From: Watersipora subatra
Lineage: Eukaryota > Bryozoa > Gymnolaemata > Cheilostomatida > Watersiporidae
Assembly (NCBI RefSeq): GCF_963576615.1
Contig: NC_088711.1
Coordinates: 20,554,182 to 20,618,181 of the forward strand
Length of the DNA: 64,000 bases
Direction of reading: 5' to 3'
In this document: positions 1 through 64,000 of the stretch, in pieces
Numbering within the stretch: the stretch's first letter is position 1
How the letters are laid out: every line of letters starts with the position of its first letter
Made by a program: the position numbers and the translations under genes
Notes under the pieces: generated by a model
What the model saw: only the letters and a program-made list of their open reading frames with translations
Told to the model about the DNA's origin: nothing
Databases searched by the model: none

Positions 1-503
1 CAACAAACCAGATGTAGAACACAGTAATGTACATTCTCACTGTTAACATTCACTAAACTAATAAATGGGCAACAACCCTAATTATTTGAGAGAGGATGAT
101 GAAGAGAAGAACATGCTCCCTATTTAGCAAAGAATCAGTGCTTGTGAGTCGTAATTCTGCTTTAACTTGTGACTAAAAGAAGAATTCTTAAAAATGTTTG
201 ACAACCAAAGTAAACAAATGTTTATGCACAGTTGCAGTACCCAAAAATATATGTAAACAAGCGAGCAATTACCTAACATTTTTGTAATACAATGCTTCAT
301 TTGTGAAACTTACTTATGCAGTATGCAAGCAAAAAGGCACAAGACAGATGCCCAACATGTCTGCATCGCCTAAAAGTAGCTTACTAATTTGGGTTCACTG
401 CTTTATCACCTTTTTCATTGACACTATCTCCTACAATGCTAGACACAACTGTCAAACTGGACAGCAAATTATACTTCAAGTCAGTATGTTAAACTAATTA
501 GCG

Positions 504-575
504 TGGCAGAGTGGTATAAAACCTTGCGACCAGCACACCTACGCAAGGTGGGGGTATCTACCCTTGATATGTCAT
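504..575 (+). repeat. possible tRNA-derived SINE head
   Basis: TGGCAGAGTGG at 504-514 resembles the A box of an RNA polymerase III promoter in tRNA-Leu-like genes. No convincing B box follows, so this may be a decayed SINE or chance. The rest of 1-756 shows no gene-like structure. Confidence 0.22.
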
Positions 576-756
576 ACTTGCTTGCAGGTGAGGTAATATG
601 TCTGCAGCATGATTTGGTTGAGGCCACATTACCTCCTTGCAATGATAATGTGTTAGTTTGTACTGACAGCTAGACAGACAAGCTGCTAAGGCATGACAAC
701 TTAGCAATTTGACTATACCCAAGCCGAGAACTTTACTTGTTGTCAATAGTGAGATA

Positions 757-1563
757 CAGTAGACGCTCCTATAATGTACACTTCTTATAATGTAATTTCC
801 AGATAACGTAAAAACTTCATGTGAAGTTTTTGCTTCATACTACGTAACAAATTCCATATAAGGCAAAGTGTCAAGTCAGTCGAGTTCTCAAAATCGATTT
901 GAATGTTAGTTTATCTAGCCGCACATGCGGAAGAAAAAACAACGTGCGTATAGCGTATTATATCTATTATATATAACATTCGCGACATTCCAGTTTGTCA
1001 TAATAGATTGTCAATTGTGTCGACATAACAGATAATAGGATAGCCGCGCAATTGTTCATAAATACTTGAAGGCGATCGATTGGTGCAGGTGTTACAGCAT
1101 CGGTCTCCAAACCTGAATGTCACGAGTTGGAGTATTGTCGAAGGTTCTCTTTTATCCTAACAATGACCCCTACGTACAGGATAGACAAAGAACAGGTAGA
1201 GTCGCTTTTCATAGTAAAAACTTTTGTTGGTTTGCTTTATTGTAGATGTGCAAAATATGTGTTATTATTTTTAATTTGCAGAATAGACTCAGCTGTTTAG
1301 AAAAAAATAACCAAATCATTGTAAATGAATGTCGAAAATGAGCTATAAAACCAGCGAGATTGATCATAAAAAGGAGAAAATTTGTCGATGCAAACCAATA
1401 ATACTGCGGTTATGGTACCACCCACAAATTAAAAGAGTCAAGTTCGGAAATATCTTGGAACGAATTAGACAATTTACATGTACTTTGCTGCTCTTATAAT
1501 GTAAATTCCTAATAACGTAAACGTTCCTGGAACGAGTTATTTAAATTGTAAGAGTGCCTACTG
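757..1563 (+). mobile_element. TA-flanked mariner/pogo-like non-autonomous element
   Basis: The left end reads CAGTAGACGCTCCTATAATG and the right end is its imperfect inverse (reverse complement CAGTAGGCACTCTTACAATT). Both ends are flanked by TA (755-756 and 1564-1565), the target duplication of Tc1/mariner superfamily elements. No transposase frame is present, so it is non-autonomous. A tRNA-like stretch at about 1073-1140 suggests a nested SINE. Its last 230 bp are matched by the truncated copy at 58763-59038. Confidence 0.7.
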
Positions 1564-4500
1564 TACATTAGAGAACAAATGAATGAGAAAAATTCTAATC
1601 GATGCAAACTGTGATTGAGCTGAAAAAGAGAACTAGGGATACAGAAGATTGAGAGCAAAAAAAGAACTCTAGAGATTGAGAACAGAAATAGACGAAAATG
1701 AATCAAGCCTAGAACAAAAAGCTACATTATTGCAGCAGAAACCTTTGTGAGATAAGTATTTGGAAGAATATATATCTATTTGTATGGATATGTATCTATT
1801 TATGTTATCTTCTAAACTAAAACGTGCAAAAAAAACATTTTCTTTGTATATTATTGTTGAAACTCGCAAATGTTTGTGTAGCACAAGCAGCTAATTTTGC
1901 TAGTACTTGGTCCTAGAGAGAGCCCAAATATACATACTCATCAGGTTTGCATTTGAAAATTTCCGCGCACTGGTCGGAATATGCCTAATAAACATTTGCT
2001 GATTTCAAGGGCGGTTTTCACTAAAATAAAAATACTAGTTTTTTAAAATCCTATATGACAGCCTGCATTAGCTTTTTTGTGCATTGTAGTTTTTGGTGTG
2101 AAACGAAGTACGATGATGCTTTTAGACTTTTGGAGAAGCATTATGCTAAAATGGAAGCATGCCAGTCCATGAAGTTGTCATTTAAACTAGTTTAGGTAGT
2201 AGTTAATTGCTTTTGTTAAGTAAATTACAGTTTAAAATATTACCAGATAGTAATGCAACCTTGTGAGTAGCTTGTGTAATGAGAAGATCTAAAGAAATGC
2301 TTGTTGTTGAGCAGTTCACCAAACTGGGCATGAGTGATAAGGATTGTCTTTTTGGCTTGGCTAATTATTGTCTTTGTTTGTTGCCATGATTAGGGTCGAA
2401 TGGTCAAGTTGCAGCAAATGTAGAGGAGATACAACTGCCACCGTGATTCCGGAAAAAAAGCACATTATTAGTGTCTGTGATGAAAAGAACAGGTTGCAGA
2501 GCTCTACAGCTTGGTGTGAAAAACAAGTGAGGCTGACACTAAGGTTCTTTTTGGTGTCATGAGAAAGGCTATTGGAACCCCAACCAGGAAGAATGGCATA
2601 AGGGTAAAAGTCAAGATCAGAGGGAAACAGAAAGTGAAGTTGAAAAGTTTCTGTACCTGTTAGCAAAAAGGTAGATGACTGAGACTTCTTGGGAGAAAAG
2701 CAAGAATAAAAGGCCAACATCTTTAATGATTTGCGAGAGGAAACACCACCTCAAACACTTCGTGTGCTGAAAGAAAGGCTCTGGTCATTATGAACCCCAA
2801 TGCGGTTGAAAAGGTCCAAAGCACGCTGACGAACGAGAGTGAGCCAGAGGTTCGTCCAGAGATCCCAGCAAAAGCAGTTGCACATCCCCAAAATATGCAT
2901 ATATGGAAAAGTCAAAGAGAGTGAATGCAGTATAGACCTAATGGATTGTCATGGCTTATAATTTTATAAACTCTACATTTGAAAATTGGTAGAAAGTTTT
3001 ACTTCTGAGCGGTGTAGTCATACAGATGCAGCGTGGTTTGGTTAAAATCACATGGTCTTTTGGTGATAATGATCTGTTAGCTTTTATTAATAGCATGCCA
3101 GTTAAGCTGCTCAGACAGATCTGAACCGTCCTAATGATAGCCACACTAAAGAAACTTTTAAATGCCAATAAATGAGGATACGTTATAGTTACTATCAAGC
3201 ATGCATGAGAAAGCGCACTTTTTTGCAGAGTTCCAGGTATAACTAAACAGCCACCTTTCACTGAATCAGAATGCTGTTATTAGTTGCTGTATGAAGTAGC
3301 GACTTGATTTGATGGCCGTTCCGTGATACTTTATTGTTTAGGTTTTAGCCTTCATCAAATCGAACACAATTAGCCAAACCTCTGTTCATTCAACAAGAGT
3401 GTTTTATATGCTACGATATCATTTCATTGTAGATGCAGAGGTAAATTATCACTAAATTATATCTTTCGATGACAGTTGCAAATAACTACAACATAAAAAG
3501 CAGCATTCGATACATGGGATTTGGTGCAGTATAAAATTATCCAAATTAAGTAAATTGATTGGATACACAAAAGTTATATTCTAAGGCTATATAATAAATT
3601 ATTTGCTTATGAATCGTTTAGTGTGCCCGCGCAGTCGAAGATTAGTAGTGAGAACAAGGTGATGACTTAGCCTAATTTCAAAGTTACGGCAAATTTGGGT
3701 GGGTAAACGATTTGCGACGTGATGTTATAAATTTACTTCAGACCTAAGCCTAGTTTTGTTTTAACTTTTGTTATTTGCTGCTAATCTATCTTATTATCTC
3801 ATTTCATTTTTGACAGGTTGTCTTCCAAATGATTTTGCATTACAAATTGTTAGATGCAAACTTATACAACACTAGTATTTTTAATCTCGCCTTGTAGCAC
3901 ACTTACTTCCGTTTATTTTATTCAATTTTTATCGAGAATCGAAGTTGTCGACATTTGGAAGTAATTGGATTGTAAGAATTGTAAGTAAAACGTTGATATG
4001 CTATAACTAAACAGTGCTAGACAAACTTGAGCAATTTTTGGAAAGATCAACACCTAATAAATTGTCAACCTTTAGCATTCTTTGTTGCACGTTTCATATA
4101 TTAGCAAAGTAGAATCTGTCCTGTTATTAGTGTTGTGGAAGTCAGCGCTGACTAGCCACTAGCAAGTGGGTTCTGCGTACAAGTTGTCTTATACCGAATG
4201 AGTAATAGCTCTCATGCACAACTGTAATTGTTGCAAACAAAGGGTCTGGTGAATAATGGCTTTTATTCACACAAGCTCTATAAACATGAAAAGGTGTAAC
4301 AATTAGAACAGTTCACTACAATCAAGCGTAATGCTGAAATGAGTTTAAGAATAAATATTCAAAACAGTTACACTTGTAAATGTAAGAATGTTAAGCAATA
4401 TATATGTTACCAAAGATATACAAAGCTGCACAAAGGTAAGTTAATGTTACCGCACTGTCCTTAATGCAGATTATGAACGTAACTCTCAGTCTTTATTTCA

Positions 4501-4759
4501 GTCGTTTGTACTCTGTATCGCTAGCTCTGTGCTCTTTGTTTTCCCGTCTTAACACTGAAGCACCTTTGCTTATATAGCAAGGGCTGAGTGTTAATCAACG
4601 GGCTTTCCACGGAAGCTGGGTTTTAAATTATAGGGCTAATCTGAGAATAGCTGAATGCTTATGGCAATTAAAGCAGCTCAGCTTAGTAAATCCATCACAT
4701 TAGAAACGCTCACTATCAAATGATTGTTGGTCAAAATATTTGTGGTGATATGCGTTCTT
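1564..4759. other. gene-free stretch with a decayed ORF-like segment
   Basis: No exon with supported splice sites was found on either strand. Between about 2280 and 2940 the + strand shows codon-like stretches rich in Glu, Lys and Arg, interrupted by several stops in all frames. That could be a long-dead retroelement or processed gene, but no family was recognised. Confidence 0.35.
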
Positions 4760-4769
4760 TTCTTGTTTC

Positions 4770-5330
4770 TTAGCGATATTTTTTCAGGTTGCAAGTAACT
4801 AGCATGAAATACAACAAATTAAAACAGAAATACAATGTACATGTAAACACAAAACTCAAAATATACATGGCTGTAATTATGCCAGCCTTGCTCCATACTT
4901 GTAAAACATGGGCTTCTTGCTGTATAGACAGCATTCTCTGGCCAACAATAACACGAAATAACTTAGCAGAATACAAAAATGAAATGGTCAAAAAAACTCA
5001 CAAACAATTAAGAAACCAAGATAACTAGCCTTAAGACCGGATTATGAAGAACTTTAGTTAGTGAGACCAATGATATACAGCCCCCCATGGGGGGCTGTAT
5101 ATCAATGGTGAGACAAAGTAAAATTTGACAAAAGATTTTGTGGACAGGCATTGTATTTCAAAGACTAAGAAATTTGTCCTATAGAAACACATGAGAATGA
5201 AAGAAATTACAAAAATGTTTTTGACTCATACAAGGGTGATAATTTTTCAAAGTGACCGAATAAGACATTGGAAGGAGCTCAAAGGAATTGCAGAAGACAT
5301 GTTTGATGTCAACATTGAATAATTTGTATA
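4770..5330 (+). pseudogene. LINE reverse-transcriptase C-terminal fragment
   Basis: The frame at 4789-5028 reads TKLKIYMAVIMPALLHTCKT, then W. This matches the recurrent pattern 'K.K.Y.AV..P.LLYG.ETW' found downstream of the catalytic core of many non-LTR retrotransposon reverse transcriptases. The frame then stops, and only short Lys-rich pieces follow to about 5330. Everything upstream of the motif is missing or unrecognisable, so this is a 5'-truncated, decayed copy. The palindrome at 5071-5104 interrupts it. The clade (RTE- or CR1-like) cannot be set from this piece. Confidence 0.5.
5071..5104. repeat. perfect 34-bp palindrome
   Basis: The two 17-bp halves (5071-5087 and 5088-5104) are exact reverse complements with no spacer, centred on CCCCCCATGGGGGG. 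The short direct repeat GTGAGAC lies on both sides (5061-5067 and 5109-5115). Confidence 0.9.
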
Positions 5331-5978
5331 GATCAAGGATTAGACTACAAACCCATACTTTGAGACATTGATATGCAAGCAGACATGGTAACCGATTAGA
5401 TGTTTTACTGAAAAAGTGAGACTAAATTTGTTTGTAAATTTCAAACAATATGCATCGCTCTTATGATTCTTAACAAATTGTGTGTATGCTATAGTTAATA
5501 AATAGTTCCAAAAACCAAAGTAAGTACTGAGAAACCGCTCTACATTGTAATTGATCCATTTTTGGCGTATTTTTGACAACCTGCTTGTTTAATAAGTATG
5601 TGTTTTTCATGTGTAGGTTTTTAGAGTACATTTATTATTTATTTCAAGTTGAAAAAAAATCCCAACATGTAATCAGCGTAAATTCACCTTAAATGACTTT
5701 TAAAATTGTTTGATTATGTTTTGGTACCTTCATTCACCATATTGCTTTTGCAAATAGTAAACCTGACTTTTTTTAATTTAAGGCCTACACCCAGTTTTTT
5801 TTTTAATTCGAACATTTGTTTTTGCAAGTTTTTAGTAGTGAAGGCAGCAAGTGTCAAAGATCAGTGGTGCTATTCATGGCATCTACTTAGCTTTAGATAA
5901 TGTCAATTTCAAGACATTCTGTTCTTCAATGATTTCCGTGATCATCATACGGCAAACTACTTACAGTGCTACCCTATC

Positions 5979-7007
5979 CAGGGCTGTATCTACCTGTTTG
6001 AAAATGGTACTGCGGGGAGAGTCCGAGAGGAGTGCCGAGCGCCCTCTTGGTGGGGGGATCCGGGGGTTCTCCCCCGAAAAATCTTTTTAGTATAACTAGT
6101 CAAAATAGTGCAAATCTAGCACACTTGGCTCCTGATAGGGCACATGTTCCAACAGCAAGTTTGACATTATAAACCACTGTTTTCTAAATATAAAACTGTT
6201 TATTGAGATTGTCTTTAACAACACTTCTTAAAAATATAATGTGAATGGAAGCTGCTAAAGGGCTTGGCCACAGCTATCATGAGGTAGAATTATTACCGGG
6301 TACAATGCTGAATGGTGTAGGAGATGAGTAGTCTACTATGAAATATTTTAATTAAATAATATTGAAGAGTTAAAAAGTAAAATCAATAGAGCACCATGTT
6401 AAAAATAATGCACTTATACTATAGTCTATAATACTGAGCAAGTAGTAGAATGAGTAAACTGATTCATTTACGCAAATACTTAGTTAGAATTAATTTAAAG
6501 GGGGAAGATCTTTCACTGTGGAAGGGTTTGAAAGTGTCAATGATAGCTTGTATGTCTAGCCCTTATAGCAGTCAGAGCCCAGTTCATAGAGCTGAATGAT
6601 CTTTCTCAATCAATAATAGTAATAAATAAATAAATAATAATAATAATAAATTCTCAATCAACTTCTTTAGTACATTGCTCAAATAACCCACACGCAGCTA
6701 AAACACTGTAGTCCGCCAGTGTGCTCCATCAATCTTTTTGGGTTGCAGTTGAATTTGCAAAAAAAACGTACTTGGTGATGAGTAGGATAATTTAGACATC
6801 AATGATACCTGTCGTGAAGCGCGTGACTTGGTGTTGTTACCACAGATACTGATTCAATATGGCGGCGCCCATAAGTGAAAAGTTTGTTTTTCTTCAGCTT
6901 TTTAAAGATTTATTAAAATCAAGCAAAAATGACGTGAATGCGAGATTTGAGCCTCAAAAAATGGTACTGCCATGGCAGTAGCTGCAGTATAGGAGGATAC
7001 GGCCCTG
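5979..7007. mobile_element. hAT-type non-autonomous DNA transposon
   Basis: The ends are CAGGGCTGTATC on the left and the inverse of CAGGGCCGTATC on the right. They are flanked by a perfect 8-bp direct repeat ACCCTATC at 5971-5978 and 7008-7015. CAGGG ends with an 8-bp target duplication are the signature of the hAT superfamily. A second inverted block carries AATGGTACTGC near both ends. The left subterminal region (about 6010-6090) is a G+C-rich island with a GGGGG/CCCCC stem, unlike the AT-rich interior. No transposase frame was found. Confidence 0.85.
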
Positions 7008-7015
7008 ACCCTATC

Positions 7016-8820
7016 TAATTTTATTTTTCTATCAACGATAGAAAAATTGTGAGTCGTTTTATGTCTAGTCACAGCCAGAATTGTGGTACCACTCACCTAT
7101 TTCAAGCTTAAACTGTTTTCATTGTACTTAAACTTTTGCTAGAACATGAATTTGGGCCAAGAATGATATTATCTGATTTAGAGCTTTTTCAGCTGATGTT
7201 GAGAGGCTGTCACCCATATTTTTAAAATTAGACTACCAACGTTGTTTACAAAATATCAATTACTTAACCACAAAGTTCATGTTTAATTCATGAATTGAAA
7301 TCTATGGTGGTGTTAGGCCAAAGTAATGTCTGACAAGAAATATATGGCTAATAAAAACTGTGAGGTTTTCAGTCCAGGATTATACTGACTCTTTCGAAAG
7401 TGCTGAACATTTGTTTGTACAATGAAAATGTTTAAATAGAGCTTTGATACTTGATCATTTTTTTTCAATCTAGTTTCACAATACTTTGCAGGAGAGCATT
7501 TTACGGTAGCACTGACTGCCTACTACTTGCTGAAACTAAAATACTCTAATCGTATAACCCAAACTATTGGCGACAAATATTTTAGGGTGTGAAAATAGCA
7601 GTTGAGCTCTTTTGTTTTATTGAAATAATCCAGTGGCTGAAGGACTTCATTATTAACTGCAGGAATCATCACCACCCTACTGTAAGCTGCTTTGTAAAAG
7701 GAATTGATTAGAATGTGCTGAGATATAGTAGTTAAAATCCAATTATTATGAAATAGCAGTCATTTTGTAATCTGATTTTTTAATAAACAATTATGCCACA
7801 TGTCTAATTACCCAGTAAGATCAGCTATAATGAATTTATAGATGATTAGTGATGATAAATCGGTTGCTTACTCAAGATCTAGATTTGCACCAAGTTAGTA
7901 CATTGGTGTTTTCGAAGCCAAATACATTAGTTTATGTGCTTCTAGGATTTAAAAAACAATACTCATATTATCCAAGTCGTGGAACATTGTACATGTAGTA
8001 GTAGTTTTTTGTTAACAGTTGTTATAAGTTAAAAATCTCTGGCATTTTATTTAACTAATATTTATAGATTTCAGATTATAGTTGCATAGTATTATAGTTG
8101 ACAATCTTTTTCAACAGTTTTTGTATATGCTATAGCTTAGCTTTTATTGTTTTTCTATCTCTTTAAATTTTGAGGTCAAAAAGGCATGATCATCAGTCTC
8201 AAACCATTTTTTAATTCAGTTGTTAAAGACTCTGATTTTAGCACATCGATACTTTTTTAGATTAAAGTTAGCTTATATATCAAAATAATTTCTTCAACTT
8301 TCTGATCAACAACCAAAAGTTCACAAATTTTAGTAGTTGTAAATGCTGAACCTATAAATGCACAGCGTCACATCGTTGAAAATTTAAATCTCTGCTACAG
8401 CTGATACTAAAGCTCATTTACTAAAGAGTTATAAATGTATGTGTATGCAATGTCTGCATAGGTATACAGTTGTATACAGGTATACAGTTGCAGAGGCATA
8501 CAAGTATCCTGTTGACTTAGAATGATTAATACAGTTTTAACATAGACAACAAATAGTGTTAACTAGCTACACAGGTTAATAATTGTTAATCATTAAAACT
8601 AGAGTGCTATGTATTATTTAATTTACTGAGTTCTTGTGCTGCTCATCACATCGCTTACAACGTTACCAAATGTTGCCTTTTAATCTTTGCTATGGATGAA
8701 ACGGAGTAACTGGGAGTAGGTAAACATTAGGAGCACTCTCAAGTTCATGGTTCACCTAAAGTATATTTGTACCACAGGAATCAGGGTTAAAAGTAGTGTT
8801 TTTTATACTAGTTATCTATA
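7016..8820. other. gene-free stretch
   Basis: AT-rich sequence with no exon, RNA gene or clear repeat that could be supported. Confidence 0.5.
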
Positions 8821-9002
8821 TTAATGAATCTCACTTTGTCACTTTTGTCTGTCAGCCTGTGTAAACACATCTGAACTTATACTTTATGTTAAATATATAC
8901 CATGAGGACCTGAGACATAAATGACTACAGATTAAATCATATACACTCTGAGGCTGCTACGGGTATCATATATGGCTGTATATATTATACCTTATATTTA
9001 TA

Positions 9003-9297
9003 TTAATCAATCTCACTTTGTCATTTTGTCTGTCTGTTAGTCCATGTGAACACGACGTGTTTCCATATTTGTTGCCCGATTTAATCCAAACTTCAAATAT
9101 TTGGTTTCAAAATTTTGTCTGTTTCTGGAAAACCAGCCTGTAAACACCCACCTGATTAGAAACTCAAGATGGTGCCATCACACGGGTTAAGGACATATGC
9201 CCTCAATAATTATTGTCATGAAAGTGCTGTAGCAATTTATGTTGGAAATCTACACTGAAGATGAAAAAACCCATTCTTGCGTGGATGAATCTAGTAT
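9003..9297 (-). repeat. dispersed element, TACTAG head and GACA-rich tail
   Basis: Read on the - strand, it begins TACTAGATTCATCC, contains the block GAAACCAAATATTT and GGAAACACGTCGTG, and ends in a CAGACAGACAAAATGACA tail. The same block occurs on the + strand at 13063-13260, 25748-26030 and 42945-43137. A second tail-like piece lies just upstream at 8821-8870. Confidence 0.6.
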
Positions 9298-9382
9298 TTT
9301 CTGTATGAACTCGTTGGATCAATTTGTTATTCCATAATTAATGTACATACGTGTAGCATAACAAGTTACTATTCGTTATCTC

Positions 9383-12300
9383 ATGTCGTATACAGGGCAT
9401 AAAAAGGCTATGGCACTCAAACCAGCAATGGTTAGACGCATATTCACAGGTGTTCGATATGCAATTCTTCAGTCATCAGCTTGCCATGGCTCTACTGCCG
9501 CTAAGACCTTCACTGCCATCAGCGATACAACAGACAAATCTAGTGAAAACTTCAAAAACTTGTTCAGCACCAGCAAGGGAAAAGAACAGGAGTACCAAAA
9601 ATTATTAGGTTGGTTTTGGAATTTATCTACTATTTCTATGGTATTAGCCAGATAGTTTCATCATTAAGATAAGTGTTACAGTATTATCCATGTGACCGCC
9701 AGAACCGACCTTATTCTCTAATTTACTTATAGCGATGGAGTTATAGTGATGGAGTTATAGTGATGGAGTTATAGTGATGGAGTTATAGTGATGGAGTTAT
9801 AGTGATGGAGTTATAGTGATGGAGTTATAGTGATGGAGTTATAGTGATGGAGTTACAGTGATGGACTTATAGTGATGAAGTTATAGTGATGGAGTTATAG
9901 TGATGGAGTTATAGTGATGGAGTTATAGTGATGGAGTTATAGTGATGGAGTTATAGTGATGGAGTTACAGTGATGGAGTTATAGTGATGGAGTTATAGTG
10001 TGTCAAAACTTGAAGGGTGACTCTTATAAAACTTTTAATGTCAAAACGTTAGTTAGGCTAATTCCAAATTTATATATACCGGTACATCTCGCTTAGTTAT
10101 GCGTTTGTACATTTAAATGTTGCCCCTATATATGGTTACAAGTAGCGCTGTAATAGTTCATACAGGCATCTACGGTGAATAGTTGAAAAAATAGATGATG
10201 TTTTTTTTTTTGGTTAATTAATGTTGAGATATCCTATTTAATTATTTTCATTTTGTAAAACTTCAATTGGACATTTAAAAATGAATACCTAGAAACTTCA
10301 ACAACTTTAAAAATGCTTTAATGGAAACAACATTATTTGTCGTCAAAAATAACCGAAAGTTTTTAAAATAAATGATTGAAGAAGTTTGCCTCAGTGAAGG
10401 AACTCTTGCCTTTTTATTTGTATTAAAATTGTTAGCAACCATTGTGAGTTCCTTAGCAGAACAAAAGATTTTGCAAGATTGTAAGAAGTTACTTACAATT
10501 GGGTTAGTAATAATTAGCAATCACAGTTACGGGCATGCAAAGACACCAGATCTCCAAACTGACCCAGTAGTTATTGCATAGCTAGTCAGAGTACTTGATC
10601 AATTATTCTACTAGTAAATCCATCTGGATTAAAGAGAAATTATCTGATCCCAGTTTTTTGCACATTCGTTACATTTGCTACTGTTAACATTTAATAATAG
10701 TTGTGTTTCACAAGAATTCTCCACATAGCTTTTCTATTTAAACAGGTATCTTTAAAATGTTGGAATTTTTTTTTAACTTTTGATTTAAATAATGCTAAAC
10801 ATTTTTATTTGGTCGGACCAGCAGTTTCCATTTTGTTGTTCGCACTAAGGGAAGAAATTTCTTCAACCAGTGAAGCCAAACTTTAGTGTTAAAGTTAGTG
10901 CAGTCATCTATCTCACTCTGATTACATGGACATCAAATTTATCTCCGCTTACGAACAGACTAGCTACTATCTTTCCTACCAATTATCAATGAAACTAACA
11001 AACCAGTAGCTGTATGTGACTGGTAGCAGAGTCATACATTGATGTCTCCTTATTAGTTCCTAGTTAGGTATCTAGACATCCCCGGAGGGAGCTAGGAGTG
11101 TCAATACATGACATATAAGTTCCTGATGAAAAGCTTGTAGGACACACTACAGTGCAATATGCCTAATAAGTAGTTAATGGTACCAGCTAGTGAGGAAATG
11201 GTAGAAAATGGCTCCTTTGCACTCTAACATCGGTATGAAGTTTAAGATCATCAAATTTAGAGTCAGAGTTCATTGGCACAAATCAAGGGATTTTCAATTT
11301 TAAAAGAATTAGAAATTAATTTTTTGTCGTGGCAATAGTTTAGGTATCTATAATGTGCTATCACTTGTTTGAAGAGGTCGTGCGACAAAGTGACCCTAAG
11401 GGAGTACAGCGACATCTAAAGCAAGGAAAACTTCTGGTCCGTGACAGGATGAGCAAACTGCTGGACAATGTAGACGACTTCTTGGAGTTATCTGCTGTGG
11501 CGGGTGTAGGAATGCCATATGGCGACATACCATCTGCAGGCGTTGTCACTGGTTGGTTGGAATATTAATAACATTTAATTAGTTTCCAGAAGACTCTTTT
11601 TGTTACCATTGCGTAAGACTTTAATCAATTCAGTTGTATCTCATGTGCAATAGGAAAAATAGATAGAGGTGTGCATTAACAACTTGATGCAATCTGCTGA
11701 ACCTAACTGTTGCAAGGGTCTGTGAAAAGGCGAGTTTGGTTATGCCTCGTTGTTGGAGCCGATGAGGTTTTCTGGTAGTTATTGGAAGCTTTTAAAAAGT
11801 TAGAATTGGTTAATTAATGTAAGAATGTATCAAAACAAGCTTGTGTTTACCCATCAAATAGTTTAACATATGTAGTTTCTTGATAGCAGAGTTATGAGTC
11901 ACACATTGGAAGTGTTTAGGTATTGTTTGCTTCATATAAACAAGAGAAAAATCCTTGAAAACAAACAATGGTTAGTTTATTAAAAGTACAAAGGGTCCTC
12001 GACTTACGACATTGATCCGTTCTTAAGACTCGGTCTAACTCGAATTTCAGTGTAAGTCGGAACATCCTGGATAATTCACTCTGTACTCTTTTTAATATAT
12101 GGTTTCGCCTTCATGATGATATCTTTTCTTTGGTACATTATCATTTAAAGAATCTGCCATACGCTCTGGAGTCATAATAATAGTAAACAAATAAACAAAA
12201 ATTCAGGTGACGGAGCGAAAACCGACCTACACAACCAAAATAGAGTATCATTATATCTGAATGACACACTGATGCTGTCTTCCACTATCACAAGCACCAC

Positions 12301-15300
12301 ATAGCATATATTCATCTTCTGCACGGTGGATACTTGTTCACAGTTGTTTACATCCGTTTTGTTGTATGTTAAATATTATTTTGATATTTCTATGGGGTGT
12401 ATTTGCAACCTTGAAACAGCGTAAGTCGAGATTGTTGTACCTTAGAACTACCTGTCATTTTTGAGGGGCCAGCATGCTAAACATGTTGATTATCTGGAAC
12501 TTGATTGGAATCAATTACTTATTTGGCATTTGTTGAATGTGAGTTTTATGCCATGCGGATTTTGTAGGGTTTGGGCAAGTGCATGGCAAGGATGTCCTCG
12601 TCATAGCTAATGATGGATCATTCAAGGGTGGTACTGTTTTTCCTATTACACTCAAAAAACAGCTGAGAGCGCAGCAAATAGCACAGGAGTTGTCAATCCC
12701 TTGTGTGTATATCGTGGACTCTGGTGGTGCTTTCCTTCCTCTACAGGTCAGTAATTTAGTAGCACAATCCAGTTCATATGATGTTTGACAAGAGACTATA
12801 CTTGTACCGTAATCAAATTGAATCTCCTTGTTTGTATATCATATTGGGAGTTGTCCTATATTGATGAGATAGATTTGAAACAGTAGACAATTTCAATAAA
12901 ATCATGAGTTCTTAAGACTGTACCAGCCACGTAAATGTAGAGATAGGGATAAAACATTTTGGCATAAACTCACATATATATATGGTGGCATGTTGCTCAG
13001 CTATAGATTTCCAAAGCTACTAAAAGACTTCAATAATTGGTGGCAGGGAAAGCAATGATAGGAACTAGTATTAAGCCTGGCAGTGCCCAGGATTTCTTTC
13101 ATTTGCAATCAAATAGGCAGCAAGGTGAGTGTCTAAGTGGCTGGTTCTCAGAAGCCTCATGGAGTTTTGAAATCAATTATTTTAGTGACCTAGCAAAAGG
13201 TGTGGAGCATGTGCGTGTCAGGTTTGGAGGAAATCGGACAAAAATGTGAATCTGAAAAAAGAATGTGAAACACACAATGACAAAGTGGGCTCTGTTAATA
13301 TTAATAGAAGACAACCCTATACTATCTTTTTTTAATTTTTTTTAATATTTTAGCATTTTGATTGATTGTCTTCAACTTCATTTATTACTGTTATATAAGT
13401 AAACTAAAGTTTAGCTGCCAACATATAGTAAAGAGCTCTTGCATTTAAAGCCCGTGATTCAGTGAACATCTACTTGATGGAAGGCGTGTATAGTCTTGTC
13501 ATAAATAGATTTTCTAGACTTTCAACTTGGTAATCTTCAAGTATAGAGTGCATTGAAGAGCTCTTTGGTATATATCCATTGTTATTTGTGTATCTCCTTG
13601 ACTGTTATGCAGACAGCGATGATTTTTTTTTAAATTGGATGATCCATCAGAATATAAATCTAACAAACAATGTCCTGGAAAACTTTTATGTTTTTAGTAG
13701 CTTTTACTAATCGAAGGCAAAGTTTTTTTTTTATAATAAACACACTGCTATAGTAAAAGCTAATGTTAAAATAATTGGGGTGTTGTATACATAGGATAGT
13801 CTAACACACTGTAATTATCAGCTTCTTGCCGTTAGATTATCCCATTAATTCCAACTTGTGCGTTTTCACAAAAAGTTATAGTTTTACCTACACAATTGGT
13901 AGGAGTTAAGAATCGTATTCCTAGCTGAGTTTATCATTCATAACTTGGTTAGAAAGATTATTGGCAACCTAATGTCCAGGATTGTTCTCTATCGACATGG
14001 AACATATCAGAAAATGATGCTGTTTTCACATCTGAACGCATAGAATCTCATCAAAATAAACCATCGAGCATGCTGGTTTTCATGAGTAGTTTTGTTCCCT
14101 TTTTACCCTAAATCACTGTTTATATACCGTACATGTCATGTTACAGTCTGAAATCTTCATCAATGGTGGAATCACTTTTTACAATGAGGCTGTGATGTCT
14201 TCAATGGGAATTCCACAGGTTAGTGTTCCTTCTTAGTTTGAATGTTTCGGTTCATTGTGTTCTCCAGAGTTTACAGACAAAGACAGACATCATTAATGCC
14301 AGTCTAATGTCAGGCTGCAAGGTTGCTCTACTCTGGTAGCCATGAAGGAAACCGTCCACAAATACATGCTTTGTGTTGAGATAAATTTGGTAAAATATCT
14401 TGATTTGGAAATACGATTTGATCTTAAATTCATTTTTTGGCCAATGTAATCAAAACCAAAAAGCTAAATAAATACAGTAAAGTAATTACATGGGAATTCA
14501 ATAATATTTAAAAAAGATATTACCATGATATAAGGATGGTTTAGATAAATGTATAGGACAGGCCAGATGTCTGGTGTGCTCGGTGATTTGTGTTTGTGGG
14601 TGTAGATATGAAGATAGTCTGTTGACGTACTTTAGACAACAGAGATTCTGAAATACCTAAAGTTCACCGAGCCCAAGGGTCTTAAATTTGTTGGTCATAA
14701 TTCTCCTTATAAGGCATAATCAATCTTACACAAAAGTCTTTGGAACCTTTCTGTATTTCTATCTGATGAATATGTAAACCAGCAAGGTGCTGCGCATAAC
14801 ATGATGGATAACATGCTGCGTTGGTAAAACAATGATTTTATGCCAACTTTGTAGAGATTGATTAAGACATAAGCAGTGGGTCCACTCTTGGATATATCAT
14901 AGTCAACATCATCAGAAAATGTAAATGTTTATCAAATTGAACACTGATTAGTTTTACTGAATAGCTTCCCACTATATTTGCATTGCTTATCAAAGTTCCA
15001 TGTTTATTCCAAGTTTTCTGCGCAATGTTAAATGCGTCTTATTTGATCACCAGTGTCTCACTTGCTCATGGCCAGTAGGTTTATGAATACGATCAAAAGT
15101 TCATATTTAATAATCAAGATGTGTTCTTTCATCTTCAGTTGTCATGGCAGCCTGTAAACTGTCACATTGCTATGAAGTTTGTAGGTGGTTTCCTCAACAA
15201 TATTTTTTAAACAGCCGTAGAATTTTAAATTTTTATAGCTGTTTAAAAAAAATTTTAGAATTTTAAATTTAGTTTTTAAATTCCAGCATCCGCATACTAG

Positions 15301-18300
15301 CAGCAGACATATAACTGACTATATGCTCATGTATCCTTCAGTTTGAGTCATCATTAGAATGCTTTAATATCTTGCTTACTGCATGTCAATAAAAAACAAA
15401 TGTTTTTTCCAGATAGCTGTAGTGTGTGGAATGTGTACTGCGGGTGGTGCCTACATACCCACAATGGCAGATGAAGCTATTATGGTACATAAAACTGGGT
15501 CTATATTTCTGGCTGGTCCACCGTTGGTCAAGGCAGCTCTAGGAGAGATAATCTCTGCTGAGGAACTGGGAGGAGCAACTATGCATTCTACGTAAACGTT
15601 TTATGCCATGTGATAGTCTTCACTAGTTTTACATTATAGAACAGAAAAAATATATTAATACACTATATAACAGCAAAAATATTAATATATTATATAACTA
15701 CAAAATATATTAATACACTATATAACAGCGAAAATATTAATATATTATATAGCTACAAAATACATTAATACATTATATAACAGCAAAAGTATATTAATGC
15801 ATTATGTAACAGCAAAAAGATAATAATATTTTTGTTTGCTATTTTATAAATAATGCGGGTAATTATTGTAACATTTAAGAGCTCATGTACTCGAGCAGTG
15901 CCTGTATGGCCAAAACTGTTGGTCGGTTTTACCCGCTAGTCTTCCCCTTTGTTTGAAAATACAATTGTTAATTTCTTTGTATTTTAATATCATACACCAT
16001 CTCACAAGTCATATTAACTGTTTCAGGAAAGCATTTAGCCAAAACTTTGTTATTAAACTAAGCAAACTTTTAGAGAAAGTAGAAAATTTATTTTGGAGCT
16101 TTTTATTTGAACTGGTAAGGGACTGAGTCACTTGCTTGCGTGAGTCGCTTGTCCGCATAGGTGAGCTTGTTTACTTCTCCTGTTAGTAAAGATTTTAGCT
16201 CTCACTGCTCAGCCACGAATATTTGTATTTTACTTTTTGTCAAATAAAACAATGTTTTCATCTGTCTAAAGCCACTCTAAGAGCGTTAGGAAAAATATCT
16301 CCTCACACGAAAATCAAACCCGGGGCGTCAATTTCATAGACACTTTCACTTCAGTTTTTTAGCACTTCTTGCATTAACTGTCTATCTTGATGTACCACAT
16401 CGTATGTCTCGGCAAAGAATTTCTGTATGTATGGCCAAGAGTCGCGTTATGCGGCTTTAGCAGGCTTCGTACAAATCATTTCTGAGTAGTTAATAAATTA
16501 CCCTTGAATATAGCGATACTGTAAAATGAAACTATTATCTGCATTTCTTAAGCCAACAAAAAGCATTTTAACAACTCATTATGAGCATAGGCTCACTTTG
16601 CAAAAACTTATTTTTTATCGCAATTTACTGTTAGCAATGACTTGTCGTGCTAGGCGCATTACAGATCCGAATTTTTACTAATTTTAGAGCTATGAACTTT
16701 GAGTGATTGTTAATGAAGAATAGTACTGAAAGTTATTATTCATATTTATCAGTAATAATAATAATAATAATGCCGTAAACTGTAATAATATTAATAAATC
16801 GTCCGACTCAGATCTGCTCAGTTTTTTTGAAATTGGCTGAAAAAGTGTTCATTCTCATTCTGCACCGCATTTGGGGTAATTTTTATAGCATCAGCCGATG
16901 TAACATTGTATGATGAATAATTTGAAGTCAAATTATTTTTATAGACCATATGATTCAAAAGTTGTGACAATTTATACGTGCCCCTGTCAAATGTTAGGGT
17001 TTTCCGAATACGCAACTACATCCCGATAAAGAAATTAATTTGGTAGCGAAAGAGTTAGTTATGCACTTACTGATTACTCATGACGATCTCTCACGGTGCA
17101 CAAGACTGCCGAGTATGCTAGTAGAGGTAATCTGTACAAATTCATTTTAAATCTTGTGGTGTATTACTGTCTCGTTATAATTTTAGATTTTTTTGTTTCT
17201 GTTGGTGCTAGGAACAATAGAACTGTGAATATATTTTGCTGGTGTACACTTATTGGTACATACATTGTTAAGAATACACAATGTGTTAGCTTTTTACTGT
17301 GATTAGTTGGCGAGACCAACGGGTGGCATACAACAGCTGTACCCCTATTTACAGAGTAAGCGGGTGTGTTGATCACTTTGCGCGTGATGAAGAAGAGTCA
17401 TACAGAATCTGCAGAGATGTGATTCTCTCTCTCAACTTGCCAGATGTTGTTTATCCTCAAACCTTTTGTCCGCCATTATATGATGCTGAGGATCTTCATG
17501 GTCTTGTGTCTGCATGCGACCCGAACGCTCATCAGGTTGGCTACTTGGTCTCTAAGGCTTTTTTATGTGACCAATAGTATTAATGATATTCATCATATTG
17601 TCATATCAATTAAGTTCTTCTCATTTATCTTCACTGTATGCCGATATGCAAGCAATAAATATAATATAAGATACTTTCTCGGAAAATTTTGTTATCTTTT
17701 AAATGCAGACGTCTAAAATGAGCTATTCCAATGATCGCTTGATGTATACATATATTGTATATACTAGCTGTGCTACCCGGCGTTGCCCGGGTATTAAAAA
17801 TCAACTCATATACAATGAGAAGTAATGAGAGTGGCCTGTCACTTGCTATTAGCCTGGCACATTGACAACAGAAAATTTCTCTAAGCTAATAATATCTAGG
17901 GCTTCTAATAACGGTACGCTGTGACGCAAGTACCATGACTGCGTCATGGTATTTGCTCCCATATAGGACATGTATGGCGTAGCTAGTCTATCAATCTCTG
18001 TGGCCTAATCGGTACAACGTTGGACTGGTGAATAGGAGGGTCCGAGATCAATTCTTCTTCAGTATGAATTTTTTATTCCAAGTTTCTAATAATAGCTATA
18101 GCCGGAATGACTCACAGATTTTAAGAAATATATATATATATATTCCATGATGGCTTGTTTGTTTGGATATTCTTTCGAGCATTCATCGGCAAGAACTTTT
18201 TTTGTGCAATAAGCAAAAATAATAAAAAAATTGAGTTATTGACTTCCTACAAGCTCACATTTAGCAATGTGAGTCGCTTGTCATTCACACGTGTTTTAAT

Positions 18301-21300
18301 GACATACATATGTACTTAGATATGATTTGCTGGTTTTAAGTAAATTTATCTTGTAATCTACACGAGTGTTGTTTTAGGTTATATCAAGAATTGTAGATGG
18401 AAGCGGGTTTCAGGAGTTTAAAGCCCTCTATGGAAAGGCATTAGTTACTGGCTTTGCTTCTATATCTGGGTGAGTGTATTCCTACATCACATCCTATTAA
18501 TATTGTCTGCCCATAGGCCTGGCTACACACACTGACGCAATGCATCGCTGGGGCATTGTGCAGTTGTTTGCTGTGGTTGCACACATCAACATTACCAAGC
18601 GATGCATTCTGTTGGCAAATACATCGTTCATTGAGAATAGCCTTCAGTTGTGTAAAGCCCATGGACACCTAGCCTGATTTTCCAGTAAAATCATTTTTTC
18701 ATTCAGTTTTCATTCAATGCATTGGGATACTTATTATATACTAGATGAATGCCCAGCGGTTTCCAGTTATTAAAAAGGTTTTTTGCGTAAAAAATTTGTT
18801 TTCATTTAACATACACGACATTTACCATTCTAACTTTTAAACTTCATATCATGAGAAAAATGTTTTGTACAGTTGAGATAAATTTAGAGGAAAATAAAAT
18901 TTTGTAGACTTGCGGTTTGAATGACGCGAGTTCAATTCCAGTTTCACGCGGATTTTTAATTGCTAAATATTAGTTGCTATAACTGGACACAGGGATAACA
19001 GACCAACAAAAGACAAACAATGAGATATATATATATAGACTATGGATATTCAAAGATTGGTAATAGCATTAACATTTGTGCATCTATTTGTATTGCTATA
19101 TTTTGCTCAAAAACAGCGATGCATGCCGATGATGAAAACAAACAAGCACAAAAATCCTCAGCGTTCATGGCATGTGTAGATTAAAATATAGAAAAAAAAA
19201 GAATTTAACATATTAAATATTAAATTTTAGCATATGAAATGATTATCTGAAATGTTTTATGAACAGTTTTAATTTGTAATAGCAACTGTCATATAGCTGT
19301 TACACAAAGAAATATCTTTCTCTACGTATAAGCTATTTAATTGTTGAATTACTGTCTAGGTATCCAGTAGGAATAGTGGCTAATGCTGCTGCCGAGTGGA
19401 ATGCTGACGCTAGCACAAAAGCTTCACACTTTGTGCAACTTTGCACCCAGAGACGGCTGCCTTTGATATTCCTAGTCAACCAACATGAGCGGGACAGGCA
19501 CCCCGATCCTCTAGTCAATGGTGGGTTATAAAAACTTTGACGAATTATTTGTCAAGCTGGAATAAGAGAAATATATTCAGACGATTCTGTTCTTAGCTTT
19601 GGTGGCCTGTAAATCAGAAATTCAGGCTAGATAATTTCCCCCCTTTAAGAGTTTCTTGACAGTTTCATATTTGTATCCAGCTTTTTGTGGCTGCAGCTAG
19701 TAGAATAGTATTTAATAACAAAGATGGTCGCTCTTGTATTTCACTGACTTGTTTATGTAAGTATGAGTAGTAGGTTCATGTTTGTCCTGCAGGTGAGGAG
19801 ATGAAATGTCATGCAAGGTTTATGGCTTCCGTGGCCTGCTCTGATGTTCTTAAGGTCTCTATTGTGACAGGTGCCTTTCATGGACTGGACAGCTATGCCA
19901 TGGTGGGTTTTATATTTATTACCATCTTACCATCAATTGGTGTTTACGGTGCTTTTAGATGCTCTATGAATAAGGGGGGTATTTAGGATCCACCTGGGAG
20001 GTCAGATTCCTTGGATAGTAGGCTGTGTGATTAGGGTACACATGGGAGGGCAGATATCCTATGGATAGGGGGTATGCAATTGGTGGTCAGATATCATTGT
20101 ATTCAATTGTGAGGGTTGTCCCCACAATCATAAAAAGTTTTGGTAGTTTTTATATAAATTTATTTACACAAGAGTACGTTATAACCGAGCCAGACATGGT
20201 CTATATCGCGGCCGAGGGCCTGTCGGTGCATCATTGAAAGTCGTAACTGGAGATCTTCATAAATATTTCTGCTTGTTGGCTACAGTAACCAGATATTTGA
20301 CATAACAATTGTGTGGGTGTGGGCTAATGATTTTTATGGGATATATTGATACCTCTTTAGGGTGCATATAGGGAATGCAAAAGCACTTCTAGGCAAATGT
20401 TTATAGGCTTAGAGAGCTGTATATTCTAACCAGATATCATACTAGGGAGGCCTCATGTATAAATATGAGACTTCCCTAGTATGAATCATCTATAACTAAG
20501 TCTATTTATATATGAGGCATCAATATTTGTATTGATGCCTCATATATAAATAGGAGGCATCTGTGTGTAGGTTTATGCAATAGTTGACTGTACATGTAAT
20601 TCACATGGTTAGTAGTATCTCTCTGATTGTTACTTCAAGCAGCTCACCTCCTAAACCTCTGCTTTGTGTTTAGACTTTTGAACACTGCTTTAATAATTGT
20701 GTTCTAATTGCTGTTTTATTAAAGGATCTACATATATGTAAGAAAGTAAATCTTTTACTTGTCTACCAATTCACTGAATGGAGTTGTCTCATCTTATAAA
20801 GTATATATCTTATAAATCTGTCTTCAAGTTTAGGTCATGCATCGATGTACTAAACAATAGTTCATAAAGTTTGCATATCGTTGATTGATATAACGGTAGA
20901 CTGGTCTGACCATATCAAACGATCAATGGTCTGACCATATACACTGTTTGTTAATTTTATCAATATATATATACGATTATACACTGTAGATAATCATTTG
21001 TGAATTGATGTTCGATGTTAAAATTAGCATTGTGTTTAGTCAGCAAAGTGCTCTAAGGCAGACACTTTCGGTTACGTGTTTGCTTCCTCCAATCACTGTT
21101 GGCCTAACTGTACCTTTAGTAGAAATATTTATTGCAATATTTATTAGCAATAAAAAAAATTTCCAAAATTAACTTGTTCTTCACTTCACTCATGGGAAAC
21201 CTTAACTTATTTACTTGTCAACTCTATGATTATTCTATTAGTCCGGGAGAATACTTTGTAGCATCCTAGCTGATTCCCCTAGTAGTCCTTGTCAAGGTAT

Positions 21301-24300
21301 GAACATTGAAGAAGTGAAATATTATCTATAATAGATGTCTATAATAGATGTTTATAATAGAATGTTCTATAATAGAATCTATAATAGATGTCTGTCTTAC
21401 TTGCCACTCTATTTCATATTAAACTCATGCATAAATATTTTTGGTGAAAACAGACTATTTGACGGAGCCCTTAAAAAGGAATTACAATTATATGCATGGT
21501 GAAAATCAACAATTTTTTTCTACTTTTACCGGGCACTATATCTTCAATTCCAATCTAGTATGTGTTTAACAATTTGTACAGAGGTAAAATTTGTTGCAAG
21601 TATTGCTCTATAAATGCCACTCATTAAACATCTCTGGCATGAAATCATTGAGATTTGCTATCACAGGTCACACGGTTGTCATGTTACTGAAAGTTTGGGC
21701 TGTACCGTGTGATATGCCTGTTTAAAAGCGTCCATCTTGCTTTGCAGGGTAGTAAGGCTCTAGGCTCCAACTTGGTCTTCCATTGGCCAAGCGCGAGTTT
21801 CTCCATGCATTCTCCTGACCATCTTCAGTCTGTGTCTTCTATGACCGAAGAAGAAGTGGGAAAAAAGTCAAGTTCTCTCTATGCAGCAGCCAATGTATGG
21901 ACAGATGGGATGATTCTACCTCAGCAGACACGGCAGGTACATGCTCATACTTGTCACATATACAGACACGGCAGGTACATGCTCATGCTTGTCACATATA
22001 CAGACACGGCAGGTACATGCTCATGTTTGTCAAATATATAGGCACGGCAGGTACATGCTCATGTTTGTCAGATTTACAGACACGGCAGGTACATGCTCAC
22101 GCTTGTCACATATACAGACACGGCAGGTACATGCTCATGTTTGTCAGATATACAGACATGGCCGGTATATGCTCATGCTTGTCACATATACAGACACGTC
22201 AGGTACATGGTCATGCTTGTCAAATATACAGACATGGCAGGTACATGCTCATGTTTGTCAGATATAATGCCTGTCAATTGAGATTTAAAAAGTAAATATT
22301 TAATCTGTAAATCATGATTTTAAATGAGAAAATTATAAACTTTCTATTTGATATTTAGGTGAAATGTTTTTTCAGTGTTGAAGAAAATCAAAATTTTCAA
22401 AGTTTTTCAAGTGTTTCAAGTTTTTCAAACTATTACACAAGTGAGTTAAAATGGCCTTCAATTTGCTCCAATTAGAAAGGAAATGGGCCTCAACAATGAT
22501 TGGACTAATATTTATTAAAGATACTTCCATATAAAATTCAGTAATGTAGTAATCTGAAGTGTACATGAGTTTGGGACATTACAGCAAAGCCACCCTTGTT
22601 TGGTTGAATTAAATTTGATTGCTTGTTTCCGTATACTTCAGACATTATTCTTCCCTAGGACACTTATATTTCGCTAGCATTCAGTTTCGTGAGTAGCTCA
22701 CTGAGTGAAATTTCGAAGCAACTTAATTTCGCAGCTCTGATGAGTGCGAAAATATAGTGATGTGAAAATAAGTGCAGTGGAACAAACATAATTAGATTCT
22801 TCAGGTTCAGTTCACCGATAAAAAAAAATTTCAATTTGCGACTAGTTTGTAATTGTGAACCGCAGGTAGAATGGTGTGGGCGAGATCGATAATGCAATTT
22901 GATCGCTTGCTGCCATTTGTTTCTTGGACTATCAACAGGCCGTTTTCGCTGGGGCAGCTGGCCGACTGAGCCGCCCCAACTTTTTGGGAATTTTTTACGG
23001 TAAGTACAGTCCAACTCGGATAACTCGCCCTCAGATAAAATGTAACATTTCATCTCAAACACAAGGTCAACGCAAACGGATTTGTTTGGTCAGTTCCAAC
23101 GCAATGATAAATTCCTTCAGATAACTCGACCTCAACATCATTTATTCGAAAAGTTATTTGCCCAACGGCCATGGACGCGGTTTTTATCGCTGTAGAATAT
23201 CACTTCATTCCAAGCCATAGAGACAAACATAAACTTCTAGTATTTCTTAGGCATCATTGTTATCATCATCAGAGGCAGAATATTTTTGTTAACGACTTTT
23301 ATAAAGGTTTGCAGAAGATTAAGTTTTATCAAACACCCGCTTGGCCATGTCCCATCGAAAGCGTAAAAGCCTCCGAATGAACTTAAAATAAAATCCGCAA
23401 AATTGATCTTTGTTAAGACGCTCAAAAGAAAAAGATGTCTTTTTTCTGAGCGTTTTAATTGCGGTCATGTTTTGCCTATTGTAATTTAAAAACGTCTCGT
23501 CAGTCACATCACTTAAAACAAAACAAATCTCAAAAAATTACAAGTTATTGAAGAGGTGTCAGTGGTGAATCCAAACCTTTCCAGAGCCATGCTGCTTGTG
23601 TAGTACTGCGAGTGTCAGTGCATGTGTCTTATTTTCTTTCAACACACGGCGCTCACTGCATTAACTGATGTCCTCAGCAAACGATAAACGCTACTAATGC
23701 GTGTGCATTGACATCAAATTCCTATCATTATAAATCATTCTTAATGGGAAAATAATCATAATTAATTGCAAAATAATAACGTAATAAATTTTGACAGTCA
23801 AATTATTTTGTAGGTTTATATTTTAATGATGCTATAGTGGTCGTTAAAAACGTTAAAATAAATGTCGTTATAAAATGCTATTCTACAGTATCAATGAACA
23901 AAGCTATTTAGTTTCGCTTTTTCGCTCGTTTGTTATGATAGTTTAGTTTCGCACATGATACTTTCGCGAGAGGATGACACCGCGAAAACGCGAAAGTTAG
24001 ATGCCGCGAATACATAAGTGTCCTAGGGTATGTAATGTGGCCTGTTGAATAAGCTACCCAGTGCAATCAACTTAATATAACACAACCTGCTGGAAATGCT
24101 ACATACACAACTGAGTACGCTACATAGGACAACCCGCTGGAAATGCTATATAACACAATTGACTAAATATGGTACATAGCACAACTAATTAAATATACTA
24201 TATAACACAACTTGGTGAAAACTACACATGTACCACATCCAGCAGAATATGGTATGTACATGTACAAATTTCTCTGAGATCACAATATGGCACAACTGAA

Positions 24301-24494
24301 TATGCTATCATGCATACCACGTTGGGCACAGTGTATCTCACAGCCAACTAAACTTTATATATAGCACATAGTGATCAGGTTTACTGGATGTTCAGGTGCT
24401 GAGCAAAGTGCTCCAGCTGTTCAAGTACTCCAAGGAAATGAAGCTACTGGCTCACGAGTCAACAACTGCAAAACAGACCAACTTTAGAATGTAG
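9383..24494 (+). CDS. MCCC2: MCCC2-like carboxyltransferase, divergent paralogue (11 exons)
   Basis: Related to the beta (carboxyltransferase) subunit of mitochondrial 3-methylcrotonyl-CoA carboxylase, the leucine-breakdown enzyme. Exons: 9383-9640, 11344-11551, 12568-12746, 14147-14218, 15413-15591, 17355-17535, 18378-18469, 19360-19520, 19793-19902, 21748-21936, 24396-24494; all introns GT-AG, phases consistent, 575 codons plus stop (human 563). The start may be the Met at 9410, which has a better Kozak context and opens a basic, targeting-like peptide. The N domain keeps [34 protein letters not shown] and [12 protein letters not shown]. In the C domain, the GSYGAGNYG region reads [18 protein letters not shown] reads MHSPDHL, and about 20 residues are missing near the C-terminus, which still ends in FRM. 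The exon 1 end at 9640 is chosen only by phase; AG|GTTGGT at 9608 looks better but does not fit exon 2. Catalysis is doubtful. Confidence 0.88.
9729..10000 (+). repeat. 14-bp minisatellite in intron 1
   Basis: About 19 tandem copies of TATAGTGATGGAGT with very few substitutions, starting some 90 bp after the inferred end of exon 1 of the MCCC2-like gene. Confidence 0.95.
11989..12437. mobile_element. TA-flanked MITE with TCGACTTACG ends
   Basis: The left end CAAAGGGTCCTCGACTTACG and the right end (inverse CAACAATCTCGACTTACG) form imperfect terminal inverted repeats between TA dinucleotides at 11987-11988 and 12438-12439. The subterminal GTCTAACTCGAATTTCAGTG, then TAAGTCGGAAC, repeats the same theme. 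It lies in intron 2 of the MCCC2-like gene and has no coding capacity. Confidence 0.6.
13063..13260 (+). repeat. dispersed element, copy in intron 3
   Basis: The head is ACTAGTATTAAGCCTGGCAG, followed by TGCCCAGGATTTCTTTCATT, shared in order with 25748-25795. The block around GGCTGGTTCTCAGAAGC and TTTGAAATCAATTATTTTAG matches the family at 9003-9297 (-) and 25866-26000. Confidence 0.55.
15640..15825 (+). repeat. AT-rich tandem array in intron 5
   Basis: About six imperfect copies of a unit near 30 bp, alternating the variants ATATTAATACACTATATAAC and ATATTAATATATTATATAAC, beginning shortly after the exon 5 donor. Confidence 0.8.
17761..18125 (+). repeat. composite SINE-like element with internal tRNA-like part
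   Basis: The head is ACTAGCTGTGCTACCCGGCG, then TTGCCCGGGTATTAAAA. About 235 bp later comes a tRNA-like segment with A box TGGCCTAATCGG and B-box-like GGTCCGAGATCAATTC, then AATAGCTATAGC. The same parts occur in the same order on the - strand at 51020-51320, which shows this is one element and not a chance pairing. Confidence 0.6.
18737..19045 (+). repeat. dispersed element, second TACTAG-headed subfamily
   Basis: The head is TACTAGATGAATGCCCAGCG. The internal block AACTTCATATCATGAGAAAA and AGATAAATTTAGAGG is shared with the - strand copy at 52370-52580. GAGTTCAATTCC near 18928 resembles a B box, and the 3' end is ACAGACCAACAAAAGACAAA followed by (AT)n. Confidence 0.6.
20437..20553. repeat. 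two adjacent long hairpins in intron 9
   Basis: The first (20437-20484) pairs TCATACTAGGGAGGCCTCAT with its near-perfect inverse. The second has two exact 24-bp arms (20502-20525 and 20530-20553) around the loop TTTG. Both contain the word GCCTCAT/ATGAGGC, so they may be decayed copies of one palindrome. This is structural evidence only. Confidence 0.9.
21925..22268 (+). repeat. 38-bp minisatellite containing the exon 10 splice donor
   Basis: Nine units with an exact 38-bp period, each carrying ACACGGCAG|GTACATGCTC or a one- to three-base variant. The first GGCAG|GTACATG is the donor that ends exon 10 (21936). The equivalent junctions fall after 21974, 22012, 22050, 22088, 22126, 22164, 22202 and 22240. 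All three forward frames stay open for long stretches; these frames are a product of the repeat and are not genes. Confidence 0.97.
22653..24028 (+). mobile_element. CCCTAGG-ended element, copy 1 (intron 10)
   Basis: It begins CCCTAGGACACTTATATTTC and ends with the inverse of CCCTAGGACACTTATGTATT. Subterminal regions are rich in TTTCGC and GCGAAA words. Read in the opposite direction, 62515-63729 is a second copy sharing both ends and interior blocks (GCAATTTGATCGCTTGCTGC, GACTATCAA, GGCCATGG). A foreign stretch starting CAGTCCAACTCGGATAACTC at 23007 looks like another TA-flanked element inserted here; its right end was not found. No intact transposase is visible. Confidence 0.8.
24047..24320 (+). 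repeat. degenerate tandem array before exon 11
   Basis: Irregular copies of a unit near 33 bp built on GGAAATGCTACATA(C/G)CACAAC, much diverged, ending about 75 bp before the exon 11 acceptor. Confidence 0.55.
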
Positions 24495-24820
24495 ATAGAA
24501 TAACTTCACAGACTCAATCTGACCTTGACATTGTCGTAAATATTCAAAGTTTAGCCACCAAGTCTTAATCATCATGGTGCTTTTTACAAATGTAGTTATA
24601 ATATAATTTATTTGTGTATTCTTGCCTTTATTTTAAACTCGCGCTACCTTTTTTATCTATGCTGTATATAAAATGGGCCAGACGTACTGTTGAAGCTATC
24701 CATTCCAGCTTTTCGTTACAGATTTTGCCTACATCATATTTTGTCATTAAGAATATAGTTTTACAACATTATTGGTTAATTCCTTTGCTCACATTTGTAA
24801 TGTTTTTTGATACAATCTGC

Positions 24821-24826
24821 AATAAA
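24821..24826 (+). terminator. poly(A) signal of the MCCC2-like gene
   Basis: AATAAA 327 bp after the stop codon. It is the first clear canonical signal downstream; no other gene feature was seen in 24495-25740. Confidence 0.5.
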
Positions 24827-25747
24827 TAATCTGTATAAGGGGATAGCTGTTCATCCATCTTCAATAACAGTATTTCAATATAGTATTATTATTATTATAT
24901 CACTGTTCAGCAGTGGGTTGACTTCTGTAAAGTTTAGTATTATTTATAAACCTGACTCGGTGAGTTTAGGATTAATATATTGTATAGATAATATATCAGA
25001 TGATATACGTTTGTAGAAGTTAATTTATTTTCTAGCTGGTCAAACACACACACATGTGACATTGTTTATTAGAGAGACACCGGTGTGTCTTGTATTCCAC
25101 ATATTGCAGCTCACCTTGACATCAACCAACTTCTATAGATCCCTCTATAGATACCTTACATTGTAATCATTTGTTTAATAGAGCCTTGACTCAGTTCAAT
25201 GAGAGTTAGTATTAAATCTCTTTGGTTCAGTAACAAACGTCCTTATAGACACTTGCTAAAGGTTTTACTATTGGCTGCTGATGCCCGTTAATCACAATCT
25301 ACCAAATGAACAATATACATCGGCAGCAAATTTTCCAAGAGGTAACAACAATTTTAATGACTCCACAGTTGTTAGATACAGTCATTCTGTTTAGATTGAT
25401 GCCAAAGCCAGTTTGCCTCATATAGTCCACCCTTTATGCAATGGTGTGTTAGTTATATAGCGAGCAATTTAAAAATTCAACTATTTTTATATCTTTAGAA
25501 CAGTTAAAAATGAAGATTTTCCATATGCTGATTTCACAACATATAGTTAAGTTTGCTAAACGATCAATTTTAGCGAATATTAACCTTTGCTGACTTTTAA
25601 GCTATTATATACTATATATATTACTATATATTATATGTATTACATAAAATGATACTACTCGTGTTGATAACTAGCATCATGCGATAAGAACAAATGTCGT
25701 AACTGCATATCCCAGTTATTAGGTACAATAACACCTAATTCGTAATT

Positions 25748-26030
25748 GTATTAGTGACTAGCGTTATGTCCAACCATGCCCTGATTTCTTTCATTATCAG
25801 TTAGATAGTTGTAGTAACAACAGACCCTGAACCCCCCCCCCCCTGCACACAAACGGTCTTTTGACAAGCTGGTTCTCAAAAACCAGACAAAGTTTTGAAA
25901 CCAAATATTTTAGTAAACTGGCGGAAGGCAGGAGCATTTGTGAGTGAAGTTTGGTTAAAATCGACCAAAAATTTGGAAACACATCGTTTATGCTGACTAA
26001 CAGGCAGACAAACAGACAGACAAACACAGG
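25748..26030 (+). repeat. dispersed element, GACA-tailed copy
   Basis: Head ACTAGCGTTATGTCC, then GCCCTGATTTCTTTCATT as in the copy at 13063. The block AGCTGGTTCTCAAAAACC, GAAACCAAATATTTTAGT, GGAAACACAT follows, then a CAGACAAACAGACAGACAAA tail. A run of more than ten C residues lies at about 25831-25843. Confidence 0.65.
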
Positions 26031-27109
26031 GAAAACGTGGGATTTAATAATAAACATTGTAGTTAAAATTTCCTTTCCTGACTATTATCAGGCTATCTTA
26101 AACAAAGCTTCAAAATATACAACAAAAATGGAATAAAGTATTGCCTGAAACATTAAAATTTTCTTTTTTTGAGTAGATAGTAAGCTACACAATTATAGCG
26201 ACAAAAAGTCGTATTTTTCATTGAGCTTGTCGCGCACAACTGGTTCATAAGTAAGTTTCTCCTGATTAAGGTAAAGCTGGCTGCCTCATTTACCATTTGC
26301 TGATGTAACACCTGTGAACAGCTCTCACGCACTGTCTTCCTGTAAATATTACACTTAGCTTTTAAATGTTTTTTTCAACATTAACCTGTTGCTATCATTA
26401 TTTGTTTAGCTCTGTTCAGTTCCATTCCCATTATAATATTATAGCCGGTAATTATTGTACAAAATTTCCTTTTCTGCTGCTCGATATCAATCGGAGCGAA
26501 GAATCTGATGGCATTGTCATGAAGTATCTCGAGTGAGTCATCAGGAGGAAGTACATTATCTTTTTGATATGCTGCCAGCCAGATGTCTGATTATAATATG
26601 TTTGTAAGGAGCATAAGCCTAGAGACCTAGTATTGCACATAATAATTAACCCTTCGCACATGTCATTAAGTAGCCTGATTACTGGGAACTCCTCTCAGGG
26701 CCAGCTCAGTGCACTATCTACCTTCTAATCACATACCTTGCTGACTTTAGTAATGAAAAACATAGAGTAACCACTAATCAGCCAAAAACAAAGCGCTTTG
26801 TATCGCTGACCGCATCGCGTTTGCCCATTCTTTTGGTTTTATCTGATTGGTCGACTGCTTGTCTAATTACCTACTTCATAGTTTTGGCAGCGCCCGCTGC
26901 TGTCATCTTTTGTAAACAGTTTCAGTCAGATTCATTATTGGCGGACTGAGTGCAAAAGACATTTGAGTGGTTTTATTGCCTTTTTGGACATAACATGTTT
27001 CAGTAGTAGGTTTGAGTATCACATTGGCGTCAGGTGCCTAGCTTTAGTCGGGAACTAAGGAATGCGCTGATCTGCTGCACACGCTGATTCTAGCCATTAC
27101 TGTGGCAAC

Positions 27110-27364
27110 ATGACTACTTCTATAAACTTTCTTGCTTGCTGCTTCTCGTACCTGCTTAGTTTTGTCGTCTCTCAATATGGCACTGAGTCTGTGGATGGAG
27201 CGCTCATTGAGAATCGTGAGTATACTGCTGTCTTACGACAATTGCATGTGGATATCTCACTAGAATCAAACATGTTGTGTGATGTATCTATTGGTTTGTC
27301 ATTCCTTTTTTCATTTGATAACGCTAATCGCGGAAATCACTTCAAATCGGAATTCAAAGTAGCG
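27110..27364 (+). CDS. candidate first exon, unrecognised secreted/membrane protein
   Basis: An ATG in good context (CAACATGA), preceded by a less AT-rich stretch, opens 85 codons ending in phase 0 at GTAGCG|GTATGC. Residues 1-21 (MTTSINFLACCFSYLLSFVV...) form a typical signal peptide. The mature part has NREYTAVLRQLHVDISLES and MLCDVSIGLSFLFSFDNANR. No family was recognised. The next exon is not certain; a phase-compatible terminal exon exists at 40360-40578. It does not join in phase to the lectin exon at 43989, which has its own signal-peptide exon at 39662. A lone open frame remains possible. Confidence 0.4.
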
Positions 27365-27599
27365 GTATGCTCTCTTGTTTTACATTGATATTTACTCGCA
27401 AATGGTTTACGATTGTGCTTACGTCAGCAAAAACGTGATAAATTTTAGATGCAACAAGGAAGTCGTAGTAGTAGAAACAGTTTCTTTCTTTGTCTAGTTT
27501 ACTACCTATATTTGCATTTTGAATCAGTCATTGAGCTTCGCTTTCTTTTTGCATATTATGTATAACATTTTATCGGCATTGATAACCATCAACAAACTA

Positions 27600-27703
27600 A
27601 CGTTTTTCATTACACGCCAAAAGAACAAATGAAAATACAGAAATCAGGAATAATAAAGTGAGTTGAACAGACGTGTTTTGAAAGTTGGTAATCAAATAGT
27701 ATT
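27600..27703 (+). repeat. 104-bp dispersed repeat, copy 1
   Basis: Closely similar to 39946-40049, sharing GTTTTTC.TTACA, TCAGGAAT and GAGTTGAACA.ACGTGTT, then AGTTG.TAATC.AA.AGTATT. Family unknown. Confidence 0.65.
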
Positions 27704-28620
27704 GCAGAGGAGTCAGGGAGAGTAATTGTGAACTAATTACCTGACGAGTTGGCCAGAAGTTGACAAGATTGAAATCTTGTCAACGATTTAAAATCCTCCT
27801 AAAACGATCTTTGTCAAAGATTTAAATCCAAATCTTTCCAAAACCTCCACTGTGTAAGACTTGTACTGGCTGCTTCGCTGTCATATCATTTATCCATGAC
27901 AGGTGTTGCTACTATTCATGAAAATCATTAAATTTAATTTTGACACATAGCCTCAGGCTTTTACATGGTGTTTTATACGGGCAATCTTTAACCCTTTTAT
28001 TATACTGCGGTTAATTCGTCAATTACTGGCTCTTCAGTACAATGAAAGATTTCCCACGAAAGATACAGTCTCAGTGTAACACTATACGTTCAATGGGAGA
28101 ACAGTTAATATAATCAAGTTAAAACTATGTACTTCTATTCTTTGTTAACAACATCTTTGTTAACCAACGGTTAACAACTTTGTTAACTATTGTTAGTTTG
28201 GCATCCTAGTAGTATATAATATTTTTGAAGGCAGCTCTGTTGTAGTATCATTATTTGCCCTGTTATAGAATACAGATGTTATGTCAAGGCCGTCTTGTCA
28301 TAGTCAGAGATTTTGTTCAACTATTGTTGAAGGGTGACTATGACAAGCATATTTGTCTGTCTTTAAAACTAAAAAGGGAAATAAGTGTTTGTGGTTTACT
28401 AAGATGAAACAGTTTCACAAACACATTCTCACTAAACTACATTATATTATTTATGTTTTTTTAGATTATGAGTTTTCATAATCTATATATTTAAATTGAA
28501 GTGCTTGTCGTATGTCCGGTTAATATTGATTGGTTAAAATACGCACACTTCAGTCCAGTGCACCATGAGAGATCATGATGTGTAATGATTATATATACAA
28601 TTATTCTGAAGTTTTGGCAC

Positions 28621-28780
28621 GGTGGTTGCATGGTTTAGTGGTAGTGCTCTTGACTTCACATCCATGCATCTCCGTGCATCCACATGTACAGGTTTGATTC
28701 CTGTGATGTGTAATCTTTTTTTCTTAATGCCCTTAGCTGGTTTTTGACAGACACGACTCTTATTATAGTAAAGATTAAAA
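28621..28780 (+). repeat. tRNA-derived SINE
   Basis: A box TGGTTTAGTGGTAGTGC and B box GGTTTGATTCC about 55 bp apart, then a non-tRNA tail TTTTTGACAGACACGACTC and TTATTATAGTAAAGATTA. The tail recurs at 34650-34860, 44337-44400 (-), 45015-45045 and 50185-50212 (-). Confidence 0.65.
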
Positions 28781-29582
28781 TATTAGCTCAAGTTACTAGC
28801 TTAAGTTACTAGCTTAAGTTACCCAAATTCATTGGGTAAAGAAACTTAGCCAATGAATACTTGAATTATGCTTTTGCCAGACACACGCATAAATAAACAA
28901 ACACCTTCCTTTAAAAGTTAGAATGGTAAGTGTTGTATATGTTAACTGAAAATATATTTTCTATGCAAAAACTTTTACCTGTGCAATGCCAGACATTCAT
29001 CTCATCATTTCATATGTTTTAATCCACTCTAAACCATTATGTATAAATATTAGATATTATCAGGTTGTTGTTTTATATTTATTCATTCTAATAAGAGAAA
29101 ACCTGAGAGTTGATTAAATGAATTGATCGACTAGCCCACTTTAGCGATGCTGGTAGTGTGCCAGCGGCAATCTTTCATCTGTTATGAAAACATAAAAGAG
29201 TATATCTAATTTTTTTAATAAAAAACACTTGGCATTTATCACAGGTTCTTATTTAGCAATATCTGTTCTCATCGATATACATGTATCTCTATAATATCTC
29301 TTGAGCGGATCTCTCACACCATTCGAGAAGGACACGAGGAGTCCATTATTTATATATTGCAGAGATAGTCTGAGTATTTCTCAATAATTGCTTCAAGCTG
29401 ATATGAAAGTTATTATTAATTACTGAACTGTGTTAATAAAAATAATGTGGAAACACTTTTGTTATAACATTTTATCAGTTAATGTAAGCGGTGGCTTTTT
29501 ATGTCGGATGTACTTCATATGCCAAACAGAATTTTTTTTTCGAGTTGAGCTGAAAAAAAAACCAATATGGTAGCAACTCCAT

Positions 29583-29940
29583 TAACCAGCTACATATAGT
29601 TGCTAGAGTTACTTGTGATATTAAGGGATTACCCAGGTGTTCAAGGAAGTCATCTGCCAAATTCTCCTGAAATTTCAACTCTTTCGGTGTACAAAAAAAA
29701 TTTCAAGGTTAGCAAATTTCAGTGATCAACAAATTATATGAAAATTAACATATTTATTTGAATAATGTTTTAATTTTCATAAAGTTTGTTGATCACTGAA
29801 ATTTATAACCTTTTAAAGTTTTTCATACCTAAAGGTTTGGAGTGGCAGAAAAATTGGGCAGACGACTCTCTTCAACACCTGGGTAACCCATCAATATCAC
29901 TTGACTAACTTTACCAGCTAAAGTAGCTTGGGTACTAACT
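29583..29940. mobile_element. fold-back (palindromic) MITE
   Basis: Two arms of about 165-175 bp are imperfect reverse complements around a centre near 29757. Left-arm landmarks are CTTGTGATATTAAGGGATTA, CCCAGGTGTTCAAGGAAGTC and AAATTTCAGTGATCAACAAA. Each has its inverse partner in the right arm (29772-29940). There is no coding capacity. Confidence 0.75.
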
Positions 29941-30649
29941 ACTAACAATTTAGAATAGAGTTTGTGTAAGTTACCTAGTAGTTATTTTAGTTGAATAAAG
30001 AACAAGGCTACTACGTAACATCCACAATCTATTTTAAATTTGTAAATGCCAATTGTTGAGCAACTGTATGAGAAAAACCGCATGTCAAGTAAAGTGAATT
30101 CTGTGTAAAACTTTTTAATAAAGAATGCTACGAATAACTGTTTAAAGAGTTTTTTGTTTATTCTAAATATAGCTAAGATTTAAACAGGAGCTCAGTAACT
30201 ATGATGAGAAAAGTTGAACATAAATTTAATTAAACCTACTATTTCAGGGTTGCTATAATGTAGCTACTCCAATTTCTGCCCTCAGTAGTAACAAGTACTA
30301 GTTATGCATTTAGATTGCTCTAACAATAAGGCTCTTTACTGACAGCATCTTTAGCTCTAGTGCTGTATGTGGGTTCGTACATGGCTCGTGTTGTTTAGTA
30401 ATACTAAAGGCCTTGTCCTAACTTTACACTGTTCAATGCCTACATTCTACATACATGATCGACATTCTGTCTAGTGAATTGTCATTTGTAAGAATGCATT
30501 ACTTGTATGTGATTGGATAATGTAGTTAGTGATGAGCCTGACATATGTGTTTTGAAAAGTTACCAAAAACTAAAAGCCAGCCAAAGTGATAAGTTTTTAT
30601 GTCTGATATCTAAAATGTCATAAAAAATGATGTCGAGTGTGTGGCCTCA

Positions 30650-30830
30650 TTGTTTAAAGGTTGATTTGCAACAAAATTCACATTACAGTTATTTGGTACC
30701 AAAAGATTCACCATTTCTTACTCTGCTGTGGTGCAAAATATGTGGAAATGTGGTTACATTTTAGGTTTTGAGCTCTTAAAAGCTCACAAACTAACAGTTC
30801 ATCGCACCCCTCATGAAAACGCCGTAGATC
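30650..30830 (+). repeat. 180-bp dispersed repeat, copy 1
   Basis: The order is AAGGTTGA, CAACAAAATTCACATTACAG, TTATTTGGTACCAAAAGATTC, then GTGGAAATGTGGTTACA, GAGCTCTTAAAAGCTC and CAGTTCATCGCA. The same order appears inverted at 31395-31580 and 34105-34245. The 93-codon open frame at 30728 lies across the repeat and is not supported as a gene. Confidence 0.75.
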
Positions 30831-31394
30831 GGAATACCTTTCCAAAACGGCTCAAATGGGATGTAGATGAACGAGGTGGCTTCTGTTTAGACTTTCATGC
30901 AACCTCATTCGTCGAAATATTTTCACAAATATACTTCATGCATTCAATAAAACCATGTCTATTGTCCCTACACGTCTATTTCATCATCATTTTATTGCTT
31001 TCCTGTTGAGCACCGTTATCTCAAAACCTACCATAAAGATTCAATTAATTTTTTAACCTTAGCTTGAACGATTGCATATCATCCTCTGATGAACATGACG
31101 AGCCTGTTGGTCACCTGTGCTAAACGAAAAATGCTGCAGAAATTATTCGCGCTGTATGGCAGAAAGTATGGGTCACATGATCCGATTATGACTAGACGAT
31201 TAGACCAAACCAAAACAAAACTGTAAAGTAGCGAGCAACTATATTTGATACAGGCTTTTCTGTAAAACCCGCAGTGTTCGTCACAAACTAGTGCTACGAG
31301 ACGTTTTATTTTGAGCCTTTTATTGGCCTTTCAATTCACGTGATAACATCACGTGTCAAAACAATAACCAAAATGTTTGAGAATGTCATCAAAA

Positions 31395-31580
31395 TAATGA
31401 GATTCCACACTACGATGTTTTCCTGATGGCTGCAATGAACTGGCCGCTTTTGAGCTTTTAAGAGCTTGTAACCACATTTCCACATATTTTGCACCTACAA
31501 CACAGCAGAGTAAGACATGGTGAATCTTTTGATACCAAATAACTGTAATGTGAATTTTGTTGCGAGTCAACCTTTAATAT
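31395..31580 (-). repeat. 180-bp dispersed repeat, copy 2 (inverted)
   Basis: Reverse-complement match to 30650-30830 including CACATTACAGTTATTTGGTA, CACATTTCCACATATTTTGC on the + strand, and the further CAGTTCATTGCAGCC/GAAAACATCGTAG part. With copy 1 it makes a widely spaced inverted pair. Confidence 0.75.
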
Positions 31581-31599
31581 GTAAACAGAGCAGGTATAT

Positions 31600-34104
31600 C
31601 CAAACCACATCATGCAAAGTAGCCGTTCTCAAATCTGTTGCATTCGTTAAAGCGATCATAATCATTTTAGAGAACATGCACTGTAGTTAGTTTAATTCAC
31701 TTCACAGCTAACAAATCAATGATAACTCTTATATAAATTCTGTTCTTCTGCAAACTGACAGCAGGGCTGTCCTGCTGCTAGTCTCAAACTTTTGGGCGGT
31801 CCCTTTTGTTTTATGTCTATGTTTTTGTTATTTTCTGTGTTTCACCTATAATAAATTACACGCAATAAAACATCACGCGTGCACACACACATGTACATTA
31901 CATGTAACCTACATAAACAAGTGTATTGTGTAGAACTATCTAAATACTAATACACTAAATTAATCAAATAAATAATCAGTAAAAAAATGTTTGTATTATT
32001 ATTTTACTTTGGAGACACATGAGCAGAGGTGTTGGCTTGTCAATCATCGAGTTGAGAGGTAGAGTGATGATGGAATGGAAATCAACAGTTTAACTGGCTT
32101 TAATGTAGACTATATGAAGTTTGAATTGATTCAGCTTACATAGTTGATTATTTTTACATTTGTATATTTCATTTTTGAGTTTGACTAGCTTCTCCATATT
32201 TGCTTATAAAATAGGAGTGTTTTGAAAAACTTTTTATGTTTTATGTTAAAAATCTCCTTGGATATAGTGCAAAATAATTGCTCAAGTGTTACACTGTATG
32301 CTGGAAAATTAGTACATCGAGGTAGTTGGGGTAACTCTATAATATCTATAGCAAACATTTACAGCAGTAAACATAGGATTGCCAACACTCCCCAAAGTAG
32401 GGCACATCTCTCAGCTCTATGAACTCTCTCATCAGCAAGTATAGGAGGTAGAGTGTACAAAAAGAGGTCAATGTAAGGAGAGGAACCTTGAATCCTATGA
32501 GGGATAATCATGAAGCTTACCAAGCTGAACATAACACCTGTGTAATGCTAACATTTTATAGTTACTCATAGGAACTATAGCTAAGGTTCAAGCTCTGCAC
32601 TCACTGTAAAGTTCACTGAATCCACTTTACACTTATAGCCTGGGTCAGTGCTTTCATTAAGGATGACCTTACACAACATTTTAGTAGATTTTATCAGAAA
32701 TTATCGGTATTTTTTCTATCATTTATGATTTTTATGATGTTTGAAGTGATTTGACTGTCAGGATATTTCAAGATAAAAATCAGCAAATCAGGAAAATATG
32801 TACAAAACTATGTCACTAGTTGCTCTCATTGCTATAGTTCACCTTGGCCATTGCTTTCAAATTGCTGTGTTACCCGTCTCTATTATGTCAGTCCCTTTGC
32901 GAAACATTATTGAGAGACAGAAATCTTTACATTGTGTAAACCTATCAACATCTGCGCAGATTTGCTTTAAGATTGGCGTGTTGTCTACTGACCTATCAAT
33001 GGAGGCTTAGAAATAAGCTTTCCAAAATTTTGACGGATGCACTCAAATAATATCATAGTTGCTGACTTTGACTGCATATGCATTTTAAGGTCTGAGAGGG
33101 AAAGAATTTTATCAGCTTTGTAATAAAATTTATTATTATTATTATTTTACTCTCCAAAATACATATTTAATTAATTTCAGTGGTTGTGTTCAGTCTTGAC
33201 TGTAAATTACTCCCTTATCAATGCAAATGGTTAGAGAATGAGCAATAGCTTCTCCATGGAGCATCTCAAATTCTCCGAGAGTGTCTATGGTACTCTGTTC
33301 TTCTCTTCCTATCCGCTCTCAGCTCATCTGATATTAGCTGTCTAATGCACTATCTTGACATCAGACTGCTGGCTGCCAGATGCTGACTCAGCTTGTTGAT
33401 TGTAAGATAACTGCTGCCAGTATGATAATAATAGTAGGATGGACCGTTTTTGGTAGGTGTGTATGCAATGCTTACTAAGGGGTCCTCTCTATAATTGAGT
33501 CGGGACCATGTCTGGATCATTTGAATTTAAAAAAAAAATTATATTACCTTTAATATCTTGCTTTTTTCACATTGGCAGCTGATGCAAGGTGGTTCCCATG
33601 AACTTATTAACAGAGGTTCTTATAAAGTTAATTTACAGCTTTCAAAATAATTTCCAACATATGACTTTAAGAGTTTTTCAAAACATCAAAGTACTAAAAT
33701 CAAAACTGGCAAAAATTAACAATAAATCGTCAAAATAATGATGTATTCATAAATTGCGATAATTTAGTCCATATCTAGTTTAGATTAAAGTGCATTAAGT
33801 CGCCCCACTTATTTCTCTAGCTCCCTCTATCATCAAACCTAACCATTGCCGAGGCTATCCTTCTCTTTGAGTGTCTTCACTCCTGCCGAATGTGCCATAT
33901 CTGGAACATATACTTTATAGAGTAACAATAAAGATCTCTTTTTTCGGATTATGAATAAAATAATTTAGTTTGTACATTTAATTTCGACTTTTACTATGGC
34001 TTTTACCATGGCTAAATATAAAGCTTTTGTTTTAAGGTATTTGTGATTACTTGAACTATTTATTGCTGATTGTTAGCTCCGCAACAAATTAAACAAAATA
34101 CAAT
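31600..34104. other. gene-free stretch
   Basis: No supported exon. An open frame at 32798 starts with a signal-peptide-like segment (TMSLVALIAIVHLGHCFQIA), but no donor or acceptor in usable phase could be tied to it. Confidence 0.4.
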
Positions 34105-34245
34105 TTTAGTTTTTGAGCTTTTAAGAGCTTGTAATCACCTTTCCACATATTTGGCACCTACAACACAACAGTGTAAAACATGGTGAATCTTTTGATACCA
34201 AATAACTGTAATGTGAATTTTGTTGCAAGTCAACCTTTAAACAAA
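34105..34245 (-). repeat. 180-bp dispersed repeat, copy 3
   Basis: Same orientation as copy 2; the + strand reads GAGCTTTTAAGAGCTTGTAA, CCACATATTTGGCACC and GGTGAATCTTTTGATACCAA. It lacks the outer part seen in copies 1 and 2. Confidence 0.75.
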
Positions 34246-34536
34246 ATACAATGCCAGAATAATTGATCAAATGGTTTTAACATACAAGGCAGATATTAGA
34301 GGAGATTAATTTTGGTATGTAAAGGTTGACTGCTTTATGCTGCACTATGAGAATATTAAAAATTGCAGCTCAATTTTTTTGAGTAAGCTGATAAAAAATA
34401 TAACCATTTGTGTGACCACAGTGTTTAGTCTCGACAATTATCTACATCTAGTTCCCTGGCTGCACACTGCAGTCTAGTGTGCTGCAATAGATCCTCATTG
34501 ATAATAGCTATATGGACTACTATTGAAGAAAAACAG

Positions 34537-34860
34537 GTGTCAATTGGTGTAGTTGTTAGAGTGTCGGCATATCATGCCAAAAATTGGATTATGAATTTTA
34601 TATGACAAAATTGTTTTCCCATCTTCACACCATAGTTTTGGAGAAACAGACAGGGCTCTTATTAAACCCCAGACAAGTTCGAATCCCGTATGATACAATC
34701 TTTTTATCCAACCTCACACCGTAGTTTTAGACAGACAGGCAGGGCTCTTATTAAAGCAAAGACAAGTTCGAATCCCGTGTGATACAATCTTTTTCTCAAC
34801 CTCACACCGTAGTTTTGGACAGACAGACAGACAGACAGAGCTCTTGTTATAGTATCAGAT
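34537..34860 (+). repeat. SINE-like element with triplicated tail
   Basis: The tRNA-like head TTGGTGTAGTTGTTAGAGTG is followed by three tandem tail units of about 77-91 bp (34603-34693, 34694-34782, 34783-34860). Each has CCTCACACCGTAGTTTT, GACAGACAGG and GCTCTTATTA; the first two also carry the B-box-like GTTCGAATCCCGT. Confidence 0.65.
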
Positions 34861-37800
34861 AAAAACCTAAAAGATCTTATTTTAACTATCTAAATACAAA
34901 ATTATTCAGAACTTCAATACAGCAAAAACACAAGTTTAATTCTTATTTTTCTGACTAACAGGAGTGATTGTCTAATATATTAACTAATTATTCTGACGGC
35001 TATATGATTGTGGTAGAAGTCTCGCATGTTCAACACCACAAATTGGCCTGAAAGTTCCATAAATAAACCAAGTATACTATTGCACGCAATAGCTAGGCTT
35101 ACAGCTGAATATCTATCTGTAAAAACATTCTTTCGTGAAACAATTTCTCTTCTTGGTTGAATGATGGGTGTAGATTGCGAATTTTAACACAGTTCAGATT
35201 ACCAGCTGTATATTTGGTTAGTCATTTAGTAATTTACAGCAGTCTCGTATTTCCCAATGAATGATAGGGATGAAAGAGATACAAGAAATGGAGTGCTATG
35301 TAGGAAATCCGTAAGACTTTGATAAGGAAAGTGATAACGGGCCACTCCATTCGTAGTGTGGTTAGAGGAGTGATTGGGGTACGTGAGAGTCAAATCATGC
35401 ACTTCTCAACATTATCGGAGCTTTTGCCTTAATTTGGGTATACGAGGGTACACAATAACCAAGTTGAGTATAGAGCTTCACGATTTTCAAACATCACCAG
35501 ACGATACGAAATAGCAAGTTTGCAATATCTAATCGCTGTATACCAAGAATGGTCTATTTATAGACGAATCAAGATATATCATGGTGTTATTATGTAAAAA
35601 ACTTGTAAATCGATTGAATGTACATGTATTGTAACACTATAAGCCCGTGTGTTTTAGTCCCAGTACCGCTCACTTTGAAAGTCGACAAGTGTGAGATAAA
35701 TCAACATCATACAATTATATCATATTGTTTGTACGAATGGCAATATTCCTGGATTGAAAATAATTTTTATATGGTAGCGATTTTCAAATCGTCTACCTTC
35801 AAAATCACCACCTCACAATTAACTCGTCATATTGCGAAACTCTAGTTGAGTAGAGGCTGTTAACATAGATAGGCTTATGGGTAGCAGTGTATCAGTGAAC
35901 CCATAGCTTAAGTTCTTGATAAATGTTTTTATTTTTTTGTTGCAATACCCAACCCGCACCTTACAACAAATGCATTTGGAGTATGCTGAAATGGTTTTTT
36001 GTGTCCATTTGTAGATAGTCAGTAGGGTAGCTACCATGTCACTCACATACAGCTGCGCGCAGTATATGGAGGACAACTCCAAGGTTATAGACACCTATTA
36101 TAGGACTGAATAGTTGTTTGTCACCCAAGCCATTCCGCAGTAACTATAACTATGATAGATGATAGTTTGTCACTTATAACTCTTAGGTACATGTAGGTAA
36201 TCCAACAGCACCCTTAGTTTACATTGATCATACAATAATATGCTTCCAACTCGAACCACTAAGATCCAAGTTTTGCAGAAAAGCGTATGCATGGTGGCGC
36301 AGCATTTAATACCATGGCCTGAGATCCTTATGAACATTCAGGATTGTAACATTTTTGAGCAATGATAATCAAACGCTTGCCTTGTTTTTAACCATAGGGG
36401 TTTTCAGTGAGTCATTTTCGGGGTTCGGTGGAGGACTCTTAAAGGCAACAGCAGAAGTGACACTGATTCACAAGGACATGTCATTATGAAAAGACATGCA
36501 ATTTGTTGCAAGTTCATGCATTGTATTTGTTCTTTGAACATAGTGATGTTAATGCAGTACATATTGCACACCAGTAAAAGATATAGAGCTACCGTACTTA
36601 CGTCTTGAATGTGAAAATAAATTTTCTTTATTTTATTTTCAATCAAAAAGAGTTTGATGAGAACGCATATGAAGCTGAAGGGGCTCAGTACATTGAATAA
36701 GGTTAAAAACTACTGCCTTAGGACCAGCAAGGCTAAAAAATATTTCATTTCATTGGATTCATTCACAGTTCATCAATAGAGTGATTGCCGTAATCGGTGA
36801 TATGTTACTGAAGGCGTAGTAGCATATAGAAGACAACTCTAAGTTTATGGGTATACTGATTACCTCATTCAATGGTGTATACTTTTTTTATATTTGGTCA
36901 TGGGTCTAAAGTTTAAACAGAGAGTCTGAAAGTGCCCTAAATTCACTCTCACACATGTGCAGACCTTCAAGGATATGGACTGCTCAGTCGTTGAGACAAT
37001 AATTACACATTGTGTAAATCTTCTAAATGAATTGAAACTAACCAGCTGCTACTACTATAACTAAATTGACGCTTGACCCTAAACATCTTTAGCTACTATT
37101 CCTAGTAGCTGCCCAAACCTATGGATTGACCTCATGATTGAGTCAAGATACCAGTACCAGCAACAGAATTCAATTGCAAGAAATGTGCAATGCTAGTAAC
37201 TATGGCTGTTATGTTTACGTGAAAGTTTTGTGCAAATATAGAGGAGTCATCAGATAAGTCTCTGATAACTTGTTGTATCTGTTAGTAAGGCCTGGTTATA
37301 AGTGCTTGAAGAACAAGCTAAATTTATCATCACATGTCATATAGATAAGCATGTTTAGACAAGAATGCTTTTACAGTCGAAATTGTTGGCTTGCCCTTAA
37401 CTCTTACGTGAATTTCAACATTCAACACTTTTATTGTATATTAACCATTAATTTTATTTGTTGCAAGCGATTTCAAAAGTTTTTTCATATTTTATTAAAA
37501 ATGAGAAAAATTTTCATCATGGCTGTTTTGAAATTTCCGGTAATATTCCATTACACTGCATACCGCCGACAACCAATGAAAAGCTATCAATAGATTATCA
37601 TTTTGAACGAAGCCCAACATACGGGACACAGTACTACTGCAATTGTAAGAATGACGACGTAACAGATTTTATGTAGTGGTAGCTTTTTCATTATTGATTT
37701 ATCAACACCAAATCTAGATTTTTCTCCCTTGACATGCTCTTAGTGCAATGGTGTAGCTTTTTATTGCTACTGGTGCCAATCTCATATATATAATTCAATA

Positions 37801-38278
37801 TGAAAGCAATATGTTTTTTGTAATTTCAGTGCTTTTAAGAATGGGAGATTGTGCATGTGATGCTTTAATAATATTTCAGGGAGTTTGATAAAATTAAAAG
37901 TTAATTAGATTTAAGCTTTGTTGACTTTTGTAACATTGTAACAGGTCCACAATATTTGGTGTAGCGATAGACAGCAGCATATGCTAGAGTAGCATGCTTT
38001 AGCATTGTGTACACGAGAAGATGAGGTTCAACATCAAATTATCCAAAATATTATATAAGTACAGTCAATTTCTTCTGAAATCCCTTTGGATTCCGCTTCC
38101 TCGGACTTTCAGTTGTTCGAAAAACATCGAGGTCCCGACGATTGTCCAATGCGGCTATGTCTGCTTGACAAATGACAACTTTGACTGATAGGTTGCTCTC
38201 AGGACAGACGAGGTGAGTGACGCGTGGGCATGAGTTGTTACTCCTCCTTTAGGAGATTGTTTTAAGGATATTATAATA
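34861..38278. other. gene-free stretch
   Basis: Several open frames of 70-90 codons occur but none has family resemblance or matching splice sites. A stretch at about 38060-38140 (CAGTCAATTTCTTCTGAAAT onward) resembles the end of another TA-flanked element, without a partner end. Confidence 0.45.
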
Positions 38279-39050
38279 CAGTGGAATCTCAGTTCTCGAA
38301 CGCTTCAGTTTTCGACCAATTTGGTTTTCGACCAGAGATTTTGAGATTTGTTCGTTTCAGATCTCGAACATAAATTAGGCTCTCGACCAAACCGGAACAT
38401 GCGCATTGGAATAGGAACAGCTCCGGAAACCGCATGAAAATCTTTGTAAACAAACGGAGAAGCAATTTACGCTTCATAAATTCTTTACAAAAAGAGAGAA
38501 ACCATCTGGGATGACGTCTCCTCTCTCGAAGAGATTTTTTAGGGAAATAACTCATCCAGTTGAGTTACCCTAAATTGTTTTGGAGAAGGATTCTCCTTCA
38601 AAGATGTGAAGTAACCGCGCCATTGCTGTTAATACTTTCTTTTTCTTACGGATTTTGATGTAACTGATCTGTTGCATTTTTTTCTGTTTCATTATCAATT
38701 TCTGCAATTTTTAGTATTGTATCTTACCCTTTGATGTTTTAAGAGCAAAACATACAAAATGTTTACTTTTGTTTTCTTTTTCATCGTCATAAATGGAAAA
38801 CCTTTTATTAAATTTAAACACGATCAATATCTACCCATCTTTATTTATAGTATGCAGTATACAGTAAAATGGTGTAAAATGTTGAAAAAATACTTTACCG
38901 AAGTTGTTGTCTCATCTTGGAATGGATTAAAATTTACATTAATTTATTCTAATGGGGAAAATTGTTTCGGATCTCGAACATCTCGGTTTTCGAACAACCT
39001 TCTGGAATGGATTATGTTCGAGAACACGGATTATGTTCGAGGTTCCGCTG
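38279..39050. mobile_element. TA-flanked mariner/pogo-like element
   Basis: The left end CAGTGGAATCTCAGTTCTCG and the right end (inverse CAGCGGAACCTCGAACATAA) are inverted repeats with further shared TTCGAACA, TTTTCGA and CTCGAAC words. TA flanks it at 38277-38278 and 39051-39052. The interior is non-coding. Confidence 0.75.
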
Positions 39051-39661
39051 TACATGCCGCTAGCCTTGCCTTTCCGCTGATTCCATTGATGCGGCTATTC
39101 CTTGCCCTTCGGTCGCCATACCAAGGAGAGTCATAAACACGTCGGCCGTCATTTTGATGGGAAAAGTTTAACGTGTAATACTTGACAAAGACATGACGCA
39201 GTCTTCTTCATGACAGATAGATGCCAAACAGCTTATGTAAGAAAGCTTTTGATTCACATGAATATAAGCAATCTCAAACACACCTGTCTCTACATGGCAA
39301 AGACATAGCGCTGCTATGAGATAACGTTTACGACCAGCATAAATATTTGTAGTCAGATGTTACATCTGTCTCTCGTAATATTTGACACTCTCGGTGCTCC
39401 TCTTATCGACCTTCACACTGACTTACTAATCATCTATGCGCGGCAGCGAAGGTCACTCTGACTGATGCCTTTTATGATGATATTGAATAATTACTTCAAT
39501 AATGCATTCTCAGAGTAAAACACAAGCTAGCACTTGTTTTACTGTTGCGACAGATATATGATTGGGCATTGGAAAGCTTGGCAAATGGTTTTAATGAAGC
39601 TTCGAAGTTGGTTGCTAGCTATTCAGAGCTAAGGATAAGGAAATGACAATGTGTTGAATCA

Positions 39662-39737
39662 ATGATGCCTTCTAAAGGACTTGTTACTGTGTTACTTATG
39701 CTGAGAATAGCATATGGCACTTATTTACAGCAAAAAG
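39662..39737 (+). CDS. signal-peptide exon of the lectin-like receptor
   Basis: 25 codons plus one base, ending CAGCAAAAAG|GTAACA in phase 1, which is the phase needed by the GG|TGT start of the exon at 43989. MetMet is followed by a short basic n-region, a hydrophobic core [10 protein letters not shown] and an AYG cleavage-site-like end. It was found by phase and signal-peptide logic, so confirmation by transcript would be needed. Confidence 0.7.
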
Positions 39738-42700
39738 GTAACAGTCGACTTATTATATAAAATAATCATAATAATGTGATATAACTATAAAAGTATAGAA
39801 ACTATTAGAAGCATAGTAAAACTACATTATTTATATATGTGCAACTTTTTAGTTGTTATAATTATAAATAATAATATTGTATATATTATATACAATATAT
39901 TGTATTATATATAAATAATAAGTTGTTTATAATTATAAACAGAATGTTTTTCGTTACATGTCAAAAGGAAAAAAATGAAAAAATGGTATTCAGGAATTAT
40001 TGCGTGAGTTGAACAAACGTGTTGTAAAAGTTGATAATCTAACAGTATTTACATGTATATAATTTATTTATTTTGTAGCTAAGTATTGTTTTGGGATATT
40101 TCATGTCTGTGAGAGTCATTTTGAAAAAATACATTCTGTGTGCGTTTTTGTTTATTATTTCAAAAGCAGACAATCTTGATTTTATGTTTTTAAGTATTTG
40201 CAACTGGAGCACTACTTAGTGAACAAATTGTTTGTTAATTACACAGTGGTCTTGTTTGCTCTAAAAATTCATGTGTAAACCTGTAGAAGCTGTAACGATA
40301 CTCAGGTGATCTCCAAATACCTTTTACTGCTTGATTGAGTGAAGAAAACTTGGTTTTAGGAACTAAACACAGTGATTCTGTCTGTTTGTGTTTTCATGAC
40401 TATCAAGGTCAATTGCGTTTCACTCTATGACCATCTTGTGACAGGCTGGAGGGTGCAGGTGCTTTTACACAGCCATTGTGAGCTCTTGAATGACTTCACT
40501 TCTCATTTCAGACTAGACAATACTTTCTTTTACGAATTCAAGACTTCGTACTATACTAAAAGTTTTAGATCGAAATGATTGAAATCCGAATGTTTTACAA
40601 TAAATGGTTGGTTATAAACACATGCTTTGCTTATCATCCACTGTGATACAAGGGAATAAGGCTTATATACTGATTGCGGAGTTAGCTGGCTGTGTGAAAT
40701 GATTGCAACTCTGATTCACTCCAGATACATGTCAAACTATTTAAGTTACTTTGTTATCTATCACTAAAAAGTTATGTTCACTTATAAAACACATACAGCT
40801 TTTCTCACGACTGTCTAGTAACTAATCACTACAACTGGCTTTTCAGAAACGATATTTTTGCTCACAACTAGAGGGTACATTTACATTATGTAGGTCAAGG
40901 TCGTATGTGTTTGGGCAATTTCTTGAATATCTCTGATGTCCGCTTTGCTTTCTACAAGCAAAGGCTGCCAGTGTTACATTGTTACATAAACAATAGCTCT
41001 GTGAACTTGGCTGGACATGTTTGAACTCAGCCGTAGGAGAGCCTCTACAACTGTGGACATGACTAGTTGCAGGGAGTGATTTAAGCTGGACGCCATGTTT
41101 GTCACCACCATTGACCTTTTCTGAGACTTAAACTTTAACCTGCTGTTAGTAGGTCTGGGGCTCTGAACCACTTGGCCAGGCCTAATATGGCATAGCAAAG
41201 AACTAACCGAGCAGAATAATTCAATATACTCTTAATTTATTATATCTTAATGTTATACTTGATTTTATTAAATCTTAATATTATACTTTGCATAATTTCT
41301 GTAATTATACTCTGTATAATATTCATCTATGCGAATATTATACAGATACAGAATATATTATAGATACAGCAGTTGTGTGTCGGTCTCTTTTTAACCAATC
41401 ATTTGTGCACTGGTAGACCATGAGATGTGGTGGTAGAAATTGTATAGATAAAATATAGGCTACTGTTTAAACACAAATTTTAAATTGTCTTCAGCACGTA
41501 TATACCACTATTAGTTAGGCAAGTATAATGTAACTTTCAGAAACATCATTTGATATCATCAATGTTGAAACCGGTTTAGTTTTCATATCCCAAGGTATGC
41601 CTACTGTTAAATCTGAGTAAATATTTGAATTGAAAGTCAAACATAATTAGTTATATTCATTGTTAGTTTATGTAGTAGCTTTTTCAAGGAGTGTATGAGT
41701 GGTCAACTCTTTTTTAAGGAGTGTATGAATGGTCAACTCGTTTCTAGGGGTATCCGAATAATTTTCAAATAGTTTTACTGTTATCTGAAAGAAATGTCGG
41801 AGGTCTTATCAGCACCTTTGTTTTCAATAAGTTGAATAAATTTAATTCTACTTCTAAAATATTGTCACCGATTTATTGCATCAACAGATATTCTCAGTGC
41901 ACTCGTGTTACATTGGTAAAACAGGTTCAATATTTCCTCGATATAATATCTTCATTTTGCTCTGCTACGTTTACCTGCCATGCAAGTTGTATATTTGTAA
42001 CCGTGGTAATCGTACACGGTGCCTTTTATATATTCGTATGCAAGTATTTAAGATAGCTTTATTTTGCTGTAGATATAAAATAGCTATCATCTATAAGGTT
42101 GCTTTGGTATTTATATAAATGTATAAGGTAGTCTAAAAATAATAAATGTTTGTAATAGTGACATTAGCGACTGTAGCGATAATAATACATGACTGCAACT
42201 TTATAATTGATCAGCATGTTGTTACATTTAAAATAAACAGCCCTTGAAAGCTTGAAATGTGAGAACGTGATGCGGTAGGCAGCTGCGTAAGCTTCTCTCT
42301 TCCTAAATCAATAGAATACTGAACATTTGATATTCTCCTTTGACTCATACAAACAACTTGTAAAGCAGCATCATGCTGTCACAATTGTAATCACTAAAAG
42401 TTGTTTTTTTGAGTAAAACCAAAAAATCCTTATAAGTTGGTTTATTCTTCAAAACTATCTGAAATGACTTTTTCTGCTTCTCAGCCATCATAAAATTTTG
42501 CTAAACTTTTAATAAAGCATTACAGGGTTTAAAATTAATTATCATTCAAACAGATTCAAGCTATCACTTTACGATAATGAACACTCAAAATCTGTTTCGG
42601 TGTGGCTGAAGTTACTACTCGGAATTGTGTGACCATAAAATGGAATTCCCAAAAATGAGTAGTCACCATGTGAAGAGTGTCTAAAGTGTAGATCACAGTA

Positions 42701-45700
42701 TATGTATTGTATTATAACTGAACGGTGAAGTAAGACTATGAGTCAGTTATAGGAAAGGAAAAACAATATCATTGGTTAAAAATGAGGTGACCAGGTTTGA
42801 ATCTAATAGTAACATTCAGCAGTCACCTTTGATCATCTGACCTATTACTGTATATTATTTGAACAGCGATTGTTCGTTCTTATTTAGACTATAACTATTA
42901 CATGTATTTAACTGTTAAACTTTTAACAAAATATCATTTATTTAAAAACTGCAGTAAGCCTGAGATTTCTTTTGTTTTTAACCAAATAGCCCACTGGTGG
43001 CTGTTTAAAAGAATGGTTCTTAGTAATGACATAATTTTTAAAACCAAATATTTTTGGTGACCTTACGGAAGATGAGGCGCGTATGCGTGTGGAGTTTGAA
43101 TGAAATTAGCCAAACAATGTGGAAACACAGCATTTACACGAACAAACAGACAGACACACAAACAGACAGACACACAAACAGACAGACAGACAGACACACA
43201 AACAGACAGACACACAAACAGACAGACACACAAACAGACAGACACACAAACAGACAGACACACAAACAGACAGACACACAAACAAACAGACACACAAACA
43301 GACAGACACACAAACAGACAGACACACAAACAGACAGACACACAAACAGACAGACACACAAACAGACAGACACACAAACAGACAGACACACAAACAGACA
43401 GACACACAAACAGACAGACACACAAACAGACAGACACACAAACAGACAGACACACAAGCAGACAGACACACAAACAGACAGACACACAAACAGACAGACA
43501 CACAAACAGACAGACACACAAACAGACAGACACACAAACAGACAGACACACAATGACACGGACAAACAGACAGACACACAAACAGACAGACACACAAACA
43601 GACAGACACACAATAACAAAGTTGGATTTATTAACATAGATGTGTATTTAAAATTATTTTAGGATTGTTTTTGTGGTTCACGATTTCTGGCAGCAAAAGT
43701 CTCAGTATCCTGCTTGAGAAATTGTTGACTTGTAGCAATACCTCATCGCTTTGATCTTGAGTCTGCTTACTTGTCATCTTTTTATGAATGTGGGATGACT
43801 TGAGTAGACTAGTTGCTGATACTTTTATGATTCGCTAGTAACAGTATTTCACAAGACCTCATTGTTGTCATTGTATGAAAGGACTAGTATACTATTAATC
43901 ATGCATGCAAATGTCAAGGAATTCCGAGTCGAGTACTTTATAAATTTAGATTGCAAATAGTACCACATTTCGCACTGTTTTATTTCAGGGTGTCTAGAAT
44001 CTGGATACTGCTATGACATCTGGCAGTTCAGCACGCCAGTAACAAAGCAGCAGGCTCAGCAGAAGTGTATAGAGGAGAAACAGACGCTGGCCACCATTGG
44101 ATCCAGGGATGACGAGATAGAGCTAGAGAGACTCCTAACAACTGATGCATGGATTGGTCTCAGCATGACCGCTAGGGACCAGTTTTATTGGCTCGGTGGT
44201 AGGTAGCAAGAGATCTTTGTGGTGAGGGTAAACAGGGTGCTTCAGGGCACAGACAGTAAATGTTTTAGCTTAGCGTAAGAGCGGGTTAATTTATCTGTCT
44301 CAGTGTGTGAGAGTGACAGTTGTATATCGTAAAAAGCGAAATTTTACTATAATAAAAGCTGTGTCTGTCCTCGCATTCATCTGTCAAAAGCTTACAGGTT
44401 AGAAAAATATATTGCTCTCAATAGGATTTGAACTCATGATCATCCGCTAGGTAGGACAATGCTTTACCACCTGCACCAATCGACTGCCTCAAATTGTTTT
44501 GGAATAGATTAGTTAATTATTCTTTGTGCTTTATTGGCATACTCGACTACCATGGTACTAGTAATAATAATGTATTTATATCTTAACTGAAACTATTTCA
44601 TTTAAAATAATAATATTAAAATTCGGTCTATTCGTGGTCTACTTTCTGGGTATCAAAGATTATATATATTTGTATATACAGTCTTCGATACTCAAAAATA
44701 TATATACTTGTATATATTTCAAAACTGCAAAACATATAGCCCATGAGATTTAATTTGTTATTATTTATTCTGCTAAAAATGAATAGACTGCTCCATAAAG
44801 GTTGTTGTTAAACCTTTTATTTGTGCTAGTACCCTGTGTCATGAGATATCATCAGGTGTAATACACAAAAAATAGGTAGCTGCACAACTATTCAGCAGCA
44901 GAAGGTGGTTGATTGGCTAAAGTTTTGAGGGTCTGCCTACGAAGCTGACTGTCATCAGTTCGAGTCCCGTTGAAAGCATTCTTTTTTTAAATGCTTACCC
45001 TGGCTTTGGGCAGACGAAGGGCAGGGCTCTCATTACAGTGAAGATTAACAGATATTTAAATAGGCTACAAGCAAAGTTTAATATAATGTTGAGAGTGTTA
45101 AGAATAATTTACTTTCAAATAATTATCACGATAAAATGCAATAATTGTTCCAATTTACTATTTTTATTTGATATTATGATAGAATGTTTTTTGATTAAGG
45201 AGTTTTGTTGCACAGCATGTGAAAATAATTTGATTTATAACTGATAGTTTGTAATAATTTAATAAATAAAGTATTTTAAAATTATTTTCATATCATTAGA
45301 AGATTTTCTTTTAAACTTGTTCAGTGTTTAAACTATACCGATGAGTGCAGTTATCACTTCAATATTTTGTTTCCAGTTTCACTTTTTGCTATTTTTAGCC
45401 ATATTTCTGCACTAATTTAAAGAAACTATATAACATGCATGAGAGCTTATTTATAATTTTAACACAAGATAGTTTGTTACTTGATATAATATACATTCAT
45501 AGGCTAGATGAGTCTTGCTCCTTGTCTTGATTTATAATATTATCTTCCAAACCTTCCAGTAGTGAAAGATATGAGTAAAACTATAGAACTAAATTGTTGC
45601 ATTGTATTGTAGAGACCATGTGGTATGAAAACCCGATTCCAGGCGGTGATATTATTACAGCCGGCAACTTTGGTACGGGTTGTCTGTTGCTCAACAGAGA

Positions 45701-48700
45701 TGAGCTACGCGATGGCTCCTGCAACTATGTTCTTCCATATATTTGTGAGTTTCATGATGAATCTACAGCAAATTTAGGTAAGAACACTCGCTGTGTGCTA
45801 CAAGCTTTACCAAATATAAAATTTATTTCAGCGTTCAACCATCCCCGAGGTCAGCCTTTCATAGCCTTTCATAGTCATTTTTAAAAATGACTGTGAAAGG
45901 CTAAACAATTTTAAAGTTGAAATTAAAATAAAAATAGCAATTTTTTTAACGAAGACAGCTATTTTTGTGGATGGTTTAAACATAAATCTGCCACATGAGC
46001 TGTCTAAATTTCATTCCCTCAGCCTAGGTGAAAGTTGGGAAAGGGTCCTCAGCCGCAACAGACTTTGCACTTAATATGAAGCGCTTCCATCATTTCTAAA
46101 AGCTGGCCATCATTTGTATGACTGGGCTCTGGGAAAAGGTATAAACTCGGAAGAATAAACTGTGAAAACAGATAGTAGAAATCCTACTAATTCTAACTTT
46201 TATCCTCGTAACATAGTTGATATTCAAAGCTCTTTTAGGAGACTCTGAAGGTTGTTGAAGTTGTCTAATCATCATATATAGGTTTTAGTGTATTTGACTA
46301 TCGTTTGTTGTAAATTTAACCCTTACTTGTTCCTGCAATGACTCATTGATCCTACATGCATTACTCTGCTCGGTGTCACTCACAGTGTGCACACTTGTAG
46401 CTGTTAGTCAAAAAGGTATATTCTATTCGAAACTCATTGCTGATGTTAGAAGCAGTGAGTGTTTGTTTAATTTATTTGTATTTGATGAAGATTGTATATA
46501 TATATAGTTGTGTACATCTCATAAAACCTCTATTTGAACGCCGTGACACTGTATCAACCCTTCCTCTATAGTGGCATTTTATCAAAAGTGGCTTTCAAAA
46601 AGAAAGGTTCCACTGCATTTTTTGACTAACTCTTCAAAATTTTGGGAAAATAAATTTAATCCTTTTACAGGCGAAGCGAGCCTAGCTTTGCCTATATTTT
46701 GTGCTTTCTTTTGGGTAGAGCGACATTAATGCTGTTGTCCTCAGCGTTTTTGCTAAACCGTTTTTCATATGCGTCAAAGTTTCAGGCGGAGTTAAACAAA
46801 AAAATTGCTTGAAGAAAACAATCTTAGAGAGATATTGTTATTAATTATTTCGATGGTGGCACTTTTAAAGTTTTAAAAAAAAAACTGAAAAGCTTTGGAG
46901 TTAAAAAAATGACTTCTGCACACCATAACGATAGCTGGTATTATGTCATACGGTGTTCTTAAAGCGTATTCTCATTGTTCATCAAAATACTTTAAAGTCT
47001 TCAGGTCAGATTGTAAACCACCTTATGGACAAATCTAAAGATAATGGATCAGATTTAGACCTTAGTGACTTCGAATCAGATTGTAATTCTGATAATTGTG
47101 GTGATCGATCTTTTTAGGTACACCGTCACTAAAACCATGGCAACCACTACAGCAACAATGAGAAAAAGTTAATTGTTATTGATAAACATGACTGTATTAT
47201 TATTGAAAATATTGTTATAATTATTATGACATTATTAGTCATTATTAGTAAGATTTTGTGGACACTTTTCTACTGAAAGCTTGCTATGATAGGTTTGTAA
47301 AGATAATAGAATGTCAAAGTGGTAGTATAATAGAAATACTGCTCAATTAAAGGTGATGTTCAAATAGAGGTTTTACAGTATATTAAAAGCGCTGTAACGT
47401 CTTGATTACTTGGTACTCTCTGTTGCAAGGGTTTTTGCTGTTTTAGGATGTGATGGCCCTGCCTCACAGTTAAATACTAGATGGGTGTGCATGAAGGGAG
47501 AGGAATTGTCTGGAGTGGAAGGCTTGAGGTGGGTGCAAGCAGCCCGAAATTGTATCAAATACAAGGGAAACTTACTGATACTCAGAGTAGGAGAGCTGGA
47601 AAAGGTCGGTATTTAGGCTAAAAGCCTAAAATTTGCTACAGAAAGTTTCTTTTCTTTGTGTTGTTTTAGTAGAGTTAACTAGTAAACGAAGTAGACTCAC
47701 TTTTTGCCAGGTCATGGCTCTATGGGAGAATAGCTTCACTAGCAGTGTATAAGCTAATACTGAAGCTAAATTAGGCATTTGAAAATTTTAAACACTAACA
47801 TTTTATTACTTTAAAAATTATTTTACATTTCAAATGAAATTGTTGTGAATTAAATAGACTGTGATTAGAGGGTATCTGGTTCTGTTTATAATTAGTCCCT
47901 ATTTATTTTGACTTGAATATTTGTTAATCAGGTGCAGGAAATGTTAGTAGACAAAAGTGGCCACTACTGGACTGCCGGAACTCGTATTATCACTAAGTGG
48001 GATGAAGGTATGTATAATTGTTATGAAGGTAGAGTATGTGTAGCAATGATGAGGGAGAGTATGTACGGATATGATAAGAGTATGTATAAATTTTGTGAGG
48101 GTATCTATAGAAGTGTAAAAGGTAAATGTAGATATTAGGATTGTATGTTTAGATTTAATGCGGGCGTCCAGAGATATGATGAGGGTATGCATAGATTTAA
48201 ACCATAACTGCCACAAACAGCTTTTATTGTTTTTCTATAGGTAAATCAGACACGCTGATTTCGATTTTGTACCCGAAATAAAAATTGGTCCACTAACTTT
48301 CAAAGCCATTTTTGTTTTTGAAGGCTTTTTACAACGATTTAATATCAGTGTCGCAAACGACACTACAAGCCCCGCCCATAAATATTAGCATTTCCGGAAC
48401 AGAAATTGGGGATGTTTAGTCCAATCTAGAATTATAGAGATGGGTATCTTAAAACCCATTATTCTCTAAATTCAGCCTTCAAAATAATCTCAGCCTTTTT
48501 TGAAAGGCAGATAAGCTATTTAACATTGCTTGCAGCTTGTTACAGGGTGTTTAATAGGCTGAACATCCAGAAAAATAAGCTCAAAAAACGCGATTTTATA
48601 ATTTACGATTGGGTCAATTGTAAGCTAAGTTACGCCACGAAATTGATGACATGCGCTAAATAGCCAACGCCTTCTAAATGACATCGTTTTTGAGACAAAA

Positions 48701-50861
48701 TGCAAATTAATCTCAAAATTGTTTGCAATTTTTTTATTGAGGCAATAAATATGAAAAATAGTGTAGCCATGGTGATCAGCATAGTTTATTTGCTATTTGA
48801 AAAAACTTATACTTGGGATTGTGGCAGTTATGGTTTGATGGGGTATCTATACACGTTATGGAGACTTGTATGAATATGATGAGGTTATCTACGGATATCA
48901 TAAGGGTATGTTTAGATTCGATGAAAGTGTGTATATGCATAATATGTATGATGTATAATATATCATACACATAATATATATATGACATAAGGTTTCCATA
49001 GATGTGATGGGGTTTGGGATGAGAGTTTGTATAGATATGGTAAGGATATCTATAGATATCATGAGGATATTTATAGATATCATGAGGATATTTATAGATA
49101 TCATGAGGATATTTATAGATATCATGAGGATATTTATAGATAGCATGAGGATATTTATAGATATCATGAGGATATCTATAGATATCATGAGGATATTTAT
49201 AGATTTGATAAAGGCTCATATAGATGTTATAATCATGAAAAGATTTATAGACTTAGTACGCAAGTATGTCTGCTGAAAACAACAATATTAGGAAAACAAT
49301 TAGTAAATGTTATGTCTAAATTTTTAAAAACAAACAAACATGTTTAGTTACTAGTAATAGTAACTCCTATAGTTTGGAACTTATCTTTGCTACAGGTAAT
49401 ATTATGGTTAATCCATACAGCCTGATTTGGGCAGAAGAGATTAGCGCAAATCCTAATGTGGAAGAAGCCTTGATAAAGGACGTGTGTGCGTATCTGTCAG
49501 AGGAGCAGAAGGGTCTCATTCATAAGCTATGTGAAGATACTCTGAGCCTGGCCGTCTGCTCACGGCGTAAGCTTCTTCAAAATGTCAAAAGTTTACAATT
49601 TATCTACTGCTGGGCAGTTCAGCATGTTAATATGGTTGGCCAACATGTGAAGTGCTCAAGTTGGTATAGTGTATCACTTAAAATGTGATTTATTGTATAC
49701 ATATTTTATTACAAATAATGAAAAGTAACATTAAAATAATAAATAAAAATAATAATTCGTCATATATCATGTTTTCTAGCTCACTGCACTGACATCGTCT
49801 CTACTAGCGATATCTATAAAAATGCATTATTTAACCCTAACATAGCGTAGTCCTTTAAAGTACCAGCCCCATGCTCATGAAAATCATACAAAAGGTTTTG
49901 TGAGGTAAAAACTGCAGTAGCTTCTTGTTTCTTGCTTGATTTACTCATTGATTGATTGGTGATTTATTGATTGATGAATCATGTATTGATGACTCCTATC
50001 ATTGGATTGACGACTCGAGAAATTTAAACAAAGAGCTCCTCTTCATTGGCTGACTATTAACCTCCTGATGGACTTTGAAGTCACTCTCAACATATCACTA
50101 CACTAGCTGAATGCATGGCAGTGCACGGGTAATAAAATACTCTCCTAGTGAATTTGAGTAACTTAAGCTGGTAACTTAAGCTAGTCTAAGTCTTTACTAT
50201 AATAAGACCCGTGTTTGAGGCCAGTTTAATAACCATTGCGTTACACGTAACGATCTCGGAAGGAACCACTAATACTTTCCCAAGTGCTTCAAGCATGCGT
50301 ATTTTTTAATTGATGTAATGAGTATGACCAGCATTATTCCATTGTATAGAAATGTAGCTGCTTGGCTGAGTGGATAGAATGTCTGCCCGCAAACCCGGAA
50401 GTTCTGAGTTCAAAAATGTTTGGAGGTGGATTTTTGCACCTAAGACTTTATCACTAAAACTGGAAACACGAAACACTAGACACAGAATGCGAAACAACGA
50501 AAAAACAAATAAATGTCATAAACTGAGATTTATATAAATGGATGTAAAATGTATATAAGAGATATGAGTAGTCACTTTGGCCATTCTATAAACAAAACTT
50601 TATCATCTATTTGTAAACTCTTCGCTAACTTAGTTTACACTGATGAATGTTTGGGATGTTTTTAAATTCTATAGATACCATGTTGCTTACATTATCAGTG
50701 CCACATCAGGTCATCTTTTTGTTTTAGCAGTTGATGAGAGATTTATAACAACAACTGAAGTTACAAATATCGGCTCTCGCGGTACGCTCGGAGACCAAAA
50801 CGAAGGTAATGCTGCTGTCTTATACCAATACAGCACCTTTTATGTTTGAAAAATGATATCT

Positions 50862-50901
<40 letters not shown>

Positions 50902-53900
50902 GTGTGCGTATATATAATCCTATATACATAAATCTCAAAGTTTGTGTGTGTGCGTGCGAGCGCGCGTGTGTGTGTACTTCGGTTTATCTAGCTATAGCTA
51001 TTAAAATATTGGTAAGAAGATTCCATATCGCAGAAGATTTGATCTCGAAACCTCCCATTCACCAGGCAAATATCTTACTAATTGAGCTACACAAGATTGA
51101 TGGGTTCACTGGATGATATATGTCGCTATTTATGTGAAAATACGCTACCGCTCTCCGTTACGGCTCAACGTAATTTTCTGCTCGGGGCTCACGGCTTTTA
51201 TTAGCGATCTTTACATAATGTACAATGTGCTAATGGCAAGTGGCAAGCAACTACATTATTTACCTCTCACTGTTTATAGGCTGATTGTAATACCCGTGCA
51301 CCGCCGGGCATTCCACTAGTGTGTATATACATGTATATATGCTAAAGTGTGTATATATATACACATATATATGTATAATTATGTGAGTGGGTGTGTATAT
51401 ATGTCTGAGTGTGTGCGTGTGGTATGGTTTTCTAAAAAGAGGAAAACATTTAATTGAAGCAATATGGCGAGCATTAGTGATGTCTATGTAAATTATTAGT
51501 ACCTCGAACAATTATATTCTAGAAGCTATTCTCCATCCACAAAATTATCTATTATACAACTAGAGTACATGCTTAGTTTATAAATCTCAAAGATTGTTAT
51601 CATCATCACCCGGTGTCTGTCCCGCAATAGCGATTAAAACCTAGGAATGAAAAATCCACTTTGTAGTGGTTTAGAACTCTTGAAAATAACATTGCAACTG
51701 CAAGCTTGTCAACAAATGCATCTAACCACAAGACTAAATCGTTCTCTTCATTTCCATCGCTGTTACCATATACTATGTATCCTTTTCATGATTGCACAAG
51801 CTAAATGTGCTCTTTTTATTATTAATTAATATTGCCTTTCGCATTTATTATTTTTTTGAAGTTGTTTAAAAGCTAATATTTTGCTACCATTACCCATTTT
51901 TTTTAATTTGTAATTTTCAAATGTTCAGTTTCAATTTCAAATGCGCTGTTACACTCCTATTTCTGATTTTTGCTGTGGTTTGATCGCTAAATCTGTAAAG
52001 GCTAAATGCTTTTCTTGTGGACAATTGTATTATCGCGAGTAGGAGTTGCTTTTACAATCTCTTTTCATGCGGTCAAACTAAATACCATACAGAGACAGTC
52101 CGGTATCTCATTTTAGCATTTGTACCAGTATCGAGAGGTACCACTATAATCGTATTCAAAGTTTTGATGGATAGCTCCTACTGTTTTGCACAGTAACCTT
52201 TTTTATACACACACTTCTCTGCATGAATTGTTATTATTAATTCAACATATGCAGGATTTTTATTTTGTTTTCTCAGTTCGTATTAGTTGTACAATTGCGG
52301 AATCATTTTTATATTGTAATCGTAGCAAAGTAAACTTAATTCATCCATTGCTTGCTAATTGTTTCAAATTTACATCTAAACACTTTTACAGTTGTTATAT
52401 TTTTTAAAATTTATTTGATCTGCACAAAAACTTTTTCTCATGATATGAAGTTTGAAAGTTGTTTGACAAAGTTTAAAAACCTTTACAATTGTTTTATTTT
52501 TTCTGTAGTTGCTAAATAAAAATAATTTTTTGTGCAAAGACTATTTATTAGCTGAGAAACACCAGGCATTCACCTAGTAATATTACAAAGCTAATATATA
52601 CCAAATGATTATAAACTTTTTGTCAAAGCTTTGAAGACAGCAAAGAACATTAAAACAGATCAGCTATAAAATTAATTATTTAGATATTTATTATATCTTA
52701 GTTTGCATAAAAGACCAGCTATCACCCCTTGACATCTTTTCCTGTGTCTTACCAGTGTAGATGACAAATTGTAAAATACACATTGACTAATTACAACAAC
52801 GCATCTGGCTTTACAGCAATAGCCTTTTGGCAGCGATTTTTAAAATCAAATGATTATTCATTTCATAACCATCACAAAAAACAGTAGTTGAATCCACATG
52901 ATCAATATTTTGTTGAGCAATCAACTTTTGATCTAGTCGAAAAAGACATTGAAGTTTGTTACAGTATAGAATAGCTCAGACAGAAATAAAACAGAAATAA
53001 AATGTTTGCAAAGGCTCAGTTCAACCAAACGGGCCAAGGACCTAAAAAGTTCATATTAACAAAATTCTAGTTGCTAGCGCATGGCTTTACAGGCTCCTCA
53101 CGTTTGCTGTATGGATAATTTGCAATACTCACTCTGTTTACTTGTAGCCTATTTTCCAATGAACAATGCTTGCTCTGTTCACTTGTAGCCTGCTGTCTTA
53201 TGAGCACCACTTGCTCTGTTCACTTGTAGCCTATAATCTTATAAGCACAACTAATGGCAACACGTTGCTACACTCAACTACTACTGCTAGTAGTCCAGTC
53301 TATATGGTGAAGGTCGCTAATTACACTGGAAGTGAATCAGTTGAGTCAAATATCTCAGATGTCTCTGGAACTATAGAATATTCAGGTATACTTCTATGAT
53401 CTGGCTGATTTGAGCGATTGACATGTTAGATACTGCATTGGCTTGTCATGCTCTTTTAGTGCTGTCACTAGCAACAGCTTGCTCTTTAGTTCACCACTAC
53501 TAGGACTATTGTGAAAGTTTCTGATGGTATGCAAGCTATACATAAAAAAAATATTTAAACATTTATCCACTTTCAACATCATGCCCTTTTATTGGCTGAA
53601 TCTATTTCTGATTTCTGAGCATCATTGTCTGATTGTATCTAAAATATATTATCATTTTTAAATCTTGTCTTAAAATGCTTTTAAATTTACCAAACTATTT
53701 AGTTATTACATATAAATGCATAAATTATAGCATCTAAGTTACCTATGAAAAACCTTTGGCTCAATTGTTTTTACAATACTACAGGCTTGCTGATAATAGA
53801 CATCTAGGAAATAGTTGTCTTTCCGGTGTGAGACAACTCCTGCTCATACTTTCGATTTCCCAAGCTCTAAGATACATGTATAAACTAAGACACAAAACTT

Positions 53901-56900
53901 ATATATTAGTCACTTTTCCACCTTATGTATTGGCTAGATATTGTCTAGTCCAGTATTTTTATTCATCAAAGCAAGAAATTTTGTAGTTGCTTCTCACTGC
54001 CATAGTTTGTCCATGATTCTACTTTTAGAAGGCCAGGATATGGTGGTGAGCAAGAGAAGATATAAAACTGTACTGATATTTGCCTACATAATGGCTGCAT
54101 TGCTGTTCATCGCTATAGCTCTTTTTATAGCTTTGTTCATCTGGAGGTAGGTCTAATTTTAAAGCCATATCGAAAAAAATAGTTTTTTATATTTTTATGT
54201 ATTGGTATATTAAACAAGCAATAATATTATTGCTTTTTAATATTGTTTCCTTCAGTTTAAATTGTGCTTTTCAAACAGCACTAACTATTAGATCTGTACT
54301 TAATGTTGTGTTAAATTAATAATGCTATCGTTTTTCAATATTATTTCATTCAATTTAAGTTAAGCTCTTTTCAGTAGCATTAACTATTAGAGTTGTAATG
54401 TTTACTTACCATCAAATAGGATAATTTTTAGAGAAGTGATTATACATGAAATGAATGAGTTTGCACCACAGGTCAGTATCAGATGTGAAGAGTGTATTCA
54501 AGGTTCAGTCTTTTTTTACACAAATATCTAGTGCTTCTTATTCATGTAGTGCAATTTTTGCTTCTTTAGCTGTGAGTAAAAGATCATTCCTTCACACATG
54601 ACACTCTTATACATTTTGGTTTGCTTACCCTAGTTAAAGATGCACATGATTATGGTATCCATTTGTTTTGATTAATTAAAGCTCTGGTGGATGGTCGGAA
54701 ATGCTATATCAATATGGGTAGAGTATATTGCTTTCAGTGAATGCAAAGACTAAGGCACCTACTAATGCATCCACCTACTAGTTTCTATGCTTACTTACTG
54801 GACATCTGCCAATTGTAATATTAGCTGCCAAAATGCTACAATTTAGATAATTAAAGTATTGTTTTATTTCGTCTGTAGAATTGAAATTAGTTGTTGACTT
54901 TGTACAATTTTTAGGAGGCAACGTAAAAGAAAAACCGAAATGTATGACTTAACATACAATCGAAAGACATCATACAAGACCTTGGGTGATGGCACCTTAG
55001 GAAGGCAGCGTAGTACTGATCCAATTGAAGAATGGGATAAGGTTTTGATTGAGAATGGCGATAGTCAAATGGTTGAAAAATTGTCAAACGATGATATGGA
55101 TATTGTACACAGCCATGTAGAAGAGCCTTTGACAATTCCAAGAGAACCAGAGTTTGTCACTCTGCAACGAGGAAAAGTGAGCAATCGTTGCAATTTTTTT
55201 ACCAGTCTTCTCTTTTTCTTCTCCAAACATTTATTGGTAAATTTAGAGTATTTGTAATGCAAGTCTATGTGCACTCAATGGTTTCAGCAGGCTTGTATGC
55301 TGATATAAAGGTAATAACAATAATAACATCATCCTGTGTGAAACATGCTGACTCAATTGAGAATATTGGTCAATAAGCTCTGCTCTGCTAGCTCAGAGTG
55401 TTTTTCATATGGTATGAAGAGGAATAGGGCTTTCTGGCACAGATGTCCCGATGCAACTGTTTGGTGTGATGATTTATGGCGCAGGTTGTAAGTTCAAATT
55501 TATCCATCTTTCGTTGTGACTTATGGCTAAATAAATTTTAAGTAAATGTGGAAAAGAACAATTTGTATGTAGCGGCATTTACATACGACGCTTACGTATT
55601 TGACAGTTGTAGTTCACGAGACCCTTCAACCAAATTTTGGCGGTGCGAACATTAACATACACTTTTTATGTATTTAGAAAAAAGTATGTGTGATGTTTCA
55701 TGGAAAATTAGTTTCTTTTATTTCCTTGTTATTATCTTCATTATGTTATTTATTTACTGTATGTAAGCATAAACAATTGGTTTGGTGTAAAAATAGCAGT
55801 AATAAAAAGGCTGGTGCCAAAAAGTCTGAGCCAAGTGCTGCCCCAGAAAGTCCTCGACCGGTATGAAGGTAGCCCATAAGTACAAAGCATTAATTAATGG
55901 ATACAGAAGTTATCATCACATACTGCTTTGTAGCTAAAAGTTAAAGATTTTTTTGACAGACTAAAAGATGAGGTTCATGCAAGGGCATTTATGTGTTTTA
56001 GTCGGTAGAATCGCATAGCAGTCTGGCAAACAGCGATGTCGCCACTTTCACAATCGACAGAGCAAGCAGCAGATCTTCAATTCTCAAACCTCCACCAGTT
56101 CCTCCAAAAATCCGTACGATTATAGCCTAAGATCTACAATTCTTTTACTCTCAGCAATTCATGTTTACATAGCTTGTTTTTGTTTGTCATGTTACTTTAT
56201 ATAATTTCGCTAAGTAATATTTTCTTAGCAAACATGATCTTTTGTGACTAATTGTTTGGAGATTGTCCAGTTGAAAAATGTTATTTTGCTTGCCACCCCT
56301 GCACTGCTTTACTGCTAAATGTTACAGCATGCAACACCGCAGGACGTGGCATGGGTCTCCCCCCTCCTCCGCCAGACCTTGTGCCTGACATAACTCAATC
56401 GCCACATCAATATTCCCCACCAGCGCATAACCACGATGATTTAGCTGATATCGAGCCTCCATTGCTACCCAAACCCGCTAAACGACCACCCCGCAAACAA
56501 AAAAAGAAACTTCCTGATGTGCCCATATACAGCCAGGTAATGTATCACTGTTTTTAATACATTATTTTCAGGATAAAAGTGTGGACACCATTCATAATGT
56601 ATCTATTAACACTCATGAGAGTTTGCAGATGTTTGCGATTGTCGTAAATTTGCAATAATTAGGATGCAACATGTTTGCTATCAATTCATTCATATAATTT
56701 GTATACCGAGTTTCATGCACATCAACAGTTTCATACATTGAAAATTGTAAAAATAATTCTCAAACCTATTAGTCAATATTGCAATAAAACTAATGCTATA
56801 ATTTTTTTTAGAAAATGATAGTTAAATTGTCATTAAATCATGAGCAGATGATTTTTTAATATATGCAAACATCCCATGTAGCCTACGCTCCAATTATTTA

Positions 56901-57144
56901 GCAATCCAAATGAAATTGTATTGGCATTAAAAATCAAGCTTTTTAATTTTAGCTGGAGAAATTTCGGAAGTTGCCTCCTCCACCAACATCACCAAAGCCA
57001 GATATCCCAATTCATACACAAGGTCTTCTTCACACATTGCCACCCCCACCACCTCCTCTCAACATAGATACGACGGCACCAACAGACAGCTTTTCAGATA
57101 GCGGAGTAGACATGGGCGTGAACAGTCCCCATTACAGTTTTTAA
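39662..57144 (+). CDS. C-type-lectin-like transmembrane receptor with proline-rich tail (14 exons)
   Basis: Predicted single-pass surface receptor of 677 residues. Exons: 39662-39737, 43989-44198, 45613-45777, 47447-47604, 47932-48007, 49396-49566, 50728-50805, 53230-53385, 54029-54146, 54915-55176, 55810-55860, 56002-56113, 56328-56536, 56953-57144; phases all join. Layout: signal peptide ([19 protein letters not shown]); CTLD1, residues about 26-143, with six Cys, AWIGL and YICEF but no EPN/QPD or WND triplet, so classical calcium-sugar binding is unlikely; degenerate CTLD2, about 151-285 ([13 protein letters not shown]); Ser/Thr-rich stalk, about 286-363; membrane helix, about 377-401; basic stop RRQRKRK; tail about 403-677 with YKTL and YSQL (YxxPhi-type), PPVPPK (SH3 class II-like) and several poly-Pro runs. 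Weakest points: the 51-nt exon at 55810, which has a poor polypyrimidine tract, and exon 13, which could start 15 nt later. Confidence 0.85.
39946..40049 (+). repeat. 104-bp dispersed repeat, copy 2
   Basis: Partner of 27600-27703, in intron 1 of the lectin-like receptor gene. Confidence 0.65.
40360..40578 (+). CDS. possible terminal exon of an unknown gene
   Basis: After TGGTTTTAG an open frame of 72 codons runs in phase 0 to TGA at 40576-40578, and AATAAA follows about 20 bp later (near 40601). It could be the last exon of the candidate gene starting at 27110, which also breaks in phase 0. It would then sit inside intron 1 of the lectin-like gene on the same strand. The peptide ([20 protein letters not shown]) matches no family I know. 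An alternative donor CAG|GTGCTT at 40458 also exists. Confidence 0.2.
   Translation, partial: ELNTVILSVCVFMTIKVNCVSLYDHLVTGWRVQVLLHSHCELLNDFTSHFRLDNTFFYEFKTSYYTKSFRSK
42945..43137 (+). repeat. dispersed element, GACA-tailed copy in lectin intron 1
   Basis: Contains AAAACCAAATATTTTTGGTG, GACCTTACGGAAG and GTGGAAACACAGC as in the copies at 25866 and 9003 (-). It runs directly into the 16-bp array at 43138. Confidence 0.6.
43138..43618 (+). repeat. 16-bp tandem array (CACAAACAGACAGACA)n
   Basis: About 30 near-identical copies, with local variants such as extra GACA steps near 43185 and ACAAACAAACAGACAC near 43275. Long open frames in several frames on both strands (Thr/Gln/Asp/Arg or Cys/Val/Leu repeats) are artefacts of the period. 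Confidence 0.97.
44337..44480 (-). repeat. tRNA-derived SINE, reverse orientation
   Basis: On the - strand: A-box-like TTGGTGCAGGTGGTAAAGC, B-box-like GAGTTCAAATCC, then a tail with ACAGACACAGC and TTTTATTATAGTAAAAT. Confidence 0.6.
44890..45048 (+). repeat. tRNA-derived SINE
   Basis: A-box-like TTGATTGGCTAAAG, B box AGTTCGAGTCCCG at about 44958, and the family tail GGCTTTGGGCAGACG...GGGCTCTCATTACAGTGAAGATTA. It lies in intron 2 of the lectin-like gene, close to an inverted relative at 44337-44480. Confidence 0.6.
45863..45902. repeat. 40-bp hairpin in lectin intron 3
   Basis: AGCCTTTCATAGTCATTTTT is followed at once by its reverse complement with one mismatch. A partial extra copy of the arm start precedes it. 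Confidence 0.9.
46524..47373. mobile_element. TA-flanked element with AAACCTCTATTTGAAC ends
   Basis: AAACCTCTATTTGAACGCC on the left and its inverse (AAACCTCTATTTGAACATC) on the right are separated by about 820 bp and flanked by TA at 46522-46523 and 47374-47375. An acidic, decayed frame near 47030-47110 ([15 protein letters not shown]) may be the remains of a transposase. A truncated relative lies at 61250-61465 (-). Confidence 0.75.
48001..49225 (+). repeat. degenerate minisatellite from the exon 5 donor through intron 5
   Basis: Block 1 (48001-48200) repeats GATGA(A/G)GGTATGTATAGAT-like units of about 22-26 bp, beginning with the donor GATGAAG|GTATGTATA itself. After unrelated sequence (48215-48830), block 2 (48830-49225) continues with the same theme. 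It becomes regular at 49040-49210: about eight copies of the 21-bp unit starting TATAGATATCATGAGGATAT. Long open frames on both strands here (DIMRIFI repeats) come from the 21-bp period. Confidence 0.85.
49690..50480. repeat. lectin intron 6: SINE-like fragments
   Basis: ACTAGCTGAATGCATGGCAG at 50103 carries the TACTAG-type head. The inverse of the SINE tail (TTTACTATAATAAGACCCGT) lies at 50192. TTGGCTGAGTGGATAGAATG near 50365 with GAGTTCAAAAATG near 50407 forms a tRNA-like pair. These look like at least two nested, incomplete insertions. Confidence 0.5.
50865..50975 (+). repeat. (TA)n and (GT)n microsatellites
   Basis: An uninterrupted TA run at about 50864-50896, then an alternating purine-pyrimidine TGTGTGTGCGTGCGAGCGCG stretch at about 50942-50975. 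It starts about 60 bp after the exon 7 donor. Confidence 0.9.
51020..51320 (-). repeat. composite SINE-like element, reverse copy
   Basis: On the - strand: head ACTAGTGGAATGCCCGGCGG and TGCACGGGTATTA, then GCCACTTGCCATTAGCA, then a tRNA-like part with A box TAGCTCAATTAGT and B-box-like GGTTTCGAGATCAAATC, then AATAGCTATAGC. Same order as 17761-18125. Confidence 0.6.
52370..52580 (-). repeat. dispersed element, second TACTAG-headed subfamily
   Basis: The - strand begins TACTAGGTGAATGCCTGGTG and contains AACTTCATATCATGAGAAAA and CAGATCAAATAAATTTTA, in the same order as 18737-18900. Confidence 0.65.
53122..53245 (+). repeat. 41-bp triplication containing the exon 8 acceptor
   Basis: CTCTGTT(C/T)ACTTGTAGCCT occurs three times with exact 41-bp spacing, so three AG acceptors end at 53147, 53188 and 53229. 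Exon 7 ends in phase 1. Only the third acceptor reads through; from each of the first two, the required frame runs into the TAG of the next copy. Confidence 0.9.
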
Positions 57145-57270
57145 AATTGTGACCACAGGCATAATATAAACACATGAACACCATTAGCATCATTCCATCT
57201 TCATGAGGAACATTAATTAAGGTTTCATACAAATATGCAAGCCATGATCAATAGTAACCTAGCTCTTATT

Positions 57271-57276
57271 AATAAA
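57271..57276 (+). terminator. poly(A) signal of the lectin-like receptor gene
   Basis: AATAAA 127 bp after the stop codon at 57142-57144. Confidence 0.6.
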
Positions 57277-57381
57277 CAGCTTTACTGCCTCCAATAGCGT
57301 AATGGTACACACACAATTTAGTAACCATGCCAGCTGACAACACACTGTAGATGAGTCATTTATATTATATATTTATGCTTT

Positions 57382-57387
57382 TTTATT
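57382..57387 (-). terminator. poly(A) signal of the FKBP gene
   Basis: TTTATT on the + strand, so AATAAA on the - strand, about 190 bp past the stop at 57575-57577. It faces the opposing signal at 57271. Confidence 0.5.
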
Positions 57388-57574
57388 GGTAATGTAGAGT
57401 AAGCAATTGCTTGTCTATTCGGAATGCCAATTAACATTGTAATATGAACAAATATATTGACAACAACAAAATTAATGCATTGCACAATCTCAATGCAAAC
57501 ATTGTTCATGTTCACTGGGGTGTCAACTGCAATTGATGGGAGGGATCTGATTGATGCATTGAAATGCCATCAGG

Positions 57575-60500
57575 TCACACCTCTGTGCCGGGATGAGCAT
57601 TCGCAGAGCTTGAACCCTGTCAAAAAGAGAATGGTGTAATTGTGAAACATTAAAAAAAGAAAATGATCCTAAACATTTGTAGTACTTCACACGAGATAAT
57701 TATCCCAACAAAGATCGGTTTTGAAGACTGTGGACTCGAAGCAGTTTTACCTCAGCTAAAGGTATAAAACAAACCAATTACCTCCATGAAGGTGAATTAT
57801 TAAAAACTTAAGCATCAAACTGCTTTCTATAACTCATTGCCTTTTAACTGTAGGGATCCGTCATTATTTAACACTACTTTTTAACTGGAATGGCTTCACT
57901 GCCGCCATGAGTTGTCTAAATGAAGCTAACACTGGGTTTCAACACTGGGAACATATGATTCTAATCATGTGAAACCAGGTTCACATACATGTTCCATTCT
58001 TCAGTTTTTCTACAGCATTGCTTGACAAGCAACATAGATGTAAGTAGTGCGCCCATGCTAACACGGGCTTTTCATGAACTGAGTTCAATGAAGAAACAAG
58101 AAATGCTTGCAACCAAAAAGTGAAGAGGATTTTGTGACTTATGCAAGTCATACATGTATAGTAGAAGATTGAAGGCTAGTCTTGCTAGACTTTTGTGCAA
58201 ACATCTAGTGACTTTTGAATGCTTTACCAATACAATATCCACACGAATTGCCAATGTCATCATAACTTTGCACTTCAGTTCCCTTTCTTCAAACCATTTC
58301 CAAAAAGCAATGCAGTAAAATATCAGTAAAACTAATAAGATTTTTTTATGATAATTTGTGACGCGTTCCAACCAAATCAACCATAAAAAGGCAAACAGGT
58401 ATTTTGAGTTATCGTTCATCAGAGGCAGAATGTTTTCCTAATTAAATTGTATAACTTCTTTTTAGATCAAAAATTGACGTAGCTACAAGCAAATGGTACC
58501 AAAACACATAGCTTAGCTCAGATCTATGAAATATGCATTTAATGTTGGTGCTGTTGATCGCAAAATCTTTTCTTTGTATACACAAGAAACTCCTCAGCAA
58601 CGGTTACTGATAATTGTCCCCATCAACAATAAGTTGATGGGGACACAGATAAGTTGTGGATGTGTCCCCATCAACAATAAGTTGATGGGGACACATCCTC
58701 TTCGGCGTTCATTCGTTGTGAATGAACGTCGAAGATGTGCGCTCCCCATCAACTTATTGTAGAATTAACGCAAAAATGGTCTATAAAAACCAGTGTGTCT
58801 GATCGTAAAAAAGAGAACAGTTGTCTGTGCAAACTAATAATGCTGCAGTTATGGTACAGCCCACAAATTAAAAATGTTAAGTCAAGTTTTTCCTTTTTGT
58901 AGGGCCAAAGGGGTGAGTTTAGAAAGATCTTAGAATGGATTAGGCAATTATCATGCATTCTACTGTTCCTATAACATAAAATCTCTATAACGTAAACATT
59001 ACTGGAATGGATTATTTACATTGTAGGAGCGCATACTGTACTTCTATGTACGAGTATTCAAGTTTTGAGGTCAAACTTACTACTGTTGTTAGTAATAAAA
59101 AACTTGAGTCTTCCTGAACACAAACAGAAGCCTAATTCTTATTCCCTTTCTTTTTAATTTCATCTCGCAAACTAACAAATCTTACAAGCCAGTTAAAACC
59201 TCTATGGCTGCCACCTTGATTTTACATGTTTTCTATAGCAAAACGTCAAACGATAAAAAAACAGCAATTCTCGAAAAGCTGATTATAAACTAATTACAGA
59301 TGTAAAAAGGGAACATTCTATTGGTCAAGAGTAGTAAAATCTCTTGAAATCAATGAAGAAAAAATATTTCCGCAGGCCTGTCTTCAAGATGTAGCATATC
59401 AGTTTTAACACCGCAGCGTTATGGTTGATTTGGTTAGGACCACATCGCATTCATCTAATGCTGGCTCTAGGCTATTGTACTTACCTCACCAGACGAGGAC
59501 ATTTTAGAGAACATGTTGGCGTAGAGTTTTTTCTCCTTCTCTTTCTCTTGTTTGAGCTTACGTTCGCAGATTGTCAACTGATTTTTGGCTGTTTTATTGT
59601 TCGCATCCAACACTAAGACTTTCTGAAAATCAATTTTAGCTTCCTTCCAGTCCTTAGTGCCCATGTAAGCCTATGAGAAAGATAAACGATTGACTCATGC
59701 ACCAATCACTCGCTGACTGAGCGCTGTCGACATAGAGCAACTTGTAACGGGTTGTGTGGTAAGTACTATCAAATGACAAGCTAGCAGACTATAATTTTAA
59801 TTACATCAACTGTAACACCTTCTCTCATTATTTAATTGCTTCCATGTGATGTATATGAACATCACAGGTTTATAAGCCAATACTTGACACTTTTAGTCCC
59901 ATGCGGCTTAGGCAGTTGCCAACACCGTGCTGATAACCTTTTTACAAAGCAGTGCATTTTTCTGTTTGTCTAAAAGCTTAAGTACCAAGACAAATCAGTT
60001 ATTGGTTACATAATTGCTGTTCAGATACGGATGGAGATCTCTTCTTTCCAATGGGTTTCATTTTGGTAAACCATATTTGCTGTCAAGACATTGGCAATAT
60101 TTGTACCCAATTTAAAAATAGAATGAGAAACAACATGATTAGGTGTAAACCTCCCATACCTCAAGGATTTGGGATGAATTTCTTAGAATACTTCAGCAAA
60201 AAGAAACATAAAATTTAATGCTAAACTCAGAATGAAACCAACAATTTTAATCAATCTTAGAGCTGAGTATAGTAGTTTTGTGAGCCAACAAAAATTAAAT
60301 CTCTCACGAAAAACTAACTGATGCAACCAAAATCAAGTTACTTATTCTGATCTATTATTAATTATCAACCAACATAGATTCAACTGTCAAATTGGTATGA
60401 TATGCTGAAAATCTTTATCACTTACAACGCCGAGTATAGAGAGCAACATACAGCACAAGAGGGTGCGAAAAGTTGGTATACAAATTGAATAACTGCGCAA

Positions 60501-62346
60501 CTGTATTCACATATTTAAAAAAGCACAAAGTTCTTTTTATAATACTTACAAAATAGTCAAATTAAATTTTACTGTGGAGCCTGCCACAAAATATTAATAA
60601 TTTGAAAAGATTTTCTGAGCCAAAGGGTGGTCTAAATCTTTGATTGTTTTTACAATTATCAATCTCAGCATGAAATGTTCAAAAGCCTATTTGAGAGACG
60701 AGTGTTGAAACTCATGTAGCGCAGAGTACGCAACTGGCCAAGCAAATGATGAACTTTTTTTTTAACCATGAATGTTAATTTTAGTTTCTGCATGTACTAT
60801 AATTATGGTTTGTTTATTTTCACCTGTTCTTGAATAAATATATATTTGTAGCATTTGATAGATTATTGTTATTATAAAACTTAAAGATTTGCAGACTTAT
60901 AGCATATTATTTGATAGCATGATTGCGGCAATCTGAACTTGGCTTACAATAGATCGACGCTTGTAACTCCTGTTCTATCGCTCATAAAAATCCATTTTTG
61001 GCAGGCAAACTGTAGCAAACATATCAATGTGATTTTATGCAATATAATTATAAAATGAAAATATGCCTTCAAATTTAAAATGAAATAAAAACCTTAAAGC
61101 TCCAACAGATTGCAACGCAGACTATAAGATTATCGTAAGTTAAGGCACGCAATAGATATCACTTGGCAGAGACATGTATCAGCTTCCTCGGACATATTAT
61201 TTAAAGTTCGACAAGTTGGAGGTAAACTAGCAAACTTCTAGCATACAAAAGGTTTAATGTCGCACCGCAGGAAGGAGATTACAAAATGTAGGCGACATTT
61301 GATTCGCCTGTGAAAGGGTAAAATTTATCTTCTCAACATTCTGATAGGGTGGATGAAAAATACAACGCCACCCTCTATTTGAACGTCTCCACTCTATGGG
61401 AAGCACCACTCTGAAGGAAGGATTAAAAAACAGAGCGCCATGGCATTCAAAAAAAGGTTTTACGGTAACAAGTATCACAGGACTTTTCTGCCTCATAAAA
61501 TGATAGGACGACTACCATTGCAAGCATACTGAAGTCTATTTAAAACACAGAGCGGTTTGAAGTGCACCTCACCTGACCTCGCCTGAACAAGGCTTTTTCA
61601 CTCTTACGATCAAAGCGTAAGGCATCTTCACATTGTTTCTTAGCCTCCGACCAGTTCTCTTCCTTTATGTAACAGAGAGCCAAGTTGAGGTGCGCAGCCA
61701 GTCGGAGGGAAACCCGTTGAGTTTTTTGTTCATCATCGAAGTCTGTTTCATCTTCCAGCCATTTTACAACCAAGTTATATTTCTTTATTGCTTTAAAATA
61801 TTGGCTTTCCTAAAGAAAAACGTAAATCTGCTATTAAGGTCAAAGACAAGGTGGAGCAAAAGCAATCCAAACAATTTATTTTTTATTAAATACACACCTT
61901 GAAGAATGCAGTGCCTTTAGATTTAGCCAACTCTGATTGTGAGAGTTTTTCTGGAGGGTCCATCTCCCAGCTCTCCTTGGCTTTCTCAAGGTCAATCAGC
62001 GTCATCTGCGCATGGATATTAGACCAGCTTAAACAAAACTCCACTGAATGGTGATTACTCCAACAGAAGCAACAGCAGACAAGTAGGACAAAAGAATGTT
62101 GTTAATCATAGTACATTACCTCATATGTCACTGTTGAGTCTGCAGGAATGTTGAACTCTGCACAACCCTCCGCACCAAATGCGTATTCGGGTGAAAGAGT
62201 GAGGGTAGACGTTTCACCCTTTTTAAATTTTCTGATGGCAATATCGAGGCCCTCAGGCAAGTTTTGTTCACTTGCATCACCAACACGAAACTCCATGTCT
62301 TTCCTCTCATCGAATACCTTATCAATATAGGTTCCCTTCACAGAGA
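57575..62346 (-). CDS. FKBP4: FKBP51/52-type immunophilin co-chaperone, 3' part (5 exons)
   Basis: C-terminal 265 residues of an Hsp90-associated FKBP. Exons in transcript order: 62346-62120, 62005-61898, 61809-61573, 59670-59485, 57616-57575; splice phases agree (the first begins in phase 1, so at least one upstream exon exists beyond the window or was missed). Exon 1 here is the second FKBP domain (KVFDERKDMEFRVGD, LPEGLDIAI, SPEYAFG). The position of the key PPIase Trp is Leu, as in the inactive second domain of FKBP52, so it is probably a structural domain. Then come the linker EKAKESWEM and the TPR region. Residues matching the two-carboxylate clamp that holds the Hsp90 MEEVD tail appear kept (SKGTAFFK, HLNLA, EKALFRRG). 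Then EKKLYANMFSKM and a short tail GSSSANAHPGTEV. The 14-codon last exon is inferred from phase, stop and acceptor. Confidence 0.9.
57617..58615. other. proximal part of the last FKBP intron
   Basis: No supported exon on either strand. A 115-codon open frame on the - strand (58072-58419) has no family resemblance and no matching splice sites. Confidence 0.45.
58616..58760. repeat. nested hairpin cluster
   Basis: GTCCCCATCAAC and its inverse form a hairpin at 58616-58642, and an extended copy at 58662-58695. CTTCGGCGTTCATT and its inverse form another at 58700-58734. In addition, 58675-58713 pairs with 58722-58760 as one long, nearly perfect stem of about 39 bp. So the middle unit can fold in two competing ways. 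Confidence 0.9.
58763..59038 (+). mobile_element. truncated copy of the 757-1563 element
   Basis: Shares TAATGCTGCAGTTATGGTAC, CCCACAAATTAAAA, TTAGGCAATT and the right terminal repeat (inverse CAGTATGCGCTCCTACAATG) with the element at 757-1563; TA follows at 59039-59040. The left half is missing and is replaced by the hairpin cluster. Confidence 0.75.
59671..61249. other. FKBP intron between TPR exons
   Basis: AT-rich; no exon, RNA gene or clear repeat was seen in this part. Confidence 0.5.
61250..61465 (-). mobile_element. truncated relative of the 46524 element
   Basis: On the - strand it starts AAACCTTTTTTTTGAATGCC and includes ATAAATTTTACCCTTTCACA and GGCGAATCAAATGTCGCC, TACATTTTG. These are parallel to ATAAATTTAATCCTTTTACA and the following bases near 46650-46700. 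The other end is missing. Confidence 0.6.
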
Positions 62347-62514
62347 CTGTAAGAGATAGAGTGACTTTAAGTGTATGAATATACCAACCACTGAGTGAGT
62401 AGTCTACAGTTGTTACACATAACGATATTATAAGAGCAAGATTTAAACTTAGCCAAAACTATTATTAGATGCACCTTTAGGATCCAAACAAAACTTCGTA
62501 AATTAAAGGAACTA

Positions 62515-63729
62515 CCCTAGGACACTTATGTATTCGCGGCATCTAACTTTCGCGTTTTCGCGGCAACAGCCTTTTGTGAAAATTTCATGAGCGAAACTAA
62601 ACTATCACAACGAACGAGCGAAAACGCGAAAATAAATGGCTTTCTTCATTGATATTCACAATAAAATCGTCATATTAGAAATGCAGGCAATTTTCGTATG
62701 TGATTGGCTCATTGGGCAAGTTTTGCTAAACTCATTATAGCTAATACACCGACTGAGCGCCTTGGCAAAGCAAATTAAGATAATAAGTTTTTTTGAAAAA
62801 GCCTAGACAAATGAAGAAGATGATGATATTAGCTTTGCCATTGAATTTGTAACTGATGAGGATGACAGTCTGGTAGGGAAAGTCATAAAATTGAATAATA
62901 ATTATTGCGGTGATGAATTTTATTACCAACCAAAAGCAATAACAACCCGGGGCCATGGCCACCGCGTGCTATAAATACTTGAATTCTAATATTGGTACAA
63001 CATCAGTCACTGCGGCAGTGACCTTGACGTCATTGATAGTCCAGGAGACTAACTGCAGCAAGCGATCAAATTGCATTATTGATCTCGCCTACACATTTCT
63101 ACTTGCGGTTCACAAATACAATCTACCGTACTTTTCGGACGATTAGCCGCTACTTTTTCTAATGATTTGAGCTATGCGGCTTATAGGTAGGCCTACAAGG
63201 GTGTGGCTAATCACTGTGGCTTATTCTGTGGTTTTTTCTTTCACCGCTAGGGCGCACTAACGGGAATCTCCAATTAGTGCACTTCTAGCTGTGAAAGAAA
63301 ATACGAAACAATGCCTCACGGTACTGTCCCGTTAGGAACTAAGTTAAAAAGCGTCGGATAATACGAAACTGGGCCGTTCTGCACTGTTCCGTTTTAAATG
63401 GCTTAGTTGTTGCCACGTTAAAAAGCAGTCCTTAGTTCTGCGGCCTATAGTAAGGTGCAGCTTATGTATTGTTTTATTATCGTTTTTGGAAAATAAAGCA
63501 CATGCAGCTTATATAGAGGTGCGGTTCCAAACAGTACGGTAGTCCCAAATTGAAAAATATTTTGTACCAGTGAACTGGACCTGAGGAATCTAATGTTTGT
63601 TCCACTGCATTTATTTTCACATCACTATATTTTCGCACTCATCAGAGCTGCGAAATTAAGTTCCAGCGAAATTTTACTCTGTATGCTACTCACGAAACTA
63701 AATACTAGCGAAATATAAGTGTCCTAGGG
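62515..63729 (-). mobile_element. CCCTAGG-ended element, copy 2
   Basis: Both ends carry CCCTAGGACACTTAT in inverted orientation, flanked by TA at 62513-62514 and 63730-63731. Interior blocks are shared in reverse with 22653-24028. It separates the first visible FKBP exon from any upstream exon. A nested element interrupts it at 63126-63539. Confidence 0.85.
63126..63539. mobile_element. nested TA-flanked MITE, CCGTACT ends
   Basis: CCGTACTTTTCGGACGATTA on the left and the inverse of CCGTACTGTTTGGAACCGCA on the right, flanked by TA (63124-63125 and 63540-63541). The surrounding copy-2 sequence resumes on each side, which shows a younger insertion. The interior repeats GCGGCTTATA and GCAGCTTAT words. 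Confidence 0.8.
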
Positions 63730-63731
63730 TA

Positions 63732-64000
63732 TATCAATTGATTAGAGACGATAACGGATGCTGCTCTTGGCCTACAAGGGGTAGAGCAGCAATCCATAAA
63801 AATAGACTTTGATTTCTTGAAGCCTCAAAGCATGCCACGTCTTTTAAAAAAAAGAAAAAAAGATAAACACTGCCATTTTTAGAGGTGTAAACAATGGTAA
63901 GTTCCTAAAAATAAATAGTAGTGTCGACCTTATTATGACAATCAAGCAAAATTTAAAACTCAAATGATTGTGTCATCGAATAGCATCCATAATATCAAAT
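63732..64000. other. window edge, no feature supported
   Basis: Searched on the - strand for the preceding FKBP exon (phase 1 end); none was convincing. Upstream FKBP exons are probably beyond the window. Confidence 0.4.

Follow-up and report, generated by a model that had tools for sequence, protein, structure and literature searches.

Is a gene that resembles MCCC2 in the genome of Watersipora subatra a carboxylase gene, a decaying copy of one, or the gene of a protein with another job? We address this question with a window of 64,000 nucleotides (assembly GCF_963576615.1, contig NC_088711.1, positions 20,554,182 to 20,618,181 of the forward strand), which is free of any N and whose own numbering is used below. 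Judged by its sequence, the MCCC2-like gene appears to be an old, maintained paralogue of MCC beta that has turned pseudoenzyme, its product probably an acyl-CoA-binding or regulatory subunit and not a carboxylase. We put the probability of this reading at about 0.6.

The gene occupies positions 9410 to 24494 on the forward strand. Its 11 exons (Table 1) join without a stop, as the earlier note had claimed, into one uninterrupted reading frame, 545 codons long before the stop codon, and GT-AG borders are present at ten of ten introns. The span given previously, 18378..24494, holds exons 7 to 11, but the gene model starts at 9410. A carboxyltransferase (CT) domain, Carboxyl_trans (PF01039, E 1e-85), covers residues 80 to 476. 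The junction of exons 1 and 2 is the least certain part of the model and exon 1 was not picked by automatic spliced alignment. The first 38 residues include no acidic residue, and a segment starting ENFKNLF is similar to the extended N-terminal helix of MCC beta (approximately 30 residues), with the caveat that this similarity depends on the uncertain junction. A minisatellite of nine copies overlaps the exon 10 donor.

Table 1. Exons of the MCCC2-like gene in window coordinates.
Feature	Position	Strand	Remarks
Exon 1	9410..9608	+	Residues 1-66; in-frame ATG, GT donor; basic start resembling a mitochondrial presequence; also covers some of the N-terminal helix region
Exon 2	11375..11551	+	CT N domain begins; spliced alignment to human MCCC2; tblastn E 2e-10 against canonical MCCC2
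Exon 3	12568..12746	+	N domain including VDSGGAF; spliced alignment to human MCCC2; tblastn E 2e-18
Exon 4	14147..14218	+	Site of human FPDRDHFGRTFYN; Phe191 and three residues absent
Exon 5	15413..15591	+	CTAGGAYIP at 15434-15460; spliced alignment to human MCCC2; tblastn E 5e-21
Exon 6	17355..17535	+	N domain finishes here, followed by the linker; spliced alignment to human MCCC2
Exon 7	18378..18469	+	Conserved start of C domain; tblastn 71% to canonical MCCC2
Exon 8	19360..19520	+	3' end encodes the replacement of the NITGFMVG region
Exon 9	19793..19902	+	3' end encodes the replacement of GGSYGAGNYGM
Exon 10	21748..21936	+	MHSPDHL where VMGGEQA is expected; downstream, 24 alignment columns of canonical MCCC2 are missing
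Exon 11	24396..24494	+	Stop TAG; C terminus ...NFRM similar to human FGIFRM

The check for a second, canonical MCCC2 that the earlier note proposed found one elsewhere in the same genome, identical to the human protein at 374 of 494 positions. PCCB and an ACC-like CT are also located elsewhere, so that the MCCC2-like gene constitutes a fourth CT locus; the genome-wide family search returned at least 25 matches in at least four loci. Similarity to human PCCB is low (30% identity in the N domain, 26% in the C domain).

Conservation is markedly one-sided. We call a position near-invariant if its conservation reaches at least 95% among 82 sequences of MCC beta, one of which is the canonical copy of the same genome. 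By this definition the N domain of the MCCC2-like protein keeps 88 of 107 such positions and its C domain 51 of 93 (Fisher p 3e-5). The loss is concentrated within the C domain, with 26 of 32 kept at positions 313-400 in human numbering, 16 of 47 at 401-500 and 9 of 14 at 501-563; comparison of 68-400 (114/139) with 401-500 gives p 5e-9. The canonical MCCC2 keeps 106/107 in the N domain and 29/32, 47/47 and 14/14 in the three C segments. The C/N ratio of 0.41 is the lowest among 50 sequences, the next being 0.68. L105, L109 and L113 also tilt towards a changed C half, but much less (0.81, 0.91 and 0.77), and 15 GCC-like bacterial relatives show the opposite asymmetry, with ratios from 1.12 to 1.40. 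The asymmetry between the two domains exceeds chance.

Three motifs of the C domain, NITGFMVG, GGSYGAGNYG and MGGEQAA, are replaced. The replacements noted earlier are real, except that MHSPDHL pairs one residue away from where it had been placed. Alignment register is kept on both sides, so the replaced motifs are not frameshifts. Each of the 40 bacterial rows that fall with MCC in the tree shows the pattern G[FY]x[VI]G at human positions 406-410, a loop that the MCCC2-like protein lacks; at 446-449 the same rows have GAGN (39/40) or GAGH (1/40), and the MCCC2-like protein has GLDS. The third motif varies elsewhere, reading MSADI in two of 40 bacterial relatives (L105 and L109). The deficit of about 20 residues reported earlier is borne out, the 24 missing columns of the canonical alignment falling inside a single exon. 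Assignment of these motifs to the biotin side follows the biotin-binding roles ascribed to single C-domain residues, and the case for lost catalysis is made from the motifs.

Could other exons restore the canonical motifs, as the earlier note had allowed? None is present in the window according to six-frame tblastn searches with the canonical MCCC2 of the same genome and of human at E up to 10; what canonical MCCC2 matches in the whole window beyond the gene model is weak, at E 0.3 or above. We reject a frameshift or mis-splicing as the cause of the aberrant motifs, given the register of the flanks and the lack of a canonical exon in the six frames of the window.

The N half had been described as close to human MCCC2. 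Most MCC-conserved residues are indeed retained, CTAGGAY and most of its neighbours included, but identity to human MCCC2 is 51% compared to 72% for the canonical copy, and bacterial MCC are as similar to this domain as animal MCCC2 is. In addition, Phe191 and the three-residue insertion that precedes it are lost. These are described in PMC4673880 as the MCC guideline, a determinant of substrate size, and that source reports that the F191G variant of MCC acquires activity on geranyl-CoA. Among 24 N-domain columns diagnostic of MCC or GCC, 13 are MCC-type, three GCC-type and eight other; two of the three GCC-like columns are the Phe191-loop gap itself.

With catalytic motifs lost and an intact paralogue in the same genome, the protein shows a hallmark of a CT pseudoenzyme. 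The biotin half is rewritten and the acyl-CoA half largely kept, so this is probably a former enzyme with another job. The earlier suggestion of acyl-CoA binding without biotin-dependent transfer fits the lost biotin-side motifs and the mostly retained acyl-CoA side; the N half, however, is altered as well. We propose that the protein is imported into mitochondria, folds and oligomerizes as a CT beta subunit and may still bind an acyl-CoA, probably one bulkier than 3-methylcrotonyl-CoA. The state of the motifs suggests that it would not accept CO2 from carboxybiotin, and it would act as an acyl-CoA-binding or regulatory subunit instead of a carboxylase.

Where did the gene come from? Two introns, before exon 5 and after exon 6, occupy the same column with the same phase as in canonical MCCC2 (P 0.002 for random placement of eight introns). 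This favours an old duplication, and an old MCCC2 paralogue is our favoured, sequence-based explanation. Trees whose other members are prokaryotic relatives plus just two MCCC2 proteins from animals do not place the MCCC2-like protein, and its branch is long (2.75). AU tests give p 0.85 (full length) and 0.31 (N domain) for grouping with animal MCCC2, and p 0.175 for pairing with the canonical MCCC2 of the same genome, which is not rejected. Grouping with GCC-like rows is not rejected either (p 0.87 and 0.20), but the diagnostic residues of the N domain disfavour an origin in the GCC lineage. A recent lineage-specific duplication is also disfavoured. Of the residues that set the two animal MCCC2 proteins apart, 28 in all, the MCCC2-like protein shares only two; at six of these positions it has the bacterial-majority residue and at nine a gap.

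The gene might conceivably have been acquired from a bacterium. N-domain identity to the canonical MCCC2 of the same genome is 53.2%, and 23 of 80 bacterial MCC are closer, the top one at 57.7% (58.2% in a second alignment). The average over the 80 is 52.6%, with no single donor prominent. The two matching introns speak against transfer. The best full-length bacterial identities are 45% to 47%, the latter over some 420 residues, and two shorter N-side matches reach 48% and 52%. A search of IMG/VR for viral relatives gave none at the sensitivity used.

In CT enzymes each active site is formed where the N domain of one subunit meets the C domain of its partner. An unlikely alternative is that the protein is a half-site partner in a mixed hexamer, where its N domain, with an enlarged pocket, faces the biotin half of canonical MCCC2, creating a hybrid site for larger acyl-CoAs and leaving the opposite site dead. 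This would account for both the kept N domain and a biotin half that changes freely. The pocket change mimics GCC, and the geranyl-CoA activity of F191G MCC (PMC4673880) is in keeping with it. PMC4347857 places the CT site in a symmetric CT-CT interface and indicates a mixed mycobacterial pair, AccD4-AccD5. Somewhat less likely is the extension of this idea, a dedicated half-site subunit that with canonical MCCC2 would form an animal mitochondrial mixed-subunit gamma-carboxylase, GCC-like and acting on larger branched acyl-CoAs; GCC-like activity is described in PMC3199775 as observed in bacteria only.

Is selection merely relaxed, with the gene en route to a pseudogene and the open frame due to chance or recency? 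The long branch, the minisatellite over the exon 10 donor and the C terminus, where no constraint on substitution type was detected at 501-563 (p 0.63), are compatible with this. Nevertheless we consider it improbable, as the frame and splice sites are intact over 545 codons despite deep divergence, and the loss is selective across the protein, not uniform. When the canonical C half was allowed to drift neutrally to 38% identity, a mean of 7.3 stops arose and none of 300 runs was stop-free. GC content by codon position in exons 8 to 11 is 54.5, 41.7 and 50.0%, that of introns 34.3%. At 401-500, substitutions are less drastic than after shuffling (p 0.02); 401-563 taken jointly shows only weak constraint (BLOSUM p 0.10, hydropathy p 0.01).

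The N domain of CT proteins has a fold of the crotonase type and carries an acyl-CoA oxyanion hole of its own. An enzyme independent of biotin, performing enolate or thioester chemistry such as hydration, isomerization or decarboxylation, can then be envisaged; the retention of CTAGGAY and most nearby residues is consistent with it and PDB sequence matches include glutaconyl-CoA decarboxylase A. We give this little credence because no new catalytic residue can be named and glutaconyl-CoA decarboxylase also uses biotin, as acceptor. Finally, a prediction or assembly artefact garbling a normal MCCC2 C half is scarcely credible: the exon 1 junction is uncertain, but the replaced motifs are in register between conserved flanks, the window has no N and no canonical exon in its six frames, and the family matches reported for the genome, at least 25, are spread over at least four loci.

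Among the literature matches listed (titles and the starts of abstracts) none concerns an animal CT pseudoenzyme of the MCCC2-like type, which is weak evidence of absence. If the gene proves conserved, it would represent an animal CT-subunit pseudoenzyme whose active site, built of two halves, has kept one and had the other erased, and a natural test for non-catalytic or hybrid sites in MCC hexamers. It also serves as a warning that an extra CT gene annotated MCCC2-like need not carboxylate 3-methylcrotonyl-CoA.

How does the pseudoenzyme we propose compare with known systems? It shares the CT architecture of MCC beta (PDB codes 8j4z chain J and 3u9r chain B) at 43-46% identity. The MCC-type majority of diagnostic columns (13/24), the terminal FRM and the two introns common with the MCCC2 of its own genome add to the likeness; Phe191 with its insertion, NITGFMVG, GGSYGAGNYG and MGGEQAA are absent, as are 24 alignment columns close to the C-terminal end. 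GCC beta (PDB code 5ikl chain B) and the GCC-like bacterial proteins, a label given here from tree and loop, likewise have neither Phe191 nor the three-residue insertion, one of the 15 rows (L122) having a different, longer loop. Unlike the MCCC2-like protein, which matches them in 3/24 diagnostic columns, the GCC-like rows retain the first two C-domain motifs. Mycobacterial AccD4 and AccD5 offer a precedent for the interaction of two different CT subunits (PMC4347857), although they belong to another CT group and neither is called catalytically dead in the available part of that source. BADC of plant plastid acetyl-CoA carboxylase sets another precedent, as a carboxylase subunit that is non-catalytic yet influences assembly and activation (PMC7835884); being named for the biotin/lipoyl attachment domain, however, it is kin to the biotin carrier and not to the carboxyltransferase.

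The exons of the window gene, which encodes an MCCC2-like carboxyltransferase (CT), were derived by reading the sequence, splice inspection and spliced alignment to human MCCC2. For exons 1, 8, 9, 10 and 11 the automatic spliced alignment picked other ends than the final model, which follows the reading frame and the splice sites. As the earlier note claimed, all 11 exons join without a stop, giving 545 open codons, and every intron is GT-AG; the interval proposed there (18378 to 24494) holds exons 7-11, but the gene starts already at 9410. The basic N terminus, with 38 positions free of acidic residues, resembles a mitochondrial presequence. Pfam assigns the protein to Carboxyl_trans (E 1e-85); the seven NCBIfam models listed all stay below their cut-offs.

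Features of the window, in forward-strand coordinates
Position	Strand	Feature	Interpretation
9410-24494	+	CT gene, 11 exons, TAG stop	
9727-10000		14-bp unit (TTATAGTGATGGAG) repeated about 20 times in intron 1	
21925-22266		Tandem array of nine 38-bp units; it starts within exon 10 and includes that exon's splice donor	
21932-22236		Seven exact occurrences of GGCAGGTACATG, the first being exon 10's own donor	Possible row of candidate alternative donors
22653-24028		Intron 10: perfect 15-bp inverted repeats (CCCTAGGACACTTAT), spacing 1346 bp	Resemble the termini of a DNA transposon or MITE
43042-43659	both	Long open frames of 148 to 206 aa; the one scanned has no Pfam match	Overlap of frames on two strands and lack of a match suggest a tandem repeat, not genes
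62105-62458	-	Open frame matching FKBP_C (E 3e-15)	Probable exon of an adjacent gene for an FKBP-type isomerase

A PF01039 search of the whole 784 Mb genome gives at least 25 exon matches in at least four loci, and picks up only three of the 11 window gene exons. Four CT loci were identified by spliced alignment. The second, canonical MCCC2 that the earlier note proposed to look for is present (C5; identical to human at 374 of 494 aligned residues, with a model that begins at human residue 65), as is PCCB (C10; 401/537). A third locus, C9, aligns poorly to both queries; from its motifs we take it to be an acetyl-CoA-carboxylase CT. The window gene itself (C4) scores 222/500 to human MCCC2, with terminal residues misaligned. 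Since MCCC2, PCCB and C9 occupy separate loci, it is an additional CT gene.

Replacement of the C-domain motifs is borne out (human numbering). At 446-449, 39 of the 40 bacterial sequences on the MCC side of the tree read GAGN and one GAGH; the window protein reads GLDS. All 40 carry G[FY]x[VI]G at 406-410, a loop absent from the window protein. Position 473-478, where MGGEQA and near variants are commonest, is less strict than the other two sites, as two sequences carry MSADI; here the window protein reads HSPDHL. Work on S. coelicolor PccB reportedly assigned the biotin-side oxyanion hole to the residues that align with human Ala447-Gly448, with the acyl-CoA thioester held by the CTAGGAY side. 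The window protein retains the CTAGGAY side, and its residues at the putative oxyanion hole read Leu-Asp. This assignment of roles is a lead.

Conservation is indeed one-sided. We considered human positions at least 95% conserved among 80 prokaryotic MCC-type proteins, human MCCC2 and the canonical copy. The 80 bacterial and archaeal proteins, the best 80 of 590 confirmed matches, are biased towards the window protein, which led the query alignment. The window protein retains 88/107 positions in the N domain (68-312), 26/32 at 313-400, 16/47 at 401-500 and 9/14 at 501-563. Corresponding values are 106/107, 29/32, 47/47 and 14/14 for the canonical copy, itself in the defining set, and 53/107, 19/32, 23/47 and 5/14 for human PCCB. 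The C/N ratio of 0.41 is the lowest among 50 sequences (MCC, GCC-like, PCC-like and other relatives), followed by the relatives L128 (0.68) and L131 (0.76), both PCC-side, and L113 (0.77); L105 and L109 give 0.81 and 0.91. Identity to human MCCC2 is 51.0% in the N and 38.4% in the C domain, against 72.1 and 78.1% for the canonical copy.

The N half, said at first to be close to human MCCC2, keeps those 88 positions but has lost Phe191 and three residues there. PMC4673880 describes the MCC beta pocket as narrowed by Phe191 and a three-residue insertion, with Gly in GCC, and reports F191G MCC as essentially inactive on 3-methylcrotonyl-CoA with activity gained on geranyl-CoA; PMC4347857 likewise points to Phe191 and the stretch flanking it as a determinant of MCC specificity. 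GCC 5ikl aligns at equal length with the window protein (2-173 on 90-261), whereas the MCC chains shown are three residues longer. Among 24 N-domain columns separating MCC from GCC-like proteins (15 bacterial relatives resembling geranyl-CoA carboxylase beta), the window protein is MCC-type at 13, GCC-type at 3 and neither at 8, and for this reason we read the absence as convergent loss within an MCC-type protein.

When the C half of the canonical copy (230 codons, 300 runs) drifts neutrally in simulation to 38% identity, a mean of 7.3 stops arises, with a minimum of 2 and no stop-free run; at 60% identity the mean is 5.1 stops and 1% of runs are stop-free. Codon-position GC in exons 8-11 is 54.5/41.7/50.0, against 34.3% in introns. 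At 401-500 the substitutions are less drastic than in shuffled comparisons (p 0.02; r 0.23 for hydropathy, p 0.02); this does not hold at 501-563 (p 0.63; hydropathy r 0.27, p 0.06), and over 401-563 as a whole p is 0.10 (r 0.25, p 0.01). These data support a coding gene, without gauging present selection.

In the free full-length tree the window protein stands beside a Melainabacteria MCC (support 86/90, branch 2.75). The tree check proposed earlier, made with prokaryotic relatives and two animal MCCC2, is compatible with placement both with animal MCCC2 and with GCC-like proteins (AU p 0.20-0.87): these constraints are respectively 12.6 and 15.5 lnL better than the free tree at full length (AU p 0.85 and 0.87), and 9.5 and 17.0 worse on N-domain columns (p 0.31 and 0.20). 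N-domain identity to the genome's own MCCC2 is 53.2%, a value exceeded by 23 of the 80 bacterial MCC (best 80 of 590; mean 52.6%). The two animal MCCC2 proteins share 28 distinctive residues; the window protein has two of these, the bacterial-majority residue at six positions and gaps at nine. Because the N domain is no closer to its own MCCC2 than to bacterial MCC, and so few animal residues are shared, the lineage separated early. A separate bacterial origin is less probable and would require introns to coincide with those of the canonical gene: two of ten lie at the same alignment column, in the same phase (222/0 and 351/0), and random placement of eight introns gives P 0.002 for at least two matches. 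An old duplicate of an intron-bearing gene is favoured.

At the sequence level, an intact gene model, a mostly kept N domain and the loss of the C-domain motifs and Phe191 are established. The reading we prefer is a retained pseudoenzyme subunit that would be imported into mitochondria, adopt the CT fold and bind acyl-CoA, making no use of carboxybiotin. Since the CT active site is described as sitting in the CT-CT interface (PMC4347857), pairing with MCCC2 in a mixed dimer could leave one site hybrid and the other dead, which is the boldest reading. If true this would be unusual, GCC having been observed, according to PMC3199775, in bacteria only. The GCC-like proteins have C/N ratios of 1.12-1.40 against 0.41, so opposite halves are altered: in these relatives the acyl pocket is changed and the biotin half retained, and in the window protein the reverse holds.
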